Positions 1 to 64,000 of a DNA stretch of 64,000 nt are shown here, one piece after another. Source of the DNA: Cellulophaga sp. L1A9 (lineage in GTDB: Bacteria > Bacteroidota > Bacteroidia > Flavobacteriales > Flavobacteriaceae). Below the pieces are notes generated by a model. That model was not told the DNA's origin. It ran no database searches and was given only the letters and a program-made list of their open reading frames with translations. The DNA is taken from assembly GCF_009797025.1 (NCBI RefSeq), contig NZ_CP047027.1:2728001-2792000 (forward strand), given 5' to 3'. How positions within the stretch are numbered: position 1 is the first letter of the stretch; each line of letters begins with the position of its first letter. Made by a program: the position numbers and the translations under genes.

Positions 1-1
1 T

Positions 2-991
2 GAGTTTTTATTTGTGGGTGCAAAAGATAGAATGGAAATGGAAAAAGTGCCTAATGCGGGGTACAAAATAGAAGGTCTATGGATTTCTGGGTTACAACGC
101 AAATTGACTTTTAGGAATTTAATGTTTCCTTTTAAGTTAATTAGTAGTCTGGTAAAAGCTGGTGGCATAGTTGAAAAATTTAAGCCAGATGTTGTCATTG
201 GAACAGGTGGCTTTGCAAGTGGACCGCTTTTAAAAAGAGCCTCAGGAAAAGGAGTGCCTTGTGTATTGCAAGAACAGAATTCTTTTGCAGGAATTACCAA
301 TAAACTATTGGCAGAGAAGTCTAGGAAAATATGTGTAGCCTATGATGGCATGGAAAAATTTTTTCCAGCAGATAAAATTGTAAAAACAGGAAACCCTGTT
401 CGAGAAGATTTGGTAACTATGGCAGCAACGCAGAAAGAAGCATTGGCTTTCTTTGGATTAGAGGAGTCTAAACCAACCTTAGTCGTCCTAGGAGGGAGCT
501 TGGGAGCAAGAAGAATAAATCAGCTTATTGAAAAGGAATTAAGATTCTTTGAAGAATTAGGAATACAATTGGTATGGCAATGTGGTAAGTTGTATTATGA
601 AGAGTATAAAAAATATCAATCAGATAGCGTAAAAGTATTTGATTTTTTAAATAGAATGGATTTTGCATATGCGGCAGCTAATTTTGTGATTAGTAGAGCA
701 GGAGCAGGTTCGGTGTCTGAATTGTGTATTGTTGGGAAACCAGTCATCTATATTCCTTCGCCGAATGTAGCAGAAGATCATCAAACTAAAAATGCCATGG
801 CTTTAGTAGAGAAAGATGCTGCTTTGATGGTTAGAGAAAGTGATTTGGCTTCACAATTTGAAAGTATTTTTTCCGTCCTTTTCAAAGACGAAGAAAAACA
901 AAAGGAGTTGAGTGTAAATAGTAAAAAGATGGCGATGCCAAATGCTACAAGTGATATTGTAGATGAAATTGAAAAATTATTAAAAAAATAA
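2..991 (+). CDS. murG: MurG, lipid II-forming GlcNAc transferase (5' partial)
   Basis: Transfers GlcNAc from UDP-GlcNAc to undecaprenyl-PP-MurNAc-pentapeptide (lipid I) at the cytoplasmic face of the membrane to make lipid II. The reading frame is already open at base 2 ([17 protein letters not shown]), so the first roughly 35 residues lie before the window; the ATG at 38 and the GTG at 14 are internal codons, not starts. Visible family motifs are GTGGFASGP in the N-domain, the UDP-GlcNAc-binding loop [11 protein letters not shown], and the C-terminal [11 protein letters not shown] and EDHQTKNA segments. It is the first visible gene of a dcw-type cluster, 31 bases before murC. Identification is secure. 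Confidence 0.95.
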
Positions 992-1022
992 AATAGGCCT
1001 TAAGGTAACTTGGGTAATAATT

Positions 1023-2375
1023 ATGAACATGAATCAGATACATAGCGTATATTTTTTAGGGATAGGCGGCATAGGAATGTCGGCCTTAGCTAGGTATTTT
1101 GTGTATTTAGGTAAGATTGTGGGTGGTTATGATAAAACGGCTTCACCGCTTACCTTAGAATTGGAAGCGGCAGGTATGGCTGTTCATTATGAAGATGATG
1201 TGACCTTAATAGCGCCTAATTTTTTAGATAAGGAGACTTGTTTAATTGTGTATACGCCTGCGGTTCCTCAAGATCATTCAGAATTAAATTATTTTATTGA
1301 TCATAAATTTGAAATAAAGAAACGTTCAGAAGTTTTGGGTCTAGTAACCAATGAGACTTTTTGTTTGGCAGTAGCGGGTACACATGGTAAGACAACAACC
1401 TCTAGTATTTTAGCGCATATTTTAAAAGAAGCGCAATTGCCAATGACCGCTTTTTTAGGAGGGATCTCTGAAGATTTTGGGAGTAATTTTTATTTTCAAG
1501 GAGCTGAATTTTCGGTGGTAGAGGCAGATGAATTTGATCGTTCATTTTTACGATTATCGCCAGATATAGCTTGTATTACGTCTATGGATGCAGATCATTT
1601 AGATATATACGGCACAGGAGAAGAATTAGAGAAGTCTTTTAGAGAATTTGCTGCTCGATTAAAAGTAGGTGGTAAATTATTTATTAGAAAAGGATTGCCT
1701 ATTGAGGGTATTACGTATGGTATTGAAGATGATGCTGATTATTGTGCGAAAAATGTAGCTATAGTTAATGGTGTTTATGTTTTTGATCTTCAAACGCCTA
1801 CAGTTTTATACAAAGGGATACGTTTTAAGAAACCAGGGAGACACAATTTGTTAAACGCTATTGTAGCTTTAGGGATGGCCTTAGAGGCAAATGCAAAGCC
1901 AGAAAAATTATTTCCAGCCTTAGAAAGTTTTAAAGGGGTTAAGCGTCGTTTTTCCTATAGAATAAAGAATGGTAATTTTGTGTTTATTGATGATTATGCG
2001 CATCATCCGACCGAGATAAATGCTGTATTTGAGGCGGTTACAGAAATGCATCCGAATAAAAAAGTATTGGCGGTTTTTCAACCACATTTATTTTCAAGAA
2101 CGAGGGATTTTGCTGATGATTTTGCTAAAAGTTTGTCGAAATTTGCAAATGTTTTGTTGTTGGATATTTATCCGGCGAGAGAAAAGCCAATAACGGGTAT
2201 TACATCGGAATGGTTGTTGCAAAAGATAACGTGTCAGAATAAAAAAGTAATAAAGAAAACAGAATTAATTACAGAGATACAGAAACAAGCTCCGGAAGTA
2301 TTAATAGTTATGGGTGCTGGTGATATAGGTTTAGAAGTTGTGAAAATTCAAAAAGCTATAGCAAATGAAAATTAA
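1023..2375 (+). CDS. murC: MurC, UDP-N-acetylmuramate--L-alanine ligase
   Basis: ATP-dependent ligase adding L-Ala to UDP-MurNAc, the first step of stem peptide synthesis in the cytoplasm. The 450-residue length is normal. N-terminal Rossmann loop GIGGIGMSALA (about residues 13-23), ATP-binding loop GTHGKTTTS (residues 119-127), the Mur ligase central motif EADEFDRSF, and the C-terminal domain motif DDYAHHPTEI are all present. An in-frame ATG two codons downstream of the chosen start is an equally possible start. The stop overlaps the ftsQ start by 11 bases, which implies translational coupling inside the dcw operon. Confidence 0.96.
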   Translation: MNMNQIHSVYFLGIGGIGMSALARYFVYLGKIVGGYDKTASPLTLELEAAGMAVHYEDDVTLIAPNFLDKETCLIVYTPAVPQDHSELNYFIDHKFEIKKRSEVLGLVTNETFCLAVAGTHGKTTTSSILAHILKEAQLPMTAFLGGISEDFGSNFYFQGAEFSVVEADEFDRSFLRLSPDIACITSMDADHLDIYGTGEELEKSFREFAARLKVGGKLFIRKGLPIEGITYGIEDDADYCAKNVAIVNGVYVFDLQTPTVLYKGIRFKKPGRHNLLNAIVALGMALEANAKPEKLFPALESFKGVKRRFSYRIKNGNFVFIDDYAHHPTEINAVFEAVTEMHPNKKVLAVFQPHLFSRTRDFADDFAKSLSKFANVLLLDIYPAREKPITGITSEWLLQKITCQNKKVIKKTELITEIQKQAPEVLIVMGAGDIGLEVVKIQKAIANEN

Positions 2376-3084
2376 TTGGAACATTGTAAAGGCAATAATC
2401 TTATTGCTCACGGTAACAGGGCTTTTTGCATTTTCTAATAATAGACATAGCAAAAAACCAATTTCAGAACTGGATGTAATGTTCACAGATGAGAATAATT
2501 TATACGTGACTACGGGCATGGTTAATAAATTGTTAATACAAAGTTTCCAAGGGTTTGATATGGTACCTAAAGAAAATTTAGTTTTGAATAACATGGAAAA
2601 GGCCATTGAGGCCAATGAAATGGTTAAAAAGGCACAAGTATACCTCACGGTAAATGGAAAATTGACGACAAAAATCGCTCAACGTAACCCCATTGGTCGT
2701 GTGGAAAGTGGTACAATATATTATCTGGATGATGAAGGAAAGCGTATGCCGCTATCTAGAAATCATTCCGCGAGGGTACCTGTTATTACAGGAAACATTA
2801 CCGACGATAGTTTAAAAGAAGTACATTTTATATTAGACTATATCAATGGAGATGATTTTTTGCATAAAAATGTAATAGGTATTCAGGTATTAAATAACCG
2901 AAAATATCAGTTAAAATTTAGAACAGAAAGTTTTGTAGTAAACCTTGGAAAAGCAGAGGAGTTAAGTCAGAAGTTTAACAAATTTAGAGCTTTTTATAAA
3001 AAAGGGAAAAAAGATAATTCGCTTGCGCAATATAGTTTAGTGAGCTTAGAGTATAATAATCAAGTAGTGTGCACCAAAATTTAA
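2365..3084 (+). CDS. ftsQ: FtsQ/DivIB-like cell division protein
   Basis: Predicted bitopic inner-membrane division protein. A short basic cytoplasmic N-terminus is followed by one transmembrane segment (about residues 7-24, IVKAIILLLTVTGLFAFS) and an extracytoplasmic region with POTRA-like and FtsQ-like content. The sequence is divergent, as is usual for Bacteroidota FtsQ; assignment rests on topology, the 239-residue size and its fixed place between murC and ftsA. It overlaps murC by 11 bases and lies 3 bases before ftsA, so it is operonic with both. Confidence 0.85.
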   Translation: MKINWNIVKAIILLLTVTGLFAFSNNRHSKKPISELDVMFTDENNLYVTTGMVNKLLIQSFQGFDMVPKENLVLNNMEKAIEANEMVKKAQVYLTVNGKLTTKIAQRNPIGRVESGTIYYLDDEGKRMPLSRNHSARVPVITGNITDDSLKEVHFILDYINGDDFLHKNVIGIQVLNNRKYQLKFRTESFVVNLGKAEELSQKFNKFRAFYKKGKKDNSLAQYSLVSLEYNNQVVCTKI

Positions 3085-3087
3085 GAT

Positions 3088-4434
3088 ATGGAACAAGGTA
3101 AATATTCAGTTGGTTTAGATATTGGAACTACTAAAATAGTTGCCATTATTGGTAAGGAGAATGAATATGGGAAGATTGAGATTTTAGGGATTGGAAAATC
3201 TAAAAGTCTTGGTGTGCATAGAGGTGTTGTTAATAATATTACGCAAACGATACAATCTATTCAGCAGGCTGTAGAGCAAGCAGAATCTAATTCAGGATTA
3301 AAAATTGGTTCTGTAGTTGTAGGTATCGCAGGTCAGCATATCCGTAGCTTACAGCATAGCGATTATATAACCAGGGATGATTCTGAACAGGTTATCAATG
3401 AGGATGATGTAGATAAGTTATGTAATCAAGTATATAAACTGATCATGCTTCCTGGTGAAGAAATTATCCATGTGTTACCACAAGAATATAAAATTGATGG
3501 TCAGGCAGAGATAAAAGAACCAATGGGAATGTATGGCGCTCGTTTAGAAGCTAATTTTCATGTAGTTGTAGGTCAAGTGTCCTCAATAAAAAATGTAGGA
3601 CGCTGTATTAAGAGTGCAGGCTTAGATTTAGGGAGCATTACATTGGAGCCATTGGCATCAGCTAATGCGGTATTGAGTCAAGAAGAAAAAGAAGCAGGTG
3701 TAGCTTTAATTGATATAGGAGGAGGTACAACAGATTTGGCTATTTTCAAAGATGGTATTATTCGCCATACGGCAGTAATCCCATTTGGGGGAAATGTTAT
3801 TACGGAAGATATCAAAGAAGGCTGCTCTATTATCGAAAAGCAAGCAGAATTATTGAAAATAAAATTTGGTTCTGCATGGCCTGGCGAGAATAAAGAAAAT
3901 GAGATTGTTTCGATACCAGGATTACGTGGGAGAGAACCAAAGGAAATAACGCTTAAAAACTTATCTAAGATTATTCATGCAAGAGTTGTGGAAATTGTAG
4001 AACAAGTATATGTTGAGATTAAGAATTATGGTCATGACGAGCAGAAGAAAAAATTAATTGCAGGGATTGTATTAACGGGTGGTGGAAGCCAGTTAAAACA
4101 TTTAAAGCAATTGGTAGAATATATTACAGGTATGGATACCAGAATTGGGTATCCAAACGAACACTTAGCTGGTGATTCTGATGAGGAAATTGCGAGTCCA
4201 TTATATGCAACAGCAGTTGGGCTTTTAATGAATGCATTGAAAACAAAAGCTAAGAGTGAGGCAATTGAGGCTGAGGAGGAAGAACTGCAAAGTCAATTGC
4301 CAGAAAATGAAATGAATGATGATACTACTGATGGAGAAACTACAGTAGTACAACCGGAAATCCATAGAGAACGTAAATCTATATTTGACAAATGGTCAGA
4401 TAAGTTAAAAGACTTTTTGGATAACGCGGAATAA
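3088..4434 (+). CDS. ftsA: FtsA, actin-like division protein
   Basis: Actin-fold ATPase that tethers FtsZ filaments to the membrane. The N-terminal phosphate-1 motif is VGLDIGTTKIVAIIG (residues 8-22), the phosphate-2 motif is ALIDIGGGTTDLAIF near residue 211, and the adenosine loop is IVLTGGGSQLKHL. After an acidic, low-complexity linker (about residues 390-425) the protein ends in an amphipathic basic helix, RKSIFDKWSDKLKDFL, which matches the membrane-targeting sequence expected of FtsA. It sits between ftsQ and ftsZ; 41 bases separate it from ftsZ. Confidence 0.96.
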   Translation: MEQGKYSVGLDIGTTKIVAIIGKENEYGKIEILGIGKSKSLGVHRGVVNNITQTIQSIQQAVEQAESNSGLKIGSVVVGIAGQHIRSLQHSDYITRDDSEQVINEDDVDKLCNQVYKLIMLPGEEIIHVLPQEYKIDGQAEIKEPMGMYGARLEANFHVVVGQVSSIKNVGRCIKSAGLDLGSITLEPLASANAVLSQEEKEAGVALIDIGGGTTDLAIFKDGIIRHTAVIPFGGNVITEDIKEGCSIIEKQAELLKIKFGSAWPGENKENEIVSIPGLRGREPKEITLKNLSKIIHARVVEIVEQVYVEIKNYGHDEQKKKLIAGIVLTGGGSQLKHLKQLVEYITGMDTRIGYPNEHLAGDSDEEIASPLYATAVGLLMNALKTKAKSEAIEAEEEELQSQLPENEMNDDTTDGETTVVQPEIHRERKSIFDKWSDKLKDFLDNAE

Positions 4435-4475
4435 AAAAGCACGAAGAACACAGTATAACCAGTAATACAGAACGT

Positions 4476-6416
4476 ATGAGTAACAGTAACGAATTTGGAA
4501 GTATTTCCTTTGATTTGCCCAAAAATCAAAGTAATGTAATAAAAGTCATCGGGGTAGGTGGTGGCGGAAGTAACGCAATTAACCACATGTATTTGGCGGG
4601 AATAAATGGCGTTGATTTTATTATCTGTAATACAGATTCCCAAGCGCTTGATAATAGTACAGTACCCAACAAAATTCAATTAGGGGTTTCCTTAACTGAA
4701 GGTCTTGGTGCTGGTGCAAACCCAGAAGTTGGGGAGCAGTCTGCTATTGAGAGCATGGAAGAAATAAAAAATATGTTGGGTACCAACACTAAAATGGTTT
4801 TCATTACTGCAGGAATGGGCGGTGGTACTGGAACAGGTGCGGCACCAATGATAGCAAAGCAAGCTAAGGAACTGGATATCCTTACGGTTGGTATTGTTAC
4901 AATTCCTTTTCAGTTTGAAGGTCAAATGAGAACCAAGCAAGCACAAGCAGGGATTGAAAAGTTACGTAACAATGTAGATTCTCTAATCGTTATCAATAAT
5001 AACAAACTAAGAGAAGTTTATGGAAATTTAGGCTTTAAAGCAGGTTTCTCAAAAGCAGATGAAGTTTTAGCTACAGCTGCTAGAGGTATTGCAGAAGTTA
5101 TAACACATCACTATACACAAAACATCGATTTACGTGATGCTAAAACAGTACTATCTAATAGTGGTACAGCAATCATGGGATCTTCAACTTCATCAGGTTC
5201 AAACAGAGCAAATGAAGCTATTATGAGCGCCTTAGATTCGCCGTTATTGAATGATAATAAAATTTCTGGAGCTAAAAATGTGTTATTATTAATCGTTTCT
5301 GGTACTAAAGAAATCACTATTGATGAAATAGGGGAGATCAACGATCATATACAAAGCGAAGCAGGCCATAGTGCAAACATCATTATGGGTGTTGGTGAAG
5401 ATGAAACACTGGGGGAAGCTATTGCTGTAACCGTGATCGCTACGGGTTTTAATATAGACCAGCAAGATACTATTGTAAATACAGAATCTAAAAAAATAAT
5501 CCATACACTTGAAGATAGCCAAAAGGCAGAGCAATTGTTAATGGGTTCGGAGAATGTAGTCTTTCAGTTGGTCGAAGAAGAGGAAAAAGTAAAAGAGGTA
5601 GTAAAAGAAGAGCCTAAAATTGTAAAACATATTTTAGAGGAAGATAAGCCAGAGATGGATTTAATTCCGACTTCTAGCTATATCAAGAACTTTAATGTAT
5701 TCTACGATGAAGTAATAGCTGAAAATGTAGGGGATGATTTCATTATCGTAGATTCAAAAACACAGATAGATAATTTTGAAGTTATCGATCCGATTACTGT
5801 TTCTTCAGTAAAAATTGAAGACGATCAATTTCTTTTCAGTTTTGATGGCCCTGAGGCAGAAAAAATGAAAGAAAATAAGAAAGATAACGTCGTGATGTTT
5901 TCTTTGGATGATGAAGTAAGAGATATGGATGTAAAAGATCCTATCGAAGTTATTCCAGTAGTAGAATATAATAAAGATGGTGAAAAGCGCTATAGTCTTG
6001 ATGATTATATGGAGCTAGAGGGAAAACTTAATGAAGCGAAGTCTAAAGCAGAAAAAGTGGAGCCTAAAGTTTTAGAAGAAGAAATGCGTTTTGAGCAAAA
6101 AACGGTTGAGAAGGAAACTAAGCATGTAGAAGAAGCTGCTCATGTAGACCCTATGGATATGCCTTTAGAGGAACTTCTTAGAAGTAGATCTGAAGAAAGA
6201 AAACGTAAGTTAAAAGATTTCAATTACAAATTTCAAAACAATAATGCTAAGCATATTGATGAAATTGAAAAACACCCAGCGTACAAACGTCAGGGAGTTC
6301 ATTTGAATGAAGTAAATAGAGAAAACAAAATTTCTAGAACATCATTAAGTGAAGATAGTAATGATGATATTCAAATAAGAACTAACAATTCTTTTTTACA
6401 TGATAATGTAGATTAA
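4476..6416 (+). CDS. ftsZ: FtsZ, tubulin-like division GTPase with long C-terminal extension
   Basis: GTPase forming the cytokinetic ring. The globular part (about residues 15-335) has VGGGGSNAINHM, the tubulin signature GGGTGTG (residues 115-121) and the T7 loop region ending NIDLRDAKTVL. At 646 residues it is far longer than the roughly 385 residues of E. coli FtsZ: residues from about 345 on form an acidic, lysine/glutamate-rich linker of about 300 residues. Long FtsZ tails are usual in flavobacteria (family knowledge). No typical proteobacterial C-terminal FtsA-binding peptide is obvious. The gene is the last of the cluster and is followed by a terminator. Confidence 0.97.
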   Translation: MSNSNEFGSISFDLPKNQSNVIKVIGVGGGGSNAINHMYLAGINGVDFIICNTDSQALDNSTVPNKIQLGVSLTEGLGAGANPEVGEQSAIESMEEIKNMLGTNTKMVFITAGMGGGTGTGAAPMIAKQAKELDILTVGIVTIPFQFEGQMRTKQAQAGIEKLRNNVDSLIVINNNKLREVYGNLGFKAGFSKADEVLATAARGIAEVITHHYTQNIDLRDAKTVLSNSGTAIMGSSTSSGSNRANEAIMSALDSPLLNDNKISGAKNVLLLIVSGTKEITIDEIGEINDHIQSEAGHSANIIMGVGEDETLGEAIAVTVIATGFNIDQQDTIVNTESKKIIHTLEDSQKAEQLLMGSENVVFQLVEEEEKVKEVVKEEPKIVKHILEEDKPEMDLIPTSSYIKNFNVFYDEVIAENVGDDFIIVDSKTQIDNFEVIDPITVSSVKIEDDQFLFSFDGPEAEKMKENKKDNVVMFSLDDEVRDMDVKDPIEVIPVVEYNKDGEKRYSLDDYMELEGKLNEAKSKAEKVEPKVLEEEMRFEQKTVEKETKHVEEAAHVDPMDMPLEELLRSRSEERKRKLKDFNYKFQNNNAKHIDEIEKHPAYKRQGVHLNEVNRENKISRTSLSEDSNDDIQIRTNNSFLHDNVD

Positions 6417-6435
6417 ACATTGTTTTTAGAATAGT

Positions 6436-6476
6436 ATAAACCCAGAAATACACTGTATTTTTGGGTTTATTTTTTT
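6436..6476 (+). terminator. Rho-independent terminator after ftsZ
   Basis: Two-part hairpin directly downstream of ftsZ: outer arms ATAAACCCA (6436-6444) and TGGGTTTAT (6462-6470), inner arms AAATACA and TGTATTT, followed by a run of T. It closes the mur-fts operon. Confidence 0.85.
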
Positions 6477-6483
6477 ATCTTCG
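6476..6483 (+). promoter_or_regulatory. Weak -7-like element of the YqeY gene
   Basis: TATCTTCG resembles the Bacteroidota -7 consensus TAnnTTTG with one mismatch and lies 20 bases before the ATG at 6504, right after the ftsZ terminator. No clear -33 TTG at the right distance. Confidence 0.4.
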
Positions 6484-6503
6484 TGCCGCTAAAATAAAAT
6501 GTT

Positions 6504-6953
6504 ATGAGCTTACAGGATCAGGTAATGACCGAGATTAAAACAGCGATGAAAGCTAAAGATAAAGTAGCTTTAGAGTCGTTAAGAGCAATAAAATCTGCGT
6601 TGTTATTGATGCAAACAGATAATGGCTCAGGAGAAGCTATTACAGAAGAGGCAGAAATTCAGTTAATTCAGAAGTTGGTAAAGCAACGTAAGGATAGTGC
6701 TGCAATTTTTATAGAACAAGGTAGAGAAGACTTGGCGGAGCCGGAATTGGCACAAGTGGCAGTTATAGAAAAGTTCTTGCCAGAGCAATTAACAGAAGAA
6801 GAAATAGAGAAAGTTGTATTGCAAACTATTGAAACTACTGGTGCAGATGGTATGAAAGATATGGGTAAAGTTATGGGAATGGTATCTAAAGCGCTTGCAG
6901 GTCAAGCAGATGGTAAAACCATTTCTATGATTGTAAAAAAGAAATTGGCATAG
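6504..6953 (+). CDS. GatB/YqeY domain protein
   Basis: YqeY-family protein of 149 residues, the normal size. The family is related to the tail domain of the GatB subunit of Asp/Glu-tRNA amidotransferase and is thought to bind tRNA, but its role is not established. Family-like segments are LQDQVMTEIKTAMKAKDK at the N-terminus, LIQKLVKQRKDSAAIF in the middle and GMKDMGKVMGMVSKAL...DGKTISMIVKKKL at the C-terminus. It is separated from ftsZ by a terminator, so probably transcribed on its own. The tRNA-derived repeat array begins only 15 bases after its stop codon. Confidence 0.9.
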   Translation: MSLQDQVMTEIKTAMKAKDKVALESLRAIKSALLLMQTDNGSGEAITEEAEIQLIQKLVKQRKDSAAIFIEQGREDLAEPELAQVAVIEKFLPEQLTEEEIEKVVLQTIETTGADGMKDMGKVMGMVSKALAGQADGKTISMIVKKKLA

Positions 6954-6968
6954 TAAGAAAATAGTAAC

Positions 6969-6990
6969 GGCTGCGTAGTTCAACTGGATA
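6969..6990 (+). pseudogene. tRNA-Arg 5' fragment, copy 1
   Basis: Identical to the first 22 bases of the intact tRNA-Arg at 7566-7587 (starts GGCTGCGTAGTTC, ends CTGGATA): acceptor 5' strand, D-stem 5' strand and D-loop. The tRNA is interrupted here by a GC-rich palindrome, so it cannot fold into a tRNA. Confidence 0.9.
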
Positions 6991-7266
6991 CCCGCCTGCC
7001 GGCAGGCAGGGAATATCAAGTATAGGTATGAAGTACTATGTTTATGTTTTAGAGAGTGAGAAAGATAAAAGGTGGTATAAAGGACATACTGCAGATTTGG
7101 ATAAACGGATTAAGGAACATAATTCAGGAAAGACTAAATCAACTAAAGGTTTTGTTCCTTGGAGATTGGTTTATTTTGAACTATTTGAAACAAGGAAAGA
7201 AGCTATACAAAGAGAAAAGTATTTCAAAACCGGAAGTGGTAGAGAATTTTTAAAGAAAATAATAAC
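6969..7266 (+). repeat. tRNA-Arg/palindrome/GIY-YIG repeat unit 1 (298 bp, full length)
   Basis: First and longest unit of a three-unit tandem array. Order: 22-nt copy of the 5' end of tRNA-Arg (6969-6990), GC-rich palindromic insert (6991-7011; core GCCTGCCGGCAGGC is a perfect 14-bp palindrome), GAATATCA (the next tRNA bases, retained), short leader, intact GIY-YIG gene, and AAATAATAAC before the next tRNA fragment. Units 2 and 3 repeat this order with a deletion inside the nuclease gene. Confidence 0.9.
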
Positions 7267-7276
7267 GGCTGCGTAG
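7028..7276 (+). CDS. Small GIY-YIG nuclease domain protein inserted in tRNA repeat
   Basis: Single-domain GIY-YIG endonuclease of 82 residues. The divergent GIY/YIG pair is YVYVLES (residues 4-10) and WYKG (residues 17-20), followed by the conserved Arg in DLDKRIKEHNSG and the metal-binding Glu in AIQREKYFK, so the active site looks complete. The protein is close in size to the UPF0213/UvrC-like solitary GIY-YIG family. The last residues (TAA) and the stop codon TAG are supplied by the next tRNA-Arg fragment (7267-7276). Two downstream units contain deleted copies. A mobile or tRNA-targeting role is inference; the biological substrate is unknown. Confidence 0.85.
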   Translation: MKYYVYVLESEKDKRWYKGHTADLDKRIKEHNSGKTKSTKGFVPWRLVYFELFETRKEAIQREKYFKTGSGREFLKKIITAA

Positions 7277-7288
7277 TTCAACTGGATA
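7267..7288 (+). pseudogene. tRNA-Arg 5' fragment, copy 2
   Basis: Second exact 22-nt copy of the tRNA-Arg 5' end, again cut after CTGGATA by the palindrome. Its first ten bases double as the end of the intact GIY-YIG reading frame. Confidence 0.9.
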
Positions 7289-7325
7289 CCCGCCTGCCGG
7301 CAGGCAGGGAATATCAAGTATAGGT

Positions 7326-7403
7326 ATGAAGTATTATGTTTATGTTTTAGAAAGTGAAAAAGAGAAAAGTATTTCAAAACCGGAAGTGGTAGAGAATTTT
7401 TAA
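7326..7403 (+). pseudogene. GIY-YIG nuclease remnant A (148-bp internal deletion, frameshifted)
   Basis: Starts like the intact gene (MKYYVYVLESEK) and then jumps to the sequence that encodes QREKYFKTGSGREF, but in another frame, giving a 25-residue product ending PEVVENF. The missing 148 bp run from codon 13 to the REKYFK region and remove the catalytic Arg. The junction lies at a short similarity, AAAGAtAAAAG versus AAAGAgAAAAG, as expected for slippage or short-homology deletion. Confidence 0.85.
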
Positions 7404-7416
7404 AGAAAATAGTAAC

Positions 7417-7438
7417 GGCTGCGTAGTTCAACTGGATA
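7417..7438 (+). pseudogene. tRNA-Arg 5' fragment, copy 3
   Basis: Third exact 22-nt copy of the tRNA-Arg 5' end, interrupted at the same base by the palindrome. Confidence 0.9.
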
Positions 7439-7474
7439 CCCGCCTGCCGGCAGGCAGGGAATATCAAGTATAGT

Positions 7475-7552
7475 ATGAAGTACTATGTTTATGTTTTAGA
7501 AAGTGAAAAAGAGAAAAGTATTTCAAAACCGGAAGTGGTAGAGAATTTTTAA
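7475..7552 (+). pseudogene. GIY-YIG nuclease remnant B
   Basis: Same 25-codon frameshifted remnant as at 7326-7403, with the identical deletion junction, so the two arose from one deleted ancestor by tandem duplication. Its codons 3-4 read TAC TAT as in the intact gene, while remnant A has TAT TAT. Confidence 0.85.
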
Positions 7553-7565
7553 AGAAAATAGTAAC

Positions 7566-7639
7566 GGCTGCGTAGTTCAACTGGATAGAATATCAGATTT
7601 CGGCTCTGAGGGTTGGGGGTTCGAATCCCTTCGCGGTCA
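7566..7639 (+). tRNA. tRNA-Arg (anticodon UCG)
   Basis: Complete 74-nt cloverleaf: acceptor GGCTGCG/CGCGGTC (7566-7572 with 7632-7638, two G-U pairs), D-stem GTTC/GAAT, anticodon stem TCAGA/TCTGA around loop TTTCGGC (anticodon TCG at 7600-7602), five-base variable loop, T-stem GGGGG/CCCTT around TTCGAAT, discriminator A at 7639. CCA is not encoded. This is the only intact copy; the three upstream fragments stop within its D-loop. It is followed by a strong hairpin terminator. Confidence 0.93.
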
Positions 7640-7645
7640 CGAATA

Positions 7646-7705
7646 AATAAAAAGTCTCATAAAATATACAAGCTTGCTTGCGTATATTTTGTGAGACTTT
7701 TTATT
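7646..7705 (+). terminator. Terminator hairpin after tRNA-Arg
   Basis: Arms of 24 bases (7646-7669 and 7682-7705) pair with a single A/G difference that becomes a G-U pair in RNA; 12-base loop with CTTG repeats. A duplicated right arm occurs again about 105 bp downstream. Confidence 0.8.
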
Positions 7706-7738
7706 TTCAAAGCGGAGCTTTAAGGGATCAACGCAGTT
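7677..7738 (+). repeat. 62-bp direct repeat, copy 1 (includes terminator right arm)
   Basis: Begins CTTGCGTATATTTT and ends GATCAACGCAGTT; repeats with few differences at 7782-7843, offset exactly 105 bp. Confidence 0.8.
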
Positions 7739-7781
7739 CATCCTTTATTCGTGAAAATGTTGAATATGGTTTTAATGTTTA

Positions 7782-7843
7782 CTTGCGTATATTTTATGAG
7801 ACTTTTTATTTTCAAAGCGGAGCTTTGATGGATCAACGCAGTT
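7782..7843 (+). repeat. 62-bp direct repeat, copy 2
   Basis: Second copy of the repeat at 7677-7738. It carries only the right arm of the terminator hairpin. Its version of the arm (TATTTTATGAG) is the exact complement of the left arm at 7646-7669, while copy 1 has one substitution. Confidence 0.8.
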
Positions 7844-7948
7844 TGTTTTTTAGTTTACATTATTAATTATTTAGACGTATTATTCTCAACATCAGCATAA
7901 ATATAGCTATCTTAAGTTCTTAATGATAGGAAATTTTATATGAAATAG

Positions 7949-8701
7949 ATGTTTAGAGGGATGCATTTTTTTAAGGATAGTATAAAACTGCTTACTGTAT
8001 TTATAGCCTTCTTTTGTTCTATAATTGTTGCTTCTCAAGAAATACCACATTTAGAGACAATATTAAATCAGCTAGAATTAGACTTGTCTGAATGTAAAAC
8101 AGATCTAATTGTAGCTAAGGTAAAGCCTGATAATTCAGAAGAAACTATCGTTGTTATACCAGAAATTGTCCAAGAAGATGAGGATTATTTTGAGCTTAAT
8201 AGCCATATTTTAATTATAGAAACTAATACAGGGAAAATAAAATCCAGATATTTTGAAGGTTCATTAACGAACGAGTGGTATTCAGATGCAGTTAGATTGG
8301 CAGAAATAAAGATTGATACGGCTCCTTATCTTCTTTCAGAAGACACTAGGGCATTCGGTATCCGGGTTTATTATTACAATAACTCACATCCGAATCCGTA
8401 CAGTCATGAAACAATTTCGTTATATTTTGATGAAAATAATACCCTAAAACAGGTTTTGAAAAATTTTGAAATGATGAGCTATGGTGGCGAAGTGAACTCA
8501 GAATGCGAAGCAGACCTAAGTGGCGTTGAAAAAGTGTTAATCCTTAAGGAAACAAAAACAAATGGCTATTTTGATATTTTAGTAAAAAGCACTGTGAAAA
8601 CAACAACTAGAAAAGAAGCTTCAAATGGTGATTGCATTGAAGAAAAAAAGATTACAAATCTAGATCAAGTATTAAAGTTTAAAAACGGTAAATACCAATG
8701 A
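7949..8701 (+). CDS. Putative secreted protein of unknown function
   Basis: 250 residues. An N-terminal hydrophobic stretch (about residues 13-30, KLLTVFIAFFCSIIVASQ) ending near ASQ looks like a signal peptide; the rest is hydrophilic and acidic without a recognised motif. A second ATG at 7961 would give a shorter start with the same signal sequence. Two cysteines (in SECKTDL and NSECEADL) could form a disulfide. It stands alone between the tRNA locus and a convergent permease gene. I do not recognise the family. Confidence 0.7.
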   Translation: MFRGMHFFKDSIKLLTVFIAFFCSIIVASQEIPHLETILNQLELDLSECKTDLIVAKVKPDNSEETIVVIPEIVQEDEDYFELNSHILIIETNTGKIKSRYFEGSLTNEWYSDAVRLAEIKIDTAPYLLSEDTRAFGIRVYYYNNSHPNPYSHETISLYFDENNTLKQVLKNFEMMSYGGEVNSECEADLSGVEKVLILKETKTNGYFDILVKSTVKTTTRKEASNGDCIEEKKITNLDQVLKFKNGKYQ

Positions 8702-8708
8702 ATATAAT

Positions 8709-9662
8709 TTATGCTTTTAAAAACTGAATTAAGTACGCAATCAAAATACTTATCATAAGCCCTATATTCACTTTTGCCAAATCTTTAATGATAAGGGTAT
8801 AGGTTGTCTTTAGTTGTTTTTTCTCTAAAAGATATTTTATGGCAATTTCTCTACCTGCCAAAATACCTACGAAAGTCCAAGTGGTACTCATAGGAACATC
8901 ATTCAAAATAGTAAATAGGTAAAGTAATACCCCGTAGCAAGCATCGATAATCGTTGCAGAGCGGATATGCTGTGTGTTAGATTTCTGATTTACGATCTTT
9001 TGTATGTTTCCTCCTTTTACATTAAAGATGTAGGCCATGATGCTTAAAATAACAATAAGGGCTATCCCCAATTCGGAAATAGTTAATTGTCGAGGTAAGA
9101 AGACAAAAATATTGGCAAAGTCCTGAATTAACCATTGCGACCATAGAAACCCAGTAGAAAACCATTGCGCAACTAACCAATAGGGTTTTTGCTTTTTCTT
9201 ATCCATTAATCGGATAGCGGCTTTGGATTCTAATTTCTTAGCAATAATCAGGTATAGTATTAATGCAGCTGCAAAGGCTAGTACATACCCAAAAATAGAT
9301 TTTAAAATCATTTTTTCAATTAATTGCCCGGAGGAGAATACACTTAAAATCATGAAAGTGGTACTCACAGGAATTCCAAAGCGAGTAATAATTAATAAAC
9401 TTAGTGGTGCTAGAAGATACCACCAGGGTAAGGGGTCAGGGAGTGGTATTTGGGAAAGACGACCATAAGAGACATCACCATTATTAAAATACCAGCCAAA
9501 AAATAAGGTTACTGTTAATATGGTACCGGCAAAAGCCCATAGATACCACCATTTTGTTTTACTGTTTGATGAAATAAAAGTACCCAGTGTTTGTATAACA
9601 TCATTAGCAATAACAGAATAGGCGGCAATAAAAAAGCCTAAACACACTATAAGTTCATTCAT
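8709..9662 (-). CDS. PiT-like (Pho4-related) membrane permease
   Basis: 317-residue polytopic membrane protein with about eight to ten hydrophobic segments. Two inverted-repeat-like motifs match the Pho4/PiT phosphate transporter signature in weak form: ANDVIQTLGTF near the N-terminus with FGIPVSTTFMI (about residue 96), and FTILNDVPMSTTWTFVGILAGRE (about residue 250). Known PiT proteins carry GANDVANAFGT and PVSTTH repeats and are longer, so this is a shortened, divergent relative. The transported ion is not shown by the sequence. It is convergent with the secreted protein upstream in the window. Confidence 0.7.
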   Translation of the reverse strand: MNELIVCLGFFIAAYSVIANDVIQTLGTFISSNSKTKWWYLWAFAGTILTVTLFFGWYFNNGDVSYGRLSQIPLPDPLPWWYLLAPLSLLIITRFGIPVSTTFMILSVFSSGQLIEKMILKSIFGYVLAFAAALILYLIIAKKLESKAAIRLMDKKKQKPYWLVAQWFSTGFLWSQWLIQDFANIFVFLPRQLTISELGIALIVILSIMAYIFNVKGGNIQKIVNQKSNTQHIRSATIIDACYGVLLYLFTILNDVPMSTTWTFVGILAGREIAIKYLLEKKQLKTTYTLIIKDLAKVNIGLMISILIAYLIQFLKA

Positions 9663-9752
9663 TTAATATAGGAATTAAAATAATATCTTTTCTAAAAAAA
9701 GTCGCGTAAATGTAGAAGAATAATTGTTTCGTTAAATGAATTATAAAAAATA

Positions 9753-9780
9753 TTGTGGATTAAATATTAGTGTACCTTTG
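9753..9780 (+). promoter_or_regulatory. Bacteroidota-type promoter for the 9815 gene
   Basis: TTG (9753-9755), 17-base spacer, then TACCTTTG (9773-9780), an exact TAnnTTTG -7 element, 34 bases before the ATG. Confidence 0.65.
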
Positions 9781-9814
9781 TGGTGCAATAAGTACATTAA
9801 ATTTATCTTTTTAG

Positions 9815-10183
9815 ATGAGCAAGATGTTGTGGTATAGAAGTTTATTATTTATTCTGTTGTGTAGCAGTTTTCAAGGGTCTTTTGCGGCTGTTGAAATCGA
9901 GGCAAAGCATGACAATTTAGATGTAGCTATCATTCTTGACCAAACTGCAGTACAGGATAGGTTTACTATTAATGCTGATGGGCTTAATGTTATTTGGGAA
10001 AATACAACTTCCTCAAATGCAGATACCACGGTAAATTTAGTTTTTGGTTCTTCTTTAAATCCAATACAATATTTATGTGCTCGCAAGAATCAAATTGCTT
10101 TACTATACATTTCTTCAAGTGGTTTTATAGATCTTAAGTTTGATACCCATAGAATTGCGTATCATTTTCACTCTTTTCCATAA
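9815..10183 (+). CDS. Small secreted protein of unknown function
   Basis: 122 residues with a clear signal peptide (residues 1-24, hydrophobic core SLLFILLCSSFQGSF, cut after FAA). The mature part is short, with no recognised domain; it ends in an aromatic/histidine-rich tail (HRIAYHFHSFP). It has its own promoter (TTG-N17-TACCTTTG) and is followed by 135 bases without a gene. I do not recognise the family. Confidence 0.65.
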   Translation: MSKMLWYRSLLFILLCSSFQGSFAAVEIEAKHDNLDVAIILDQTAVQDRFTINADGLNVIWENTTSSNADTTVNLVFGSSLNPIQYLCARKNQIALLYISSSGFIDLKFDTHRIAYHFHSFP

Positions 10184-10318
10184 TTTTTAAATGATTTTAT
10201 TTCACTAGTACGCACTGGGCATTTACTAGTGTTTTCATGGGCTTTATTAAATCAATCTGTAGTAATAACAGCGATTTAATAGCTTTTTTATAATATCATT
10301 TTAAAAATATAATATAGT

Positions 10319-10822
10319 ATGGATACTTCAGTTTTAATCATGTGTCTAATTTTAGTAGGCATAATTTTTATACCCTTTTTTTTATTTAACATATCAGGTA
10401 AGTCCACTTCAAAAAAAGTAAAAGAAGCGGCACAAGCAGTAAGTGCAAAAAACCAATTGAATATCTCTCAAAGTGAGCTTTGGGGCAATTCTTATATTGG
10501 AATTGATGAAAATGAACGAAAACTATTGTTTTTAAAATTCTCCGAAAAAGAGATGTATGAGCGTATGGTGGTTATTTCTGCTATTAAAGAGTGTACAATT
10601 CTAGAACAAAGAAAATTCTTTAAAGTAAAAGACAAAAAAGATTCTCATTTAGAGAAGTTAGACTTGAAAATAACACTTAAATCAGGCAAACATTTTGAGC
10701 TTAATTTTTATGATGAAACGCTTAATTATTCAGAAGATTTTGAGGTTAAAAGAATTGAAAAATGGAAATTGCTTATTCATCAGTTAATTACCACTGAAAA
10801 TAATGTTAAGCAAGTAGCTTAA
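10319..10822 (+). CDS. Single-span membrane protein of unknown function
   Basis: 167 residues: an N-terminal transmembrane helix (about residues 4-25, VLIMCLILVGIIFIPFFLFNI), then a soluble, lysine-rich region likely in the cytoplasm containing a small beta-rich segment (YIGIDENERKLLFLKF; LKITLKSGKHFELNFYD). No catalytic motif seen. A perfect hairpin terminator follows, so it is transcribed as a separate unit. Family not recognised. Confidence 0.65.
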   Translation: MDTSVLIMCLILVGIIFIPFFLFNISGKSTSKKVKEAAQAVSAKNQLNISQSELWGNSYIGIDENERKLLFLKFSEKEMYERMVVISAIKECTILEQRKFFKVKDKKDSHLEKLDLKITLKSGKHFELNFYDETLNYSEDFEVKRIEKWKLLIHQLITTENNVKQVA

Positions 10823-10841
10823 TTTTAGTTTGTAATTCACT

Positions 10842-10875
10842 AAAAACCATTGTTGCGAAACAATGGTTTTTTTGT
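10842..10875 (+). terminator. Terminator with GCGA tetraloop
   Basis: Perfect 13-bp stem AAAAACCATTGTT (10842-10854) with AACAATGGTTTTT (10859-10871), loop GCGA, followed by TTTTG. Confidence 0.85.
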
Positions 10876-10961
10876 TTTAAAAGCTATTGCTTGTTCTATT
10901 TTTGTAAATTCCACATGTATTCTAATTGTCGTAAGCATATGAACAATAGTATTTTAGACTA

Positions 10962-10995
10962 TTTGTATGTAGATGATTAAAAAAAGTTAATTTTG
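10962..10995 (+). promoter_or_regulatory. Promoter of the penicillin-binding protein gene
   Basis: TTTG (10962-10965), 22-base spacer, TAATTTTG (10988-10995). A transcript from here would start near 11002, leaving the upstream GTG at 11013 barely within the leader and supporting the ATG at 11034 as the start. Confidence 0.65.
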
Positions 10996-11033
10996 CGCGC
11001 TCAATTTTTTTAGTGTTGCTACTAACAAAGCCT

Positions 11034-13424
11034 ATGGAAAAAATTACATCCTTGAAAAATACACTAACCGCAAAAGCTAAGAAAGTGCTCAGGTTTGCTC
11101 GTAAACATCCTTTTAAAAGCTTCTTTTATTTCATGGGACTAGGGTTTTTATTAGGACTTGTTTTTTTGCTTTTAATTTATTTTGGCGCTTTCGGGAAGTT
11201 GCCAACTAAGGAATATCTGAAGCAGCTAGAAAATCCTATTACTTCTACAATTTATGCTTCAAATAATGAGCCAATAGGATACTACTTTCTTCAAAATAGA
11301 TCTAATGCAGATAGCACTCAAATTTCTAAGCATTTAAAAGAAGCTTTGGTTGCTACAGAAGATAGTCGTTTTTATACGCATGGCGGAATAGATTATAAAA
11401 GTTATGGTCGTGTTTTTGTAAAATCAATAGTGCTTGGGCAGAATGCTGGTGGCGGAAGTACCGTAACACAACAGGTAGCTAAAAATATATTCGGGAGGCA
11501 AAAGCAGTTTTTCCTTTCAACGCCAATAAATAAAATTAGAGAGTTATTTATTGCTAAGCGTTTAGAAAGTATCTATAGTAAAGACGAAATTTTGTTGTTG
11601 TATTTTAATACAGTTTCCTTCGGAGAAAATATTTATGGAATTGAAAAGGCAGCATATCGTTTTTTTAATAAACCTCCTGAAAAGCTATCCTTAGAAGAGT
11701 GTGCTACTTTAGTGGGGGTATTGAAAGCGCCGTCTTACTACAATCCTAGAATAAACCCAGAAAGGGCAACCAATCGTAGAAATGTAGTATTAAGTCAAAT
11801 GGCAAAGTATGGCTATATCACTGAATTAGAAATGGAAGCGGCCAAGAAGCCTTTGGTGTTAGATTATCAATTGCCTAAGAAAACCTCTGCTTTTTCATCT
11901 TATTTTAAAGATTTAGTAGCAGAAGAATTTGCCCAATGGGCAGAGTTAAACCCTGCTGAAGACGGTCATATTTATGATTTAGAAGCGGATGGATTAAGTG
12001 TGTATACGACTTTGAATACATCAATTCAAGAATATGCTGAAAAAGCATTGAACCGTCAGATTGAAAGTTTACAAAAATTGATGGATCAATATTGGGATGC
12101 TGCAACTATAGAGGGTGGTAAAGAAGCTTTGCTCCAACAGATTACAGATCAAACTAAAGAAGTAAAAAGATTAAAAGCGGAAGGAAAGAATGAGGAGGAA
12201 ATCTCATCTTTTATAAATAAAAAGAAAAAAAGAAACTATTGGGAGATAGGCAAGGGCTATGAAGAAAAGATGATGTCTCTAGAAGATTCTATAGCAAAAA
12301 GTATCAATAGATTGCATGCAAGTTTATTTGTCATGAGCACTACTTCTGGGAGAATTATGGGGTATGTTGGAGGAATTGATTATGGTTTTAGTCAGACGGA
12401 TAATATCCGTACCCCGCGTCAAGTAGGCTCAACATTTAAACCAATTACCTATCTCGCCGCTTTAGAAGTTGGGCAAGACGTTTGTAGTTATTATAATAAC
12501 AACTTGGTTACTTATGCTGAATACGAAGATTGGCAGCCTAGAAACGCTTCTGGGGGCTATGGAGGGAGTTATAGTATGCATGGCGCGCTAGCAAATTCAG
12601 TCAATACAGTTTCTGTGAACATACAACTAAAAGTTGGGGTAGAACGTGTATTAGAGCAAGCGAAGAAAATGGGTATTGAAGCACCACTTCCAGAAGTTCC
12701 TTCTATTGTTTTGGGGACGGCAGATATTAGCCTTTTAGAAATGGCAACTGCTTACGCGAGCATTTCTAATGGTGGTAATAAGATAAAACCTTTTACTATA
12801 GAACGAATTATAAACGAAGACGGCGTTATTGTATATGAGGCCAAACCAGAATATCAAGGACGCGTAGCTGGGTATACTCATGTTAAGCAATTGCAAAAAA
12901 TGATGGAGGGTGTGGTGACTAGTGGAACGGGGGTGCGTTTAATGGGCTACGGAATTCCTTACAATTTAATTGGGAAGACAGGTACGACACAAAACAATGG
13001 AGATGGTTGGTTTATTGGAGCGTCACCAGAATTGGTTATTGGTGCTTGGGTGGGTACCTATGATAAGCGAGTGCAGTTTTCAACCACAAGAATGGGGTCT
13101 GGATCTAATACAGCATTACCTATGGTAGCTTCTGTTTTTAGAGATTTAAGCACTTGGAAAAGACCTATACTTACCAATTTTAAATATGATTTTGATCATT
13201 TCCCTTGTCCGCCTTATTTAGAGATGAATGCTAAAGAAGCTTTTGAGTTTGCTAAAGCAGATACCTTATATCTCCAAAATTTAAGAATTCAGGATTCCCT
13301 AAAAATATTATCGCAATTACCTGTGCCTATAGATTCGCTACAAGGGATTGTTCCAGCAACGATTAAGACAGATTCAACTGTTTTAGATAGTTTGCCTGCT
13401 AATTTAAGTGATATCTTAAAGTAA
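11034..13424 (+). CDS. Class A penicillin-binding protein (PBP1A type)
   Basis: Bifunctional peptidoglycan glycosyltransferase/transpeptidase anchored in the inner membrane. A basic N-terminus precedes one transmembrane helix (about residues 28-50). The GT51 domain has EDSRFYTHGGID (catalytic Glu) and GGSTVTQQVAKN; the transpeptidase domain has the serine motif STFK, the SVN motif and KTGTT. Length 796 residues from the ATG chosen here; a GTG seven codons upstream also opens the frame but lies next to the predicted transcript start. The gene converges with the 13431 gene, leaving only six bases between stops. Confidence 0.95.
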   Translation: MEKITSLKNTLTAKAKKVLRFARKHPFKSFFYFMGLGFLLGLVFLLLIYFGAFGKLPTKEYLKQLENPITSTIYASNNEPIGYYFLQNRSNADSTQISKHLKEALVATEDSRFYTHGGIDYKSYGRVFVKSIVLGQNAGGGSTVTQQVAKNIFGRQKQFFLSTPINKIRELFIAKRLESIYSKDEILLLYFNTVSFGENIYGIEKAAYRFFNKPPEKLSLEECATLVGVLKAPSYYNPRINPERATNRRNVVLSQMAKYGYITELEMEAAKKPLVLDYQLPKKTSAFSSYFKDLVAEEFAQWAELNPAEDGHIYDLEADGLSVYTTLNTSIQEYAEKALNRQIESLQKLMDQYWDAATIEGGKEALLQQITDQTKEVKRLKAEGKNEEEISSFINKKKKRNYWEIGKGYEEKMMSLEDSIAKSINRLHASLFVMSTTSGRIMGYVGGIDYGFSQTDNIRTPRQVGSTFKPITYLAALEVGQDVCSYYNNNLVTYAEYEDWQPRNASGGYGGSYSMHGALANSVNTVSVNIQLKVGVERVLEQAKKMGIEAPLPEVPSIVLGTADISLLEMATAYASISNGGNKIKPFTIERIINEDGVIVYEAKPEYQGRVAGYTHVKQLQKMMEGVVTSGTGVRLMGYGIPYNLIGKTGTTQNNGDGWFIGASPELVIGAWVGTYDKRVQFSTTRMGSGSNTALPMVASVFRDLSTWKRPILTNFKYDFDHFPCPPYLEMNAKEAFEFAKADTLYLQNLRIQDSLKILSQLPVPIDSLQGIVPATIKTDSTVLDSLPANLSDILK

Positions 13425-13430
13425 CTAAAG

Positions 13431-14036
13431 CTAATTTCTGTTGATGTCAAAGATTTTACCGCTCGTATACATAGCTGTAATTTCTTTTTTAGAATACCCG
13501 TAGACAACATTGGGATAATTCTCTGGAGTGTCTATTTTATAAATTCGAGATGCCTCACTAATTTCAAAATCGTTAAGTGCAATAAAAAGACTATCACTAT
13601 CTACCTGAATTACTTTCATAGTAGAAAACTGCTTATTGGCAATTTTGTATTCATAAATGTCTCCAGCCATAGGCTGATTCAAATACTCTTGTTCTAATTT
13701 TTTATTATTTTGACTTGTGAATCCTGCGAAGATTAAAAAGAAAAATGCGATGAATACACCAGAAAATTGCCAAATTGGGCCCTTAGTTTCGTTTTTAATT
13801 ATTTGATATTCTTTTTTTAACGGTTCAGGCATTTCGTTAGAGCGTAATGCTTGTTTGCAATTCTTACAATGAGATACGCCAGACTTTCCCATAGGGAAAA
13901 TTGGAACCCAGAAAATATGTGCATGTTTCCTGTAAATACTAATCAATAAAGATCCTTTTTCTTCGCAATTAGGGCAAACTGGGGTTGCTTTTTGAACGGA
14001 ATGTAAATGTGCTGAACGCGTACCGTAGATGATCAT
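13431..14036 (-). CDS. Zinc-ribbon membrane protein of unknown function
   Basis: 201 residues. An N-terminal zinc ribbon is formed by CPNC (residues 22-25) and CKNC (about residues 57-60). Between them lies a hydrophobic hook, HIFWVPIFPMGKSG. A transmembrane helix (about residues 87-104, FSGVFIAFFFLIFAGF) follows, then a soluble domain ending YSKKEITAMYTSGKIFDINR. The same layout recurs in the protein at 38500-39258, which lacks the cysteines, so the two are probable paralogs. Function unknown. Confidence 0.75.
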   Translation of the reverse strand: MIIYGTRSAHLHSVQKATPVCPNCEEKGSLLISIYRKHAHIFWVPIFPMGKSGVSHCKNCKQALRSNEMPEPLKKEYQIIKNETKGPIWQFSGVFIAFFFLIFAGFTSQNNKKLEQEYLNQPMAGDIYEYKIANKQFSTMKVIQVDSDSLFIALNDFEISEASRIYKIDTPENYPNVVYGYSKKEITAMYTSGKIFDINRN

Positions 14037-14058
14037 AGTGAATAAAGTTGACGGTTAA

Positions 14059-14472
14059 TTACTTGATTTGATTACTGGCTATTTCCTTTTGTTTGAAATA
14101 TTTTAAATACTCGTTTGTGGTAAATAAATTAGAAACAGTTTCTCTAATCTGAGCATCTTTTAAAGCAGAATTTGCAGTTCGGTAGTCAGGGTTTAATAAT
14201 CGTGTTGTGGCTAAGGTATCACATAGTAATTCTTCTCCTTTATCATTCGTAACTTTTAAGGTTGCGGTGCTTTGTAAAAGAGATTTTCCATTTATTAAGA
14301 TGGTTAAGGTGTCTGTGTTATTTTGACCAGAAAATGCTTTTACGGCACTGTTAGTTAAGAGCAAGTCAGATTTTATAATAGCTACATGCTTAGCTGTTTC
14401 AGAAGTTTTCTTATCGTTAGAGCAAGAAATAAATAAAGTAGTAAGTGCGATTAAAATAATTTTGTGCTTCAT
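14059..14472 (-). CDS. Putative lipoprotein of unknown function
   Basis: 137 residues with a lipoprotein signal (hydrophobic IILIALTTLFISC, lipobox Cys at residue 17, then SNDKK). The mature part has a short beta-rich region (TLTILINGKSLLQSTATLKV) and a helical tail. It lies 22 bases downstream of nothing recognisable and upstream of the zinc-ribbon gene on the same strand, so the two may be cotranscribed. Family not recognised. Confidence 0.7.
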   Translation of the reverse strand: MKHKIILIALTTLFISCSNDKKTSETAKHVAIIKSDLLLTNSAVKAFSGQNNTDTLTILINGKSLLQSTATLKVTNDKGEELLCDTLATTRLLNPDYRTANSALKDAQIRETVSNLFTTNEYLKYFKQKEIASNQIK

Positions 14473-14610
14473 AATTGTATTGTTGTTTGTTCAATACAAA
14501 GGTCAAGCGATTGCACTCTCTTTTTTACACCTAAAAAAGTGAAATTGATACCCCCTGTTTTCAGGGATGCCTAACTTATAAGGCCAAGAAATTGTTTTTT
14601 AAATTAGATG

Positions 14611-15255
14611 TTATTCATCTAAAAGGCCCATTTTTAAAGCATGCTTTGTTAGGCCAGCAAGGTTTTTTACGTTTAGTTTTGAAATTAGATTTTTTCTATA
14701 ACTCTCAATGGTATGTTTGCTTAAGAATAATTTATCAGCAATTTCTTGAGTTGTATTTTCCTCAGCAATAAGTTTAAGGACTTCTTTCTCGCGATCAGTC
14801 AATGAAATTTCTTCCATTTTTTTATTTTCAAACATCGCATCAGTGTATGCTTTCTTTATTTCTGGAGAAAAATATTTATCGCCTTTGATAATACTGCGAA
14901 TAGCTGTTAGTAATTCTTCTTTTTCTGCATTTTTAGGGACATAACCATCTACATTGTTTTTGATGAGTTTATCTATCATCATCCCATCAATATGCATACT
15001 CACCACTAGTGTTTTTAAAGCAGGATATTTGCTTTTAACTATTTTGTTTAATTCAATACCACCCATTTCTGGCATCGTTAAATCAGTTATTAACAAATGA
15101 ATATTTTCAGCACCATTGATACTTAAATATTTTTCGACTTGCGCCCCGTTTTTAGCGGTAAGAATCACAGAAAATTCAGGAGCTTCATTTAGAATACTGA
15201 TTAAACCATCAATAAACATTTTATGGTCGTCGGCAATAATTAGATTATAGTTCAT
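14611..15255 (-). CDS. NarL/FixJ-type response regulator
   Basis: Receiver domain (residues 1-125) with acidic pair D9/D10, phospho-acceptor D58 in LLITDLTMPE, and Lys in YVPKNAEKEE; then a LuxR-type helix-turn-helix (about residues 148-210: LTDREKEVLKLIAEENTTQEIADKLFLSKHTIES split over two helices). 214 residues, the normal length. It overlaps the upstream histidine kinase gene by 11 bases, which makes the two a cognate, translationally coupled pair. Target genes cannot be read from the sequence. Confidence 0.93.
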   Translation of the reverse strand: MNYNLIIADDHKMFIDGLISILNEAPEFSVILTAKNGAQVEKYLSINGAENIHLLITDLTMPEMGGIELNKIVKSKYPALKTLVVSMHIDGMMIDKLIKNNVDGYVPKNAEKEELLTAIRSIIKGDKYFSPEIKKAYTDAMFENKKMEEISLTDREKEVLKLIAEENTTQEIADKLFLSKHTIESYRKNLISKLNVKNLAGLTKHALKMGLLDE

Positions 15256-17221
15256 GTACTGTTTTTTTTAAATCAGGAATTTCTAAAGCAATTACCGTCC
15301 CCCTATTTTCAGAAGAATCAATATGTAAAGTTCCTTTTAATTTTTTAATTCTACTGGTAATATTTTTTAGACCAATACCCGTTTCCTTTTCTAACGTATT
15401 AAATCCTTTTCCATTATCCTCGAAGAGTAAAGATAACTCGTCCCCGATGAGATTTAAATGAATATCTACATTTTTAGCTTTCGCATGTTTTAACGTATTC
15501 GTCATTAACTCTTGTAGAATTTTAAATAGCTCAACCTGTATTTTCTCATCAATTTTATTGATGTTTTCTTTTGGATGTGGGTGAAAAGCTACTTGAATTG
15601 TATTGGTCCTTGATATGGAATTTACAAATTCTTGCACCAAATCGGTAAATACATTTTGTTTGAATTTTTTAGGAATTAAGGTGTGTGATATATCGCGTAC
15701 TAGTTGATAGGTTTCGTCAATCTGAATATTAATTGTTTTTAATGCATCAGAATCTTTTGCCAAACTTGAGAGCTGTAGTTTTATACCCGCGAGGTTACCA
15801 CCAATACTATCATGTAGTTCTTGGGCAATACGTTTACGTTCTTCATCTTGCCCTTCAACAGATGCTTTTATTAAATTTAATTCTTGCTCTTGGATTAATG
15901 ATTTTACTTTCTGCGTATTTATTTCTTCTTGCTTTTTAGAAAGCTCACTCTGGGTTTGTAATTTTTGATAATACACGAACAGTAATGCGATAATCGGAAT
16001 TAGAATAATTAAAAATCCAATTAAAAAGGCATTTTTGATTGTTTTTTGGCGACTTAATTCTGCCTCTTTTAAAAGCTTATCTTCTTCTAGGGTGTTTATT
16101 TCTTTCTCTTTTTCTATGGTTTCATATTGCACTTCTAATTCTTTAATGATTGCTTTTTGTTGCCTTTCATTAATCTCACCAATAACGCTAAAAAGTTGCG
16201 TCATGGAAGCATAAGCGTTTTCAAAATCACCCTGTTCTTGAAAACAACGCGATTGAAGAATTAAAGACTCTCTTTGAAACTGCAGATTGTCGCTATCTAT
16301 TGCATTAATGTATGCCGTGGTTAAACCTAAAACTGCAATGTCGTAAAATCCTTGTTTGTAATATAAACGAGATATTAAAAGAGAACCTTCAAAATAAATA
16401 GCGTCAAAACCCTTTTCTTTTGCTTCATTTCTCGTGGTTTCGTACTCAGGGAATGCTCCTTTAAAATCATTTTGAGCTTCTTTTAATTTGGCAATTTCTA
16501 AACGAATGGTAAGCAGTGTTTCTTCATCGTCTAAAGTTTTAGATAATTTAGATGCTTCGTCGTAATACCTCTGGGCTTGCGTGTAGTTTTCATTAAACCG
16601 ATATGCTTTACCCAGTAAAATGAAATTTTGTGTTTTTAAAGAAGGAAATTCAGGAGTAAATTCCGAAAGTGATTTTTCTAATAGGCTAATCCCTTTATCT
16701 ATATTTCCTTGTGAAATATAACTTCTCGCTAGTCCAAGTTTGTGCTTGTATTTAAACTCTGTATAATTAGTTTCTTCTGCCTCTTTTAGTCCCTGTAAAA
16801 ACCATTTTATGGCATTATCATACAAGCCATTCATTAAATTACCTTTCCCTAGATAATAATTGGCTTTAGAAGAATATCTTTTTTTTATTTTGGGGGTCTG
16901 ACTCCAGTTGTTTACCTCCTTTAAATATAAATTGGCATAGTGAACAACAGAATCTGTATTTGTTTTTCTAATATGAAAATCTAATAATTGGTCTATAATT
17001 GAAAACCGTTGTATACCATATTCTGCCGTTTTTAATTCCTTATAATAAGGGTCAAGGGATTTAGGTGTTGTTCGCTGCGCCCATCCAAAATAGACCAGCG
17101 GTGCTATATTAGAAGTGTCTTTATTTTTTCCCTGAGATATACCTATCGCAGCATTTAAAAATAATAGACTAAAAAATAAAAATAGAGATTGGCCAGTGAA
17201 ACCTTGATAATTTGAATGCAT
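15245..17221 (-). CDS. TPR-containing sensor histidine kinase (HisKA_3 type)
   Basis: 658 residues. A signal peptide at the N-terminus is followed by a periplasmic TPR-type helical repeat region (about residues 60-370), one transmembrane helix (about residues 398-418, IGFLIILIPIIALLFVYY), a coiled linker, a HisKA_3 dimerisation domain with phospho-acceptor H470 in AQELHDSIGGNLAG, and a HATPase domain with NTLKHA and EDNGKGFN. This is the NarX/DesK-like class that pairs with NarL-type regulators, here the overlapping downstream gene. The TPR sensor layout is common in Bacteroidota; the signal is unknown. Confidence 0.93.
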   Translation of the reverse strand: MHSNYQGFTGQSLFLFFSLLFLNAAIGISQGKNKDTSNIAPLVYFGWAQRTTPKSLDPYYKELKTAEYGIQRFSIIDQLLDFHIRKTNTDSVVHYANLYLKEVNNWSQTPKIKKRYSSKANYYLGKGNLMNGLYDNAIKWFLQGLKEAEETNYTEFKYKHKLGLARSYISQGNIDKGISLLEKSLSEFTPEFPSLKTQNFILLGKAYRFNENYTQAQRYYDEASKLSKTLDDEETLLTIRLEIAKLKEAQNDFKGAFPEYETTRNEAKEKGFDAIYFEGSLLISRLYYKQGFYDIAVLGLTTAYINAIDSDNLQFQRESLILQSRCFQEQGDFENAYASMTQLFSVIGEINERQQKAIIKELEVQYETIEKEKEINTLEEDKLLKEAELSRQKTIKNAFLIGFLIILIPIIALLFVYYQKLQTQSELSKKQEEINTQKVKSLIQEQELNLIKASVEGQDEERKRIAQELHDSIGGNLAGIKLQLSSLAKDSDALKTINIQIDETYQLVRDISHTLIPKKFKQNVFTDLVQEFVNSISRTNTIQVAFHPHPKENINKIDEKIQVELFKILQELMTNTLKHAKAKNVDIHLNLIGDELSLLFEDNGKGFNTLEKETGIGLKNITSRIKKLKGTLHIDSSENRGTVIALEIPDLKKTVHEL

Positions 17222-17342
17222 AATTGAGGGTTACTATCAAAAATTGAAATCAATACCTTCAATTTTTAAAGACGATAAAACTACTGACTTTTTTTATTGG
17301 GTCACTCCCTGAATTCCGTGATTTGTAATGAGTTAGTGGTTT

Positions 17343-18305
17343 TTATTTTTTTAAAATAGAATCCATAATCATTTTAGCATGAACTCTAGAATTTTCTATA
17401 AACCATTTATGTGTTTCCATACCGCCGCAAATAACACCGGCTAGGTATAAATTAGGAACATTAGTCTCCATGGTCTCTTGATCGTAATTTGGCAATCTTT
17501 TTTCATCGTTAGATAAAGCAACACCAAGATTTTCAAGAAATTCAAAATTAGGTTTGTAGCCAGTAAGTGCTAAAACAAAATCGTTTTCAATGGTTTTAAC
17601 TCCTTCAGGAGTGTTAATTACTACTTCGTTATGTTTTATCTCTTTAAGAGTAGCATTGTAAAATACAGAAATACTGCCTTCTTCAAGGCGATTTATAATA
17701 TCTGGGCGAACCCAATATTTTACGCGTTGCCCCACTTCTGTACCTCTAATAATTAAGGTTACTTCAGCACCTTTTCTATAGCATTCCAAGGCCGCATCTA
17801 TGGCAGAATTACTAGCGCCAATTACAGCTACTTTTTGCTGTGCGTAATAATGAGGATTGTCATAATAATGCTTTACTTTTTCTAATTGTTCTCCCGGAAT
17901 GTTTAAGGTATTTGGTAAATCATAAAAGCCTGTGGCAATAACAACGTTTTTTGCAGAATAACTTTTCTTGTTGGTGGTAACCTCAAAGTAGGTATCAGTT
18001 TTTACCACATTTTCAACTTTTTCGAAAAGTTGAATGTTAAGATGATTGCTGGTTACAATTCTTCGATAATATTCTAGTGCCTCATCTCGTTTTGGTTTTG
18101 GCTCTTTACTGATAAAAGGGATTTCGTCTATCTCTAATTTTTCTGAGGATGAGAAAAATTGCATATTGCTAGGGTAGTGGAAAAGCGAATTTACAATAGG
18201 TCCTTTTTCGATAATTAAATAACTAAGGCCTTTTTTTTTAGCTTCTAACCCACAGGCTATTCCTATAGGACCTCCACCAACAATAATAACATCAAATTTA
18301 TTCAT
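17343..18305 (-). CDS. YpdA-like flavoprotein, putative bacillithiol disulfide reductase
   Basis: FAD/NAD(P)H-dependent oxidoreductase of 320 residues related to thioredoxin reductase. FAD-binding GGGPIGIACGLEA (residues 10-22), NAD(P)-binding GASNSAIDAALE (about residues 163-174), and a C-terminal FAD contact near NLYLAGVICGGMETHKWFIEN. The CxxC redox pair of thioredoxin reductase is absent, as in YpdA/Bdr, which is proposed to reduce bacillithiol disulfide in Firmicutes. That this organism makes bacillithiol is inference. Its start overlaps the rpe stop by one base. Confidence 0.85.
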   Translation of the reverse strand: MNKFDVIIVGGGPIGIACGLEAKKKGLSYLIIEKGPIVNSLFHYPSNMQFFSSSEKLEIDEIPFISKEPKPKRDEALEYYRRIVTSNHLNIQLFEKVENVVKTDTYFEVTTNKKSYSAKNVVIATGFYDLPNTLNIPGEQLEKVKHYYDNPHYYAQQKVAVIGASNSAIDAALECYRKGAEVTLIIRGTEVGQRVKYWVRPDIINRLEEGSISVFYNATLKEIKHNEVVINTPEGVKTIENDFVLALTGYKPNFEFLENLGVALSNDEKRLPNYDQETMETNVPNLYLAGVICGGMETHKWFIENSRVHAKMIMDSILKK

Positions 18306-18964
18306 TATCCTGCAATATCTTTTAATTCTTGAATTGTTTTTATAGGGTCTTTGCTGTTAAAAATAAAACTACCAGCCACTAGTACATCTGCTCCAGCATC
18401 TTTTAAAGCTTTTGCATTTTTATCGGTTACACCGCCGTCAATTTCAATAAGTGTTTTGGCTCCTTTACGGTCTATCAAAGCTTTTAAAGCTCTAATTTTA
18501 TCATAGGTATTTTCAATAAAAGACTGTCCGCCAAAACCAGGATTTACACTCATTATGCAAACGACATCAATATCTTTGATGGTATCTTCAAGGAGCATAA
18601 TATTGGTATGTGGGTTTAAGGCCACACCCGCTTTCATACCTTCGGCTTTAATAGCCTGTAGTGTGCGGTGTAGATGCGTGCAAGCTTCATAGTGTACAGA
18701 TAAGTTCGTAGCGCCGAGTGCTGCAAAGGTTTTAATGTAGCGGTCAGGGTCTACAATCATCAAATGTACATCAAGGGGTTTTGTAGCATATTTAGCAATT
18801 GCTTTTACAACAGGCATACCGTAAGAAATATTAGGAACAAAAACACCATCCATAATATCAATATGATGCCAATCTGCATTGCTATTGTTAATCATTTCTA
18901 CATCGCGTTGTAAGTTGCCGAAATCCGCAGCTAAAAGTGAAGGTGCAATCTTTATATCTCCCAT
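18305..18964 (-). CDS. rpe: Ribulose-phosphate 3-epimerase
   Basis: Interconverts ribulose 5-phosphate and xylulose 5-phosphate in the pentose phosphate pathway. TIM barrel of 219 residues with the family motifs IAPSLLAADFGNL (residues 5-17), HIDIMDGVFVPNISYG, DVHLMIVDPDRYI, MSVNPGFGGQSFI and EIDGGVTDKNA carrying the metal and phosphate ligands. First gene of a two-gene unit with the YpdA-like gene (TAATG stop/start overlap). Confidence 0.96.
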   Translation of the reverse strand: MGDIKIAPSLLAADFGNLQRDVEMINNSNADWHHIDIMDGVFVPNISYGMPVVKAIAKYATKPLDVHLMIVDPDRYIKTFAALGATNLSVHYEACTHLHRTLQAIKAEGMKAGVALNPHTNIMLLEDTIKDIDVVCIMSVNPGFGGQSFIENTYDKIRALKALIDRKGAKTLIEIDGGVTDKNAKALKDAGADVLVAGSFIFNSKDPIKTIQELKDIAG

Positions 18965-19075
18965 TTGAAATGTATCCTTTTCTGTTTATACAAAAATAGT
19001 GAATTTGATGGGGAACTTTAAAGTGAAAAGTGTTTATAAACGATATGGGTGCATAGCATTTGTAAATAAAACAAT

Positions 19076-19531
19076 TTAAAGGCTTAGCTGTCGGAGACCT
19101 TCATATACCACAACGCTTACTGCGTTTGCCAGGTTAAGACTTCTAATATGGTTGCTGTGTAAAGGAATTTTATATAATTTATCTGTATTCTTTGTCGTTA
19201 CTGCTTCTGGAAGCCCTTTAGATTCTTTGCCAAAAATTAAAAACATGTCCTCTTTAAAATCAATATCCCAATGGGTTTTATTTCCATGGCTAGAAAAGTA
19301 TACGAATTCTTTATCTGTATTTTTTAGGTAGAAATCTTCAATACTCTCATATATGGTTAGGGAGATGTGCTGCCAGTAATCTAATCCAGCTCTTTTTACC
19401 CGTTTGTCACTTAGTTCAAATCCAAATGGTTTTACTAAATGCAGGTGACTGCCAGAAGCTAAACTTAAACGTCCGATATTGCCGGTGTTATTAGGGATTT
19501 CTGGTTCGAATAATACGATATGTAACGGCAT
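19076..19531 (-). CDS. trmL: tRNA (cytidine/uridine-34 2'-O)-methyltransferase TrmL
   Basis: SPOUT-family methyltransferase (SAM-dependent) modifying the wobble base of tRNA-Leu species. 151 residues, normal. Motif 1 EIPNNTGNIGRLSLASG (residues 11-27), motif 2 IFGKESKGLPE (about residues 96-106) and motif 3 IRSLNLANAVSVVVYEGLRQ form the knotted SAM site. Overlaps the upstream VF530-type gene by one base (TAATG), so they are cotranscribed. Confidence 0.94.
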   Translation of the reverse strand: MPLHIVLFEPEIPNNTGNIGRLSLASGSHLHLVKPFGFELSDKRVKRAGLDYWQHISLTIYESIEDFYLKNTDKEFVYFSSHGNKTHWDIDFKEDMFLIFGKESKGLPEAVTTKNTDKLYKIPLHSNHIRSLNLANAVSVVVYEGLRQLSL

Positions 19532-19767
19532 TATTTTTTAATCGATTTTAAGTATAAATGTTCTACTTTTTCTCTAGCCCAAGGTGTTTTTCTTAAGAAG
19601 TTTAAACTAGACTTTATGGTCTGATTACTTTTAAAACAATTGATGTTTATTTGTAAGGACAGTTCTTTCCAGCCATATTTTTCTACTAAAAACTCAAGAA
19701 TATCTTTAAGTTTTACACCGTGAAGTGGATTGTTGGGTTGTTCTTGTTTGTTTTCGTCTGAATTCAT
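19531..19767 (-). CDS. VF530-family (DUF2132) small protein
   Basis: 78-residue basic protein. The segment [25 protein letters not shown] (split around position 30) and [30 protein letters not shown] match the VF530/DUF2132 family, small helical proteins that have been proposed to bind DNA. Function not established. Directly coupled to trmL by a one-base stop/start overlap. Confidence 0.88.
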
Positions 19768-19967
19768 CTACTACAAAAATAGTTATTAATAATCAGGACA
19801 AGAACAAAAAGTATAAAACACTATATTCTATTTCAACTTTATAAATTAAATAGTCTCCGTTTTATTTTTATGGAGAAAATTAACGATTATAGTGATGAAT
19901 GCTTATCTTAGAATTTTGGTTTTAAAAGCTGAAGAGTAATTTTTAATGGTACGTTAAGCTGCATAAA

Positions 19968-19980
19968 TTGTCATTGACAA
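19968..19980. promoter_or_regulatory. Perfect 13-bp palindrome upstream of the SWIM operon
   Basis: TTGTCA-T-TGACAA lies 34 bases before the TTG start of the SWIM gene, in the 247-base gap after the divergent trmL unit. An operator is possible but unproved; the gap holds no other gene I can support. Confidence 0.35.
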
Positions 19981-20014
19981 ACAGCTATTTTTAAATGATT
20001 TAATCTTTACAAAA

Positions 20015-21367
20015 TTGCAGTTTACAGAAGAACAAATAGAAGGTTTAGCAGCGAATGCAGCGGCAATAAAGGCAGGCAAAAAATTAACATCAAAATCTGG
20101 TTGGGATTTTTATGCTAAAAGTGATAGGGTAATCTGGGGTGCAATTAAAGGATCTGGGAAAAATCCATATACCATACAGGTTGATATTTTAAATTTAGCC
20201 TATAAATGTAGTTGCCCATCACGTCAATTTCCTTGTAAGCATGGTTTAGCATTGTTGTTTTTGTATGTGCAAGAAAAAGGAGATTTTGTAATTAAGGAAG
20301 AACCAGATGATATTAAAGCCTGGTTGGGTAAGCGCGATGCTAAACTAGTTCCAAAGGAGGTATCTAATGATGAACTCACGGAGGATCAAATTGAAAAAAG
20401 AGCAAAAGGAAAAGTAAAACGTCAGAAAGACAGAGAGAAATTTATAAACTCAGGAATTGAGGAATTAATTCTTTGGCTTAGAGATGTTGTCCGTTTAGGG
20501 ATATTAGACCTGCCAAATAAAGACTATCGTTTTTTTGAAAATGTAGCTTTAAGAATGGTTGATGCTAAGGCTTCTGGTTTAGCAGGCAGAGTTCGTGAAC
20601 TTTCCGCTATTAATTATTCGTTAGGAGATCAATGGCAAAATGAAGTTATTGAAAGTATTGGAAGAACATACCTACTTTTAAAATCTTATCAAAATTCATT
20701 ACAAAAAAAACAAAAACCTTTACAGGGAATGCTCAAAGGGTTAATAGGGCAAAACCTTTCTACTAAGGAGTTGTTAGAAGACGAAACCGCTTTACACGTA
20801 AAGGATCAATGGTTGGTGTTAGGGTCCATTAAAGAAGCGTTAGAAAAAGAAAGATTAGTTGTAGCGTATACGTGGCTTTTAGGTTTAGAAACAAATCAAG
20901 ATGCTATTTTAATTGCTTTTGAGACCCCTTTTAATACGGCAACTGAACTAACCTTATTTAATGGAAGTATTTTGGAGGCAGAATTGGTTTTTTATCCTGA
21001 TCCAGTACCTCATAGAGCCGTGATAACAGGACAGGTGGCTACAACTCAAGAATTGATAAAAATTCCAAAATTTAAATTGAACTGGATTGCTGCGCATCAC
21101 CAAAAAGTAGCGTGGCTTAAACTTAATCCTTGGGTAAATAATAAAATAAGTCTTGTTGAAAATGTTTATTTTTTGAAATTAAATGATCAATGGATTGTTT
21201 CTGATCAGGAACAAAATTATAGAGCAATTATAGAAAACTTTCCAAATGATAAGCTAATGAAAGCACTTTTCTTAGGAGAATCGCCTTTTCATATCGCCGT
21301 AATTGAAAAAGAAAATAGCGTGTACCCCATAGGTGTTTTTAACCAACAAAAGTATTACCCATTATGA
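20015..21367 (+). CDS. SWIM zinc finger protein (gene 1 of MoxR/VWA operon)
   Basis: 450 residues with a SWIM-type zinc motif C65-S-C67-x6-C74-K-H76 near the N-terminus, a domain thought to bind DNA or protein. The rest is helical with no catalytic motif I recognise. The start is a TTG: there is no in-frame ATG between the upstream stop at 19964 and this codon, and the next internal Met is far inside the protein. A lysine-rich stretch (residues 125-145) follows the finger. Its stop overlaps the next ATG by four bases (ATGA). It is first in a five-gene operon with MoxR and VWA proteins. Confidence 0.88.
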   Translation: MQFTEEQIEGLAANAAAIKAGKKLTSKSGWDFYAKSDRVIWGAIKGSGKNPYTIQVDILNLAYKCSCPSRQFPCKHGLALLFLYVQEKGDFVIKEEPDDIKAWLGKRDAKLVPKEVSNDELTEDQIEKRAKGKVKRQKDREKFINSGIEELILWLRDVVRLGILDLPNKDYRFFENVALRMVDAKASGLAGRVRELSAINYSLGDQWQNEVIESIGRTYLLLKSYQNSLQKKQKPLQGMLKGLIGQNLSTKELLEDETALHVKDQWLVLGSIKEALEKERLVVAYTWLLGLETNQDAILIAFETPFNTATELTLFNGSILEAELVFYPDPVPHRAVITGQVATTQELIKIPKFKLNWIAAHHQKVAWLKLNPWVNNKISLVENVYFLKLNDQWIVSDQEQNYRAIIENFPNDKLMKALFLGESPFHIAVIEKENSVYPIGVFNQQKYYPL

Positions 21368-22956
21368 GTCATCTATTGCAACATCTAAAAGATGTAGCCT
21401 TATTGGGCACAGAAAAAAGAGAGATAGATATTTCTCTTTTACCTCCTAATATCGCTCAGATTTATAAGGATAATGATTTTGAAAATAATGAGACAGCTTT
21501 CTTAAGTCTATTATCTATAATTACGTATTACCAAAAAGCAGGTGCGCTGCCTTTAAAGCATGATGGCAGTCCTGTTTTTGAAGGGATAACAGAACAACAA
21601 ACGTATGCACCCGATGAACTACATCATGTTTTTTTGAAAATCAATAATTTTTTAGAAAACGAAATTTTAAAAGAATTTTTATTCGTTGAATATTTACAGC
21701 TACTTCATCAACACAATTGGATGGCGAGCAAACCTACCATACCGTATCTTGTTATTTGGTACAATCTTACCAATAAAAAAAATCAGCATAAAATTAAAAA
21801 AGTAATAGGGAATAAGGGCAGAAGTTTATTAGAGGAGAAATCTGTTTTGATTCGTTCAGAAGATATATGGGATGAAGGGAGTTTCGATGCTAAAAAACAG
21901 TATTTAGAAACATTGAGAAAAAAGAATCCTGAAAGGGGACTGGCTTTATTATTGTCTACATGGAACGGAGATTCTATTACTCATAAATTAGCATATCTAA
22001 AAATAATAGCTGCGACTTTAGTGAGTACCGACATACCATTCCTAGAGGACGTGTTCGAAAATGAATTTGCTTATGCAGAGAAAGAAAAGAAAACATATGG
22101 TGCTTGTCGTCAAACAATAGCAGGAGCTCTACTTGCGTTGGAAGATTCAAAATTACATGCAGAAGTAAGTCAAAATTTAAGAAGATATATAAAAACGCCA
22201 AAAGGATTATTGGCTAAAATGTTTAAGGATTCTAATAGTCTCTTATTGCTTCCTTCAGAAGAGGATGGTTTTTGGAATAGTACAAGACTTTTAAAGTCTT
22301 ATGGTGTTGCGGATACTAGTATTGATATTGCTTATTTTTCTAATTCAATTTCCTATCTAATGGCATTTTATGTTGAAAATATCTCGCTTTTAAACTGGGC
22401 AGCTATTTTAAATATTCCAATACCTAAGGTTATTGATTTTTTTGTAAACGACAAACAATTTCAAAATACGATTAAGGGTGTTACGAATAGTTATTTATTA
22501 CGTCCTTTATTACAATCATCAATTAAATATCCAAATATTCTTGTGAGTAGAGAGTTATTGACGTTAAAACAATTACATGTAGATGATGTTTTGATGCTTT
22601 TAAATCATATTCCACAAGAGGAATGGGAACATTACATAAAAAAAAATGAGCTGTATTTAGATCCCCACTATTTAAATACATTTCCGATAGCAAAAGGAAT
22701 TTGGTCTCAAGAATTTTCGGAATTATGGTTGCGTTGGAGTTTGAGAAATTTTGATAAAAAGTTTAATTTCAATTATCAGTTAGCTTCAATAGTACCTAAA
22801 TTTTTTAATTTCAATTCATTACCGTTACTAGAAAAAAAACATATAGAACTTTCAAACGAATTAACTAATAAACAGTCTTGGGATAAGCATTTATACGATC
22901 CTATTCATGAAACCGCTAGTATTAGGCAACTGTTAAATCCTTTTCAACAAAAATAA
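21364..22956 (+). CDS. DUF5691-like helical protein (gene 2 of MoxR/VWA operon)
   Basis: 530 residues, mostly helical, with the N-terminal segment LKDVALLGTEKREID that I associate with the DUF5691 family found next to SWIM, MoxR and VWA genes. Repeated leucine-rich helices suggest a scaffold (HEAT-like) protein, but no active-site motif is visible. No signal peptide or membrane helix, so cytoplasmic. Overlaps the SWIM gene by four bases and is four bases from the MoxR gene. The family name is from memory and should be tested with a profile search. Confidence 0.8.
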   Translation: MSHLLQHLKDVALLGTEKREIDISLLPPNIAQIYKDNDFENNETAFLSLLSIITYYQKAGALPLKHDGSPVFEGITEQQTYAPDELHHVFLKINNFLENEILKEFLFVEYLQLLHQHNWMASKPTIPYLVIWYNLTNKKNQHKIKKVIGNKGRSLLEEKSVLIRSEDIWDEGSFDAKKQYLETLRKKNPERGLALLLSTWNGDSITHKLAYLKIIAATLVSTDIPFLEDVFENEFAYAEKEKKTYGACRQTIAGALLALEDSKLHAEVSQNLRRYIKTPKGLLAKMFKDSNSLLLLPSEEDGFWNSTRLLKSYGVADTSIDIAYFSNSISYLMAFYVENISLLNWAAILNIPIPKVIDFFVNDKQFQNTIKGVTNSYLLRPLLQSSIKYPNILVSRELLTLKQLHVDDVLMLLNHIPQEEWEHYIKKNELYLDPHYLNTFPIAKGIWSQEFSELWLRWSLRNFDKKFNFNYQLASIVPKFFNFNSLPLLEKKHIELSNELTNKQSWDKHLYDPIHETASIRQLLNPFQQK

Positions 22957-22960
22957 CCCT

Positions 22961-24040
22961 ATGAGTACACTTAGAGAACATGCAGAAGTAGAGTTTCTTG
23001 AAGAAATTCAGGCCCTTCAAAAAATAGATAAAGAAAGTAGACCTACAAATTGGGAATTGTCACCACAGGCAGTGGTAGACTATCTTATGGGAAAAAAACT
23101 AGCGAATGGTTTTATCGTGACGCCAAAATATATAGGTGATCGTAGATTAATGGAGATAGCTGTAGCGACACTAACTACAGATAGGGCACTTTTACTTTAT
23201 GGCATTCCTGGTACTGGAAAATCATGGGTTTCAGAACATATAGCAGCAGCTATTTCTGGTGATTCAAAACTTTTAATCCAAGGAACTTCCGGTACCAGTG
23301 AGGAATCTATACGATATGGTTGGAATTATGCAAAGTTATTAGCGGAAGGTCCATCGGAAGATGCTTTGGTATCTACTCCTTTAATGGCGGCTATGAAAAC
23401 AGGCAAAATTGCTCGTATAGAAGAATTAACCCGTATTTCTGCTGATGTACAGGACAATTTAATTACAATCCTTTCTGAAAAATTATTGCCCATACCTGAA
23501 ATTAATACAGAAGTGCAAGCCCAAAAAGGCTTTAATGTAATCGCAACTGCAAATAACAAGGATAAGGGTGTAAATGATTTGTCATCGGCATTAAAAAGGA
23601 GGTTTAATACGGTCATCCTTCCTACTCCTAAAACAGCAGAAGAGGAAATTAATATAGTGACAACACGAGTGGCTAAAATGGCTAAAAGTCTAGAGCTTCC
23701 TGTTGCACTTCCCACATTGCAAGATATTCAACGTATTGTTTCTATTTTTAGAGAGTTAAGAATGGGGGTTACAGAAGACGGTAGAATAAAAATTAAATCG
23801 CCTTCAAGTACAATGAGTACCGCCGAAGCAATATCTGTAGTGAATAGCGGTTTGTCTCTATCCGCATATTTTGGAGACGGAAAATTAAATTCTCATGATA
23901 TAGCCTCTAGTTTAATTGGAGCTATTGTTAAAGACCCAATTCAGGACAAAGTAATTTGGGAAGATTATTTAGATACAGTTGTAAAACCTCGTGAAGGGTG
24001 GAAAGATATTTATAGAGCTTGCAAAGAGGTTTCTCTTTAA
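22961..24040 (+). CDS. MoxR-type AAA+ ATPase (gene 3 of operon)
   Basis: 359 residues. Walker A GIPGTGKS (residues 81-88), a Walker-B-like segment KIARIEELTRI (about residues 149-159) in which the usual Asp-Glu pair reads Glu-Glu, sensor 1 ATANNK (about 195-200), and an arginine-finger region ALKRRFN (about 210-216). MoxR ATPases act as chaperones that remodel or insert cofactors into partners, usually with a VWA protein; here the VWA gene is two genes downstream. Spaced four bases from the preceding gene. Confidence 0.92.
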   Translation: MSTLREHAEVEFLEEIQALQKIDKESRPTNWELSPQAVVDYLMGKKLANGFIVTPKYIGDRRLMEIAVATLTTDRALLLYGIPGTGKSWVSEHIAAAISGDSKLLIQGTSGTSEESIRYGWNYAKLLAEGPSEDALVSTPLMAAMKTGKIARIEELTRISADVQDNLITILSEKLLPIPEINTEVQAQKGFNVIATANNKDKGVNDLSSALKRRFNTVILPTPKTAEEEINIVTTRVAKMAKSLELPVALPTLQDIQRIVSIFRELRMGVTEDGRIKIKSPSSTMSTAEAISVVNSGLSLSAYFGDGKLNSHDIASSLIGAIVKDPIQDKVIWEDYLDTVVKPREGWKDIYRACKEVSL

Positions 24041-24064
24041 TTATTTAAATAAAGAAAACAATAC

Positions 24065-26305
24065 ATGGCGGTACATATTTTAGGAATACGGCATCATGGA
24101 GTGGGCTCTGCAAAAAGAGTGCAACAACGCTTAGAAGAATTAAAGCCAGATATGGTTTTGGTAGAAGGTCCTCCGGAACTCACTGAGCTTTTTTCAGTGG
24201 CTTCTCATAAAGATTTGAAACCTCCTGTTGCTATTTTAGTTTATGATGAAAATGAGCCCTCAAATGCTACCTTTTATCCCTTTGCAGAATTTTCTCCAGA
24301 ATTGATAGCCATTAAATATGCAAGTGAAAATAGAATCCCCGTCAAAGCTATAGATTTACCTGCAGGGATACGTATGAAGCAGGCTCAGTTAAAAAGTAAA
24401 AGAGAAGAGAAAGAGCCTTTAAAAGAAGAAATAGCATCTCCTGTTTTTGTAAATCCAATGGCTTACATTGCTGAGGCAGCTGGTTTTGCAGATAGTGAAG
24501 CATGGTGGGAGTATCAATTTGAGCAAAGCGGTGCTATAGATGGTTCTGCAGTACAACATTTTGAAGCAGTTCAACTGGTGATGAAATCTCTAAGGGATGA
24601 AGGAATTGTTTCTCATTTAGATCAGGAAAATGAATTTCGGGAAGCTTATATGCGCCAAATTATACGTGAGACACAGCAAGACATGTATGAAACTATTGTG
24701 GTAGTTTGTGGAGCATGGCATGGACCAGCTTTGGAAGCTATAAGTAGTTGGGACGAAAAAGATACTAAGATTTTAAATAAGCTGCCAAAGTCTCAAACAA
24801 ATGTAGGGGTAGCTTGGATACCTTGGACAAATTCAAGGCTTTCCTTATATTCTGGATATGGAGCAGGGTTAACTTCCCCTGGTTGGTATGAACATAGGTG
24901 GTTGACTCAAGAAAATATAGAGGTAAGTTGGCTAACCAAGGTGGCTAAGGCCTTTCGGAAAGAAGGAATAGATATTTCTACAGCTCATATCATGGAGACA
25001 TATCGGCTGGCAGAAGCATTAGCTGCTCTTCGAAAAAAATCGCGAATTACATTAAATGAACTAAACGAAGCCGTGCAAACAGTTATGTGCATGGGAGAAC
25101 CTATACTGTTCAAGTTAATTGAAGAACACATAATAGTAGGTGACAAAATAGGTGCTATTCCGGATGATGTACCTAAAATTCCTCTACAATTGGATTTTGA
25201 AAGTCGCGCTAAATCACTTCGATTAAACATTACTAATCTTAGTAAAAAGTACGATTTAGATTTAAGAAAGCCATTAGATTTAAAAAGGAGCATATTCTTT
25301 CATCAATTGCAATTGCTAGGGATAACTTGGGCAAGACCTACATATAGTAGAACCAAGGGAACGTTTAAAGAAAGCTGGGAGTTGATTTGGAATCCAGAAA
25401 TGCTTATTACCATTTTAGATAATGCTTATTTTGGAAATACGGTAACACTTGCCTGTAATGCGAAAGTGGTACAGTCTATACAGGAGGAAAAACTCATTTC
25501 CGGTCTCACTAAATTATTGAATGATTGTATTCCTGCAGAACTTTTTTCTGCAATTGATGCTATTCTTCATAGAATTAGTGACGAATCTGCCTTGGCAACA
25601 GATACAAGAGATATTATGATTGCCTTACCAGGGATGATTCAAATTATAAAATATGGTGATGTAAGAAAATCAGATGTTGGTGAACTACAAAGTATATTGG
25701 ATAGGCTCTTTCATAAAACATGTTTGACGTTAGCAAATTCATGTTATGGGTTAGACGAAGAAAGTTCTAATGCGATGTTTGAGCATATTGGAGCGGTCCA
25801 TAATGGAATTAAAATACTAGAAGATTTAGATAAGGAAGACCAATGGTGCGAGGCATTGGAAAGTGTGTTAAAGAAAGACGGTGTACATTTTGTTATCGTA
25901 GGGTGTACGGTGCGCCTATTGTTAGATAATCAACGTTTGACAGAAGATGCTTCAAGAAAATTATTGTCCTATTATTTAACGGCAACAAACGAAGCGCAAG
26001 AAGTTGCCTTTTGGTTAGAAGGTTTTTTAAGAGGAAGTGGCCTGATATTAATCTATGATCATTTGATATGGAATTTGCTTTATGAGTGGGTTGAAACTTT
26101 AGGGAGAGATGTCTTTATTGCTTTATTGCCAACATTAAGAAGAGCATTTTCAAAATTTGAATACGGGGAGCGTAGACAAATTGGGAATAAGGCAAAGAAG
26201 GGTTATGATAGTCAACAGACAGAAGTTAAAGTGGTAAATTCAAATTTTGATGATGAGTTGGCTTCTTCAATATTGCCCGCTATTCAAGATTTTTTAGGAG
26301 TATAA
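24065..26305 (+). CDS. DUF5682-like protein with TraB/TIKI-like motifs (gene 4 of operon)
   Basis: 746-residue cytoplasmic protein. The N-terminus has GIRH (residues 7-10) followed by SAKRVQQRLEELKPDMVLVEGPPE (Glu34), and a second motif CGAWHGPA (G216-H219) occurs downstream. A GxxH motif, a Glu at the end of the next strand, and a later GxxH are the layout of the TraB/TIKI/EreA/ChaN superfamily, so a metal-dependent hydrolase-like N-domain is inferred. Residues beyond about 330 form a long helical region. I associate the protein with DUF5682. Flanked by the MoxR and VWA genes with short gaps (24 and 17 bases). Confidence 0.8.
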   Translation: MAVHILGIRHHGVGSAKRVQQRLEELKPDMVLVEGPPELTELFSVASHKDLKPPVAILVYDENEPSNATFYPFAEFSPELIAIKYASENRIPVKAIDLPAGIRMKQAQLKSKREEKEPLKEEIASPVFVNPMAYIAEAAGFADSEAWWEYQFEQSGAIDGSAVQHFEAVQLVMKSLRDEGIVSHLDQENEFREAYMRQIIRETQQDMYETIVVVCGAWHGPALEAISSWDEKDTKILNKLPKSQTNVGVAWIPWTNSRLSLYSGYGAGLTSPGWYEHRWLTQENIEVSWLTKVAKAFRKEGIDISTAHIMETYRLAEALAALRKKSRITLNELNEAVQTVMCMGEPILFKLIEEHIIVGDKIGAIPDDVPKIPLQLDFESRAKSLRLNITNLSKKYDLDLRKPLDLKRSIFFHQLQLLGITWARPTYSRTKGTFKESWELIWNPEMLITILDNAYFGNTVTLACNAKVVQSIQEEKLISGLTKLLNDCIPAELFSAIDAILHRISDESALATDTRDIMIALPGMIQIIKYGDVRKSDVGELQSILDRLFHKTCLTLANSCYGLDEESSNAMFEHIGAVHNGIKILEDLDKEDQWCEALESVLKKDGVHFVIVGCTVRLLLDNQRLTEDASRKLLSYYLTATNEAQEVAFWLEGFLRGSGLILIYDHLIWNLLYEWVETLGRDVFIALLPTLRRAFSKFEYGERRQIGNKAKKGYDSQQTEVKVVNSNFDDELASSILPAIQDFLGV

Positions 26306-26322
26306 GGATAATTAAATATACT

Positions 26323-27498
26323 ATGAAACCAAATCAAGAAACACTAGAAAAATGGAGAATGATTCTCGGAAGCGGAGAAGCAGATGGTATTGGAGTGTCA
26401 TTAGATGATCAATTAAGTAGTATTGATGTTGCATTAACTGCTTTGTATGATTTTGATAAAAAACAAATTTTTGATTACGATGAGGTAAAAGGAAAAGGTT
26501 CTTTGGGAACGTCTAATCCACAAGTTGCTCGTTGGTTAGGCGATATAAGAAAATATTTTCCACAATCTGTAGTCAAGGTTTTACAGAATGATGCCATGAA
26601 AAACCCAGAGCTCAAACGCAAAATGATGTTTGAACCTGAGATATTGGCGCAAGCAGAAGCAGATATTCATTTGGTAGCAACATTAATGGAGTTAGGAAAA
26701 TTGATTCCGGACAAAACAAAAGAGACGGCAAGGGGAGTTGTTAAAAAAGTGGTAGATGAGTTAATGCAAAAGTTGGAGCAGAAAACCATATCTTCCATCA
26801 CAGGAGCTATTGATAGAGCTTCCATTAATAGACGTCCTCGGTATAAAGAAATTAATTGGAATACTACAATTCGTAAAAACTTAAAACATTATTTACCAGA
26901 ATATAAAACGATAATTCCTGTGGAACGTATTGGTTATGGGCGAAAATCAAAACGTTCCATGAAAGATATTGTTCTCTGTCTTGATCAAAGTGGTTCCATG
27001 GGAACATCTGTTGTGTATTCTGGGATTTTTGGAGCAGTAATGGCTTCTATTCCCAATGTAACGACGCGAATGCTTGTGTTTGATACTCAAGTAGCCGATT
27101 TAACAGAAGATTTGACAGATCCTGTAGATTTGTTGTTTGGTGTACAGCTAGGTGGTGGTACAGATATAAATTTGGCCCTTCAGAAAGTGCAGAGTGTTAT
27201 TTCTAAACCGAGTGAAACAATAGTCGTATTAATTACTGATCTGTATGAAGGTGGTAATGAAAAGGAAATGTTGAGAAGAGCCGAGGAGCTTGTGGCATCA
27301 GGAGTGCAGGTAATTTGCTTATTGGCATTGAATGATGAAGGAAGCCCTTATTATGATACGGGTAATGCGAAACGATTTTCAGAAATAGGGATACCAGTTT
27401 TTGCATGTACGCCCGATAAGTTTCCTGACTTAATGTCTGCTGCGATTAGAAAAGATGATATTATACAATGGGCAAGTAAGAATAATATTGTCTCCTAA
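26323..27498 (+). CDS. VWA domain protein (gene 5 of MoxR/VWA operon)
   Basis: 391 residues. The C-terminal half is a von Willebrand A domain with the MIDAS motif D221-Q-S-G-S225, a Thr-Asp pair in GGGTDINLAL, and LITDLYEGG; all metal-contacting residues look intact. The N-terminal half is helical and is likely to contact the MoxR ATPase. No signal peptide or transmembrane helix, so it is cytoplasmic, unlike the BatA/BatB type. Last gene of the operon, followed by a terminator hairpin. Confidence 0.92.
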   Translation: MKPNQETLEKWRMILGSGEADGIGVSLDDQLSSIDVALTALYDFDKKQIFDYDEVKGKGSLGTSNPQVARWLGDIRKYFPQSVVKVLQNDAMKNPELKRKMMFEPEILAQAEADIHLVATLMELGKLIPDKTKETARGVVKKVVDELMQKLEQKTISSITGAIDRASINRRPRYKEINWNTTIRKNLKHYLPEYKTIIPVERIGYGRKSKRSMKDIVLCLDQSGSMGTSVVYSGIFGAVMASIPNVTTRMLVFDTQVADLTEDLTDPVDLLFGVQLGGGTDINLALQKVQSVISKPSETIVVLITDLYEGGNEKEMLRRAEELVASGVQVICLLALNDEGSPYYDTGNAKRFSEIGIPVFACTPDKFPDLMSAAIRKDDIIQWASKNNIVS

Positions 27499-27503
27499 AA
27501 ATT

Positions 27504-27532
27504 AAAAACTCCGGTAATCAGCCGGAGTTTAT
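27504..27532 (+). terminator. Terminator after the MoxR/VWA operon
   Basis: AAACTCCGG (27506-27514) pairs with CCGGAGTTT (27522-27530), loop TAATCAG; T-tract weak on the + side. Confidence 0.7.
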
Positions 27533-27647
27533 TCATCAATCAAAAAACGAACAGTCATGATAACTGTTGTTACAGTTCACAAATTACAATTTTTGTACCA
27601 AATTTCCAATTTAGGAAAAGTTTTACAGTAATTTATGCTTGGAAGTA

Positions 27648-28511
27648 TTATCCAAGATATGTTTTTAATATTTTACTTCTAGACGTATGTTTTAATCTAC
27701 GGATTGCTTTTTCTTTAATTTGACGTACACGTTCTCTTGTTAGGTCAAATGTTTCACCAATTTCTTCAAGGGTCATAGAATGCTGCCCTGCAAGTCCAAA
27801 ATACAAACGAATGACATCTGCTTCTCTTGGAGTTAAGGTTTCTAGTGCTCTTTCTATTTCCGTACGTAAAGACTCATGTAATAATTCTCTATCTGGATTA
27901 GGCGACTCACCACTACGCAATACATCGTAAAGGTTAGAATCTTCACCATCAATTAAAGGAGCATCCATAGAGACGTGACGACCAGAGTTTTTCAATGATT
28001 GTTTTACATCTTCAACAGTCATGTCTAATTCTTTTGCAATTTCTTCTGGTGAAGGTTGGCGTTCATGCGCCTGCTCCAAGAAGGCAAAAGTTTTATTAAT
28101 CTTGTTTATAGATCCAATTTTGTTCAATGGTAAACGAACAATACGAGATTGTTCTGCTAATGCTTGTAAGATAGATTGACGAATCCACCATACAGCGTAA
28201 GAGATAAATTTAAAACCACGCGTTTCATCAAAACGTTGTGCGGCTTTAATAAGACCAAGGTTACCTTCATTAATTAAATCTGGAAGCGTAAGTCCTTGGT
28301 TTTGGTATTGTTTTGCAACAGATACCACGAACCTTAAGTTTGCTTTGGTTAATTTTTCCAAAGCTGCTTGATCACCTTTTTTTATTCGTTGAGCCAATTC
28401 TACTTCTTCATCGGCGGTAATTAAATCTACCTTACCAATTTCTTGTAAATATTTGTCTAACGATGCGGTCTCCCTGTTGGTTACCTGTTTTGTAATCTTT
28501 AGCTGTCTCAT
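27648..28511 (-). CDS. rpoD: Primary sigma factor RpoD/SigA, short Bacteroidota form
   Basis: Housekeeping sigma factor of 287 residues; it lacks the long region 1.1 of E. coli RpoD, as is typical for the phylum. Region 1.2 ([17 protein letters not shown]), region 2 ([24 protein letters not shown] segment and [16 protein letters not shown]), region 3 and region 4 helix-turn-helix ([24 protein letters not shown]) are clear. Upstream on the minus strand is an A/G-rich stretch (AGAAAGGGATATTTAG) near the start that resembles a ribosome site. It is the factor expected to read the TAnnTTTG promoters in this window. Confidence 0.95.
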
Positions 28512-28643
28512 CTAAATATCCCTTTCTAATATTATATTGTTATGCATTAGCTGCATTAGATTATACGTTGAAAAATAAAAAATGTTACAAACGTGATGGA
28601 TTATTTTAATTTTTTTGGATAAAATACCCGTTTTAAGGGTTTA

Positions 28644-29612
28644 TTATTCAAAATCTAAGAGTTGTGTGGCTTTAATTAGGTTTTTTAGAGCAGCAATTTT
28701 TTCGTAAAGTTTATTGAAAAAAATATTCCGTTCCTTTTCTCCTGTACTGTTTAATAGTTTTGACATTTGTAATTGACGCATCATAAATTTTTCTGCTTGA
28801 TCACAGGTGTTTCTGTCATTTGTCTTATAATAAGAGAGTAATGTAAAAGGAACATAGAGCGATTTTAGATTAGGAGCAGTTACCAAAATGGTATTATTCA
28901 TTAAATGGAGTTCATTATAATAAAACATAAAATTAGTACCCGTTGAAGTGATTTTATGTGCAATACTTTGAATTAATTTTTTAAGTTGATCACATAAAAT
29001 TAAACCAATTTCTGTAGTTATAATTCCTGCTTTGTGGTAATAGTGTATTTGTTTTAAGGTGCTGTTTATCGTGGTGATGTCCCATATTTCTGTGATATTT
29101 AAGTCGTTGTACAAACTTCCTAATTTGCTACCGGCTTGGATAAGGGAGAGCGTAGGGATAAATTCTTCAAAAGTCTTATTGCTAAATGTTTTGTCTAAAA
29201 GCTTTAGCCAGACAAACAGTTTAAAGCGACTTAATTCATCATTAGAAAGGTTGTAGAATATGGGTATATCTTTAGCAGAATACAAAATTCTACTCTCTTT
29301 TTGCTTTAATAACGGTATTAGAGAGGCATATGAATCTTCAAAGTACAGTTGTAGTTCTTCTTCTTTATCAATTCCTTTTGTTTTTTCAATAACTACGAAA
29401 TTAGATTTTTCATTTCCAAACAAGCTGTCTAGTGAGATATTAAAGTATTTTGCTAAAATGATTGTTTCGTCCAAAGAAAATTTACTTTTTAAGCTGGTGC
29501 GTCTGTGGGCGGCATCGTAACTAATTTCTAAGGCTGTAGCAATACTTTCTATTAAAGATTCGTGGGGAGGTAAGACCTCCTGAACATGAGTAAGCAGTTC
29601 TTTTTGAAACAT
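28644..29612 (-). CDS. BetR-like helix-turn-helix regulator
   Basis: 322 residues. The N-terminal 65 residues (ESIATALEISYDAAHRRTS, then LDETIILAKYFNISLDSLFG) form a Cro/BetR-type helix-turn-helix; the rest is a helical region without a known ligand site. It is divergent from the surface-repeat gene at 29715 with 102 bases between the starts, so it may regulate that gene, but no evidence beyond position supports this. Confidence 0.75.
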   Translation of the reverse strand: MFQKELLTHVQEVLPPHESLIESIATALEISYDAAHRRTSLKSKFSLDETIILAKYFNISLDSLFGNEKSNFVVIEKTKGIDKEEELQLYFEDSYASLIPLLKQKESRILYSAKDIPIFYNLSNDELSRFKLFVWLKLLDKTFSNKTFEEFIPTLSLIQAGSKLGSLYNDLNITEIWDITTINSTLKQIHYYHKAGIITTEIGLILCDQLKKLIQSIAHKITSTGTNFMFYYNELHLMNNTILVTAPNLKSLYVPFTLLSYYKTNDRNTCDQAEKFMMRQLQMSKLLNSTGEKERNIFFNKLYEKIAALKNLIKATQLLDFE

Positions 29613-29714
29613 AAATTTGTGATTATCGCAAATATTAATTTCTGTATATGTGAATATACCTAATTTATTTGTGGTATGTGCAATAATTTTGGACGGTAAC
29701 TAATATTTGAAATT

Positions 29715-30416
29715 ATGAAGTATATTCTGATAGTTTTAATTTTTTTGATAGGCAAACAGGCTCAGGCTCAAAATGAGCTGAAAAATAGAAAGTTTAGAGC
29801 GCCATTATGGACTACGCACGATACTGATGTAGATATTGTTGGTGCTTCCTTTGGGTTTGTGCCTAGAGATTTGACTAAGGATAAATCTCTTGTTAGAACC
29901 TATGGACTAAGAGTCGAGGCTTTTCCTTTGTCTTTCTTTTATTTTATGGCACCCAAAAGTCCTTTGTCTACCTATAATGAAGAGTATTATAGTACTTTAA
30001 AAGGTAACGCTTCTGAGCATATCAATGGTCTAAATATTGCAACAGGCTCTTTTGAAGAGATTGATGTTAATGGAATTTCTACCACACTTTTCTTACATTA
30101 TAGTAGAAAACATAATGGGATAGCAGTTGCAGGAGTAACAAATACCATTGAACGAGGGAATGGATTGATGATAGCGTATGGTGGTAATGATGTGTATCAT
30201 GGGAATGGAATGATGCTAGGTACGCTCTTTGGTAACGCAACCAATACGTTTAATGGATTGCAAATAAGTGCCGCTAATTTCATTTCTGAAAAGGGAACTG
30301 GTTTGCAAATTGGTCTTTTTAATTCAGCAACTAATTTTAGGGGGCTTCAATTGGGTTTGTGGAATAAGAATTCTAAACGTTCATTGCCATTTATTAATTG
30401 GCAATTTAAAGGATAA
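29715..30416 (+). CDS. LA_2272-like surface-repeat protein (outer surface, secreted)
   Basis: 233 residues with a signal peptide (ILIVLIFLIGKQAQAQ, cleaved around residue 19). The mature part contains degenerate repeats of the form N-G-L-x-I/L-G/A-x-x-N (INGLNIATG, FNGLQISAANF, GTGLQIGLFNSA, RGLQLGLWNKN), the pattern of the LA_2272/LA_2273-type surface repeat. Probably a beta-helical or barrel-like protein at the outer membrane. Followed by a strong terminator. Confidence 0.75.
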   Translation: MKYILIVLIFLIGKQAQAQNELKNRKFRAPLWTTHDTDVDIVGASFGFVPRDLTKDKSLVRTYGLRVEAFPLSFFYFMAPKSPLSTYNEEYYSTLKGNASEHINGLNIATGSFEEIDVNGISTTLFLHYSRKHNGIAVAGVTNTIERGNGLMIAYGGNDVYHGNGMMLGTLFGNATNTFNGLQISAANFISEKGTGLQIGLFNSATNFRGLQLGLWNKNSKRSLPFINWQFKG

Positions 30417-30439
30417 TTATACTAGTGTGCTATAAAAGC

Positions 30440-30475
30440 AAAAGCGCAATACTCTATGTATTGCGCTTTTTCTTT
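30440..30475 (+). terminator. Terminator after the surface-repeat gene
   Basis: 13-bp stem AAAAGCGCAATAC (30440-30452) with GTATTGCGCTTTT (30458-30470), loop TCTAT, then TCTTTT. Confidence 0.85.
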
Positions 30476-30521
30476 TAATAAGAGCGTCCACCGTTTAATG
30501 CGGTTATTGCTGCTCGCTTCA

Positions 30522-31223
30522 TTATATTTTAGAGGTAATAAAAGTGCCGTTGTTTTCTTGAGCCAAAGTTCGCATAAAATCTAAATCGGCATCATCACCA
30601 AAAGCAATAGTGTGTATAATAATGTTATTAGTATTCACTTTGCGTATTTCATCAAGTACGGCATCTGGACCACTATTTGGTAAACCATCACTCATTAATA
30701 CAATTTCTTCTACTTCATAAGTAGATAAGGCTTCTAGAAGTCCCTCTAGCGTATTGGTGCCTCCATTGGCTTTTAAGTTTTTTACAAATATATTTGATGA
30801 GGTTCTTGTGGTGTTGTCTGCTATTCTAAATGAAGTGGCTTGTTTGGTTACATCATTATTAAAAGAAAAGACAACAAATTTTTTGCCATCAGGGAGCCCT
30901 TTTATTGCAGGTATTAACTTGCGTTTTACAGCACCTAATTTAGTCGCTTCTTTAGAGACTTGTTTTCCAAGGAGACCTCCAATTTTTCCACCTATTACTT
31001 TACTTACTTGGTTGCCTGCTTCATCGCCAACTTCTCTTACAACTTGGTCCTTTATAGAGCCTTCATCTATGCCTTCCATGCTGCCGGAAATATCAATAAG
31101 GTACAAGGTGTTGCGAGTAGATGTTTCGATACCGAAAAAATCATCAGATTTCTTTACTACATAACAGGAGGTAAGGAGTGTACAAAATAGTAGTAGCGTT
31201 AAACTTGTTAAAAATTTTTTCAT
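30522..31223 (-). CDS. VWA domain lipoprotein
   Basis: 233 residues. Lipoprotein signal with lipobox LLTSC (Cys at about residue 20), then a VWA domain: MIDAS start LIDISGSM (about residues 43-50), Thr in GGTNTLEG and Asp in LMSDGLPNSG. Between the MIDAS strand and the next core strand sits a glycine-rich segment (IGGKIGGLLGKQVSKEA), longer than usual for a small VWA domain. Probably attached to the inner or outer membrane. It is unlinked to any MoxR gene here, unlike the operon VWA at 26323. Confidence 0.85.
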   Translation of the reverse strand: MKKFLTSLTLLLFCTLLTSCYVVKKSDDFFGIETSTRNTLYLIDISGSMEGIDEGSIKDQVVREVGDEAGNQVSKVIGGKIGGLLGKQVSKEATKLGAVKRKLIPAIKGLPDGKKFVVFSFNNDVTKQATSFRIADNTTRTSSNIFVKNLKANGGTNTLEGLLEALSTYEVEEIVLMSDGLPNSGPDAVLDEIRKVNTNNIIIHTIAFGDDADLDFMRTLAQENNGTFITSKI

Positions 31224-31496
31224 TTTGTTAGTGATTAGCGTTTAGTGTTCCTTTTTTTTATTTAAATAACCATTTGCTCTAGTTCTCAATAGATAGTGGT
31301 TATTGCTGTTCAGATTATTTGTAATGTGATATTCTGAGAGGTGAAATGGGATTACCATTTCTAAAAATTAAAATTAGACCTAATAGCTAGAACTATTTTC
31401 GATAATGAGAATTAGACGATAGCTATTTAGTAATACCCCTTGTTCAAAGAGAATTTATTTTTGATGTGATGCTTTGTGTTGCTAAAAACAACTCTT

Positions 31497-32246
31497 TTAA
31501 AAAAGTGCATCAATATAGTTAAGTAGACTCTTTTTTTTACTTTGTGCTACCGGAATAGCGTGTTGTTCATTTAGAACAACTTCTTCATTGCGCTTGTCAA
31601 AAGAAGTTATGTAAGTTAAGTTAATGAGAAAACTTTGATGTACCCGAAAAAAATTGTGATTCCTAAGTTTTTCATCAAATGATTTAAGCGGCTTAGAAAC
31701 TAAAATACTTTTACCACTTGTAAGAAGAAAAGAGGTGTAGTTGTTATCAGATTTTGCAAACAATATATCTTCTATGGTAATCACATGAATAGCATCTGTG
31801 TTTTTAAGTACCAATTTTTTTGATTGGTCATTATGAGAAAAATTATGGAGTAAGGTAGTTAACTGCGACTGGTAGTTTGTTTTACTAATGTCTGCAATTA
31901 CTTTGTCTACGGCTAAGATCAATTCTTTTTCTTCATAGGGTTTTAGCAGGTAATCTATAGCGCTAAACTTAAATGCTTCTATGGCATATTTAGCAAAAGA
32001 AGTGGTAAATATAATCTTGAAATGGATCGCCTCAAACAACTTAAGAAATTCAAAAGCAGTACCATCGGTCAGGAAAACATCTAAAATTATAAAGTCGGGC
32101 TTCATTTGTTTTATTAAAAAAGATGCTTCTTTGATATTATCAGAATGGCCAATTAGTGCTATGTTTTGGTAGCTTTTTACAATAGACGAAGCATAGGCAA
32201 ATGCTTGTGGATCATCTTCTACAATAAAACAAGAGATAGCGCTCAT
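31497..32246 (-). CDS. LytTR-family response regulator
   Basis: 249 residues: receiver domain with D11/D12 and phospho-acceptor D56 (FIILDVFLTDG), Lys in DYLLKPYEEKE, then a LytTR DNA-binding domain (about residues 145-249, FAKSDNNYTSFLLTSGK, FFRVHQSFLINLTYI). It lies 21 bases downstream of the TPR histidine kinase and forms a pair with it. 273 bases without a gene separate it from the VWA lipoprotein. Confidence 0.93.
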   Translation of the reverse strand: MSAISCFIVEDDPQAFAYASSIVKSYQNIALIGHSDNIKEASFLIKQMKPDFIILDVFLTDGTAFEFLKLFEAIHFKIIFTTSFAKYAIEAFKFSAIDYLLKPYEEKELILAVDKVIADISKTNYQSQLTTLLHNFSHNDQSKKLVLKNTDAIHVITIEDILFAKSDNNYTSFLLTSGKSILVSKPLKSFDEKLRNHNFFRVHQSFLINLTYITSFDKRNEEVVLNEQHAIPVAQSKKKSLLNYIDALF

Positions 32247-32267
32247 AGGAATTCAAATATACTGTAA

Positions 32268-34139
32268 TTAAGTGGTAGTAAAGCTTAAAGTAACTTGTGT
32301 TCCTTTAGAAGAACTATCTATATCAATAGTCCCTTTGAAATTTTTAGAAGTTTTATTGAGGTTTTTTAATTGCTCTTGAATAATCTCCATGCTCATAGAT
32401 TTATGCAATCTTTTAGCATCTTCTTTTTTTATTTCAAAACCTTTTCCATTGTCCGTAATGGTAACGAATAATATATTATTCTTTTTGAAATATGTTATGT
32501 TGATAAGTCCTTTTGTGTTGTCCTTTAATCCGTGAAGGATGGCGTTTTCTACAAAAGGCTGTGTAATCAATGTTGGGAGTATATCAAAATCCTCAGTGAC
32601 AGAATCTTCAATGTTTATTGTATATGCAAATTTGTTGTCATAATTTAAGAGCTGTAATTTTAGATAAGATTCTAAGGCTGTACTGTCATCTTCAATCGTA
32701 CTAAAATCATCATCAGATTTCTCTAAAACTAATCGTATTAATTTAGAATAACTGGTAAGATAAGCGCTAGATTTTTCTTTATCATTTTGATGTATGAAGT
32801 TTTGAATGCTTTGTAAAGCATTGAATAAGAAATGTGGATTTAATTGCGTTTTTCTTAATCTTTGCTGCAGTAAGACCTTGTCTAATTGTTGCTGGATCTT
32901 ATAGTTCTTAAATCCAAAATACCCTAAAACAACGATGAGTAATGCAAAGACGGCTAAACCTGTGAGTAGGTAGTTTTGCTGTTGAATCGTAAGGGCTTGT
33001 AATTTATTTTGGGTGTCTAGAATATTAATGCGTTGTTCTTTTTTTTCTGATTCATATTTTTCGGTCAATTCTGCAACACTTTCTTTCTGTTGTTCATTGG
33101 TAATAGAATCTTTAATGGCATCTTTTAAATCGGCATAATATAGCGCTGTTTTGTATTGCTCTAAACCTAAGTAAGATTCTTTAAGATTGTTATAGATGTA
33201 TGATTTTACAATTCCTTTTGCTCCGATGCTTGCGCTATCTAAATAGCTAATCGCTTTATGGTATTCCTTTTTTTTGAGATAGGCATGTCCAACATTATTG
33301 TAAGTTATGTTAAGTGCGTTAGTGGTGCTAAGCTCTTTTCTTAAGGCGATAGCTTTTTTACCATAGGTAGCCGCAAGGTCATAATCAGAACCTTCATCCG
33401 TATAAAACATGGCTAAATTGGTATAAATGGTGGCAAGGATGTTTTTAGAATTATGTTTTAGTGCAATTTCTTCTGCCTGAAAAATTGACGCTTTATATTT
33501 TTCAAAAAGTTCTTGACTGTAATAAATATTGGAGAGATTCACCAGAATTTGAAGTTTTATTACTTCGTTAAAATCACTCAGTGTTAATGCTCTTTCTAAA
33601 TAGAGTTGTGCATTTTTATAATTTTTTAAAGAAGCATTTATTGCCCCAATATTAGAATAAGTACTTACTAATTGTTGGTTGTTTTTTGTCTGCTCCAAAA
33701 TTTTTGCAGCTTGTAAATAAAGCCTTAGTGCTTTTTCAAAGTCTTGTTTGTAATACTGTATGGTACCAAGATTGTGTAGTGTTAATCCCTTTAAATGTTT
33801 AGGAAGTTCTTTTTTAAGGTTTTCTTGTAAAAGAGCGTCTGATTTACTGAATTCTTTTTTAAAAATATGGAGGCTACTTTTCTGTATATTGGCTTTTGCT
33901 AGTAAAGTGTCATTGCCAATTAATTTTGCTGTTTGTAGTGCTTTATCAACATAGAAGAAAGAACTGTCTATGGCAGTTTGAGCTAATTTTTTAGATGTTT
34001 GTAATAGTACTTCTATCTGCTGATGTTTAGCTACCTCTTCTTGTGTCTGTGCTGTAGAAATATGTATTCCTATGATAAGAAATACAAATAGGAGGTATGT
34101 TTTTCTGCTTATAAATCTTTTATGGTGCTGGTAATGCAT
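32268..34139 (-). CDS. TPR-containing LytS-type histidine kinase
   Basis: 623 residues: signal peptide, TPR repeats over about residues 55-350 (for example LHNLGTIQYYKQDFEKALRLY), a transmembrane helix (about residues 390-410, YLLTGLAVFALLIVVLGYFGF), and a His_kinase domain with H436 in LNPHFLFNALQSI followed by a HATPase segment (PFVENAILHG, ITDNGKGFE). This is the LytS/YehU-like class that partners LytTR regulators, here the downstream gene. Distinct in type from the HisKA_3 kinase at 15245. Confidence 0.92.
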   Translation of the reverse strand: MHYQHHKRFISRKTYLLFVFLIIGIHISTAQTQEEVAKHQQIEVLLQTSKKLAQTAIDSSFFYVDKALQTAKLIGNDTLLAKANIQKSSLHIFKKEFSKSDALLQENLKKELPKHLKGLTLHNLGTIQYYKQDFEKALRLYLQAAKILEQTKNNQQLVSTYSNIGAINASLKNYKNAQLYLERALTLSDFNEVIKLQILVNLSNIYYSQELFEKYKASIFQAEEIALKHNSKNILATIYTNLAMFYTDEGSDYDLAATYGKKAIALRKELSTTNALNITYNNVGHAYLKKKEYHKAISYLDSASIGAKGIVKSYIYNNLKESYLGLEQYKTALYYADLKDAIKDSITNEQQKESVAELTEKYESEKKEQRINILDTQNKLQALTIQQQNYLLTGLAVFALLIVVLGYFGFKNYKIQQQLDKVLLQQRLRKTQLNPHFLFNALQSIQNFIHQNDKEKSSAYLTSYSKLIRLVLEKSDDDFSTIEDDSTALESYLKLQLLNYDNKFAYTINIEDSVTEDFDILPTLITQPFVENAILHGLKDNTKGLINITYFKKNNILFVTITDNGKGFEIKKEDAKRLHKSMSMEIIQEQLKNLNKTSKNFKGTIDIDSSSKGTQVTLSFTTT

Positions 34140-34316
34140 TGTTATGGTTGTGAAATTAATGCAATATAGAAAAAGCCTATCAAACCAAATTAAGAGACCA
34201 TATTATTTTAGGTTAATTTCCGTAATGAAGAAATAAAATAGTTCTGTTCTCGTTGTGGTATAGTCCTTCGATTTTCAAAATTGAGCGTAACAAAATTATC
34301 ATTTATACACTATTTT

Positions 34317-35423
34317 ATGAGAGTTCTAAATTTTTATTTTACACGTTTATCAGCAATTTTGCTTGTTGTGTTGTTTAATTTTTCATGCAGTAGTGATGGG
34401 GAAAATGTAATGGATGAACCTGTAGCCCAAGAAGAAATAGGTGCAGATGGGGATACAGCTAATGAGGATGATACTGTTGATGATGCTGGAACTATTTTTT
34501 TGACCGATAATCTTATCGTTGATGCCAGCAAGGCTTTTGTAAATTACACACTTCCAGCGGCCGACTATGAGAAGTATATTAATGAAGAAGGAGATGTTCG
34601 TGACATCACCAAAGAAATATATAATCATTTCAATGATGATTATGATCTAATTGTTATTCTTGCGGTAGAAACCGTAAAAGCAGAGGATACTGCTTATGGT
34701 ATTAATACTCCTGCTAAAAATAGCATTCAAGGACTTGGTGGGAGTGTATTTGATGCTACTTCTAGTTTCGGATCTGGGGGTAGGCTAAACGGAGTAATTT
34801 TTATGCCTAGAACAGAATTTGTTCAATCTGGACCTTTTTTACATGAAATTGCTCATTTATGGGCGAACAAAGGTTTTATAGCGACAACGGTAAGTGGTCA
34901 TTGGGGCTATGCGAGTACGGGTGGGCAGTTAGGAGGTTTTGATGCTCTTGAAGATTTAGGTGATAATACGTATAAAGGAACGGTTGCTGGAAGAACATCT
35001 TTTGGGACTTTTGCTAATGGAGGCAATAGTATTCCTTATAGTAATGTAGAATTATATCTAATGGGATTAATTCCTGAAAATGAATTAGCATCTATTCAAG
35101 TGGCTATAAATCCGGTTGCAGGTAATGGAGCGGGTGAATTTACAGCAGATGAGATAAAAACATATACAGCACAAGAATTAATAGCTGCAAATGGTAAAAG
35201 GGTGCCTTCTTATGAAGATGCTCAAAAGGAATTTACGGCATTAACGGTAATTATTAGCCCTGAAAACGCTATAGATGATACTAAAAAAGAGGAAGTTGTA
35301 ACGTCTCTAGAAGACTTTTTTAAGCAAGGTATCCCTAGTTCAGAGAGTACGTATAACTTTTGGACGGCTACGGGAGAAAGAGCGCACTTTAGTAATATCA
35401 TTGATGCAGCCTCTATAAAATAA
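34317..35423 (+). CDS. Lipoprotein with HExxH metallopeptidase-like motif
   Basis: 368 residues from the ATG chosen here; the frame extends 12 codons upstream to a TTG, but the ATG gives a clean lipoprotein signal ending LLVVLFNFSC. An acidic linker follows. The motif GPFLHEIAHLW is a zincin-like HExxH, and a further His occurs in SGHWGY about 20 residues on; downstream is NVELYLMGLIP. Zinc-dependent protease activity is plausible but inferred. It is monocistronic and ends at a bidirectional terminator shared with pnp. Confidence 0.78.
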   Translation: MRVLNFYFTRLSAILLVVLFNFSCSSDGENVMDEPVAQEEIGADGDTANEDDTVDDAGTIFLTDNLIVDASKAFVNYTLPAADYEKYINEEGDVRDITKEIYNHFNDDYDLIVILAVETVKAEDTAYGINTPAKNSIQGLGGSVFDATSSFGSGGRLNGVIFMPRTEFVQSGPFLHEIAHLWANKGFIATTVSGHWGYASTGGQLGGFDALEDLGDNTYKGTVAGRTSFGTFANGGNSIPYSNVELYLMGLIPENELASIQVAINPVAGNGAGEFTADEIKTYTAQELIAANGKRVPSYEDAQKEFTALTVIISPENAIDDTKKEEVVTSLEDFFKQGIPSSESTYNFWTATGERAHFSNIIDAASIK

Positions 35424-35445
35424 ATTTAAAGGTGCCTATAATAAA

Positions 35446-35480
35446 AAAACCTCATAGCTTTTGTAGCTATGAGGTTTTGT
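35446..35480. terminator. Bidirectional terminator between the HExxH lipoprotein and pnp
   Basis: AAAACCTCATAGCT (35446-35459) pairs with AGCTATGAGGTTTT (35465-35478); A and T tracts on both sides suit both converging genes. Confidence 0.85.
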
Positions 35481-35501
35481 ACTTATAAAGCGTTAAAAGA
35501 A

Positions 35502-37736
35502 TTAATCTTCTTTTTTATCTTCTCTAGGTTTTCTGTCATCGCGTCCACGATTATCTCTACCTCTATTGTCACGTCCACCAGAACGTTTGTCATCTCTTGG
35601 TGGTCTCGCTACATACCCTTCTGGTTTTGGTAATAAAGCTTTACGTGATACTTTCTCTTTACGAGTTTTAGGATCTACACCGAAATACTTCACTTCAAAA
35701 ACATCACCCATATTAACAACGTCAGAAACATTTTCTGTACGTTCCCAAGCTAGTTCAGATACATGTAATAAAACTTCGTTTCCTGGAGCTTCAGCATATT
35801 CTACTACAGCACCAAAATCTAACATTTTTATTACTTTCACTTCGTAAGATTTACCAAGTTCAGGCTTGAATAAAATAGAATCTATTTTTGCTAAAACAGC
35901 ATCAATACCTTCTTGTCCTACACCTAAAATCTCAACAATACCTTCTTCTGTTACTGGATCTTCGTTAATAACGATAGTTGTTCCAGTTTCTTTCTGCATT
36001 TCCTGAATAACTTTTCCACCTGGGCCAATTAAAGCACCAATGAATTCATTAGGAATACGTCTAGTTACCATTTTTGGAGCGTGAGATTTAACATCTTCAG
36101 CTGGAGCAGAAATCGTATCAGTAATTTTACCTAAAATATGTAAACGACCATCACGCGCTTGTTTTAGTGCATTCACTAAAATCTCGTATGATAATCCTTT
36201 AATTTTAATATCCATTTGGCAAGCAGTAATTCCTTCAGAAGTACCAGTTACTTTAAAGTCCATATCTCCTAAGTGATCTTCATCTCCTAAAATATCAGAC
36301 AATACAGCGTAACGATCACCATCAGAAATTAATCCCATAGCAATACCAGAAACAGGACGTTTCATTTTAACACCAGCATCCATTAAAGCCATTGTACCAG
36401 CACAAACAGTTGCCATAGAAGAAGAACCATTAGATTCTAATACTTCAGATACAACACGTACAGTATAAGGACAATCACTAGGAATCATTCCTTTTAATCC
36501 ACGTTGTGCTAAGTTACCATGACCAACTTCTCTTCTAGAAGTTCCTCTTAGTGGTCTAGCTTCACCTGTACAAAAAGGAGGGAAGTTATAATGTAAATAG
36601 AAGTTTTCTTCACCTTCGTGAGATGGCATATCTATTTTGTTAGCATCTCTAGAAGTACCTAAAGTTACGGTTGCTAAAGCTTGAGTTTCCCCACGTGTGA
36701 AAATAGCAGAACCGTGTGTAGATGGTAAATAATCTATCTCACACCAGATTGGTCTAATTTCATCAGTCTTACGACCGTCTAAACGTAAACCTTCGCTTAA
36801 TGTTAATTCACGAACAGCTTCTTTTTCAGCTTTACTATAGTAACCTCCTACAAGGTGACCAAATTCTGCCATTTCTTCTTCTGTAAAAGAGGCTTTTACT
36901 TCTTCTTTTACTTCAGCAAATGCAGCACTACGTTCTGCTTTAGAAGTTCCCTTCTTAGCAATAGCATAGCATTTATCGTAAGCTAAATCGTGTATTCTTT
37001 TTTCTAATTCTTCATTTGCTTCAGCAGTTGCGTACTCGCGAACCTCTTTTTTTCCAAAAGCTTCAGCTAAACGTAATTGTGCAGCAATTTGTACTTTAAT
37101 AGCTTCGTGAGCAAATTTGATAGCATCAGCCATTTCTTCTTCAGAAATTTCATCCATCTCACCCTCAACCATCATTACGGAATCAGCAGAAGCACCAATC
37201 ATCATCTCTAAATCAGATTCTGCTAATTGTGCTCTTGTTGGGTTAATTACAAATTCGCCATTAACACGACCAACTCTAGCTTCAGAGATAGCGCATTCAA
37301 ATGGGAAATCTGATAATTGGATTGCAGCAGAAGCAGCCAAACCAGCCATAGCTTCAGGCATAACATTTTCGTCATGAGACATTAACTGTATCATTACTTG
37401 TGTTTCTGCATGGTAATCTTTTGGGAATAAAGGACGTAAAACACGGTCTACTAGACGCATTGTTAATACCTCTCCATCACTTGGTCTTGCTTCTCTTTTA
37501 AAGAAACCACCTGGGTAACGACCTGCAGCAGCAAATTTTTCTCTGTAATCTACAGTAAGTGGAAGAAAGTCCACATCGCTTTGTTTGTAATTAGAAACTA
37601 CAGTACATAATAACATACAGTTTCCTGATTGAACAACAACAGAACCGTGTGCCTGTTTTGCTAATTTTCCGGTTTCGATAGAAATTTCTCTACCGTCCCC
37701 AAGGTCAATAACCTCTTTAAATACTTTTGGAATCAT
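35502..37736 (-). CDS. pnp: Polyribonucleotide nucleotidyltransferase (PNPase)
   Basis: Phosphorolytic 3'-5' exoribonuclease and RNA-decay enzyme. Two RNase PH domains (first from about residue 10, second from about 320 with [15 protein letters not shown] and SGIAMGLI), a KH domain ([21 protein letters not shown], split) and an S1 domain ([20 protein letters not shown]) in normal order, ending in an Arg/Gly/Asp-rich tail ([15 protein letters not shown]). The ATG at 37736 ([13 protein letters not shown]) fits the family start better than the ATG five codons upstream at 37751. Downstream of rpsO as in many bacteria. Confidence 0.95.
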
Positions 37737-37930
37737 AAAATTGATTTGCAACTTGTTTTTACAAGTTAGTTAAACTTTGATCTTTTTGTCTTTTATATAA
37801 GACGGACAGTTGTTGTGCTGTTGTAGTGGTGTGACCAATGAAAAACTATATGCAAGCTTTTTGTCTGCTGCCTTAAATTGTTAGTTAAGGACTTTTTGTA
37901 AAGATACATCAAAAACTAATTTGTTGTATT

Positions 37931-37963
37931 AAAAAAGGGGGAAGCTAAGCTTTCCCCCTTCGA
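37931..37963 (-). terminator. Terminator after rpsO
   Basis: On the minus strand, a GGGGGAAAGC/GCTTCCCCC hairpin is followed by a run of T, a few bases after the rpsO stop. rpsO and pnp therefore probably have separate main transcripts, with readthrough possible. Confidence 0.8.
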
Positions 37964-37966
37964 AAA

Positions 37967-38236
37967 TTATTTTCTAATGCCTAATTCTTTAATTATTTCA
38001 CGATATCTTACAATATCTTTCTTAATTAAATAATCTAATAAGCTTCTTCTTTTACCTACTAACATTACTAGAGAGCGTTCCGTGTTATAATCTTTACGGT
38101 TAGTTCTTAAGTGTTGACTTAAGTGCTCAATACGATGTGTAAACAATGCAATTTGCCCTTCAGCAGAACCAGTGTTTTTTTCTTCGCCACCGTGTTTTTT
38201 GAAAAGCTCAGCTTTTCCTTCTTTTGTTAAATACAT
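37967..38236 (-). CDS. rpsO: 30S ribosomal protein S15
   Basis: 89 residues, the exact family length. Helical core with GSAEGQIALFTHRIEHLSQHLRTN, RSLVMLVGKRRSLLDYL and the basic C-terminal end YREIIKELGIRK. Binds 16S rRNA early in small-subunit assembly. Located upstream of pnp on the same strand, with a terminator between them. Confidence 0.97.
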   Translation of the reverse strand: MYLTKEGKAELFKKHGGEEKNTGSAEGQIALFTHRIEHLSQHLRTNRKDYNTERSLVMLVGKRRSLLDYLIKKDIVRYREIIKELGIRK

Positions 38237-38293
38237 TCCAATATTATTTTTAAATGATTTTTATGTATATGATTGATTTTTTCAATCAGCTTG

Positions 38294-38301
38294 CAAATAT
38301 A
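38294..38301 (-). promoter_or_regulatory. -7 element of rpsO
   Basis: TATATTTG on the minus strand (exact TAnnTTTG), 58 bases before the ATG. A TTG occurs only 14 bases upstream, so the -33 element is not clear. Confidence 0.55.
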
Positions 38302-38499
38302 GAATTATTTTACGACAATCTTATTCTAGAAAATAGAAAATTTAAATCATCATCGTAATCAACCTCCAAAGCTATTGGTGTATGTATGCGGATTTGAATA
38401 TTTCTTTACGGATAAGGGGTGTTTTGAGTTGATTTTTAAAACCAGAAGGAAGTAAAGTACTAGAATAGATGAATATAGCGTTAAATATAAAAATAAGTT

Positions 38500-39258
38500 A
38501 TGTTTATTGTAAAATTTGGAACGTATTCTCTTAAGATTAAATCTTATACAGCTAAAGAGGTTGGATTAAAAGATGCGCATGCTAACATGACATTCATTAT
38601 TTTTCAAAAAATACTTCATTTTTGGTTTGTCCCGTTAATTCCAGTAGATAAATTTTGGATCATAAAAGATAGTCATACGGGCAAGCAAATTACAGAAACT
38701 ACGTCAACGATGCGCGCTGCAATTGATTTAAAGTTAATCAAACAACGCACTCCGATTTGGAGTTATTTTGGATTGATATTGATTACGTTACCCTTCTTGG
38801 TGTTTTTTATGTTTGGTGTGTATCTAAGTGTAGATAAAATTATAGATGAAGTTCAAGGAGATATTGTGAAAAATAATCGTGTGGATTTAAAAAAGGAATT
38901 AGTGAAGAATCCTCAAATAAATGATTTGTATACGTTTAAAACTATTTACCTTGATAAAGTTACTGATGAAAATGGTTATTTTGTGAACTATAAACCGTCA
39001 CATTTTTCTTCATCAAGTAAAATAGATTATAGCGTAAATTATATTTCAAGAGACTCCGTAGGTTTTGAGTTTTTGAAAGACAAAAAATATAGTACTTATA
39101 CCTTTGGTCTTAAAGAAGTGTTTAGGCTTTCAAAGAAAGATTTAATCTTAGCAACAAAGGGTTATAGAGAATTAGAAGTTTATGAGTATCAAAAAAAACC
39201 TAATTCTAAGTCAAAAGAGGTTGTAGGTGTTTTTGAAATTAATAGAGCGCAGGAGTGA
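38500..39258 (+). CDS. Membrane protein, cysteine-less paralog of the zinc-ribbon protein at 13431
   Basis: 252 residues. N-terminal region with HFWFVPLIPVDKFW, then RTPIWSYFGLILITLPFLVFFMFGVYL (transmembrane, about residues 87-110; written in two parts) and a soluble domain with NDLYTFKTI and FGLKEVFRLSKKDL. The order and wording parallel the 201-residue zinc-ribbon protein at 13431-14036 (HIFWVPIFPMGKSG, PIWQFSGVFIAFFFLIF, GDIYEYKI), but the CxxC pairs are missing. No signal peptide. Function unknown. Confidence 0.75.
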   Translation: MFIVKFGTYSLKIKSYTAKEVGLKDAHANMTFIIFQKILHFWFVPLIPVDKFWIIKDSHTGKQITETTSTMRAAIDLKLIKQRTPIWSYFGLILITLPFLVFFMFGVYLSVDKIIDEVQGDIVKNNRVDLKKELVKNPQINDLYTFKTIYLDKVTDENGYFVNYKPSHFSSSSKIDYSVNYISRDSVGFEFLKDKKYSTYTFGLKEVFRLSKKDLILATKGYRELEVYEYQKKPNSKSKEVVGVFEINRAQE

Positions 39259-39377
39259 TAAATTTAGTTTTACATCAAAGATGTTTTGCAAAATTGAGTA
39301 CTGCTAATGTGCTAAAGTATGGCTACAAAAAAGCTTAAGACGTGTAGTGAGCGAGCATTTTTGCGTTATAAAAAGTA

Positions 39378-39421
39378 ATCGCTATTTGTAATAAATCATT
39401 ACAAATAGCGATATTTTTTTT
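39378..39421. terminator. Bidirectional terminator between the 38500 gene and accD
   Basis: 15-bp stem ATCGCTATTTGTAAT (39378-39392) with ATTACAAATAGCGAT (39398-39412), loop AAATC, followed by ATTTTTTTT on + and a shorter T-tract on minus. Confidence 0.85.
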
Positions 39422-40298
39422 AAGCAGATTTCAACTCTTCTTTGCGAACTGGGTTGTTTTGAATTAAATCGATATACAGATTAATTTTCTTTTTCAAATT
39501 TTTTCTGTGAACGATAAAGTCTAAAAAGCCATGTTCCATTACAAATTCGGCAGTTTGGAAACCTTCAGGCAATTCTTTTCCTGTAGCTTCTTTAACAACT
39601 CTTGGGCCTGCAAAACCAATTAAAGCACCTGGCTCAGAAATATTAATATCACCAAGCATTGCATAAGAAGCGGTAGTTCCACCAGTGGTAGGATCTGTAC
39701 ATAATGAAATGTAAGGTAAACCGGCTTCTGCTAACTGTGCTAGTTTAGCAGATGTTTTTGCTAATTGCATTAATGAAAGTGCTGCTTCCATCATACGTGC
39801 ACCACCAGATTTTGAAATCATTACAAATGGTAATTTCTTTTTGATAGCATAATCAATACCACGTGCAATTTTTTCTCCAACAACGCTTCCCATAGATCCG
39901 CCAATAAAAGCGAAATCCATACAGCAAACGACAACATCTTTCCCGAAAGATTTACCGATACCGGTTCTAACAGCGTCATTTAGACCTGTTTTTGCTTGTG
40001 CTGCTTTTAAACGGTCTGCGTATTTTTTAGTATCCTCGAATTTTAAAGGGTCTTTAGACGTTAATTTGCTGTCAATTTCTTTAAACTTATTGTCGTCAAA
40101 TAAAATTTCAAAATACTCTTTACTTCCTATTCTTACATGGTAATCATCTTCTGGGCTTACATAAAAGTTTTTAGCTAATTCATCAGCTTCAACTATTTTA
40201 CCAGTGGGTGATTTGTACCATAACCCTTTTGGGGTATCTTTTTTTTGCTCCGTTGCAGTTTGTATTCCTTTTTCTTTTCTTTTAAACCAAGACGACAT
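39420..40298 (-). CDS. accD: Acetyl-CoA carboxylase carboxyltransferase beta subunit, zinc-ribbon residues absent
   Basis: AccD forms, with AccA, the carboxyltransferase that makes malonyl-CoA for fatty acid synthesis. 292 residues with the crotonase-like core [16 protein letters not shown], and [20 protein letters not shown] followed by [13 protein letters not shown]. The N-terminal zinc ribbon of E. coli AccD (CxxC, about 15 residues, CxxC, HxR) is replaced by [20 protein letters not shown] then [12 protein letters not shown], with the four Cys gone but the surrounding fold pattern kept. The flavobacterial form of AccD seems to be generally like this (family memory). Confidence 0.93.
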
Positions 40299-40350
40299 AC
40301 ATTGAATATTTAGTTAAACGGATATTATTTTGAGTTAGTTAAACTGTACA

Positions 40351-41418
40351 CTATAGCGTGTTTTCGTTATTTAAATCAGCAAATGCTTTTTTCAAACGCG
40401 TAACAAATGTTTTTTCGCCTTCACGTAACCATACTCTTGGATCGTAAAATTTCTTGTTAGGCTCATCAGCACCATTAGGGTTTCCAATTTGTGCTTGCAA
40501 GTAGTCTTTTTTATCTTGGATGTAATCACGAATACCTTCTAAGAATGCATATTGTAAATCTGTATCAATATTCATTTTTATAACACCGTAACTAATTCCT
40601 TCTCTAATTTCTTCAACTGTAGATCCTGAACCACCATGAAAAACAAAATCAATATGGTTGTGCTCTACGTTATATTTTTTAGTGATGTATTCCTGAGAAT
40701 TTTTTAAAATTTTCGGAGTTAATTTTACGTTCCCTGGCTTGTATACTCCATGGACATTACCAAATGCAGCAGCAATTGTAAATCTAGGACTTACTTTTGA
40801 TAATTCTTCATAAGCATAAGCTACTTCTTCTGGTTGTGTATATAGTTTAGAATCATCTACATCAGAATTATCAACACCATCTTCTTCACCACCAGTAATC
40901 CCTAATTCAATCTCTAAAGTCATTTCCATTTTTGCCATTCTAGTAAGGTATTCTTTACAGATAGCAATATTTTCTTCAAGAGGCTCTTCAGATAAATCAA
41001 TCATGTGAGAGCTGAAAAGAGATTTTCCAGTTTCTTTATAATGTTGTTCACTAGCATCTAAAAGACCGTCGATCCAAGGTAATAGTTTTTTAGCGCAATG
41101 ATCCGTGTGTAAAATTACAACAGCACCATATGCCTCTGCTAATTGATGTATATGTTTAGCTCCTGCAATTGCACCTTGTATAGCTGCTTTTTGACCGTCG
41201 TTTGATAAGCCTTTTCCTGCATTAAATTGAGCACCACCGTTTGAAAATTGAATGATAACAGGTGCGTTTAAACTTGCTGCCGTTTCAAGAACTGCATTAA
41301 TAGTATCTGAACCAATAACATTTACTGCTGGTAAAGCAAATCCTTTTTCTTTTGCGTAGTCGAAAATTTCTTGTACTTGGTCTCCAGTTGCAACGCCTGG
41401 TTTTATATTATGAGCCAT
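40351..41418 (-). CDS. fbaA: Class II fructose-bisphosphate aldolase
   Basis: Zinc-dependent aldolase of glycolysis/gluconeogenesis. 355 residues with the family metal and substrate motifs: VVILHTDHCAKKLLPW (zinc His and catalytic Asp), EIELGITGGEEDGVDN, AAFGNVHGVYKPGNVKL and IDFVFHGGSGS. A TAnnTTTG element lies about 40 bases upstream of the start. Located upstream of accD on the same strand with 52 bases between them. Confidence 0.96.
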   Translation of the reverse strand: MAHNIKPGVATGDQVQEIFDYAKEKGFALPAVNVIGSDTINAVLETAASLNAPVIIQFSNGGAQFNAGKGLSNDGQKAAIQGAIAGAKHIHQLAEAYGAVVILHTDHCAKKLLPWIDGLLDASEQHYKETGKSLFSSHMIDLSEEPLEENIAICKEYLTRMAKMEMTLEIELGITGGEEDGVDNSDVDDSKLYTQPEEVAYAYEELSKVSPRFTIAAAFGNVHGVYKPGNVKLTPKILKNSQEYITKKYNVEHNHIDFVFHGGSGSTVEEIREGISYGVIKMNIDTDLQYAFLEGIRDYIQDKKDYLQAQIGNPNGADEPNKKFYDPRVWLREGEKTFVTRLKKAFADLNNENTL

Positions 41419-41459
41419 AATTATTATTTTCTTGAATTAGTAATTGAAATATTGAATAA

Positions 41460-41467
41460 CAAAAGTA
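41460..41467 (-). promoter_or_regulatory. -7 element of fbaA
   Basis: TACTTTTG on the minus strand, 41 bases upstream of the ATG at 41418; no clear -33 element. Confidence 0.5.
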
Positions 41468-41563
41468 ATAAAATATTTAAGAGAGTGTCTCCTTTTTATC
41501 TTCAAACAGTGTGCTGAGGTTCTTATTCTCTCGCGATAACGTTTTAGTTGTTATACCTGTATT

Positions 41564-44140
41564 TTAAAATGGATAATTAATACCGATTTGTAACACAGAA
41601 TTTGCGAAATTATAGTCTCTAAACCATCTTTTTGATAGTTCTTCAGCGGGATTGTATGTTTTAAAACCTAAATCTACTCTAAAAACAAAGTAAGTAAAAT
41701 CATAACGGATACCAAAACCTGTCCCTAATGCAATGTCCTGCAAGGAGCTTATTCCGTTAAACGTGGCATCGGTATTTTCAACGTTATCATAAACGTTCCA
41801 TATATTACCTGCATCTGCAAACAGACCTCCTTTTATATTTCCAGCGATAGGAAATCGGTATTCAAGGTTAAACGCTAATTTGAAATTCGCTTCATTAAAA
41901 TCATTTAAATTATCCGTTTTTCCAGGTCCTAATGTATAAGGGCTCCAAGCGCGGTTGTCATAAGAACCACCAGCGAAATAACTACGGGAAAACGGAATGC
42001 TATTAGAGTTGCCGTAAGGAATAGCGATACCCATAAAGCTTCTAAAAGCTAAAACTTTAGATTCAGATAAATCCCAATGTTTAATATAGTCAAATTCTGT
42101 TTTTAAATATTGTGAGTAAGGAACACTAAATACAAGCTTGTTGCCATCTTCATCTTCGTTAAAAGGAATGCCGGTAGCTGCAAGGGATAGTAAATTACCA
42201 GCGCCTTCTATTTTAAATTTAAATTGATGAAAGCTATTGTCTGTTAAACTCGTTTGATTGTTTTTTGAAAACGTATAGTTGGTGGCAAATATTAAATTGT
42301 TTTGCGTTAAACGTTCGCGCCTTTCTTCAATACTACGTACCTCTTCGTAATCATCGCTTGATGAGGTTACTTCCTCGTCCAGTATTGCTTTTGTAAAACC
42401 AGTAGTTCCCTCAGGTATAGTAAGTCTAAAATCACCATCTTCACCTACAGGTTCATAATTTTGCGATAAATTGGTGTCTGTTTCATAGATATCTTGATCA
42501 GCAATAGTGTTTAATCTAGAAAAAGAGCTTTGATAAACATAGAAATACCGATCAATATTTACATTTTTCACATATTGAATGTTAAGAAGTTCAATGTTGT
42601 GTTTTAATTGTGTGTTAGGAGACCAACTATACCCCAAAACACTATTTAATGTTTGCTTGTCTAAACCAATATTCTGCTGAAAACTCGTTCCAATGGAGAT
42701 TCTAGTTTTTGGAAGCATGTAATAAGGTATAATTTTTTTGGTATCGATAAACGGGAACCAGATACGTGGAAAATCTAATGCAATATCACCACCAAAATCT
42801 TGTACATTAAAAAACTGACGGTCTGATACATTAGGATCGCTTGATGCGCCAATATTTGCAGTGGCTGAAATGCTTAGATTTTCTGCTCCTTTAAATAGGT
42901 TTCTAATATTCAACGCTGGGGTGAAGGATATACCAAAGTCTTGAATGTTTGATCTGCTAACATCGGTATCAAAACTCAAGGAATACTTATCACGCGCGGT
43001 TAAATAAATGTTAGATGCTAATGATGCATTGCTGCTATCTGCTATGATTTCAATGTTAGGATACTTGAAGTTATTTAAGTTATTTATTTGCCTGTAAGTA
43101 CGTAATCTATTAATATCTCTGTAGACGCTATCTTTTTCCATGAAAATTGCATCGGTAAGGGCTTTGGGTTTGTAGTTGAGTTTATCCTTATAATAAATGG
43201 TAAAGCCTTTAAAATTTACAGAGTCTAGTTCTTTAGGATTGTTTGCAAAGAGATGATCTGCAAAAATATTTACTTTACTAAATTTATAAACTTTGTATGC
43301 TGTTTTAGTAGAGTCCCCTCTTGTTTTTAAATTGTCAATATTTAAAGCAATAATCATTTCTTGATCGTCTTTTGCTGCTATGGTGTCTGTAATGATGTCA
43401 TAACTAATAGAACTCTCTTGAAAATTATAAACCCCTTTATTTCTAAATAACTCTGTTAATCGTTCTCTTTCTTGTGTAAAGTTAGAAAGATCAAATTGAG
43501 TTTTGTTTTTTACAGCAGATGTTGTCTTATTAAGTTGGTATATAGAATCTATTGCAGGCGACGCGATGACGCTATACGTAGAGTCAATCATAAAGGGTTT
43601 ACCTAATTGTAAGTCGTAAGTAATGGCCGCTTTTTTCTTTCTTTTAGTGCTGTCTATCGTAAAGTTTCCTGTGGCATTAAAATAGCCTCTATTGCCGTAA
43701 TACGCTTTTATCCGTTTTAAAGATTTGGTGGTCTTTGCTGTATCTATAATAACAGGAGCTTCTCCTATTTTTTTAAACCACTCGCTATACCCTTTGACCA
43801 TGAAAGATTCGCCAAGGCTGTCTAGTTGTTTTTGTGAAATAAGTTTGCGCCACCTTTCCTCGCGTTTGTCTTTTTTGTGAAGCCAAGCTTGGTAGGAAGA
43901 ATCTGGATTTTGTTTTGCTAAATTGTACAGGTTTAAGCGCAAAGGGTATCCCGCCAAAGAACTGTTGGGTTTTTGAATAACAAGACTTTTTACATTCTCG
44001 TCTTTAATTTTATCACCATCTGCAAGTATTGTGTTATCTATGAGTAAAAGCTCATCGTCTTCTACTCTTTTTAACGCATTGCAAGACACGATGATTAAAC
44101 CTAAAAATAATAAGACTATTTTTGTGCTGTTATTTTTCAA
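41564..44140 (-). CDS. TamL/BamA-family outer-membrane lipoprotein
   Basis: Surface-antigen-like (Omp85) protein assembling the outer membrane. 858 residues from the start chosen here, with a lipoprotein signal ending LFLGLIIVSC, POTRA-like repeats in the first half, and a 16-strand barrel half with the C-terminal SYFAGGSYDNRAWSP motif. Among Bacteroidota this fits TamL. The frame continues to an ATG at 44251, but that start would overlap the divergent methyltransferase by 69 bases and put 37 residues before the lipobox; a TTG at 44140 (context AAGTTTGAAAAAT) sits 25 bases after a TAnnTTTG element and gives a normal signal peptide. The exact start is not proved. Confidence 0.85.
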   Translation of the reverse strand: MKNNSTKIVLLFLGLIIVSCNALKRVEDDELLLIDNTILADGDKIKDENVKSLVIQKPNSSLAGYPLRLNLYNLAKQNPDSSYQAWLHKKDKREERWRKLISQKQLDSLGESFMVKGYSEWFKKIGEAPVIIDTAKTTKSLKRIKAYYGNRGYFNATGNFTIDSTKRKKKAAITYDLQLGKPFMIDSTYSVIASPAIDSIYQLNKTTSAVKNKTQFDLSNFTQERERLTELFRNKGVYNFQESSISYDIITDTIAAKDDQEMIIALNIDNLKTRGDSTKTAYKVYKFSKVNIFADHLFANNPKELDSVNFKGFTIYYKDKLNYKPKALTDAIFMEKDSVYRDINRLRTYRQINNLNNFKYPNIEIIADSSNASLASNIYLTARDKYSLSFDTDVSRSNIQDFGISFTPALNIRNLFKGAENLSISATANIGASSDPNVSDRQFFNVQDFGGDIALDFPRIWFPFIDTKKIIPYYMLPKTRISIGTSFQQNIGLDKQTLNSVLGYSWSPNTQLKHNIELLNIQYVKNVNIDRYFYVYQSSFSRLNTIADQDIYETDTNLSQNYEPVGEDGDFRLTIPEGTTGFTKAILDEEVTSSSDDYEEVRSIEERRERLTQNNLIFATNYTFSKNNQTSLTDNSFHQFKFKIEGAGNLLSLAATGIPFNEDEDGNKLVFSVPYSQYLKTEFDYIKHWDLSESKVLAFRSFMGIAIPYGNSNSIPFSRSYFAGGSYDNRAWSPYTLGPGKTDNLNDFNEANFKLAFNLEYRFPIAGNIKGGLFADAGNIWNVYDNVENTDATFNGISSLQDIALGTGFGIRYDFTYFVFRVDLGFKTYNPAEELSKRWFRDYNFANSVLQIGINYPF

Positions 44141-44164
44141 ACTTAATTTAGATTCTAAGAAAAT

Positions 44165-44172
44165 CAAAAATA
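44165..44172 (-). promoter_or_regulatory. -7 element of the TamL-like gene
   Basis: TATTTTTG on the minus strand, inside the 42-base gap between the two divergent genes; it supports the TTG start at 44140 rather than the ATG at 44251. Confidence 0.5.
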
Positions 44173-44182
44173 CGTTATTTGT

Positions 44183-44905
44183 ATGGTTGGTAAAAGCCAA
44201 ATAAAACTTATAAAAAGCCTTCAGCTTAAAAAAAATAGAATTCAACATCAATTGTTTGTAGTAGAAGGTTTAAAAACGATTCAAGAGCTTTTAAAATCTT
44301 CTTTTGAAGTTTATAAGGTGTTTAGTACAGATGCAGGTTTTGTTTCAGATAATGAAGAAATTTCAGAATTAATCTCGGCGGCTGATTTAAAGAAGATGAG
44401 CTCTTTGAATACCCCTAATGGGTATTTAGGAGTGTTTAAAATGTCAAAAGTAGGTGCCATTCAGCTGAATGATTGGATTGTCGCGGTAGATACTGTTCAA
44501 GATCCTGGGAATTTAGGAACTATAATACGGCTGTGTGATTGGTTTGGGATTAAAAATTTAGTGTGTAGTGCTACGACCGTAGATTGTTATAATCCGAAAG
44601 TGATACAAGCGACCATGGGTTCTATTACAAGAGTGAATGTTACCTATTTAAATTTAACCGATTTTTTGCAAACCTCAGAACTGCCCATCTATGGCGCTTT
44701 TATGGATGGTGAAAGGGTGTATGATTCAAAAATTTCTTCAAAAGGAATTCTTGTGATGGGGAATGAAGCTAACGGAATTTCGTCTGAGGTAGCAACTTTT
44801 ATCACGAAAAGAGTGTCCATACCACAATTTGGAGCTCAAACGGCAGAAAGCTTAAATGTGGCAACTGCCACTGCTATCTTATTAAATGAAATAAGGAGAA
44901 GTTAG
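44183..44905 (+). CDS. TrmH-family RNA 2'-O-methyltransferase
   Basis: SPOUT methyltransferase acting on tRNA or rRNA ribose. 240 residues: N-terminal substrate-binding part (KKNRIQHQLFVVEGLKTIQELL) and C-terminal SAM-binding knot with VQDPGNLGTIIRLCDW, VMGNEANGISSEV and ISIPQFGA-type segment followed by ESLNVATATAILLNE. The exact substrate site is not clear. Divergent from the TamL-like gene. Confidence 0.9.
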   Translation: MVGKSQIKLIKSLQLKKNRIQHQLFVVEGLKTIQELLKSSFEVYKVFSTDAGFVSDNEEISELISAADLKKMSSLNTPNGYLGVFKMSKVGAIQLNDWIVAVDTVQDPGNLGTIIRLCDWFGIKNLVCSATTVDCYNPKVIQATMGSITRVNVTYLNLTDFLQTSELPIYGAFMDGERVYDSKISSKGILVMGNEANGISSEVATFITKRVSIPQFGAQTAESLNVATATAILLNEIRRS

Positions 44906-44913
44906 TTTAGGTT

Positions 44914-45612
44914 TTATTCAAATGTGAAGTTTACAAAAATACCTCTAGTTCTAATTCCAGAAAGATTTCCTGTCCAAGGGCTGTCAGGATCATTGTCCGG
45001 CACCAATTCATTATTCATTGCAAAAACACCGCGAATTGATGGGGAAAATTTAAAATATTCCGTATAAAAATCTATCCCAAACCCAACTTCCCAATTGTAG
45101 TTGTTTTTGGTCATTCTAAAGGTTCCTGTACTATTGTCGTCTAAACTGTCCTCGTTACTTCCTAAATTTAAAGAGTAAGATACACCGCCAACAATATAAG
45201 GTTTCCAGTTGCCAATTCTTTTTGTGCTGGCTTTTAGTAAAAGTGGAAAATTAATATAAGTAGATTTTACAATTCTTAAAGCTTCGTTTTCGGTAGTAAA
45301 TCCTCTAAAACCAATAGTTCTTTGGGTATAAAATAAACCAGGTTCAAATCTAAGGTCAAAAAACTGATTTAAACGTAATTCACTTATTAAACCTACATTA
45401 AAACCTGTGCTTGTAGAAACTAGATTGTCTCCATCTTCAGGAACGTCAATGTAATCAAATTTAAAGTCTAATGAATTAAATCCTAAAAAATAACCCCAAT
45501 TTAAAGGCGCTTCATCTTCGTTTTGAAGATTAAGAATAGGCCTTTCATTAAACTGAGCTTGTGTAGTTAGGCATATAAATAGACCTAAAAACAGAAAAAA
45601 AATGTTTTTCAT
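44914..45612 (-). CDS. porT: PorT-like outer-membrane beta-barrel (type IX secretion)
   Basis: 232 residues: signal peptide (IFFLFLGLFICLTTQA, cut before Q), then a small barrel with alternating hydrophobic strands (WGYFLGFNSLDFKFDY, LRLNQFFDLRFEPGLFYTQ) and a C-terminal aromatic residue (IFVNFTFE). In flavobacteria the T9SS barrel PorT/SprT sits next to ubiE, as here, and the sequence style fits, but the family is short and divergent, so the symbol rests mainly on context. Starts just after ubiE on the same strand. Confidence 0.75.
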   Translation of the reverse strand: MKNIFFLFLGLFICLTTQAQFNERPILNLQNEDEAPLNWGYFLGFNSLDFKFDYIDVPEDGDNLVSTSTGFNVGLISELRLNQFFDLRFEPGLFYTQRTIGFRGFTTENEALRIVKSTYINFPLLLKASTKRIGNWKPYIVGGVSYSLNLGSNEDSLDDNSTGTFRMTKNNYNWEVGFGIDFYTEYFKFSPSIRGVFAMNNELVPDNDPDSPWTGNLSGIRTRGIFVNFTFE

Positions 45613-45615
45613 ACC

Positions 45616-46344
45616 TTACTTTGTAGCTACATATATAGATGCTACCCCAAGTGTTTGGGGTTTGTTCTCTATATCTATAAACCCAATTTTTCGTAAAATA
45701 TTGTTGAACTTTTCACCATAAGGGAAAACTGCTGCAGATTCTGATAAATATTCGTAGGCAGAATTATCTTTTGAGAATAATTTTCCAATCTTAGGCATAA
45801 TTTGTTTTGTGTAAAAATTATAGCCTTGTTTGAATGGAGTTTTTGTAGGTACAGATGTTTCTAAGATAGCTAAAGTGCCTCCTTTTTTTAGTACTCTGTA
45901 TATTTCTGCAAGTCCTAATTCTAAGTTTTCAAAATTTCGAACTCCAAATGCAACGGTTATCGCATCAAAAGTATTTTCATTAAAAGGAAGGTTCTCACTA
46001 TCGCCAACAATCATTTCAATCGTATTGTCTAAATGTTTCTGGGTTACCTTTTTTTTGCCTACGGCTAACATTCCTGGCGAAATATCTAAACCTACTATTT
46101 TACTCGCTCCAGTTTCAACAAGATTTATGGCTAAATCTCCTGTGCCTGTTGCTATGTCTAAGATAGAAGTTGGATTTTTTTCTTTGAGTATAGCGACAAC
46201 TCTTTTTCGCCATTTAATGTCTATTCCAAAAGAGATTACTCTATTTAAACCATCGTAATTAGTAGAAATAGTATCGAACATTTGGGTGACTTGTTCTTTT
46301 TTTCCTAAATCAGAATCTTTATAAGGAGTAACTTTTTTACTCAT
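45616..46344 (-). CDS. ubiE: Demethylmenaquinone methyltransferase (UbiE/MenG)
   Basis: SAM-dependent C-methyltransferase for the last step of menaquinone synthesis. 242 residues from the ATG at 46344 ([12 protein letters not shown]): SAM motif [15 protein letters not shown] (about residues 58-72), [12 protein letters not shown], and [12 protein letters not shown]. The longer start at 46371 is rejected because an exact -7 element (TATCTTTG, 46361-46368) lies across that start, so transcription would begin downstream of it. Cotranscribed with the porT-like gene. Confidence 0.95.
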
Positions 46345-46360
46345 GGGTGCAATTTTCTTG

Positions 46361-46368
46361 CAAAGATA
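46361..46368 (-). promoter_or_regulatory. -7 element of ubiE/porT
   Basis: TATCTTTG on the minus strand, 16 bases upstream of the chosen ATG at 46344, which sets that start. Confidence 0.6.
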
Positions 46369-46468
46369 CAATTTCGAATTTGCTTTATCATAGCTAAATT
46401 GTACAATAAACTCGGTGTTATTCAGTTTTTTACTTGTGGGTTTTTAATTACAACAAAATAAAATTATG

Positions 46469-46476
46469 TAATTTTG
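46469..46476 (+). promoter_or_regulatory. -7 element of trkA with a long leader
   Basis: TAATTTTG, followed by a leader of about 130 bases before the trkA ATG at 46612. The leader contains a hairpin AATCCAA (46556-46562) with TTGGATT (46576-46582), 13-base loop. Function of the leader unknown. Confidence 0.5.
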
Positions 46477-46611
46477 TGCTTCAAAATTTTGCGAACTTTT
46501 CAAAACATGGGCTGTAGGAGCAATTTTGCTTTTCTAGTATATTCCAATACAAACAAATCCAATCGTAGCCACGGCTTGGATTAAATTAACGGAAAACAAT
46601 TTTTTTAATTC

Positions 46612-47961
46612 ATGAAAATTATTATTGCAGGGGCTGGTGAAGTAGGATTTCATTTAGCAAAATTATTATCCTATGAATCTCAAGATATTACCTTAATAGA
46701 TTCAGTGAAGGAAAGTTTGTCTTATGCGGATACGCATTTAGATATACGTGTTCTTAAAGGTGATGCCACTTCTATTTCTGTATTGCAAGATGCGCAAGTA
46801 GGGAAGTCAGATTTGGTAATTGGAGTAACGTCATCAGAAACTACAAACATTACGTTGTGTTTGATGGCAAAGCAAATGGGTTGTAAAAGAACCATTGCAA
46901 GAATTTCAAATACGGAGTTTAAAAAATTTAAAGACGTTGTTGATTTTAAGAAATTAGGAATAGATGAATTAATTTCTCCAGAAGAACTTGCAGCGCAAGA
47001 AATACAATTGTTGTTGAATAAATCTGCTTTCAACGATACTTATGAGTTTGAAAACGGAGCTTTGATAATGGTAGGTGTTTCTTTGCCTAAAGCTGCTCCT
47101 TTTGTGGGGAAATCGGTAAAGGAGGCTGCTCAGATATTCCCGGAACTTCATTTTATGCCTATAGCTTTGCAGCGTACAGGTACCCAATATACACTTATAC
47201 CTCGTGGAGATACCGTTTTTAAAGAAGGCGATCAAGTCTATTTTATCACTTGTAAAGATGGGGTAGATGAGCTTTATAAGCTTACCGGTATGGTGAAACG
47301 AGACATTAAGAATGTGATGATTCTTGGCGGTAGTAAAGTTGGGTATAAAACGGCTAGAGATCTTTGTGGAAAAAAGTTTAATGTAAAACTTATTGAGAAA
47401 AATAAGGAAAAAGCTTTTGATCTTGCAGATGAATTGCCAGATGCACTGATAATTAATGGTGACGGCCGTAATGTAGAGTTGTTAGAAGAAGAAAATTTGG
47501 AGTCTATGGATGCTTTCATCGCGGTAACAGGAAATTCTGAAACTAATATTATGTCGTGCTTGGTGGCCAAATCAAAAAATATAAAAAAGACGATTGCTTT
47601 GGTTGAAAATATGGATTATTTTCAATTGTCTCACTCTATTGGGATTGATACGTTGATCAATAAAAAATTACTTGCTGCAAATAATATATTTAGACATATT
47701 AGGAAAGGTGAAGTAGTGGCTTTAACGCGTTTGAATAATTTGAATGCGGAAATATTAGAGTTTATAGTGAAACCACAATCTGCCGTTAATGGAAAAATTA
47801 TTAAAGAATTAGACTTTCCGCGTGAAGCTACCATTGGTGGTGTTATCAAAAATGGCGAAGGAATTATTGCGTTAGGAGATTTTAAAATACAACAGGGTGA
47901 TAGGGTAGTGGTATGTTGTTTGCCGAGTTCTATTCCTAAAATTGAAAAAATGTTTCTTTAA
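46612..47961 (+). CDS. trkA: TrkA, K+ uptake regulatory subunit
   Basis: Cytoplasmic nucleotide-binding subunit of a Trk/Ktr-type K+ transporter. 449 residues: two RCK_N domains starting MKIIIAGAGEVGFHLAKLL and VMILGGSKVGYKTARDL (about residue 234), each followed by an RCK_C domain. Nucleotide-binding acidic residues follow (LIDSVKESL; LIEKNKEKA). Its stop is shared in part with the trkH start (TAATG overlap), so both are translated together. Confidence 0.96.
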   Translation: MKIIIAGAGEVGFHLAKLLSYESQDITLIDSVKESLSYADTHLDIRVLKGDATSISVLQDAQVGKSDLVIGVTSSETTNITLCLMAKQMGCKRTIARISNTEFKKFKDVVDFKKLGIDELISPEELAAQEIQLLLNKSAFNDTYEFENGALIMVGVSLPKAAPFVGKSVKEAAQIFPELHFMPIALQRTGTQYTLIPRGDTVFKEGDQVYFITCKDGVDELYKLTGMVKRDIKNVMILGGSKVGYKTARDLCGKKFNVKLIEKNKEKAFDLADELPDALIINGDGRNVELLEEENLESMDAFIAVTGNSETNIMSCLVAKSKNIKKTIALVENMDYFQLSHSIGIDTLINKKLLAANNIFRHIRKGEVVALTRLNNLNAEILEFIVKPQSAVNGKIIKELDFPREATIGGVIKNGEGIIALGDFKIQQGDRVVVCCLPSSIPKIEKMFL

Positions 47962-49451
47962 TGGGATTGAACTACAGAATTATTTTTCATCTTATGGGGC
48001 TCCTGTTACTTTGTAATGGTGGGTTTATGATTCTTGCTGCTATTTTTAGTGGTATATATAATGATGGCGCTACTTTAGATATTACTTTGGCAGCTATTGT
48101 AACGATGATTGTCGGGACATTATCCATGTTTCTAACCCGCGGTCATAAAAAAGAAGTAAAAAGAAAAGAGGGCTATATTATTGTAACAGGAGGTTGGTTA
48201 GTAATGTCGCTATCTGGGGTGTTGCCTTACTTATTTTCTGGTGCTATACCGGATTTTACCAATGCTTTTTTTGAAACTATTTCAGGATATACAACTACAG
48301 GTGCTTCAATCCTTGATGATATTGAAGCCTTACCTGAAGGAATTCTCTTTTGGAGGAGTTTAACGCATTGGATTGGTGGGATGGGGATTATCGTTTTAGC
48401 GATTGCTATTTTGCCGCTCTTAGGAATAGGAGGCATGCAATTATTTGCTGCAGAGGCTCCGGGGCCGAGTAGTGATAAGTTACATCCTCGAATTACAGAT
48501 ACAGCGAAAAGATTATGGTTAATCTATTTTGGGTATACGGTAGCAGAAACCATCTTATTAAAATTAGCGGGGATGTCCTTTTTTGATGCTATAAATCATT
48601 CTTTGGCTACCTTATCTACAGGAGGTTTTTCTACTAAAAATTTGAGTACCGCATATTGGAATGACCAACCGATGATTCAGTATATAATCATTTTGTTTAT
48701 GTTCCTTGCTGGGAGTAATTTTGTGTTAAGTTATTACGCCTTTAAAGGGAAAGTGCAAAAGATTCTCTTTGACGAGGAATTTAAATTTTATACCATATTT
48801 GTTGTCGCCTTTACGCTTATTTCCGCTTTGGTAGTGTATTTAGGTGCTAATGTGGCGGTTTCGGAATACCATCCAATGATCTGGGGAGAAGCAGAAAGTG
48901 CATTTAGGCATTCTTTATTTCAAGTATTGTCGGTGATTACTACAACTGGATTTGTTACGGCAGATTTTACAAATTGGACCCATTTTTTAACCATCTTTTA
49001 TTTTGGCTTATTCTTTCTTGGAGGTTGTGCTGGTTCAACATCTGGTGGTATTAAAGTAATGCGACATTTGTTAATTATTAAAAACGGATTATTAGAATTT
49101 AAACGGACACTTCATACGAATGCGGTAATCCCAGTACGTTATAATAATAAAACGGTACGCGAACATATTGTATATAATATCATTGCTTTTTTTGTACTGT
49201 ACATGCTTATGTTTATTATTGGGTCTTTAGTGTTGGGGGCCTTAGGTTTAGATTTTGAATCTGCTATTGGTGGTGCTGCTTCTTCATTAGGTAATGTGGG
49301 CCCTGGTTTAGGGAGTTTAAATCCGTTAAGTAACTTTAATGGTTTGCCTAATTTAGGCAAATGGTGGTGTGGGTTTTTAATGCTCTTAGGGCGTTTAGAA
49401 CTTTTTACCGTTTTAATTCTGTTTACTCCATATTTCTGGAAGAAAGTTTAA
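47961..49451 (+). CDS. trkH: TrkH, K+ transporter membrane subunit
   Basis: Polytopic K+-translocating subunit, 496 residues, with four pore-loop repeats: SGYTTTGASIL, STGGFSTKN, ITTTGFVTADF and SLGNVGPGLGSL. Glycines in each selectivity-filter turn are preserved. Pairs with TrkA immediately upstream (one-base overlap). Likely imports K+ driven by the membrane gradient and may help osmotic balance in a saline habitat (inference). Confidence 0.95.
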   Translation: MGLNYRIIFHLMGLLLLCNGGFMILAAIFSGIYNDGATLDITLAAIVTMIVGTLSMFLTRGHKKEVKRKEGYIIVTGGWLVMSLSGVLPYLFSGAIPDFTNAFFETISGYTTTGASILDDIEALPEGILFWRSLTHWIGGMGIIVLAIAILPLLGIGGMQLFAAEAPGPSSDKLHPRITDTAKRLWLIYFGYTVAETILLKLAGMSFFDAINHSLATLSTGGFSTKNLSTAYWNDQPMIQYIIILFMFLAGSNFVLSYYAFKGKVQKILFDEEFKFYTIFVVAFTLISALVVYLGANVAVSEYHPMIWGEAESAFRHSLFQVLSVITTTGFVTADFTNWTHFLTIFYFGLFFLGGCAGSTSGGIKVMRHLLIIKNGLLEFKRTLHTNAVIPVRYNNKTVREHIVYNIIAFFVLYMLMFIIGSLVLGALGLDFESAIGGAASSLGNVGPGLGSLNPLSNFNGLPNLGKWWCGFLMLLGRLELFTVLILFTPYFWKKV

Positions 49452-49459
49452 TTTAAAAA

Positions 49460-49945
49460 CTTCAATTGCAATACTTGTTTTGGAAATCGTCACAAGTAGC
49501 GCGTACTCTAAAAAAATGATGGAAGATTTTCTTTGTACTAATTCATTAGTAGGGGCCTCAGTTGTTATTTTAAAGACCGTGAAGTTCAGAGATTTATCAT
49601 TGCAAGTAAATTGCTCGTTATTTAATTCAAAGACGGGTAGATCGGGTAATTGAGCTATTTTTTAAAGAACCATCGTAGTAAGGGGTGCAGTCTATAATGT
49701 CGTCCTCTAATTCTATATCCTGTGATCAATTCGTTGTGCAGGGCTTTATTCTTTTTGTTGGTAAGTAGAAAGGAGCTCCGTTATTTTTAATGCCTCCTTT
49801 TTAAAATCTGTAATTTACTTTCTCTGCCTTGATACTTTCGTGATAGGTTACAAACCCGATTGTACAAATTGGCTTCAAGGAATGAAAGATCATTCTGTGT
49901 TCGCTCATACCTATTATCTATTGAACAGTATAGACACAGAGCTAC
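49460..49945 (-). pseudogene. Possible decayed coding sequence in a 630-base gap
   Basis: No intact gene is present between trkH and the aminotransferase. On the minus strand, a long open stretch from about 49660 down to about 49445 reads QLPDLPVFELNNEQFTCN and EAPTNELVQRKSSIIFLEY, and upstream in another frame DIELEDDIIDCTPYYDG and MSEHRMIFHSLKPICTIGF; stops and frame changes separate these pieces. They read like parts of real protein rather than random translation, which suggests a degraded gene. I cannot assign a family. Confidence 0.35.
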
Positions 49946-50028
49946 CTAACATTGGGGCATGGCATTTATTTTTGATGTAAAGATGAACTGTTGTAAGGTG
50001 GTTTTGAGTGCTGGGTTTTTAAATAAAA

Positions 50029-50058
50029 AAAGCGCCTCAAGGTATATCGAGGCGCTTT
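50029..50058 (-). terminator. Terminator after the aminotransferase
   Basis: On the minus strand, AAAGCGCCTC (50049-50058) pairs with GAGGCGCTTT (50029-50038), loop GATATACCTT, followed by a T run. Confidence 0.8.
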
Positions 50059-50081
50059 GGTATTGTAAATAAATACTTTTA

Positions 50082-51272
50082 TTAAGAAACAGCTTTTTTA
50101 ATCCTAGCCATTGCCTCTATAATTTGTGCTTCACTTGCAGCGTAAGAGATACGTATGCAATTGTTGTTTCCAAAGGCATCACCTGCTACTGTAGCTACAT
50201 TAGCAGCTTCTAATAAGTACATAGAAAAGTCAGATGAATTGTTGATTTTTACGCCGTTTAAGGTTTTTCCAAAATATGCTGTGACATCTGGGAAAACATA
50301 AAATGCTCCTTCTGGTTCATTACATTTAAATCCTGGAATATCTTGTAATAATCCTAGGATTAATTTTCTACGTTCTTTGAACTTGTCTACCATATATTGA
50401 ATGCGGCTAACAGGTTCAAGTAAGGCAGTAATGACAGCTCTTTGTGCAATACAGTTAGCGCCACTAGTTACTTGTCCTTGAAGTTTATTACAGGCTCTAG
50501 CAATATATGCAGGAGCTCCAATATAACCAATTCTCCATCCTGTCATAGCAAATGCTTTTGCTACTCCGTTAACGGTAACTGTACGATCATACATATCAGG
50601 AAACTCTGCCATTGATGCATGAGCAGTAACTCCGTAATTGATGTGTTCGTAAATCTCATCACTTACAACAACAATTTGAGGGTGCTTTTGCAAAACATCA
50701 GCAAGCGCTCTTAATTCTTCTTTGCTATAGATTGATCCTGTAGGATTGCAAGGAGAGCTATACCATAACATCTTTGTTTTTGGTGTAATTGCAGCTTCTA
50801 ATTGCTCAGGAGTCATTTTAAAATCAGTATCTATTGAAGTTCCTACTTCAACAGGAACGCCATCTGCAAGTTTTACGATGTCACTATAACTTACCCAGTA
50901 AGGACAAGGTAGGATAACTTCATCGCCTTTATTTAGACATACTTGCGCTACATTGTACAACGATTGCTTTGCGCCAGTTGAAACCACAATTTGCGGTAAG
51001 GTGTAGCTTAAGTTATTATCTCTTTTAAACTTTGTTATGATAGCCTCTTTCAAGTCTACATACCCATCTACAGGAGAGTAAGAACTGTAATTATCATTTA
51101 CAGCTTGTATGGCAGCTTCTTTAATGTAATCAGGGGTGTTAAAATCTGGTTCTCCTAAACTAAGACCAATAATGTCTTTCCCTGCGGCTTTAAGTTCTCT
51201 TGCTTTCGCAGCCATTTCTAAAGTGGCTGATATTGCTAAATTGTTAACTCTTTCAGATAATTGGTTACTCAT
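50082..51272 (-). CDS. Class I aminotransferase, aspartate-type
   Basis: Pyridoxal-phosphate aminotransferase, 396 residues. Catalytic Lys K239 in NGVAKAFAMTGWRIGY, the PLP phosphate region in VVVSDEIYEHINYG, SSPCNPTGSIYS and the final substrate Arg in NNCIRISYA. It resembles the AspB/AspC type of aspartate:2-oxoglutarate transaminase; the amino acid specificity cannot be fixed from sequence. It is 16 bases downstream of the desaturase gene on the same strand. Confidence 0.92.
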   Translation of the reverse strand: MSNQLSERVNNLAISATLEMAAKARELKAAGKDIIGLSLGEPDFNTPDYIKEAAIQAVNDNYSSYSPVDGYVDLKEAIITKFKRDNNLSYTLPQIVVSTGAKQSLYNVAQVCLNKGDEVILPCPYWVSYSDIVKLADGVPVEVGTSIDTDFKMTPEQLEAAITPKTKMLWYSSPCNPTGSIYSKEELRALADVLQKHPQIVVVSDEIYEHINYGVTAHASMAEFPDMYDRTVTVNGVAKAFAMTGWRIGYIGAPAYIARACNKLQGQVTSGANCIAQRAVITALLEPVSRIQYMVDKFKERRKLILGLLQDIPGFKCNEPEGAFYVFPDVTAYFGKTLNGVKINNSSDFSMYLLEAANVATVAGDAFGNNNCIRISYAASEAQIIEAMARIKKAVS

Positions 51273-51288
51273 TATATTATATAATTTT

Positions 51289-52389
51289 CTAATACTGTAT
51301 AGACGGCTTTTTGCCTAGTTCTTTTAAATGACTAAAGTGCGAAATTATAGCTTTTCTTGTTGTCTTGTATTCGTTGTAAGGCAAATTAAACTCTTTTGCT
51401 GTCTCTTTAACAATTTTAGCAATTTTTGTGTAATGTACGTGACTTATGTTAGGGAAAATGTGGTGTTCAACTTGATGATTTAATCCCCCAGTAAACCAGT
51501 TTACAATTTTGTTTTTGGTACCAAAATTAACGGTCGTGAACAATTGGTGTATGGCCCAAGTATTTTTCATATTACCATTTTCATCTGGTAAAGGAGTTTC
51601 TGCTTGATCTACCACGTGTGCTAATTGAAAAGTTACACTTAAAATAACTCCTGCTACATAATGCATCACAAAGAAGCCTATTAATATTTTCCACCAAGAG
51701 ATATCTAAAATGACCATCGGTAAAACGATCCAAATAGTTAGATAGATAATTTTTGTAATGACTAGTTTACTCCAGTTTACAAACGGATTTGGTAATTCGC
51801 CATACGATAATTTACGTTTTGTATAGCGATACATTTGCTGAAAATCTGTAGTAATTGCCCAGTTAAAGGTTAATAAGCCATATAAAAATACAGAATAAAA
51901 ATGCTGAAATTTATGATGTTTTCTCCATTCCGCATGTTTTGAAAATCTAAGAATCCTTCCAGCTTCTAAATCTTCATCATGTTCGTGAATGTTTGTATAG
52001 GTGTGGTGTAATACATTGTGTTGTACTTGCCAATTGAAAACATTTCCGGCAAGAATATAAATACTTCCTCCCATGATTTTGTTAACCCATTTTTTGTTTG
52101 AATAGGAACCATGATTTCCATCATGCATTACATTCATACCTACTCCAGCCATGCCAATTCCAATAAGGATGGTTAGTAATAAGTTAGCCCAATTAGGTAA
52201 GTTTAAAGTTAATATTAAAAAGTATGGTGCAAGAAATAAGGCGAACATTACAGCTGTCTTTAAGTGCAATCTCCAGTCCCCTGTTTTCTTTATCTTATTT
52301 TCTTTGAAGTAATCGTTTACCCTTTTGTTTAGTGTTTTGAAAAACTGGGTAGAATCCTTTCTAGAAAAACGAACGGTTTCTTTATTCAT
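51289..52389 (-). CDS. Membrane fatty acid desaturase
   Basis: Di-iron acyl-lipid or acyl-CoA desaturase of 366 residues, with four hydrophobic segments and three His boxes: H89-D-G-N-H93, H124-NVL-HH (128-129) and Q-V-E-H-H (H305, H309-H310). Inserts double bases into membrane fatty acids, a common adaptation to cold (inference for this organism). Promoter TTG-N22-TATCTTTG lies directly before the start. Confidence 0.93.
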   Translation of the reverse strand: MNKETVRFSRKDSTQFFKTLNKRVNDYFKENKIKKTGDWRLHLKTAVMFALFLAPYFLILTLNLPNWANLLLTILIGIGMAGVGMNVMHDGNHGSYSNKKWVNKIMGGSIYILAGNVFNWQVQHNVLHHTYTNIHEHDEDLEAGRILRFSKHAEWRKHHKFQHFYSVFLYGLLTFNWAITTDFQQMYRYTKRKLSYGELPNPFVNWSKLVITKIIYLTIWIVLPMVILDISWWKILIGFFVMHYVAGVILSVTFQLAHVVDQAETPLPDENGNMKNTWAIHQLFTTVNFGTKNKIVNWFTGGLNHQVEHHIFPNISHVHYTKIAKIVKETAKEFNLPYNEYKTTRKAIISHFSHLKELGKKPSIQY

Positions 52390-52403
52390 GATATTGTTTT
52401 TAA

Positions 52404-52436
52404 CAAAGATAAGTTAATTCGTTTTTAGTAATTCAA
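52404..52436 (-). promoter_or_regulatory. Promoter of the desaturase gene
   Basis: On the minus strand, TTG (52434-52436), 22-base spacer, TATCTTTG (52404-52411), 15 bases before the ATG at 52389. A clear Bacteroidota promoter. Confidence 0.65.
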
Positions 52437-52478
52437 AATACCTTCTTAAAAAGGAAATAATTATGATTTTTAAAGTGT

Positions 52479-52486
52479 TATTTTTG
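52479..52486 (+). promoter_or_regulatory. -7 element of rsmG
   Basis: TATTTTTG, 20 bases before the ATG at 52506. It places the TTG at 52500 within the very start of the transcript and favours the ATG. Confidence 0.5.
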
Positions 52487-52505
52487 CATAAAAATTACTT
52501 TGTTT

Positions 52506-53141
52506 ATGGATGTTACTATATTGTTTAATCACTTTCCTAATTTAACTGAAGCGCAAAAAAGACAATTTACACTTTTGGCCGACTTGTATAAGGATTGGAA
52601 TATGAAGATTAATGTGGTGTCTAGAAAAGATATTGATGAATTGTATATTAGACATGTATTACACTCCTTAGGTATTGCAAAATTACAAGAATTTTTACCG
52701 GGAACGACGGTGCTCGATGTGGGTACAGGAGGTGGGTTCCCAGGGGTTCCTTTGGCTATTTTATTTCCTGAAACACATTTTACCTTGGTGGATGCAATTG
52801 GAAAAAAAATAAAGGTTGTTGATGAGGTTGTCGCAGGCTTAGGAATTACCAATGTAACTACCATTAACGATCGGGTTGAAAATGTCAAAGGTAAGTTTGA
52901 TTTTATTGTGAGTAGAGCGGTTGCGGCTATGCCTACATTTGTCCATTGGACTAAAGGAAAAATAAAGAAAGATTCACTTCATGAACGTAAAAACGGAATC
53001 CTATACTTGAAGGGTGGTGACTTAGAAGAAGAGCTACAAGGGTATAAAACCGTAGAACTTTTTAACTTATCAGATTATTATGATTACGAGTTCTTTGAAA
53101 CTAAAAAGGTAGTGTATTTACCTTTAAAATATAGAGGATAA
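52506..53141 (+). CDS. rsmG: 16S rRNA (guanine-527-N7)-methyltransferase RsmG
   Basis: SAM-dependent N7 methylation of G527 in 16S rRNA; loss of the enzyme gives low-level streptomycin resistance in other bacteria (established for the family). 211 residues: N-terminal YKDWNMKINVVSRKD, HVLHSLGI, SAM motif VLDVGTGGGFPGVPLAI (about residues 66-82) and VSRAVAAMP. Start at the ATG two codons after the frame's TTG. Followed by a very strong terminator. Confidence 0.95.
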   Translation: MDVTILFNHFPNLTEAQKRQFTLLADLYKDWNMKINVVSRKDIDELYIRHVLHSLGIAKLQEFLPGTTVLDVGTGGGFPGVPLAILFPETHFTLVDAIGKKIKVVDEVVAGLGITNVTTINDRVENVKGKFDFIVSRAVAAMPTFVHWTKGKIKKDSLHERKNGILYLKGGDLEEELQGYKTVELFNLSDYYDYEFFETKKVVYLPLKYRG

Positions 53142-53180
53142 AAAAAGGCTCGATTTATGGATAAATCGAGCCTTTTTTTC
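53140..53180 (+). terminator. Terminator after rsmG
   Basis: Near-perfect stem AAAAAAGGCTCGATTTAT (53141-53158) with ATAAATCGAGCCTTTTTTT (53161-53179), followed by C. Confidence 0.9.
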
Positions 53181-53200
53181 TAAAATGGAGTGTGTCAATT

Positions 53201-53326
53201 TTAGATACTTAATAAACTTAAGTAAGATTGTCTGCATGTTTTTGCATATCTTTTAACATATGATGTTACGCTTTGAATGCTAAAAGTTTGTGTTTTTTCC
53301 TGTGTTTCCGAAGTTCTTTCTTTCAT
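53201..53326 (-). CDS. Possible 41-residue small protein
   Basis: In a 408-base gap between rsmG and the DinB gene, the minus strand has an ATG at 53326 followed by 41 codons (start MKERTSETQEKTQTFSIQS, end SYLSLLSI) and a stop at 53201-53203. It is preceded by a good promoter (TTG-N20-TAACTTTG), which gives a 15-base leader. Basic C-terminal part (YVKRYAKTCRQS). No known family; it could also be a small RNA. Too short to find by length criteria. Confidence 0.4.
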   Translation of the reverse strand: MKERTSETQEKTQTFSIQSVTSYVKRYAKTCRQSYLSLLSI

Positions 53327-53347
53327 AATCCGCCGTTTTAATAAAGG

Positions 53348-53378
53348 CAAAGTTACTTCATATGCCTTTTGTTTACAA
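53348..53378 (-). promoter_or_regulatory. Promoter of the possible 41-residue gene
   Basis: On the minus strand, TTG (53376-53378), 20-base spacer, TAACTTTG (53348-53355), an exact TAnnTTTG -7 element. Confidence 0.6.
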
Positions 53379-53493
53379 TTAATTAACGTTAAATTTACAT
53401 TAATAGTATATTTGAAAGTAACTTTTTTTCTATTTTTTTAATTTTCAGGAATATTTTAGCTCCTTTACAAAGGCAAGTAATGTGTTTTAAGTT

Positions 53494-53530
53494 AAAAAAA
53501 GCCGCTAACGAAATCTGTTAGCGACTGCTT
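53494..53530 (-). terminator. Terminator after the DinB-like gene
   Basis: On the minus strand a CGCTAAC/GTTAGCG hairpin (arms 53517-53523 and 53503-53509) is followed by GCTTTTTTT. Confidence 0.8.
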
Positions 53531-53548
53531 ATTCATAAAGATGTTTTC

Positions 53549-54106
53549 TTAATTTAAACTCCAAGGTGGTGTTACATTGTTAGATCGTGCGTACGCAATT
53601 AACTGGCCTTTGTGTTCTCCATTGTGTTCCATGATAGCTAGTAGTCCTGCTAGGGTGCTCATTTTGGCGAATCCGAAATCTACTTCTTCTGTCAGCTTCT
53701 CATTTCTTACCATTAAAATTGCTGAAAGGACAAAGGCGTTAGATGCTTTTAATGCAGCAATAATAGCGTCTTTTCCTTTAATTTTAGCTAATCCCATGAC
53801 ATCTACATTCTCAGGGGGTGCAAATCCCATTTTTGAGGCTAGAAAGTAATTTCCACTAGCGACATGCAAAAGGGCTTCGCTAACAGAATTTACGCCGTCC
53901 ATAGGTCTCCAGTCATACTGTTCTTCGGAGAAAGCTTCTGCTAATTGAATGACTTGTTGTTGATTGCCGATTAGCACATCGTGAATGGTAGTTTGTGCTA
54001 AGTTCTCTTGTGGCTTTTCTATTTTTTGCATTTTGGGTGCTTTTTGGGCATAAGAAAATGTCGCTAAAAGGAAAATTCCGATAAGTGATGCTAGTTTTAG
54101 TTTCAT
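53549..54106 (-). CDS. Exported DinB-like protein
   Basis: 185 residues with a signal peptide (ASLIGIFLLATFSYAQ) and a DinB/YfiT-like four-helix domain. The metal triad appears in EALLHVASGNYF and MEHNGEHKGQLIAYAR (His residues). DinB-fold proteins are metal-dependent thiol-transferase- or hydrolase-like enzymes; the activity here is unknown. Monocistronic with its own terminator; export of a DinB protein is a feature of Bacteroidota members. Confidence 0.85.
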   Translation of the reverse strand: MKLKLASLIGIFLLATFSYAQKAPKMQKIEKPQENLAQTTIHDVLIGNQQQVIQLAEAFSEEQYDWRPMDGVNSVSEALLHVASGNYFLASKMGFAPPENVDVMGLAKIKGKDAIIAALKASNAFVLSAILMVRNEKLTEEVDFGFAKMSTLAGLLAIMEHNGEHKGQLIAYARSNNVTPPWSLN

Positions 54107-54296
54107 GTATTTTTATTTAAAGTGTTGGTGTTTAGATTGTTGTTTGTAAAAATAATCTTTTTTTATTCAAATTTCTTTACGGGTTTCAGTCGTCTGCTTT
54201 ACTGAATGTAAGGGTTTATGTGATTTTCGCTTTAAACGATAGTTAGTGGTATCATGCTTGTGACCTATCTTTATCTTTTTTTAATGCTTTTTAAGC

Positions 54297-54334
54297 AAAA
54301 AAAGATCCCGAAAATTAATTAATCTTCGGGATCT
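54297..54334 (-). terminator. Terminator after pruA
   Basis: On the minus strand AGATCCCGAA (54325-54334) pairs with TTCGGGATCT (54303-54312), AT-rich loop, followed by TTTTTTTGC. Confidence 0.8.
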
Positions 54335-54356
54335 AATTGTATTTATAATAAAGTTA

Positions 54357-55985
54357 CTATCCTAAAAATGGATATCTGTAATCTACAGGAGTTACAAATG
54401 TTTCCTTAATTAATCTTGGAGAAACCCATCGCAATAAATTTTGTGCTGATCCTGCTTTATCGTTAGTACCAGAGGCTCTTGCACCACCAAAAGGTTGCTG
54501 TCCTACCACGGCACCAGTTGGCTTGTCGTTTATGTAGAAGTTACCTGCACAATTTTGCAATGCTTTAGTGGCTTCTTCAATAACATAACGATCTCTAGCT
54601 AAAACAGCTCCTGTTAATGCATATTCAGATGTACTGTCTACTAGTTTTAAAGTTTCAGCCCAATCTTCATCTTCGTATACATAAATTGTTACAACAGGTC
54701 CGAATAATTCAGTTTCCATGGTGGTATATTTTGGATCTGTAGTTAAGATAACTGTAGGTTCTATAAAGTACCCTTTAGATTTGTCGTAATTACCACCTGC
54801 AATGACCTCCGCGTTCTTATCTGCTTTGGCTTGGTCAATATATTTTGCTAATTTATCAAAAGAACCTTCATGAATAACAGCAGTTACGTAGTTAGACATG
54901 TCTTCAGGAGAACCTGGTTTGTTGATCGTTTTTAAATCTGCTTTTACGTTTTCTAAAACTTCTGTAGCAATTGATTTTGGCAAATATACTCTAGATGCAG
55001 CACTACATTTTTGTCCTTGAAACTCAAAAGATCCTCGTACTATTGCCGTAGAAACTTGACTTGGGTTAGCCGTTTTATGCGCTACGATAAAATCTTTACC
55101 TCCAGTTTCACCTACAATTTTTGGATATGTTTTGTACGTGTGAATATTAGTTCCAATTTGCTTCCATAGTTCTTTAAATACATGAGTAGAACCTGTAAAG
55201 TGAATACCTGCAAAATCAGGGCTATCTAGAACGGTTTCGGTAATCATAACAGGATCGCCGTAAACAACGTTTATTACGCCATCAGGTAAACCTGCTTCTT
55301 TGAAAACATCTACAATAACTTTAGCAGAGAATATTTGGCTGTCACTTGGTTTCCAAACCACAACATTACCCATCATGGCTGCACTTGCAGGTAAATTTCC
55401 AGCAATGGCAGTAAAGTTAAACGGTGTAATGGCATAAATAAAACCTTCCAAAGGTCTAAATTCAACACGGTTCCAAATACCTGGGGCAGATGCTGGTTGC
55501 TCTTGATATATTTCGGTCATGTACTGTACGTTGAAACGTAGGAAGTCAATAAATTCACAAGCAGCATCAATTTCAGCTTGGTGTATTGTCTTAGATTGTG
55601 CTATCATTGTGGCAGCATTAATCTTAGCTCTATAAGGTCCTGCAAGTAACTCAGCGGCTTTTAAAAATATAGCAGCTCTTTGTTCCCAAGGAAGAGTAGC
55701 CCAAGCAGTTCTAGACGCTAAAGCATTATCTATCGCTTGTGTTACGTGTTTTTTTTCTGCCAAATGGTAAGTTCCCACAACATGTTTGTGATCATGAGGA
55801 GGAGACATTGGTTTCGTATTTCCTGTTTTTATTTCTTCGTTACCAATATATAAGGGTACATCAACAGTGCCATTGAAGTAAGCTTTGTATTGTTTTAATA
55901 CCTCTTCACGTTCGGGAGATCCTGGCGCGTATCCTTTTATAGGTTCGTTAATAGCTGTCGGAACTTTAAAAAATCCTTTACCCAT
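54357..55985 (-). CDS. pruA: L-glutamate gamma-semialdehyde dehydrogenase (PruA type)
   Basis: NAD+-dependent oxidation of glutamate semialdehyde to glutamate in proline breakdown. 542 residues, a one-domain aldehyde dehydrogenase: catalytic Glu in VGETGGKDF and Cys in FEFQGQKCSAASR, NAD-binding GSTHVFKEL region, and the C-terminal VGQQPFGGARASGTNDKAGS typical of pyrroline-5-carboxylate dehydrogenase. There is no proline dehydrogenase domain fused. Possible -7 element TACCTTTA upstream of the start. Confidence 0.94.
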   Translation of the reverse strand: MGKGFFKVPTAINEPIKGYAPGSPEREEVLKQYKAYFNGTVDVPLYIGNEEIKTGNTKPMSPPHDHKHVVGTYHLAEKKHVTQAIDNALASRTAWATLPWEQRAAIFLKAAELLAGPYRAKINAATMIAQSKTIHQAEIDAACEFIDFLRFNVQYMTEIYQEQPASAPGIWNRVEFRPLEGFIYAITPFNFTAIAGNLPASAAMMGNVVVWKPSDSQIFSAKVIVDVFKEAGLPDGVINVVYGDPVMITETVLDSPDFAGIHFTGSTHVFKELWKQIGTNIHTYKTYPKIVGETGGKDFIVAHKTANPSQVSTAIVRGSFEFQGQKCSAASRVYLPKSIATEVLENVKADLKTINKPGSPEDMSNYVTAVIHEGSFDKLAKYIDQAKADKNAEVIAGGNYDKSKGYFIEPTVILTTDPKYTTMETELFGPVVTIYVYEDEDWAETLKLVDSTSEYALTGAVLARDRYVIEEATKALQNCAGNFYINDKPTGAVVGQQPFGGARASGTNDKAGSAQNLLRWVSPRLIKETFVTPVDYRYPFLG

Positions 55986-56057
55986 TTTATTTTGTTTTAA
56001 ATTTAAAAATCGAGGTAAAGGTACTAAAAGTTAATAGCTATAAAAAGTATAAAAGTA

Positions 56058-56444
56058 TTAGTTCAAGGTAAACGGAGTGCTAAATTTAAAAGTAGGAATG
56101 TATACTCTAAATTTTTCATTTGTAGTGAAATTCACCATGTTGTAGTGACCTTTCATAGCACCTATGGTAGAAGTTAATAGACATCCAGAGCTGTAGGTGT
56201 GTGATTCTCCAGGAAGTATAACGGGTTTTTTGCCTATAACGCCTTCGCCATCTAACACCTCTAATTCATTTAAAGAGTCGTATATTTTCCAATGACGAGA
56301 AGTGAGCTGCACAGAATCTTTGCTTTGGTTTTCAATAGTAATGGTATAGCCAAAAGCATAGTGCGTTTTGTAATTTTTAAAAAACGTACCTTCAAAACTT
56401 GTGCTTACAGAAATCTTTATCCCTTTTGTTATCTGAGTTGTCAT
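56058..56444 (-). CDS. apaG: ApaG-domain protein
   Basis: 128 residues, a small immunoglobulin-like domain of the ApaG family (IKISVSTSFEGTF, FGYTITIENQSKDSVQLTSRHW, GEGVIGKKPVILPGESHTYSSGC, GAMKGHYNMV). ApaG has been linked to Co2+/Mg2+ resistance in Salmonella; the molecular role is not established. Start set at the ATG (56444) instead of the TTG three codons upstream. 72 bases from pruA on the same strand. Confidence 0.9.
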   Translation of the reverse strand: MTTQITKGIKISVSTSFEGTFFKNYKTHYAFGYTITIENQSKDSVQLTSRHWKIYDSLNELEVLDGEGVIGKKPVILPGESHTYSSGCLLTSTIGAMKGHYNMVNFTTNEKFRVYIPTFKFSTPFTLN

Positions 56445-56688
56445 TGTTTTCAAATGCTAATTTTTTACGACGAATAATGTTCGGTATTTTAGTCTTAAAA
56501 CTAAGAAATAACTAACAGCTTTACTTAAATTTTTATAAATTTTTATCATTTATAAAACGCTAAAATTTTATAAAAATTTCATAGCAAGCTTATAATTTTA
56601 AGCAATATATAAAAGTTTTTGCTTTTTTAGTTGAGATAATTTAGAACTTCGATGTAATAAGCTTTTTAAAGGGTATAATAGGAGAATT

Positions 56689-57930
56689 TTAGTTGCTAAT
56701 GTTTATAGAGTTTGCAGATCCGATACCGATAATGCTGTCATATAAATCTCCAAAATTTCGGTAGTAGACCAAAACTAGATAATGATTTTCGGTGTTGTGA
56801 AAATTTCCTGAAATTTTGTTTAGATCTATTGTTTCTCCTTGTTTGGTAACATACTTATAATTGTAAAAACCTTGCTTCATTAGAAGCGTTGCTTCTAGAA
56901 GTCCGTTTTCAGAATTATAAGTCATTTTATTTTCTTCAGTGATCGCATAATTATTAAACTTTCCAAAAACATAAACGTCATCTAGACCGAGTTCTTCTTT
57001 ATAAGGTAGGCTAAAATGGAGTTTAGTGTACTCTGCTTCTCTAGAAGAATCATCTCCTTGTAATGTGCGAACTACAAAATCGCCATCAATGTCTGGGAAA
57101 TAAGTGTAAGGGGTGTTGTTGCGGTATCGATTTGTGAATAAATAGTGGTTGTATATATCTGTCAATTCTATAGAAGAAATTGCTGCAGTTGCAGATCTTA
57201 AATCTTTAGTGTCAAAGTTTAGAAATTCATTTCCAGCATAAAAGCTTGTTTCGTTGTCATATTTATAAATCAACTCATTGCCTAGTGTAAATTGTGGCTT
57301 AATATTGTGGATAGCGGTAGGCCAATAATAGTTTTGAATAATGGCTAGTTTTACTTCTTTTTTTGGATTTACCACCGAAAAGTTACTGTAGTTTATATTG
57401 ATTTGAATTATTTGTTTCTCATTAATGAATTCGAAATCACGGGTTCTTTTTGGAGTAACCCCAACTGTGACTAGGTCTTGGTAGACTACAAACCTTCTTG
57501 AAAAAACAATCTCGTAATTACTGTCATAAACTTCTAACATATAATTACCGCTAATCTTTAACCTTACATTGTCATTAGGTATGGTGAGTTTATAATTAGA
57601 GTAGGGTTGTAATGTGTTGTAACTATTATCATAGTCTGTAATTCTTTGATCGTCAATTCCGTTTAAGTATTGCGATTTTAGCAAATCGGAAGGTGTCCAG
57701 TCATAATTATAGTGTGTAATTTTGTAATAATAATCATATTCACCTGCGGTGATGTCATCAAATTCTAAATAGATGGGGTCTCCAAGTAGAATAATTGGAA
57801 ATTGATCTTCGGTTTCGCCTTTAAAAACAATAGTTTTAATGTTTTCAGGAGGGTTTATTTCTTCTTGAACTTGAGCGGTAGTGTTTAAATAACTAACTAG
57901 TAATAAGAATAATAAAAAATATTTTTTCAT
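56689..57930 (-). CDS. Type IX secretion Plug-like protein (DUF5103)
   Basis: 413 residues, exported (signal KKYFLLFLLLVSYLNTTAQ), with DUF5103-type beta domains: FPIILLGDPIYLEFDDIT, YYYKITHYNYDWTPSDLL, RRFVVYQDLVTVGVTPKR and, near the end, LLEATLLMKQGFYNYKYVT. DUF5103 proteins were found as the Plug that closes the SprA translocon in flavobacteria (established for the family). The upstream frame opens at 57960, but an exact TATCTTTG -7 element (57948-57955) lies in that extra stretch, so the ATG at 57930 is the real start. Confidence 0.88.
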   Translation of the reverse strand: MKKYFLLFLLLVSYLNTTAQVQEEINPPENIKTIVFKGETEDQFPIILLGDPIYLEFDDITAGEYDYYYKITHYNYDWTPSDLLKSQYLNGIDDQRITDYDNSYNTLQPYSNYKLTIPNDNVRLKISGNYMLEVYDSNYEIVFSRRFVVYQDLVTVGVTPKRTRDFEFINEKQIIQININYSNFSVVNPKKEVKLAIIQNYYWPTAIHNIKPQFTLGNELIYKYDNETSFYAGNEFLNFDTKDLRSATAAISSIELTDIYNHYLFTNRYRNNTPYTYFPDIDGDFVVRTLQGDDSSREAEYTKLHFSLPYKEELGLDDVYVFGKFNNYAITEENKMTYNSENGLLEATLLMKQGFYNYKYVTKQGETIDLNKISGNFHNTENHYLVLVYYRNFGDLYDSIIGIGSANSINISN

Positions 57931-57947
57931 TGTAAGCGGTTGTTTGG

Positions 57948-57955
57948 CAAAGATA
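57948..57955 (-). promoter_or_regulatory. -7 element of the Plug gene
   Basis: TATCTTTG on the minus strand, 17 bases upstream of the ATG at 57930. Confidence 0.6.
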
Positions 57956-58069
57956 AGCAAAAGTTATGCCTAAAAAACTTGTGGTCGTTTTATCTCTGCT
58001 ATTATTTAGAATAAATATAAATAGTATATTCTTGCTTATTTTAGTAGCGAAATGTACTCTTAAAATTTT

Positions 58070-58077
58070 AAATTTGC
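58070..58077 (+). promoter_or_regulatory. -7 element of the nqr operon
   Basis: TAAATTTG, 33 bases before the nqrA ATG; the -33 element is not clear. Confidence 0.55.
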
Positions 58078-58110
58078 ATCAAATTTTGTTAACCTAAGGT
58101 CTACATTAAT

Positions 58111-59460
58111 ATGTCTAAAGACATCAGAATTAAAAAAGGCTTAAACATTAATTTGGTGGGTAAGGCTGATACAAGTACAGTTAAGGCTCCAAATAGTAAT
58201 GTTTATGTTATAAATTTACAAGACTTTCATGGGGTTGCCCCTAAAATGCTTGTAAAAGAAGGCGCGGAAGTAAAAGCAGGTGAGGCGCTCTTCTACAACA
58301 AAAATCATGAATCAATGCTTTTTGTTTCTCCTGTGAGTGGTGAATTAGTTGAAATTAAAAGAGGGGATCGAAGAAAAATCCTTTCACTTAAGATTTTGGC
58401 TGGTAAAACTCAAGAATCAATAGAACTTCAAGTTCCAAATCTAGGTAGTGCATCAGCTGCAGATATTAAAGCATTATTGCTTAAGTCTGGTAGCTGGCCG
58501 TTTATCAAACAACGACCTTATGATGTGATTGCAAATCCTGAAACGACGCCAAAAGCAATTTTTGTGTCAGGATATGTAACCGCTCCCTTGGCAGCAGAAC
58601 TGAACTATACTTTAAAAGGTAGAGAAAAAGAATTACAAGCAGCTATTTCTGCGGTTTCTAAACTTACGCCAGGTAAAGTACATGTTTCTTATGGTGATTC
58701 TAGTTCTCCATTAGCGGGGTTAAAAGATGCTGAAATGCATCAGGTTTCTGGTCCGCATCCTGCTGGTCTTGTAGGTACACAAATTAATAAACTTGATCCT
58801 GTTAATAAAGGAGAAGTAGTTTGGGTAATTACACCTCAAGATTTAGTAATTATTGGAGAATTATTACTTACGGGTAAATTTAACGCAGAGCGTATTGTTG
58901 CTTTAGCGGGTTCTTCGGTAAAAAAACCTCAATATTATATCACTAAAATTGGATCTGAAATTGCAACATTCCTTTATGCGAGTGGAGTAAATGGAGAGAA
59001 TTTTAGAGTTATAAATGGTGATGTTTTAACAGGATCTATAGCTAGTCAAGATGGTTATTTAGGCTTTTATAACAATACTGTAACGGCGATTCCTGAAGGA
59101 AATGATTATGAATTTTTTGGTTGGAATAAGCCAGTTTTTAATAAAATCTCGACTACTAGAGCGTTAACCTTTTCTTGGTTAAGTCCTAAGAAGAAATATG
59201 ATCTTACCACCAATACGAATGGCGAACATAGAGCATTTGTGGTTACAGGTCAATATGAAGAGGTGTTTCCATTAGATATTTTTCCAATGCAATTGTTAAA
59301 AGCGTGTATGGTTAAAGATTTAGATGAAATGGAACAATTAGGATTGTATGAAGTTGCTCCGGAAGATTTTTCATTGACAGAATTTATCTGTATTTCTAAG
59401 CAACCTCATCAGCAAATTATTCGTGAAGGATTAGATTTATTACAAAAAGAAATAGGATAA
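58111..59460 (+). CDS. nqrA: NqrA, Na+-translocating NADH:quinone reductase subunit A
   Basis: Peripheral, cofactor-free subunit of the Na+-pumping NADH:quinone oxidoreductase. 449 residues, N-terminal biotinyl-like fold (KKGLNINLVGKA and FVSPVSGELVEIKRG), a central segment GPHPAGLVGTQINKLDPVNKGEVVW typical of NqrA (about residues 210-235), and C-terminal KACMVKDLDEMEQLGLYEVAPED. First gene of nqrABCDEF; two bases before nqrB. The complex exports Na+ coupled to NADH oxidation. Confidence 0.95.
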   Translation: MSKDIRIKKGLNINLVGKADTSTVKAPNSNVYVINLQDFHGVAPKMLVKEGAEVKAGEALFYNKNHESMLFVSPVSGELVEIKRGDRRKILSLKILAGKTQESIELQVPNLGSASAADIKALLLKSGSWPFIKQRPYDVIANPETTPKAIFVSGYVTAPLAAELNYTLKGREKELQAAISAVSKLTPGKVHVSYGDSSSPLAGLKDAEMHQVSGPHPAGLVGTQINKLDPVNKGEVVWVITPQDLVIIGELLLTGKFNAERIVALAGSSVKKPQYYITKIGSEIATFLYASGVNGENFRVINGDVLTGSIASQDGYLGFYNNTVTAIPEGNDYEFFGWNKPVFNKISTTRALTFSWLSPKKKYDLTTNTNGEHRAFVVTGQYEEVFPLDIFPMQLLKACMVKDLDEMEQLGLYEVAPEDFSLTEFICISKQPHQQIIREGLDLLQKEIG

Positions 59461-59462
59461 CT

Positions 59463-60731
59463 ATGAGCCTTAAAAATAAATTACACAATTTAAAAGAGGA
59501 GTATAAAGGCAAGAAAATGGCGCCAGCCTTTAATGCAATACATACTTTTCTATATGCTCCTAATGAAACTACACATTCGGGTAGTCATATAAGAGGTGCA
59601 GATGATTTAAAGCGTACCATGAATACGGTAATTATGGCGCTTATTCCAGTTTTACTGTTTTCAATGTTCAATGCGGGATATCAGCATTTTGCAGCAATAG
59701 ATGCGGCAAAGGGTGTTATTCGCGAGGTTTCTGTTTTTGGAAACTTCTTGACTTGGGATAATTTTTGGATCGGAATTATAAAAGTACTTCCTTTAGTGGT
59801 TGTTTCTTATGGTGTTGGACTTTTGGTTGAATTTATCTTTGCCGTTATAAAAGGACATGAAGTAGAAGAAGGGTATTTGGTAACGGGTATGTTAGTACCG
59901 CTTATTGTTCCGATTGATACGCCATTATGGATGTTGTCTATTGCAGTTGTATTTGGTGTTGTAATAGGAAAAGAAGTATTTGGTGGTACTGGAATGAATA
60001 TTTTAAATCCGGCATTAACTATTCGAGCATTTTTATTCTTTGCATATCCAACATGGATGAGTGGTGATAAGGTTTGGGTATATGATGCTGTGAAATTAGC
60101 AGGTACTCCAGATGCAATTTCAGGAGAAACTATTCTAGGGTTTCTGGCTCAAAATAGAGTAGCTGAAATGACATACTCTATTTCAGATATGTTCTTCGGG
60201 TTTATTCCTGGTTCTGTTGGAGAGACGTCAACATTCTTAATAATTTTAGGAGGACTATTTTTAATTTTCAGTAAAATAGCAAGTTGGAGAATTATGTTAA
60301 GTGCTGTTTTAGGTGCTTTGGTAATGGGTTTAATCTTCAACGGTGTTGTTAGTGCGGGTTGGATTACAGATACAAGTAAATTTTACGGACTAATGAGCTT
60401 TACCTTCTGGAAACATTTAATTGTTGGAGGATTGGCATTTGGTATTGTTTATATGGCTACAGATCCAGTAACTGGTTCGCAAACTAATAAGGGTAAATGG
60501 TTTTATGGTTTCTTTATCGGATTTATTTCGGTGATGATTCGTGTATTTAACCCAGCATATCCAGAAGGTGTTTTCTTAGCAATATTACTAATGAATGTAT
60601 TTGCACCTACGATAGATCATTATGTGGTTCGTGGAAACATTAATAAACGTTTGAAAAGATTAAAGAACGCTACAGTTTTACCAAACGACAGCGGTAGTAA
60701 AACAGAAAAATTAAAAGCCGAAACAGTTTAA
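59463..60731 (+). CDS. nqrB: NqrB, Na+-NQR membrane subunit with covalent FMN site
   Basis: Polytopic membrane subunit, 422 residues with about ten hydrophobic segments. The Thr accepting covalent FMN is T223 in AISGETILG. Other family segments are GTGMNILNPALTIRAFLFFAYP, MATDPVTGSQTNKGKW and FNPAYPEGVFLAILLMN. The hydrophilic N-terminus (GKKMAPAFNAIHTFLYAP) matches NqrB. Two bases after nqrA and two before nqrC. Confidence 0.95.
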   Translation: MSLKNKLHNLKEEYKGKKMAPAFNAIHTFLYAPNETTHSGSHIRGADDLKRTMNTVIMALIPVLLFSMFNAGYQHFAAIDAAKGVIREVSVFGNFLTWDNFWIGIIKVLPLVVVSYGVGLLVEFIFAVIKGHEVEEGYLVTGMLVPLIVPIDTPLWMLSIAVVFGVVIGKEVFGGTGMNILNPALTIRAFLFFAYPTWMSGDKVWVYDAVKLAGTPDAISGETILGFLAQNRVAEMTYSISDMFFGFIPGSVGETSTFLIILGGLFLIFSKIASWRIMLSAVLGALVMGLIFNGVVSAGWITDTSKFYGLMSFTFWKHLIVGGLAFGIVYMATDPVTGSQTNKGKWFYGFFIGFISVMIRVFNPAYPEGVFLAILLMNVFAPTIDHYVVRGNINKRLKRLKNATVLPNDSGSKTEKLKAETV

Positions 60732-60733
60732 TT

Positions 60734-61483
60734 ATGGCAGTTAACACAGATAAGAATCTTTATACCGTTGTTTTTGCGGCTATAATGGTAGTAGTAGTTG
60801 GTTCTGTTTTAGCACTTACAGCTTCTGGCTTAAGTGATAAGATTAAAGAAAATCAACGTTTTGAAAAACAGCAGAATATTCTTTACGCAATGGGCGTAAA
60901 TGAAAATGTTGATGAGGGTAGTGTAAATTTTATTCCTGCAGATAAGGTAGAAGCTGAATTTACAAAATATATTAAAGAGCAATTAGTTATAGAAGACGGT
61001 AAAGTCTTAAAAGATGAAAATGCTTATTTAATTGATGTAAAAAAGCAAACTACTTTAGCTAGGAAAGGGGAAAAAGCAAAACTTCCTTTATTCATAGGAG
61101 ATAAAGATGGTAAAAAGTTTTATATCATTCCAATGTACGGTAAAGGTCTTTGGGATGCTATTTGGGGATTTATTGCTTTAGATGATAAAATGGTTGTACA
61201 AGGTGTTTATTTTGACCATAAAGGAGAAACTCCTGGATTAGGTGCAAACATTAAGCAGCGTTATTTTATGGATGATTTTACTGGAGAAAGCATTATGTCA
61301 GGGACTAAGTATTCTGGTATAAGTGTGGCAAAAGGAAATAATGATCCTATTAACGCAAGAAAAGATGACAACAAGGTAGATGCTCTTGCTGGTGCGACAA
61401 TTACAGGTAATGGTGTTTCTGCAATGATTTCAGAGACCATGAAGTTTTATGAAGATTATTTAAAAACTATTAGAGTTAATTAA
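60734..61483 (+). CDS. nqrC: NqrC, Na+-NQR subunit C with covalent FMN site
   Basis: 249 residues: one N-terminal membrane helix (about residues 10-31) and a periplasmic FMN-binding domain. The covalent FMN Thr is T222 in LAGATITGNGVSAMI. The conserved segments GLWDAIWGFIALD and HKGETPGLGANIKQ are present. Attachment is made by ApbE in other organisms; no apbE gene is in this window. Spaced 2-3 bases from its neighbours. Confidence 0.95.
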   Translation: MAVNTDKNLYTVVFAAIMVVVVGSVLALTASGLSDKIKENQRFEKQQNILYAMGVNENVDEGSVNFIPADKVEAEFTKYIKEQLVIEDGKVLKDENAYLIDVKKQTTLARKGEKAKLPLFIGDKDGKKFYIIPMYGKGLWDAIWGFIALDDKMVVQGVYFDHKGETPGLGANIKQRYFMDDFTGESIMSGTKYSGISVAKGNNDPINARKDDNKVDALAGATITGNGVSAMISETMKFYEDYLKTIRVN

Positions 61484-61486
61484 ATT

Positions 61487-62134
61487 ATGAGATTACTTTC
61501 AAAAAAAGATAGTGGACTGATTTTAGATCCTCTAGCAGATAATAACCCAATTACGATTCAAGTATTGGGAATTTGTTCTGCCCTAGCAATTACGGCAGAA
61601 TTAAAGGCGTCTATTGTAATGGCGGTTTCAGTAATGTTTGTTCTCGCAATGGGTAACGTGGTTATTTCATTGATGCGTAATATTATTCCTTCCAAAATCC
61701 GAATCATTGTACAACTTGTAGTTGTTGCAGCTTTGGTAATTATTGTAGATCAGGTATTAAAAGCCTTTGCTTATGAATTAAGTAAAACACTTTCCGTGTT
61801 TGTTGGTCTTATTATTACAAACTGTATTATCATGGGACGTTTTGAGGCATTCGCTTTAGCAAATGGCCCTTGGAGATCGTTTTTAGATGGTATTGGTAAT
61901 GCAGCTGGGTATGGTTTAATACTTATTATCATTGGTTTCTTTAGAGAACTTTTGGGTTCAGGTACGTTATTAGGATTTAAGGTTTTAGGAGATCCAATTA
62001 CTAAAACTGGTTTGTATGCTATAGGGTATGAAAACAATGGTTTTATGTTGCTTTCGCCAATGGCATTAATAGTGGTGGGTATTATCATTTGGGTACAACG
62101 TTCAAGAAACCCAGCTTTAGTAGAAGAAAATTAA
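61487..62134 (+). CDS. nqrD: NqrD, Na+-NQR membrane subunit D
   Basis: 215-residue membrane protein with six hydrophobic segments and the family motifs NPITIQVLGICSALAIT, VGLIITNCIIMGRFEAFA and IIIGFFRELLGSGTLLG. With NqrE it binds the iron centre between the membrane helices through half-helix cysteines (C in LGICSA and TNCIIMGR). Three bases after nqrC; 25 bases before nqrE. Confidence 0.95.
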   Translation: MRLLSKKDSGLILDPLADNNPITIQVLGICSALAITAELKASIVMAVSVMFVLAMGNVVISLMRNIIPSKIRIIVQLVVVAALVIIVDQVLKAFAYELSKTLSVFVGLIITNCIIMGRFEAFALANGPWRSFLDGIGNAAGYGLILIIIGFFRELLGSGTLLGFKVLGDPITKTGLYAIGYENNGFMLLSPMALIVVGIIIWVQRSRNPALVEEN

Positions 62135-62159
62135 GTAGTCATTCCAAGAAAATAGTATT

Positions 62160-62891
62160 ATGTTAGAACATGTAGAATTATTCTTTAAATCCATATTTAT
62201 TGATAATATGGTATTTGCCACATTCTTGGGGATGTGTTCTTATCTAGCGGTATCTAAAAAGGTTACCACTGCGGTAGGATTAGGTGCTGCTGTAATTTTC
62301 GTATTAGCGGTGACTGTACCCTTAAACTGGTTGTTGGATCAGTATATCTTAAGAGACGGTGCATTAGCTTGGTTGGGTCCAGAATATGCGGATTATGACC
62401 TAAGTTTTTTATCTTTTATCTTGTTTATTGCTACCATTGCAACAATGGTACAATTGGTAGAGATCGTGGTAGAAAAATTCTCCCCATCATTATATAACTC
62501 GCTAGGTATATTTTTACCCTTGATTGCTGTAAACTGTGCAATTTTAGGAGGATCTTTATTTATGCAATCTAGAGATATTCAAACATTAGGCTTGGCTTTT
62601 AATTATGGCTTGTCTTCTGGTATTGGATGGTTCTTAGCGATTTTAGCAATTGCGGCTATTAGAGAGAAAATCAGGTATTCAAATGTACCAGCACCTTTAA
62701 GAGGTTTAGGGATTACATTTATTATCACTGGTTTAATGGCAATTGGTTTTATGAGTTTTGGTGGTATGTTAACAGGTGGTGATGATGCTGCTCCTGAAGT
62801 AGCTACTGAGACTGCTGTTAAAGAAGAAAAGAAAATAAATAAAGAAATTTCAGAAAAAGAGGTTTCTTATAACGAAGTTTTAAATAAATAA
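62160..62891 (+). CDS. nqrE: NqrE, Na+-NQR membrane subunit E with charged C-terminal tail
   Basis: 243 residues, six membrane segments: [26 protein letters not shown] (split), [27 protein letters not shown] with the iron-ligand Cys, and [20 protein letters not shown]. It ends in a tail of about 35 mainly charged residues ([21 protein letters not shown]) absent from shorter NqrE proteins of about 200 residues. Stop is two bases before the nqrF start. Confidence 0.94.
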
Positions 62892-62893
62892 GA

Positions 62894-64000
62894 ATGATTT
62901 TAGCTACAAGTACAGGTGGAACAATAGCAATTACCGTGATTGCTTTTATGATTCTTTTATTAGTATTAGTTGCATTACTTTTATTTACAAAAGAAAAGTT
63001 ATCACCTTCAGGGCCTGTTACCATAACAATTAACGGGGAAAAGAAGATAGAAGTTAACTCAGGTGGATCTTTATTATCTACTTTAGGAAATCAAAAAATA
63101 TTCTTGCCATCTGCATGTGGTGGTGGTGGTACATGTATTCAATGTGAATGTCACGTACTCTCTGGTGGTGGTGAAGCCTTACCAACAGAAACCCCTCATT
63201 TTTCAAGAAAGGAATTACTTCATGGAGCACGTTTATCTTGTCAGGTAAAAGTGAAACAAGACATGGAAATTACTATTCCTGAAGAGGTATTCGGAATTAA
63301 AAAATGGCCAGGTAAAGTGGTGCGTAATTATAATGTAGCTTCATTTATTAAGGAATTTGTTGTAGAGATTCCAGAAGATATGAATTACAAAGCAGGGGGG
63401 TATATTCAAATTGAGATTCCTGAATGTGAAGTAAAATATGCTGATATAGATATTACGGCTCACCCAGAAGAACATGAAACGCCAGATAAGTTTCAAGCAG
63501 AATGGGATAAGTTTAACTTATGGCCTTTAGTGATGAAAAATCCTGAAACAGTAGAAAGAGCTTATTCAATGGCTTCTTATCCTGCTGAAGGAAGAGAAAT
63601 TATGCTTAACGTTCGTATTGCTACTCCACCTTGGGATAGAGCTAAAAACGGATGGATGGATGTAAATCCAGGTGTGGCTTCTTCTTATATTTTTAACCTT
63701 AAACCTGGTGATGATGTTGTAATTTCAGGACCTTACGGTGAATTCTTTATCAACGAATCAGATTCTGAAATGCTTTACGTTGGTGGTGGTGCAGGTATGG
63801 CACCAATGAGATCTCATTTATACCATCTATTCAGAACCTTAAAAACTGGTAGAAAAGTGTCTTATTGGTATGGTGGTCGTTCTAAAAGAGAATTATTCTA
63901 TTTAGATCATTTCTTCAAGTTGGAAAAAGACTTCCCTAACTTTAAGTTCTATTTAGCACTTTCTGAGCCAGCACCAGAAGATAATTGGAAAGTTAAAGAA
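62894..64000 (+). CDS. nqrF: NqrF, Na+-NQR NADH-oxidising subunit (3' partial)
   Basis: Start of the NADH dehydrogenase subunit; 369 codons lie in the window out of the usual roughly 430, and the frame is open to base 64000. One N-terminal membrane helix (about residues 10-31) is followed by a plant-type 2Fe-2S domain with C75, C81, C84 and C116, an FAD-binding motif RAYSMAS and [15 protein letters not shown], and the NADH-binding part [18 protein letters not shown]. Not an interrupted gene: the window simply ends. Follows nqrE by two bases. Confidence 0.95.

Follow-up and report, generated by a model that had tools for sequence, protein, structure and literature searches.

What kind of unit would leave three broken copies of a tRNA gene, each split by the same palindrome, and a nuclease gene in front of a single intact tRNA? 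This is the question raised by the tRNA-Arg(UCG) locus of Cellulophaga sp. L1A9, which lies in the 64 000-nucleotide stretch (contig NZ_CP047027.1, positions 2,728,001 to 2,792,000) that was analysed as a whole and is called the window hereafter. The genome is complete (5.07 Mb) and the order of genes is ftsA, ftsZ, yqeY and then the array. ARAGORN finds one intact tRNA-Arg(tcg), at 7566-7640; upstream of it are three 5′ part-copies of the tRNA, starting at 6969, 7267 and 7417, each followed by the palindrome CCCGCCTGCCGGCAGGCAGG. The features are given below, with tRNA positions numbered along each gene and not by the canonical numbering.

6504..6953, + strand: yqeY-like gene, upstream neighbour (PF09424, E 5e-44); beside tRNA-Arg(TCG) in 18/18 Cellulophaga
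6969..6990, + strand: pseudo-tRNA copy 1, nt 1-22; same as nt 1-22 of the intact tRNA
6991..7010, + strand: palindrome 1, at tRNA 22|23; the left edge at nt 22 recurs in 29/72 unique 5′-type junctions of other loci
7011..7018, + strand: pseudo-tRNA copy 1, nt 23-30; GAATATCA matches the intact tRNA
7028..7276, + strand: GIY-YIG nuclease gene, complete, 82 aa (PF01541, E 1.4e-17); stop TAG within the next tRNA copy
7267..7288, + strand: pseudo-tRNA copy 2, nt 1-22
7289..7308, + strand: palindrome 2
7309..7316, + strand: pseudo-tRNA copy 2, nt 23-30
7326..7403, + strand: GIY-YIG remnant of unit 2, 25 aa, internal deletion
7417..7438, + strand: pseudo-tRNA copy 3, nt 1-22
7439..7458, + strand: palindrome 3
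7459..7466, + strand: pseudo-tRNA copy 3, nt 23-30
7475..7552, + strand: GIY-YIG remnant of unit 3, 25 aa
7566..7640, + strand: intact tRNA-Arg(UCG), the working target (ARAGORN; Rfam RF00005, 59 bits); same as the empty-site tRNA of genomes G005, G010, G001 and G007

The array at the tRNA-Arg(UCG) gene

Each pseudo-copy is made of tRNA nt 1-22, the 20-nt palindrome and tRNA nt 23-30, the latter being GAATATCA as in the intact tRNA. Since the tRNA resumes after the palindrome, what the palindrome interrupts is a pseudo-copy of 30 nt of the tRNA, at 22|23 in the D-loop, and the copy does not end at nt 22 as the first-pass annotation had stated. That annotation described three tandem units, each with a GIY-YIG gene, extending from 6969 to 7639. 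The start and the succession of three palindrome-bearing part-copies before one intact tRNA were right, but the tRNA ends at 7640 and the full gene (82 aa) is found in unit 1 only (298 nt): units 2 and 3 (150 and 149 nt) are derivatives in which an internal deletion removed most of the gene, leaving a 25-aa remnant in each. The unit-1 gene ends in a TAG stop codon that coincides with nt 8-10 of the following tRNA copy (7274-7276). The leaders, about 12 nt ahead of each tRNA copy of the window, are also alike, and plain tandem duplication would produce such leaders as well.

Two other statements of the first-pass annotation, that a working tRNA is left and that the unit has no integrase, agree with what is seen: the intact copy stands directly beside the broken ones, and the list of open reading frames (ORFs) holds none of integrase size between 6969 and 7640, in units of only 150-298 nt. 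The GIY-YIG gene is not nested in another listed ORF. A group I intron was considered and dropped, because a search of positions 6400-8200 against Rfam at E≤1 gave no intron match at the locus, only the tRNA being above the gathering score.

The nuclease

The window protein belongs to the GIY-YIG family (PF01541, as above) and consists of a single GIY-YIG domain, modelled by AlphaFold with a mean pLDDT of 92.7; neither an extra DNA-binding domain nor a C-terminal DNA-binding region is present in the model of this 82-aa protein. By sequence and fold together, the closest solved structures are UPF0213 BH0048 and Slx1. The latter is a structure-specific nuclease, and Slx1 and I-TevI both act on DNA. 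Residues R27 and E63 are invariant in profiles A1 and A3, while Y6 and Y17 are invariant in A3 and conserved at ≥90% in A1; by analogy with I-TevI, we take the conserved Arg and Glu to be catalytic. A protein of Cellulophaga algicola DSM 14237 is 90% identical to that of the window. The gene is under purifying selection: dN/dS is 0.12 between the window gene and its homologue in G013, and the median is likewise 0.12 over the 16 pairs with finite dS, the ratio being <0.5 in 15 of them (the set holds 18 pairs, of which 17 are independent, the L027 and L056 rows being one gene). A phage or plasmid vector was rejected, because with the window protein as query such records held just distant relatives: 18 phage records, all <60% identical, and 4 plasmid records, the best of which (48.5%) was a yazA paralogue.

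Empty and filled sites

In each of the 18 Cellulophaga genomes searched, yqeY is followed by tRNA-Arg(TCG). The site between the two genes is empty in 14 and holds an element or a remnant in 4. The gap is 9 to 106 nt in 13 of the empty genomes; for G009 the coordinates give 23 nt with the stop codon counted in. Of the filled genomes, G000 (the window genome) and G013 have full and deletion units, G016 has a single deletion unit and G012 shows another arrangement. Filled G000, G013 and G016 share an identical intact tRNA with empty G005, G010, G001 and G007; a chimeric tRNA, as in the mORFs discussed below, was rejected on this ground. Going by sequence comparison, the empty state of G005 may be due to precise loss through the repeated 5′ part of the tRNA rather than to a site that was never filled, since G016, its nearest compared genome by YqeY (dS 0.17), carries a remnant. 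Between G000 and G013, dS of the GIY-YIG gene (0.36) is close to that of yqeY (0.46), and the locus is common to G000, G013 and G016; this indicates that the Cellulophaga array was inherited and not freshly moved.

The fourth filled genome, G012, has its GIY-YIG gene downstream of the tRNA (an arrangement called 3′-type below), with pseudo-tRNAs before the tRNA and after the gene and palindromes in the D-loop and in the anticodon arm. Its protein is 63% identical to that of the window and falls into a separate 3′-type group of the tree. A further empty/filled pair comes from a second genus, where G251 has three units and G411 is empty at the same locus, so that sharing of the array by all close relatives, the outcome that would have spoken for an old duplication, is not what is found. 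In its leader, the G251 pseudo-copy is similar to the tRNA of the empty G411 site; the old leader is thus retained in front of the pseudo-copy, and the unit lies between this leader and the working tRNA. On the same tRNA, the GIY-YIG proteins of G251 and G000 are 46% identical, compared to 89% for FtsA. Distinct lineages at one tRNA, in G012 and G251 as against G000, mean that one old duplication is insufficient. A within-genus empty-site comparison for G214/G388 found no syntenic match.

Linkage to tRNA genes

Profile A1, built from 14 rows that include the window protein and are mostly tRNA-linked, has matches in 254 of 397 genomes of the family at E≤1e-14. The family loci are the best 100 of at least 109 clusters counted by eye; in 93 of them ARAGORN places a tRNA at ≤400 bp from the GIY-YIG gene, on the same strand in 93/93, and this 93% applies to the top-scoring class only. 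The isotypes at the linked loci are Arg, Ala, Met, Pro, Val, Asp, Ser, Leu and His, and five of the seven remaining loci have tRNA pieces, as judged by eye. The named loci gave a similar picture, with a tRNA at ≤400 bp in 75 of 80 (same strand in 75/75), and these come from four phyla: six classes of Bacteroidota, Ignavibacteriota, Fidelibacterota and one Collierbacteria contig, whose pseudo-copy is not significant. From the phylum search, 27 of 30 loci have a tRNA within the same distance on the same strand. These sets overlap partly: for example, G036, G078, G109, G160 and G012 are in the first two, and the phylum set repeats G000, G214, G388, G197, G171, G259 and G200.

Linkage depends on the score. 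At ≥90 bits, 133 of 163 domains lie within 400 bp of a tRNA, in a bin where some loci are counted twice and the inner members of arrays lie farther from the tRNA; the proportion is 2/4 at 75-90 bits, 2/13 at 60-75 bits and 0/1 at 30-45 bits. For the UPF0213-type paralogues, found at 45-60 bits, it is 0/15 domains (13 distinct genes). The check proposed in the first-pass annotation, whether relatives of this GIY-YIG gene are tied to tRNA genes, thus has a positive answer, the UPF0213-type paralogues being unlinked.

Anatomy of the pseudo-tRNAs

On the far side of the nuclease gene, a pseudo-tRNA is present in 82 of 88 family loci and 68 of 74 named loci (p≤0.01, 100 shuffles), in a survey whose 70-bit floor leaves 90 family loci instead of 93 and from which loci with short flanks were also dropped. 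The opposite side of the tRNA, used as a control, is not empty, with pseudo-tRNAs in 18/88 family and 25/74 named loci. Some of the opposite-side cases, e.g. G012, have more tRNAs or pseudo-copies on both sides.

The gene is upstream of the intact tRNA (5′-type) in 68 of the 93 linked family loci and 3′-type in the other 25. Among 90 unique insert junctions, 47 of the 72 of 5′-type are in the D-loop, the placement asked about in the first-pass annotation, with the left edge at nt 22 in 29 cases and at nt 21 in 8; 15 of the 72 are in the 5′ strand of the D-stem. Of the 18 junctions of 3′-type, 14 fall in the T-, anticodon or D-loop. The inserts fold better than shuffled versions, with a mean of -11.3 against -5.8 kcal/mol (p≤0.02 in 53/90 and p≤0.1 in 72/90). 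Of 98 units of 5′-type examined, 75 agree with the tRNA up to nt 22. In 38 of the 75 an insert stands precisely at 22|23, after which the tRNA resumes; 19 run past this point without insert and break elsewhere or nowhere, and 18 show no resumption within reach of the test. The 29 distinct inserts at 22|23 all start with CCC or CCT and end with AGG or GGG, and in 16 of them the stability is equalled or surpassed by at most one of 100 shuffles. At some loci, e.g. L227, the pseudo-copy is a whole tRNA, broken by an insert only. At the gathering threshold, Rfam detected one tRNA in each of eight loci and none of their pseudo-copies, plus one Flavo-1 RNA in L227.

The nuclease stop codon lies inside the tRNA in 74 of 104 loci of 5′-type, at nt 8-10 or 21-23 in 62 of them. 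By eye, the repeat begins at about nt 1 of the tRNA in L056-L059 and L063; in the window the repeat also takes in part of the leader. The promoter-like motif TAnnTTTG is present ≤45 nt upstream of the pseudo-copy in 14/45 cases, of the intact tRNA in 3/45 and of the GIY-YIG start in 0/45. Two or more complete copies, in arrays of 2-5, are found in 22 of 97 family loci, and arrays in 6 of 77 named loci; in the family arrays, neighbouring copies are 95-100% identical in 28 of 34 cases and spaced by 300-380 nt in 30 of 34.

Descent of the nucleases

In a quick tree built from 161 domains, 36 changes of the tRNA label are needed, against a mean of 116 and a minimum of 110 in 30 shuffles; the figures are 112 against a shuffled mean of 145 for the genus label and 13 against 39.5 for the 5′/3′ type. 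The nuclease clades track the tRNA isotype more than the host genus. Identity of the GIY-YIG proteins is lower than that of FtsA in 18 of 19 chosen pairs, from which we conclude that descent is mostly vertical or old. The cross-genus exception is the pair G388 (Arg-TCG) and G197 (Arg-ACG), with 84% for GIY-YIG and 77% for FtsA, and these identities suggest a transfer with change of target.

A proposed minimal homing element

The unit plan, or its mirror with the tRNA first, is found at many tRNAs of Bacteroidota, together with element-free sites and with cases of different lineages at one tRNA. The tRNA linkage, the empty sites and the two lineages at one tRNA argue for a tRNA-targeting minimal mobile element, as had been put forward from the window alone. 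We consider it reasonably probable, judging from sequence, that the array consists of a few successive units of a minimal homing element of tRNA genes, i.e. a free-standing homing endonuclease that leaves a working tRNA. It looks like a very small, chromosomal kind of mobile element that is apparently undescribed; a search of literature titles and abstract starts, mainly outside subscription papers and preprints, found no chromosomal bacterial tRNA-GIY-YIG element.

Such an element could work as follows. The nuclease would cut a conserved loop of the target tRNA gene, the D-loop near 22|23 for the 5′-type and the T-loop, anticodon loop or D-loop for the 3′-type. Repair would then proceed from an element-bearing copy, the tRNA part of the pseudo-copy and the intact tRNA serving as arms, so that the whole unit would be copied in and a working tRNA kept. 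The palindrome would occupy the presumed cut site of the pseudo-copy and might, at a guess, block re-cutting there. As the working tRNA would still be a target, re-cutting, or unequal recombination between the tRNA repeats, could make arrays grow or shrink and could excise a unit precisely. Transcription of the gene probably starts at the promoter of the tRNA itself. Loop cutting, repair through these arms and retention of a working tRNA would together account for the direct orientation, for repeats that begin near nt 1 and for the stop codon within the tRNA, as well as for empty sites, clades specific to an isotype and tandem arrays.

Several observations do not sit easily with homing. The working tRNA equals the empty-site tRNA, and the carrier's escape from cutting of its own gene is not accounted for. 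The continuation of the pseudo-copy beyond the palindrome is not expected from a simple insertion at 22|23. Descent looks mostly vertical or old, and only G388/G197 hints at transfer. The protein has no added DNA-binding domain, and among solved structures its closest kin are UPF0213 and Slx1, the latter being structure-specific. Finally, there is the background of 18/88 and 25/74 pseudo-tRNAs on the control side.

Dispersed palindromes and other explanations

The 12-nt core of the palindrome occurs three times in the window, where shuffles with one mismatch allowed lead to expect 0.02. The string CCTGCCGGCAGG, which was not found in the literature searched (mainly outside subscription papers and preprints), has 21 copies in the genome against 0 for the reversed control, 18 of them outside the locus; when the flanks of 12 of these 18 were viewed, 11 were in two repeated contexts. 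Of 36 loci fetched for dispersed copies, 6 had a tRNA in the stretch. The pattern CCTGCCN{2,24}GGCAGG is present in 283 of the 397 family genomes, its reversed control occurring 0 to 7 times per genome.

One possibility, which we regard as unlikely, is that the GIY-YIG protein acts on hairpins and disperses GC palindromes, pseudo-tRNAs being its preferred landing or launching sites. Slx1, with its structure specificity, is among the nearest folds, all 29 distinct inserts have the CCC/CCT...AGG/GGG ends, and CCTGCC..GGCAGG is more abundant where a strong tRNA-type GIY-YIG gene is present (median 8, n=140, against 1, n=257), the genome set, the palindrome counts and the genus pairs having been compiled by hand and the gene set taken from the matches listed. 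In 51 discordant pairs of the same genus, palindromes are more numerous with the gene in 33, fewer in 12 and tied in 6. However, these counts include the palindromes of the GIY-YIG loci and control for kinship to genus level only, and six genomes outside the strong set hold ≥20 palindromes. A genome-wide preference of the palindrome for hairpin loops was not supported: at 39 dispersed sites the mean flank pairing was -9.8, compared with -9.0 after shuffling of the flanks and -8.4 at random places, i.e. without clear extra pairing over shuffles.

Another possibility, quite unlikely in our opinion, is a toxin and its decoy, an isotype-specific tRNA nuclease being held in check by the transcript of the hairpin-bearing pseudo-tRNA. 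In type III toxin-antitoxin systems, RNA antitoxin repeats lie upstream of the toxin gene; here, pseudo-tRNA repeats are likewise upstream in the 5′-type loci (68/93), the clades are isotype-specific and the protein is under purifying selection. But the pseudo-tRNA is downstream in the 3′-type loci (25/93), a decoy does not predict the working tRNA that adjoins the gene and holds its stop codon, nor the clean empty sites, and the nearest solved relatives of known activity, Slx1 and I-TevI, are DNA-acting. It is also very unlikely that the GIY-YIG gene is domesticated and serves the host, e.g. in tRNA operon maintenance or DNA repair, with the array as a by-product: low dN/dS and mostly vertical descent are in favour of this, but the patchy presence (4/18 Cellulophaga, one with a deletion unit only), the many different tRNAs and the decayed copies speak against it. 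As for a single old insertion followed by tandem duplication without mobility, the alternative offered in the first-pass annotation, the locus common to G000, G013 and G016, the similar GIY-YIG and yqeY dS of G000-G013 and the like leaders of the window are in its favour, but different GIY-YIG lineages on the same tRNA, two of them within Cellulophaga, and the same plan at many isotypes in several phyla make it highly improbable.

Relation to known systems

Tyrosine recombinases of tRNA-targeted integrative elements also insert DNA in tRNA genes and restore them, but the units described here, of 150-300 nt, have no room for an integrase. REP sequences are presumed to owe their dispersal to RAYT transposases, and the combination of dispersed GC palindromes (the pattern in 283/397 family genomes) with a small nuclease is like such a system; here, however, a GIY-YIG protein replaces the HUH (Y1) transposase, and the tRNA linkage is target-specific. 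UPF0213/YhbQ and Slx1 have the same domain by sequence and fold, but tRNA linkage was seen in 0/15 domains of the UPF0213-like paralogues. The traits of free-standing homing endonucleases found here are an intact GIY-YIG domain with the presumed catalytic residues, no intron or intein, and element-free alleles at the same site. GIY-YIG enzymes of the SegB type combine a catalytic domain with a DNA-binding part, and the C-terminal DNA-binding region of that type is absent from the 82-aa window protein.

SegB itself, a free-standing GIY-YIG endonuclease of T-even phages, is described, in the part of the source available to us, as cutting in tRNA genes, and its activity as required for tandem amplification of segB with tRNA-Tyr (PMC13096335). 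The likeness is thus in the GIY-YIG domain, the free-standing state and the position next to tRNA genes (PMC13096335). By our own comparison, the SegB motif RAWTSGAAC (PMC13096335) is the reverse complement of GTTCSAWTY in the tRNA T-arm, and the T-arm is where some pseudo-copies of 3′-type are broken (6/18 junctions). SegB is phage-borne, and a palindrome-broken pseudo-tRNA is not among the features described for it in that part of the source (PMC13096335), whereas the elements here are chromosomal, encode a single domain of ∼80 aa and form clades by tRNA isotype. In the mORFs of fungal mitochondria, as presented in the portion of the report consulted, an endonuclease gene within an essential gene brings a replacement for the end of that gene, the hybrid gene is expressed and the displaced native end remains; one of four cases is a GIY-YIG gene (PMC3630166). 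In mORFs as in the loci studied here (82/88 and 68/74), the working copy of the target and a displaced copy stand on opposite sides. The difference is that mORFs concern protein genes, mitochondria and a foreign, divergent end (PMC3630166), while here the bacterial tRNA is the same as the empty-site tRNA.

Implications

At its widest, the picture would be that of phylum-wide elements of less than 400 nt, in which a structure-recognising GIY-YIG nuclease invades tRNA loops and also spreads GC palindromes in a REP-like manner, the palindrome-broken pseudo-tRNA being their mark; we put this forward tentatively, as a doubtful though conceivable extension. If the homing reading is true, many Bacteroidota carry a mobile element barely larger than its own nuclease gene, which would take as targets highly conserved, essential tRNA genes while a working copy is kept alongside, and which would be the bacterial-chromosome counterpart of fungal mORFs and phage SegB. 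It would account for the small GIY-YIG proteins and the broken tRNA-like fragments that are found beside tRNAs, and would make available a collection of short GIY-YIG nucleases already classified by the tRNA that they target. The origin of the GC palindromes of Bacteroidota would then become testable.

Dispersed copies of the palindrome and other GIY-YIG loci

Outside the array of palindrome-broken tRNA-Arg(UCG) copies, the genome of strain L1A9 holds 18 further copies of the GC palindrome core, and for the 12 whose flanks were seen (L009-L013, L017-L023) four share one context, seven share another and one stands alone. With 11 of these 12 in two shared contexts, the number of independent sites among them is small. 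Apparent tRNA pieces interrupted by the same palindrome were also seen in three other loci (L311, L321 and L332), with tRNA-Met nearby or with tRNA-Leu and tRNA-Gly on either side; these candidate pieces are possibly relics of lost elements.

Downstream of the intact tRNA-Arg of the window, the region is present as two direct copies of 99 nt that are 80% alike (7649-7852). Past the tRNA terminator stands a CAAAGCGGAGCTTTG-like palindrome that is also present in further Cellulophaga and outside this genus (genomes G411 and G036).

GIY-YIG genes were found at other RNA genes as well. Strain L1A9 carries a decayed one, with an internal TGA and TAA, 3′ of tRNA-Phe (L005:1341-1860; contig C1, about 1210246-1210765), and beyond it the 3′ end of tRNA-Phe and its terminator are partially repeated; in genome G002 a GIY-YIG gene lies 52 bp from tRNA-Phe (L048). 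A close GIY-YIG relative (59% identity), directly at tRNA-Asn on a Candidatus Collierbacteria contig (L295), could reflect transfer to another phylum or assembly contamination. In genome G024, a tmRNA gene is followed at distances of about 400 and 800 bp by two GIY-YIG genes (L061:1103-2262), and the repeats at this locus begin at the tmRNA end, a layout from which the target range of GIY-YIG elements may include tmRNA.
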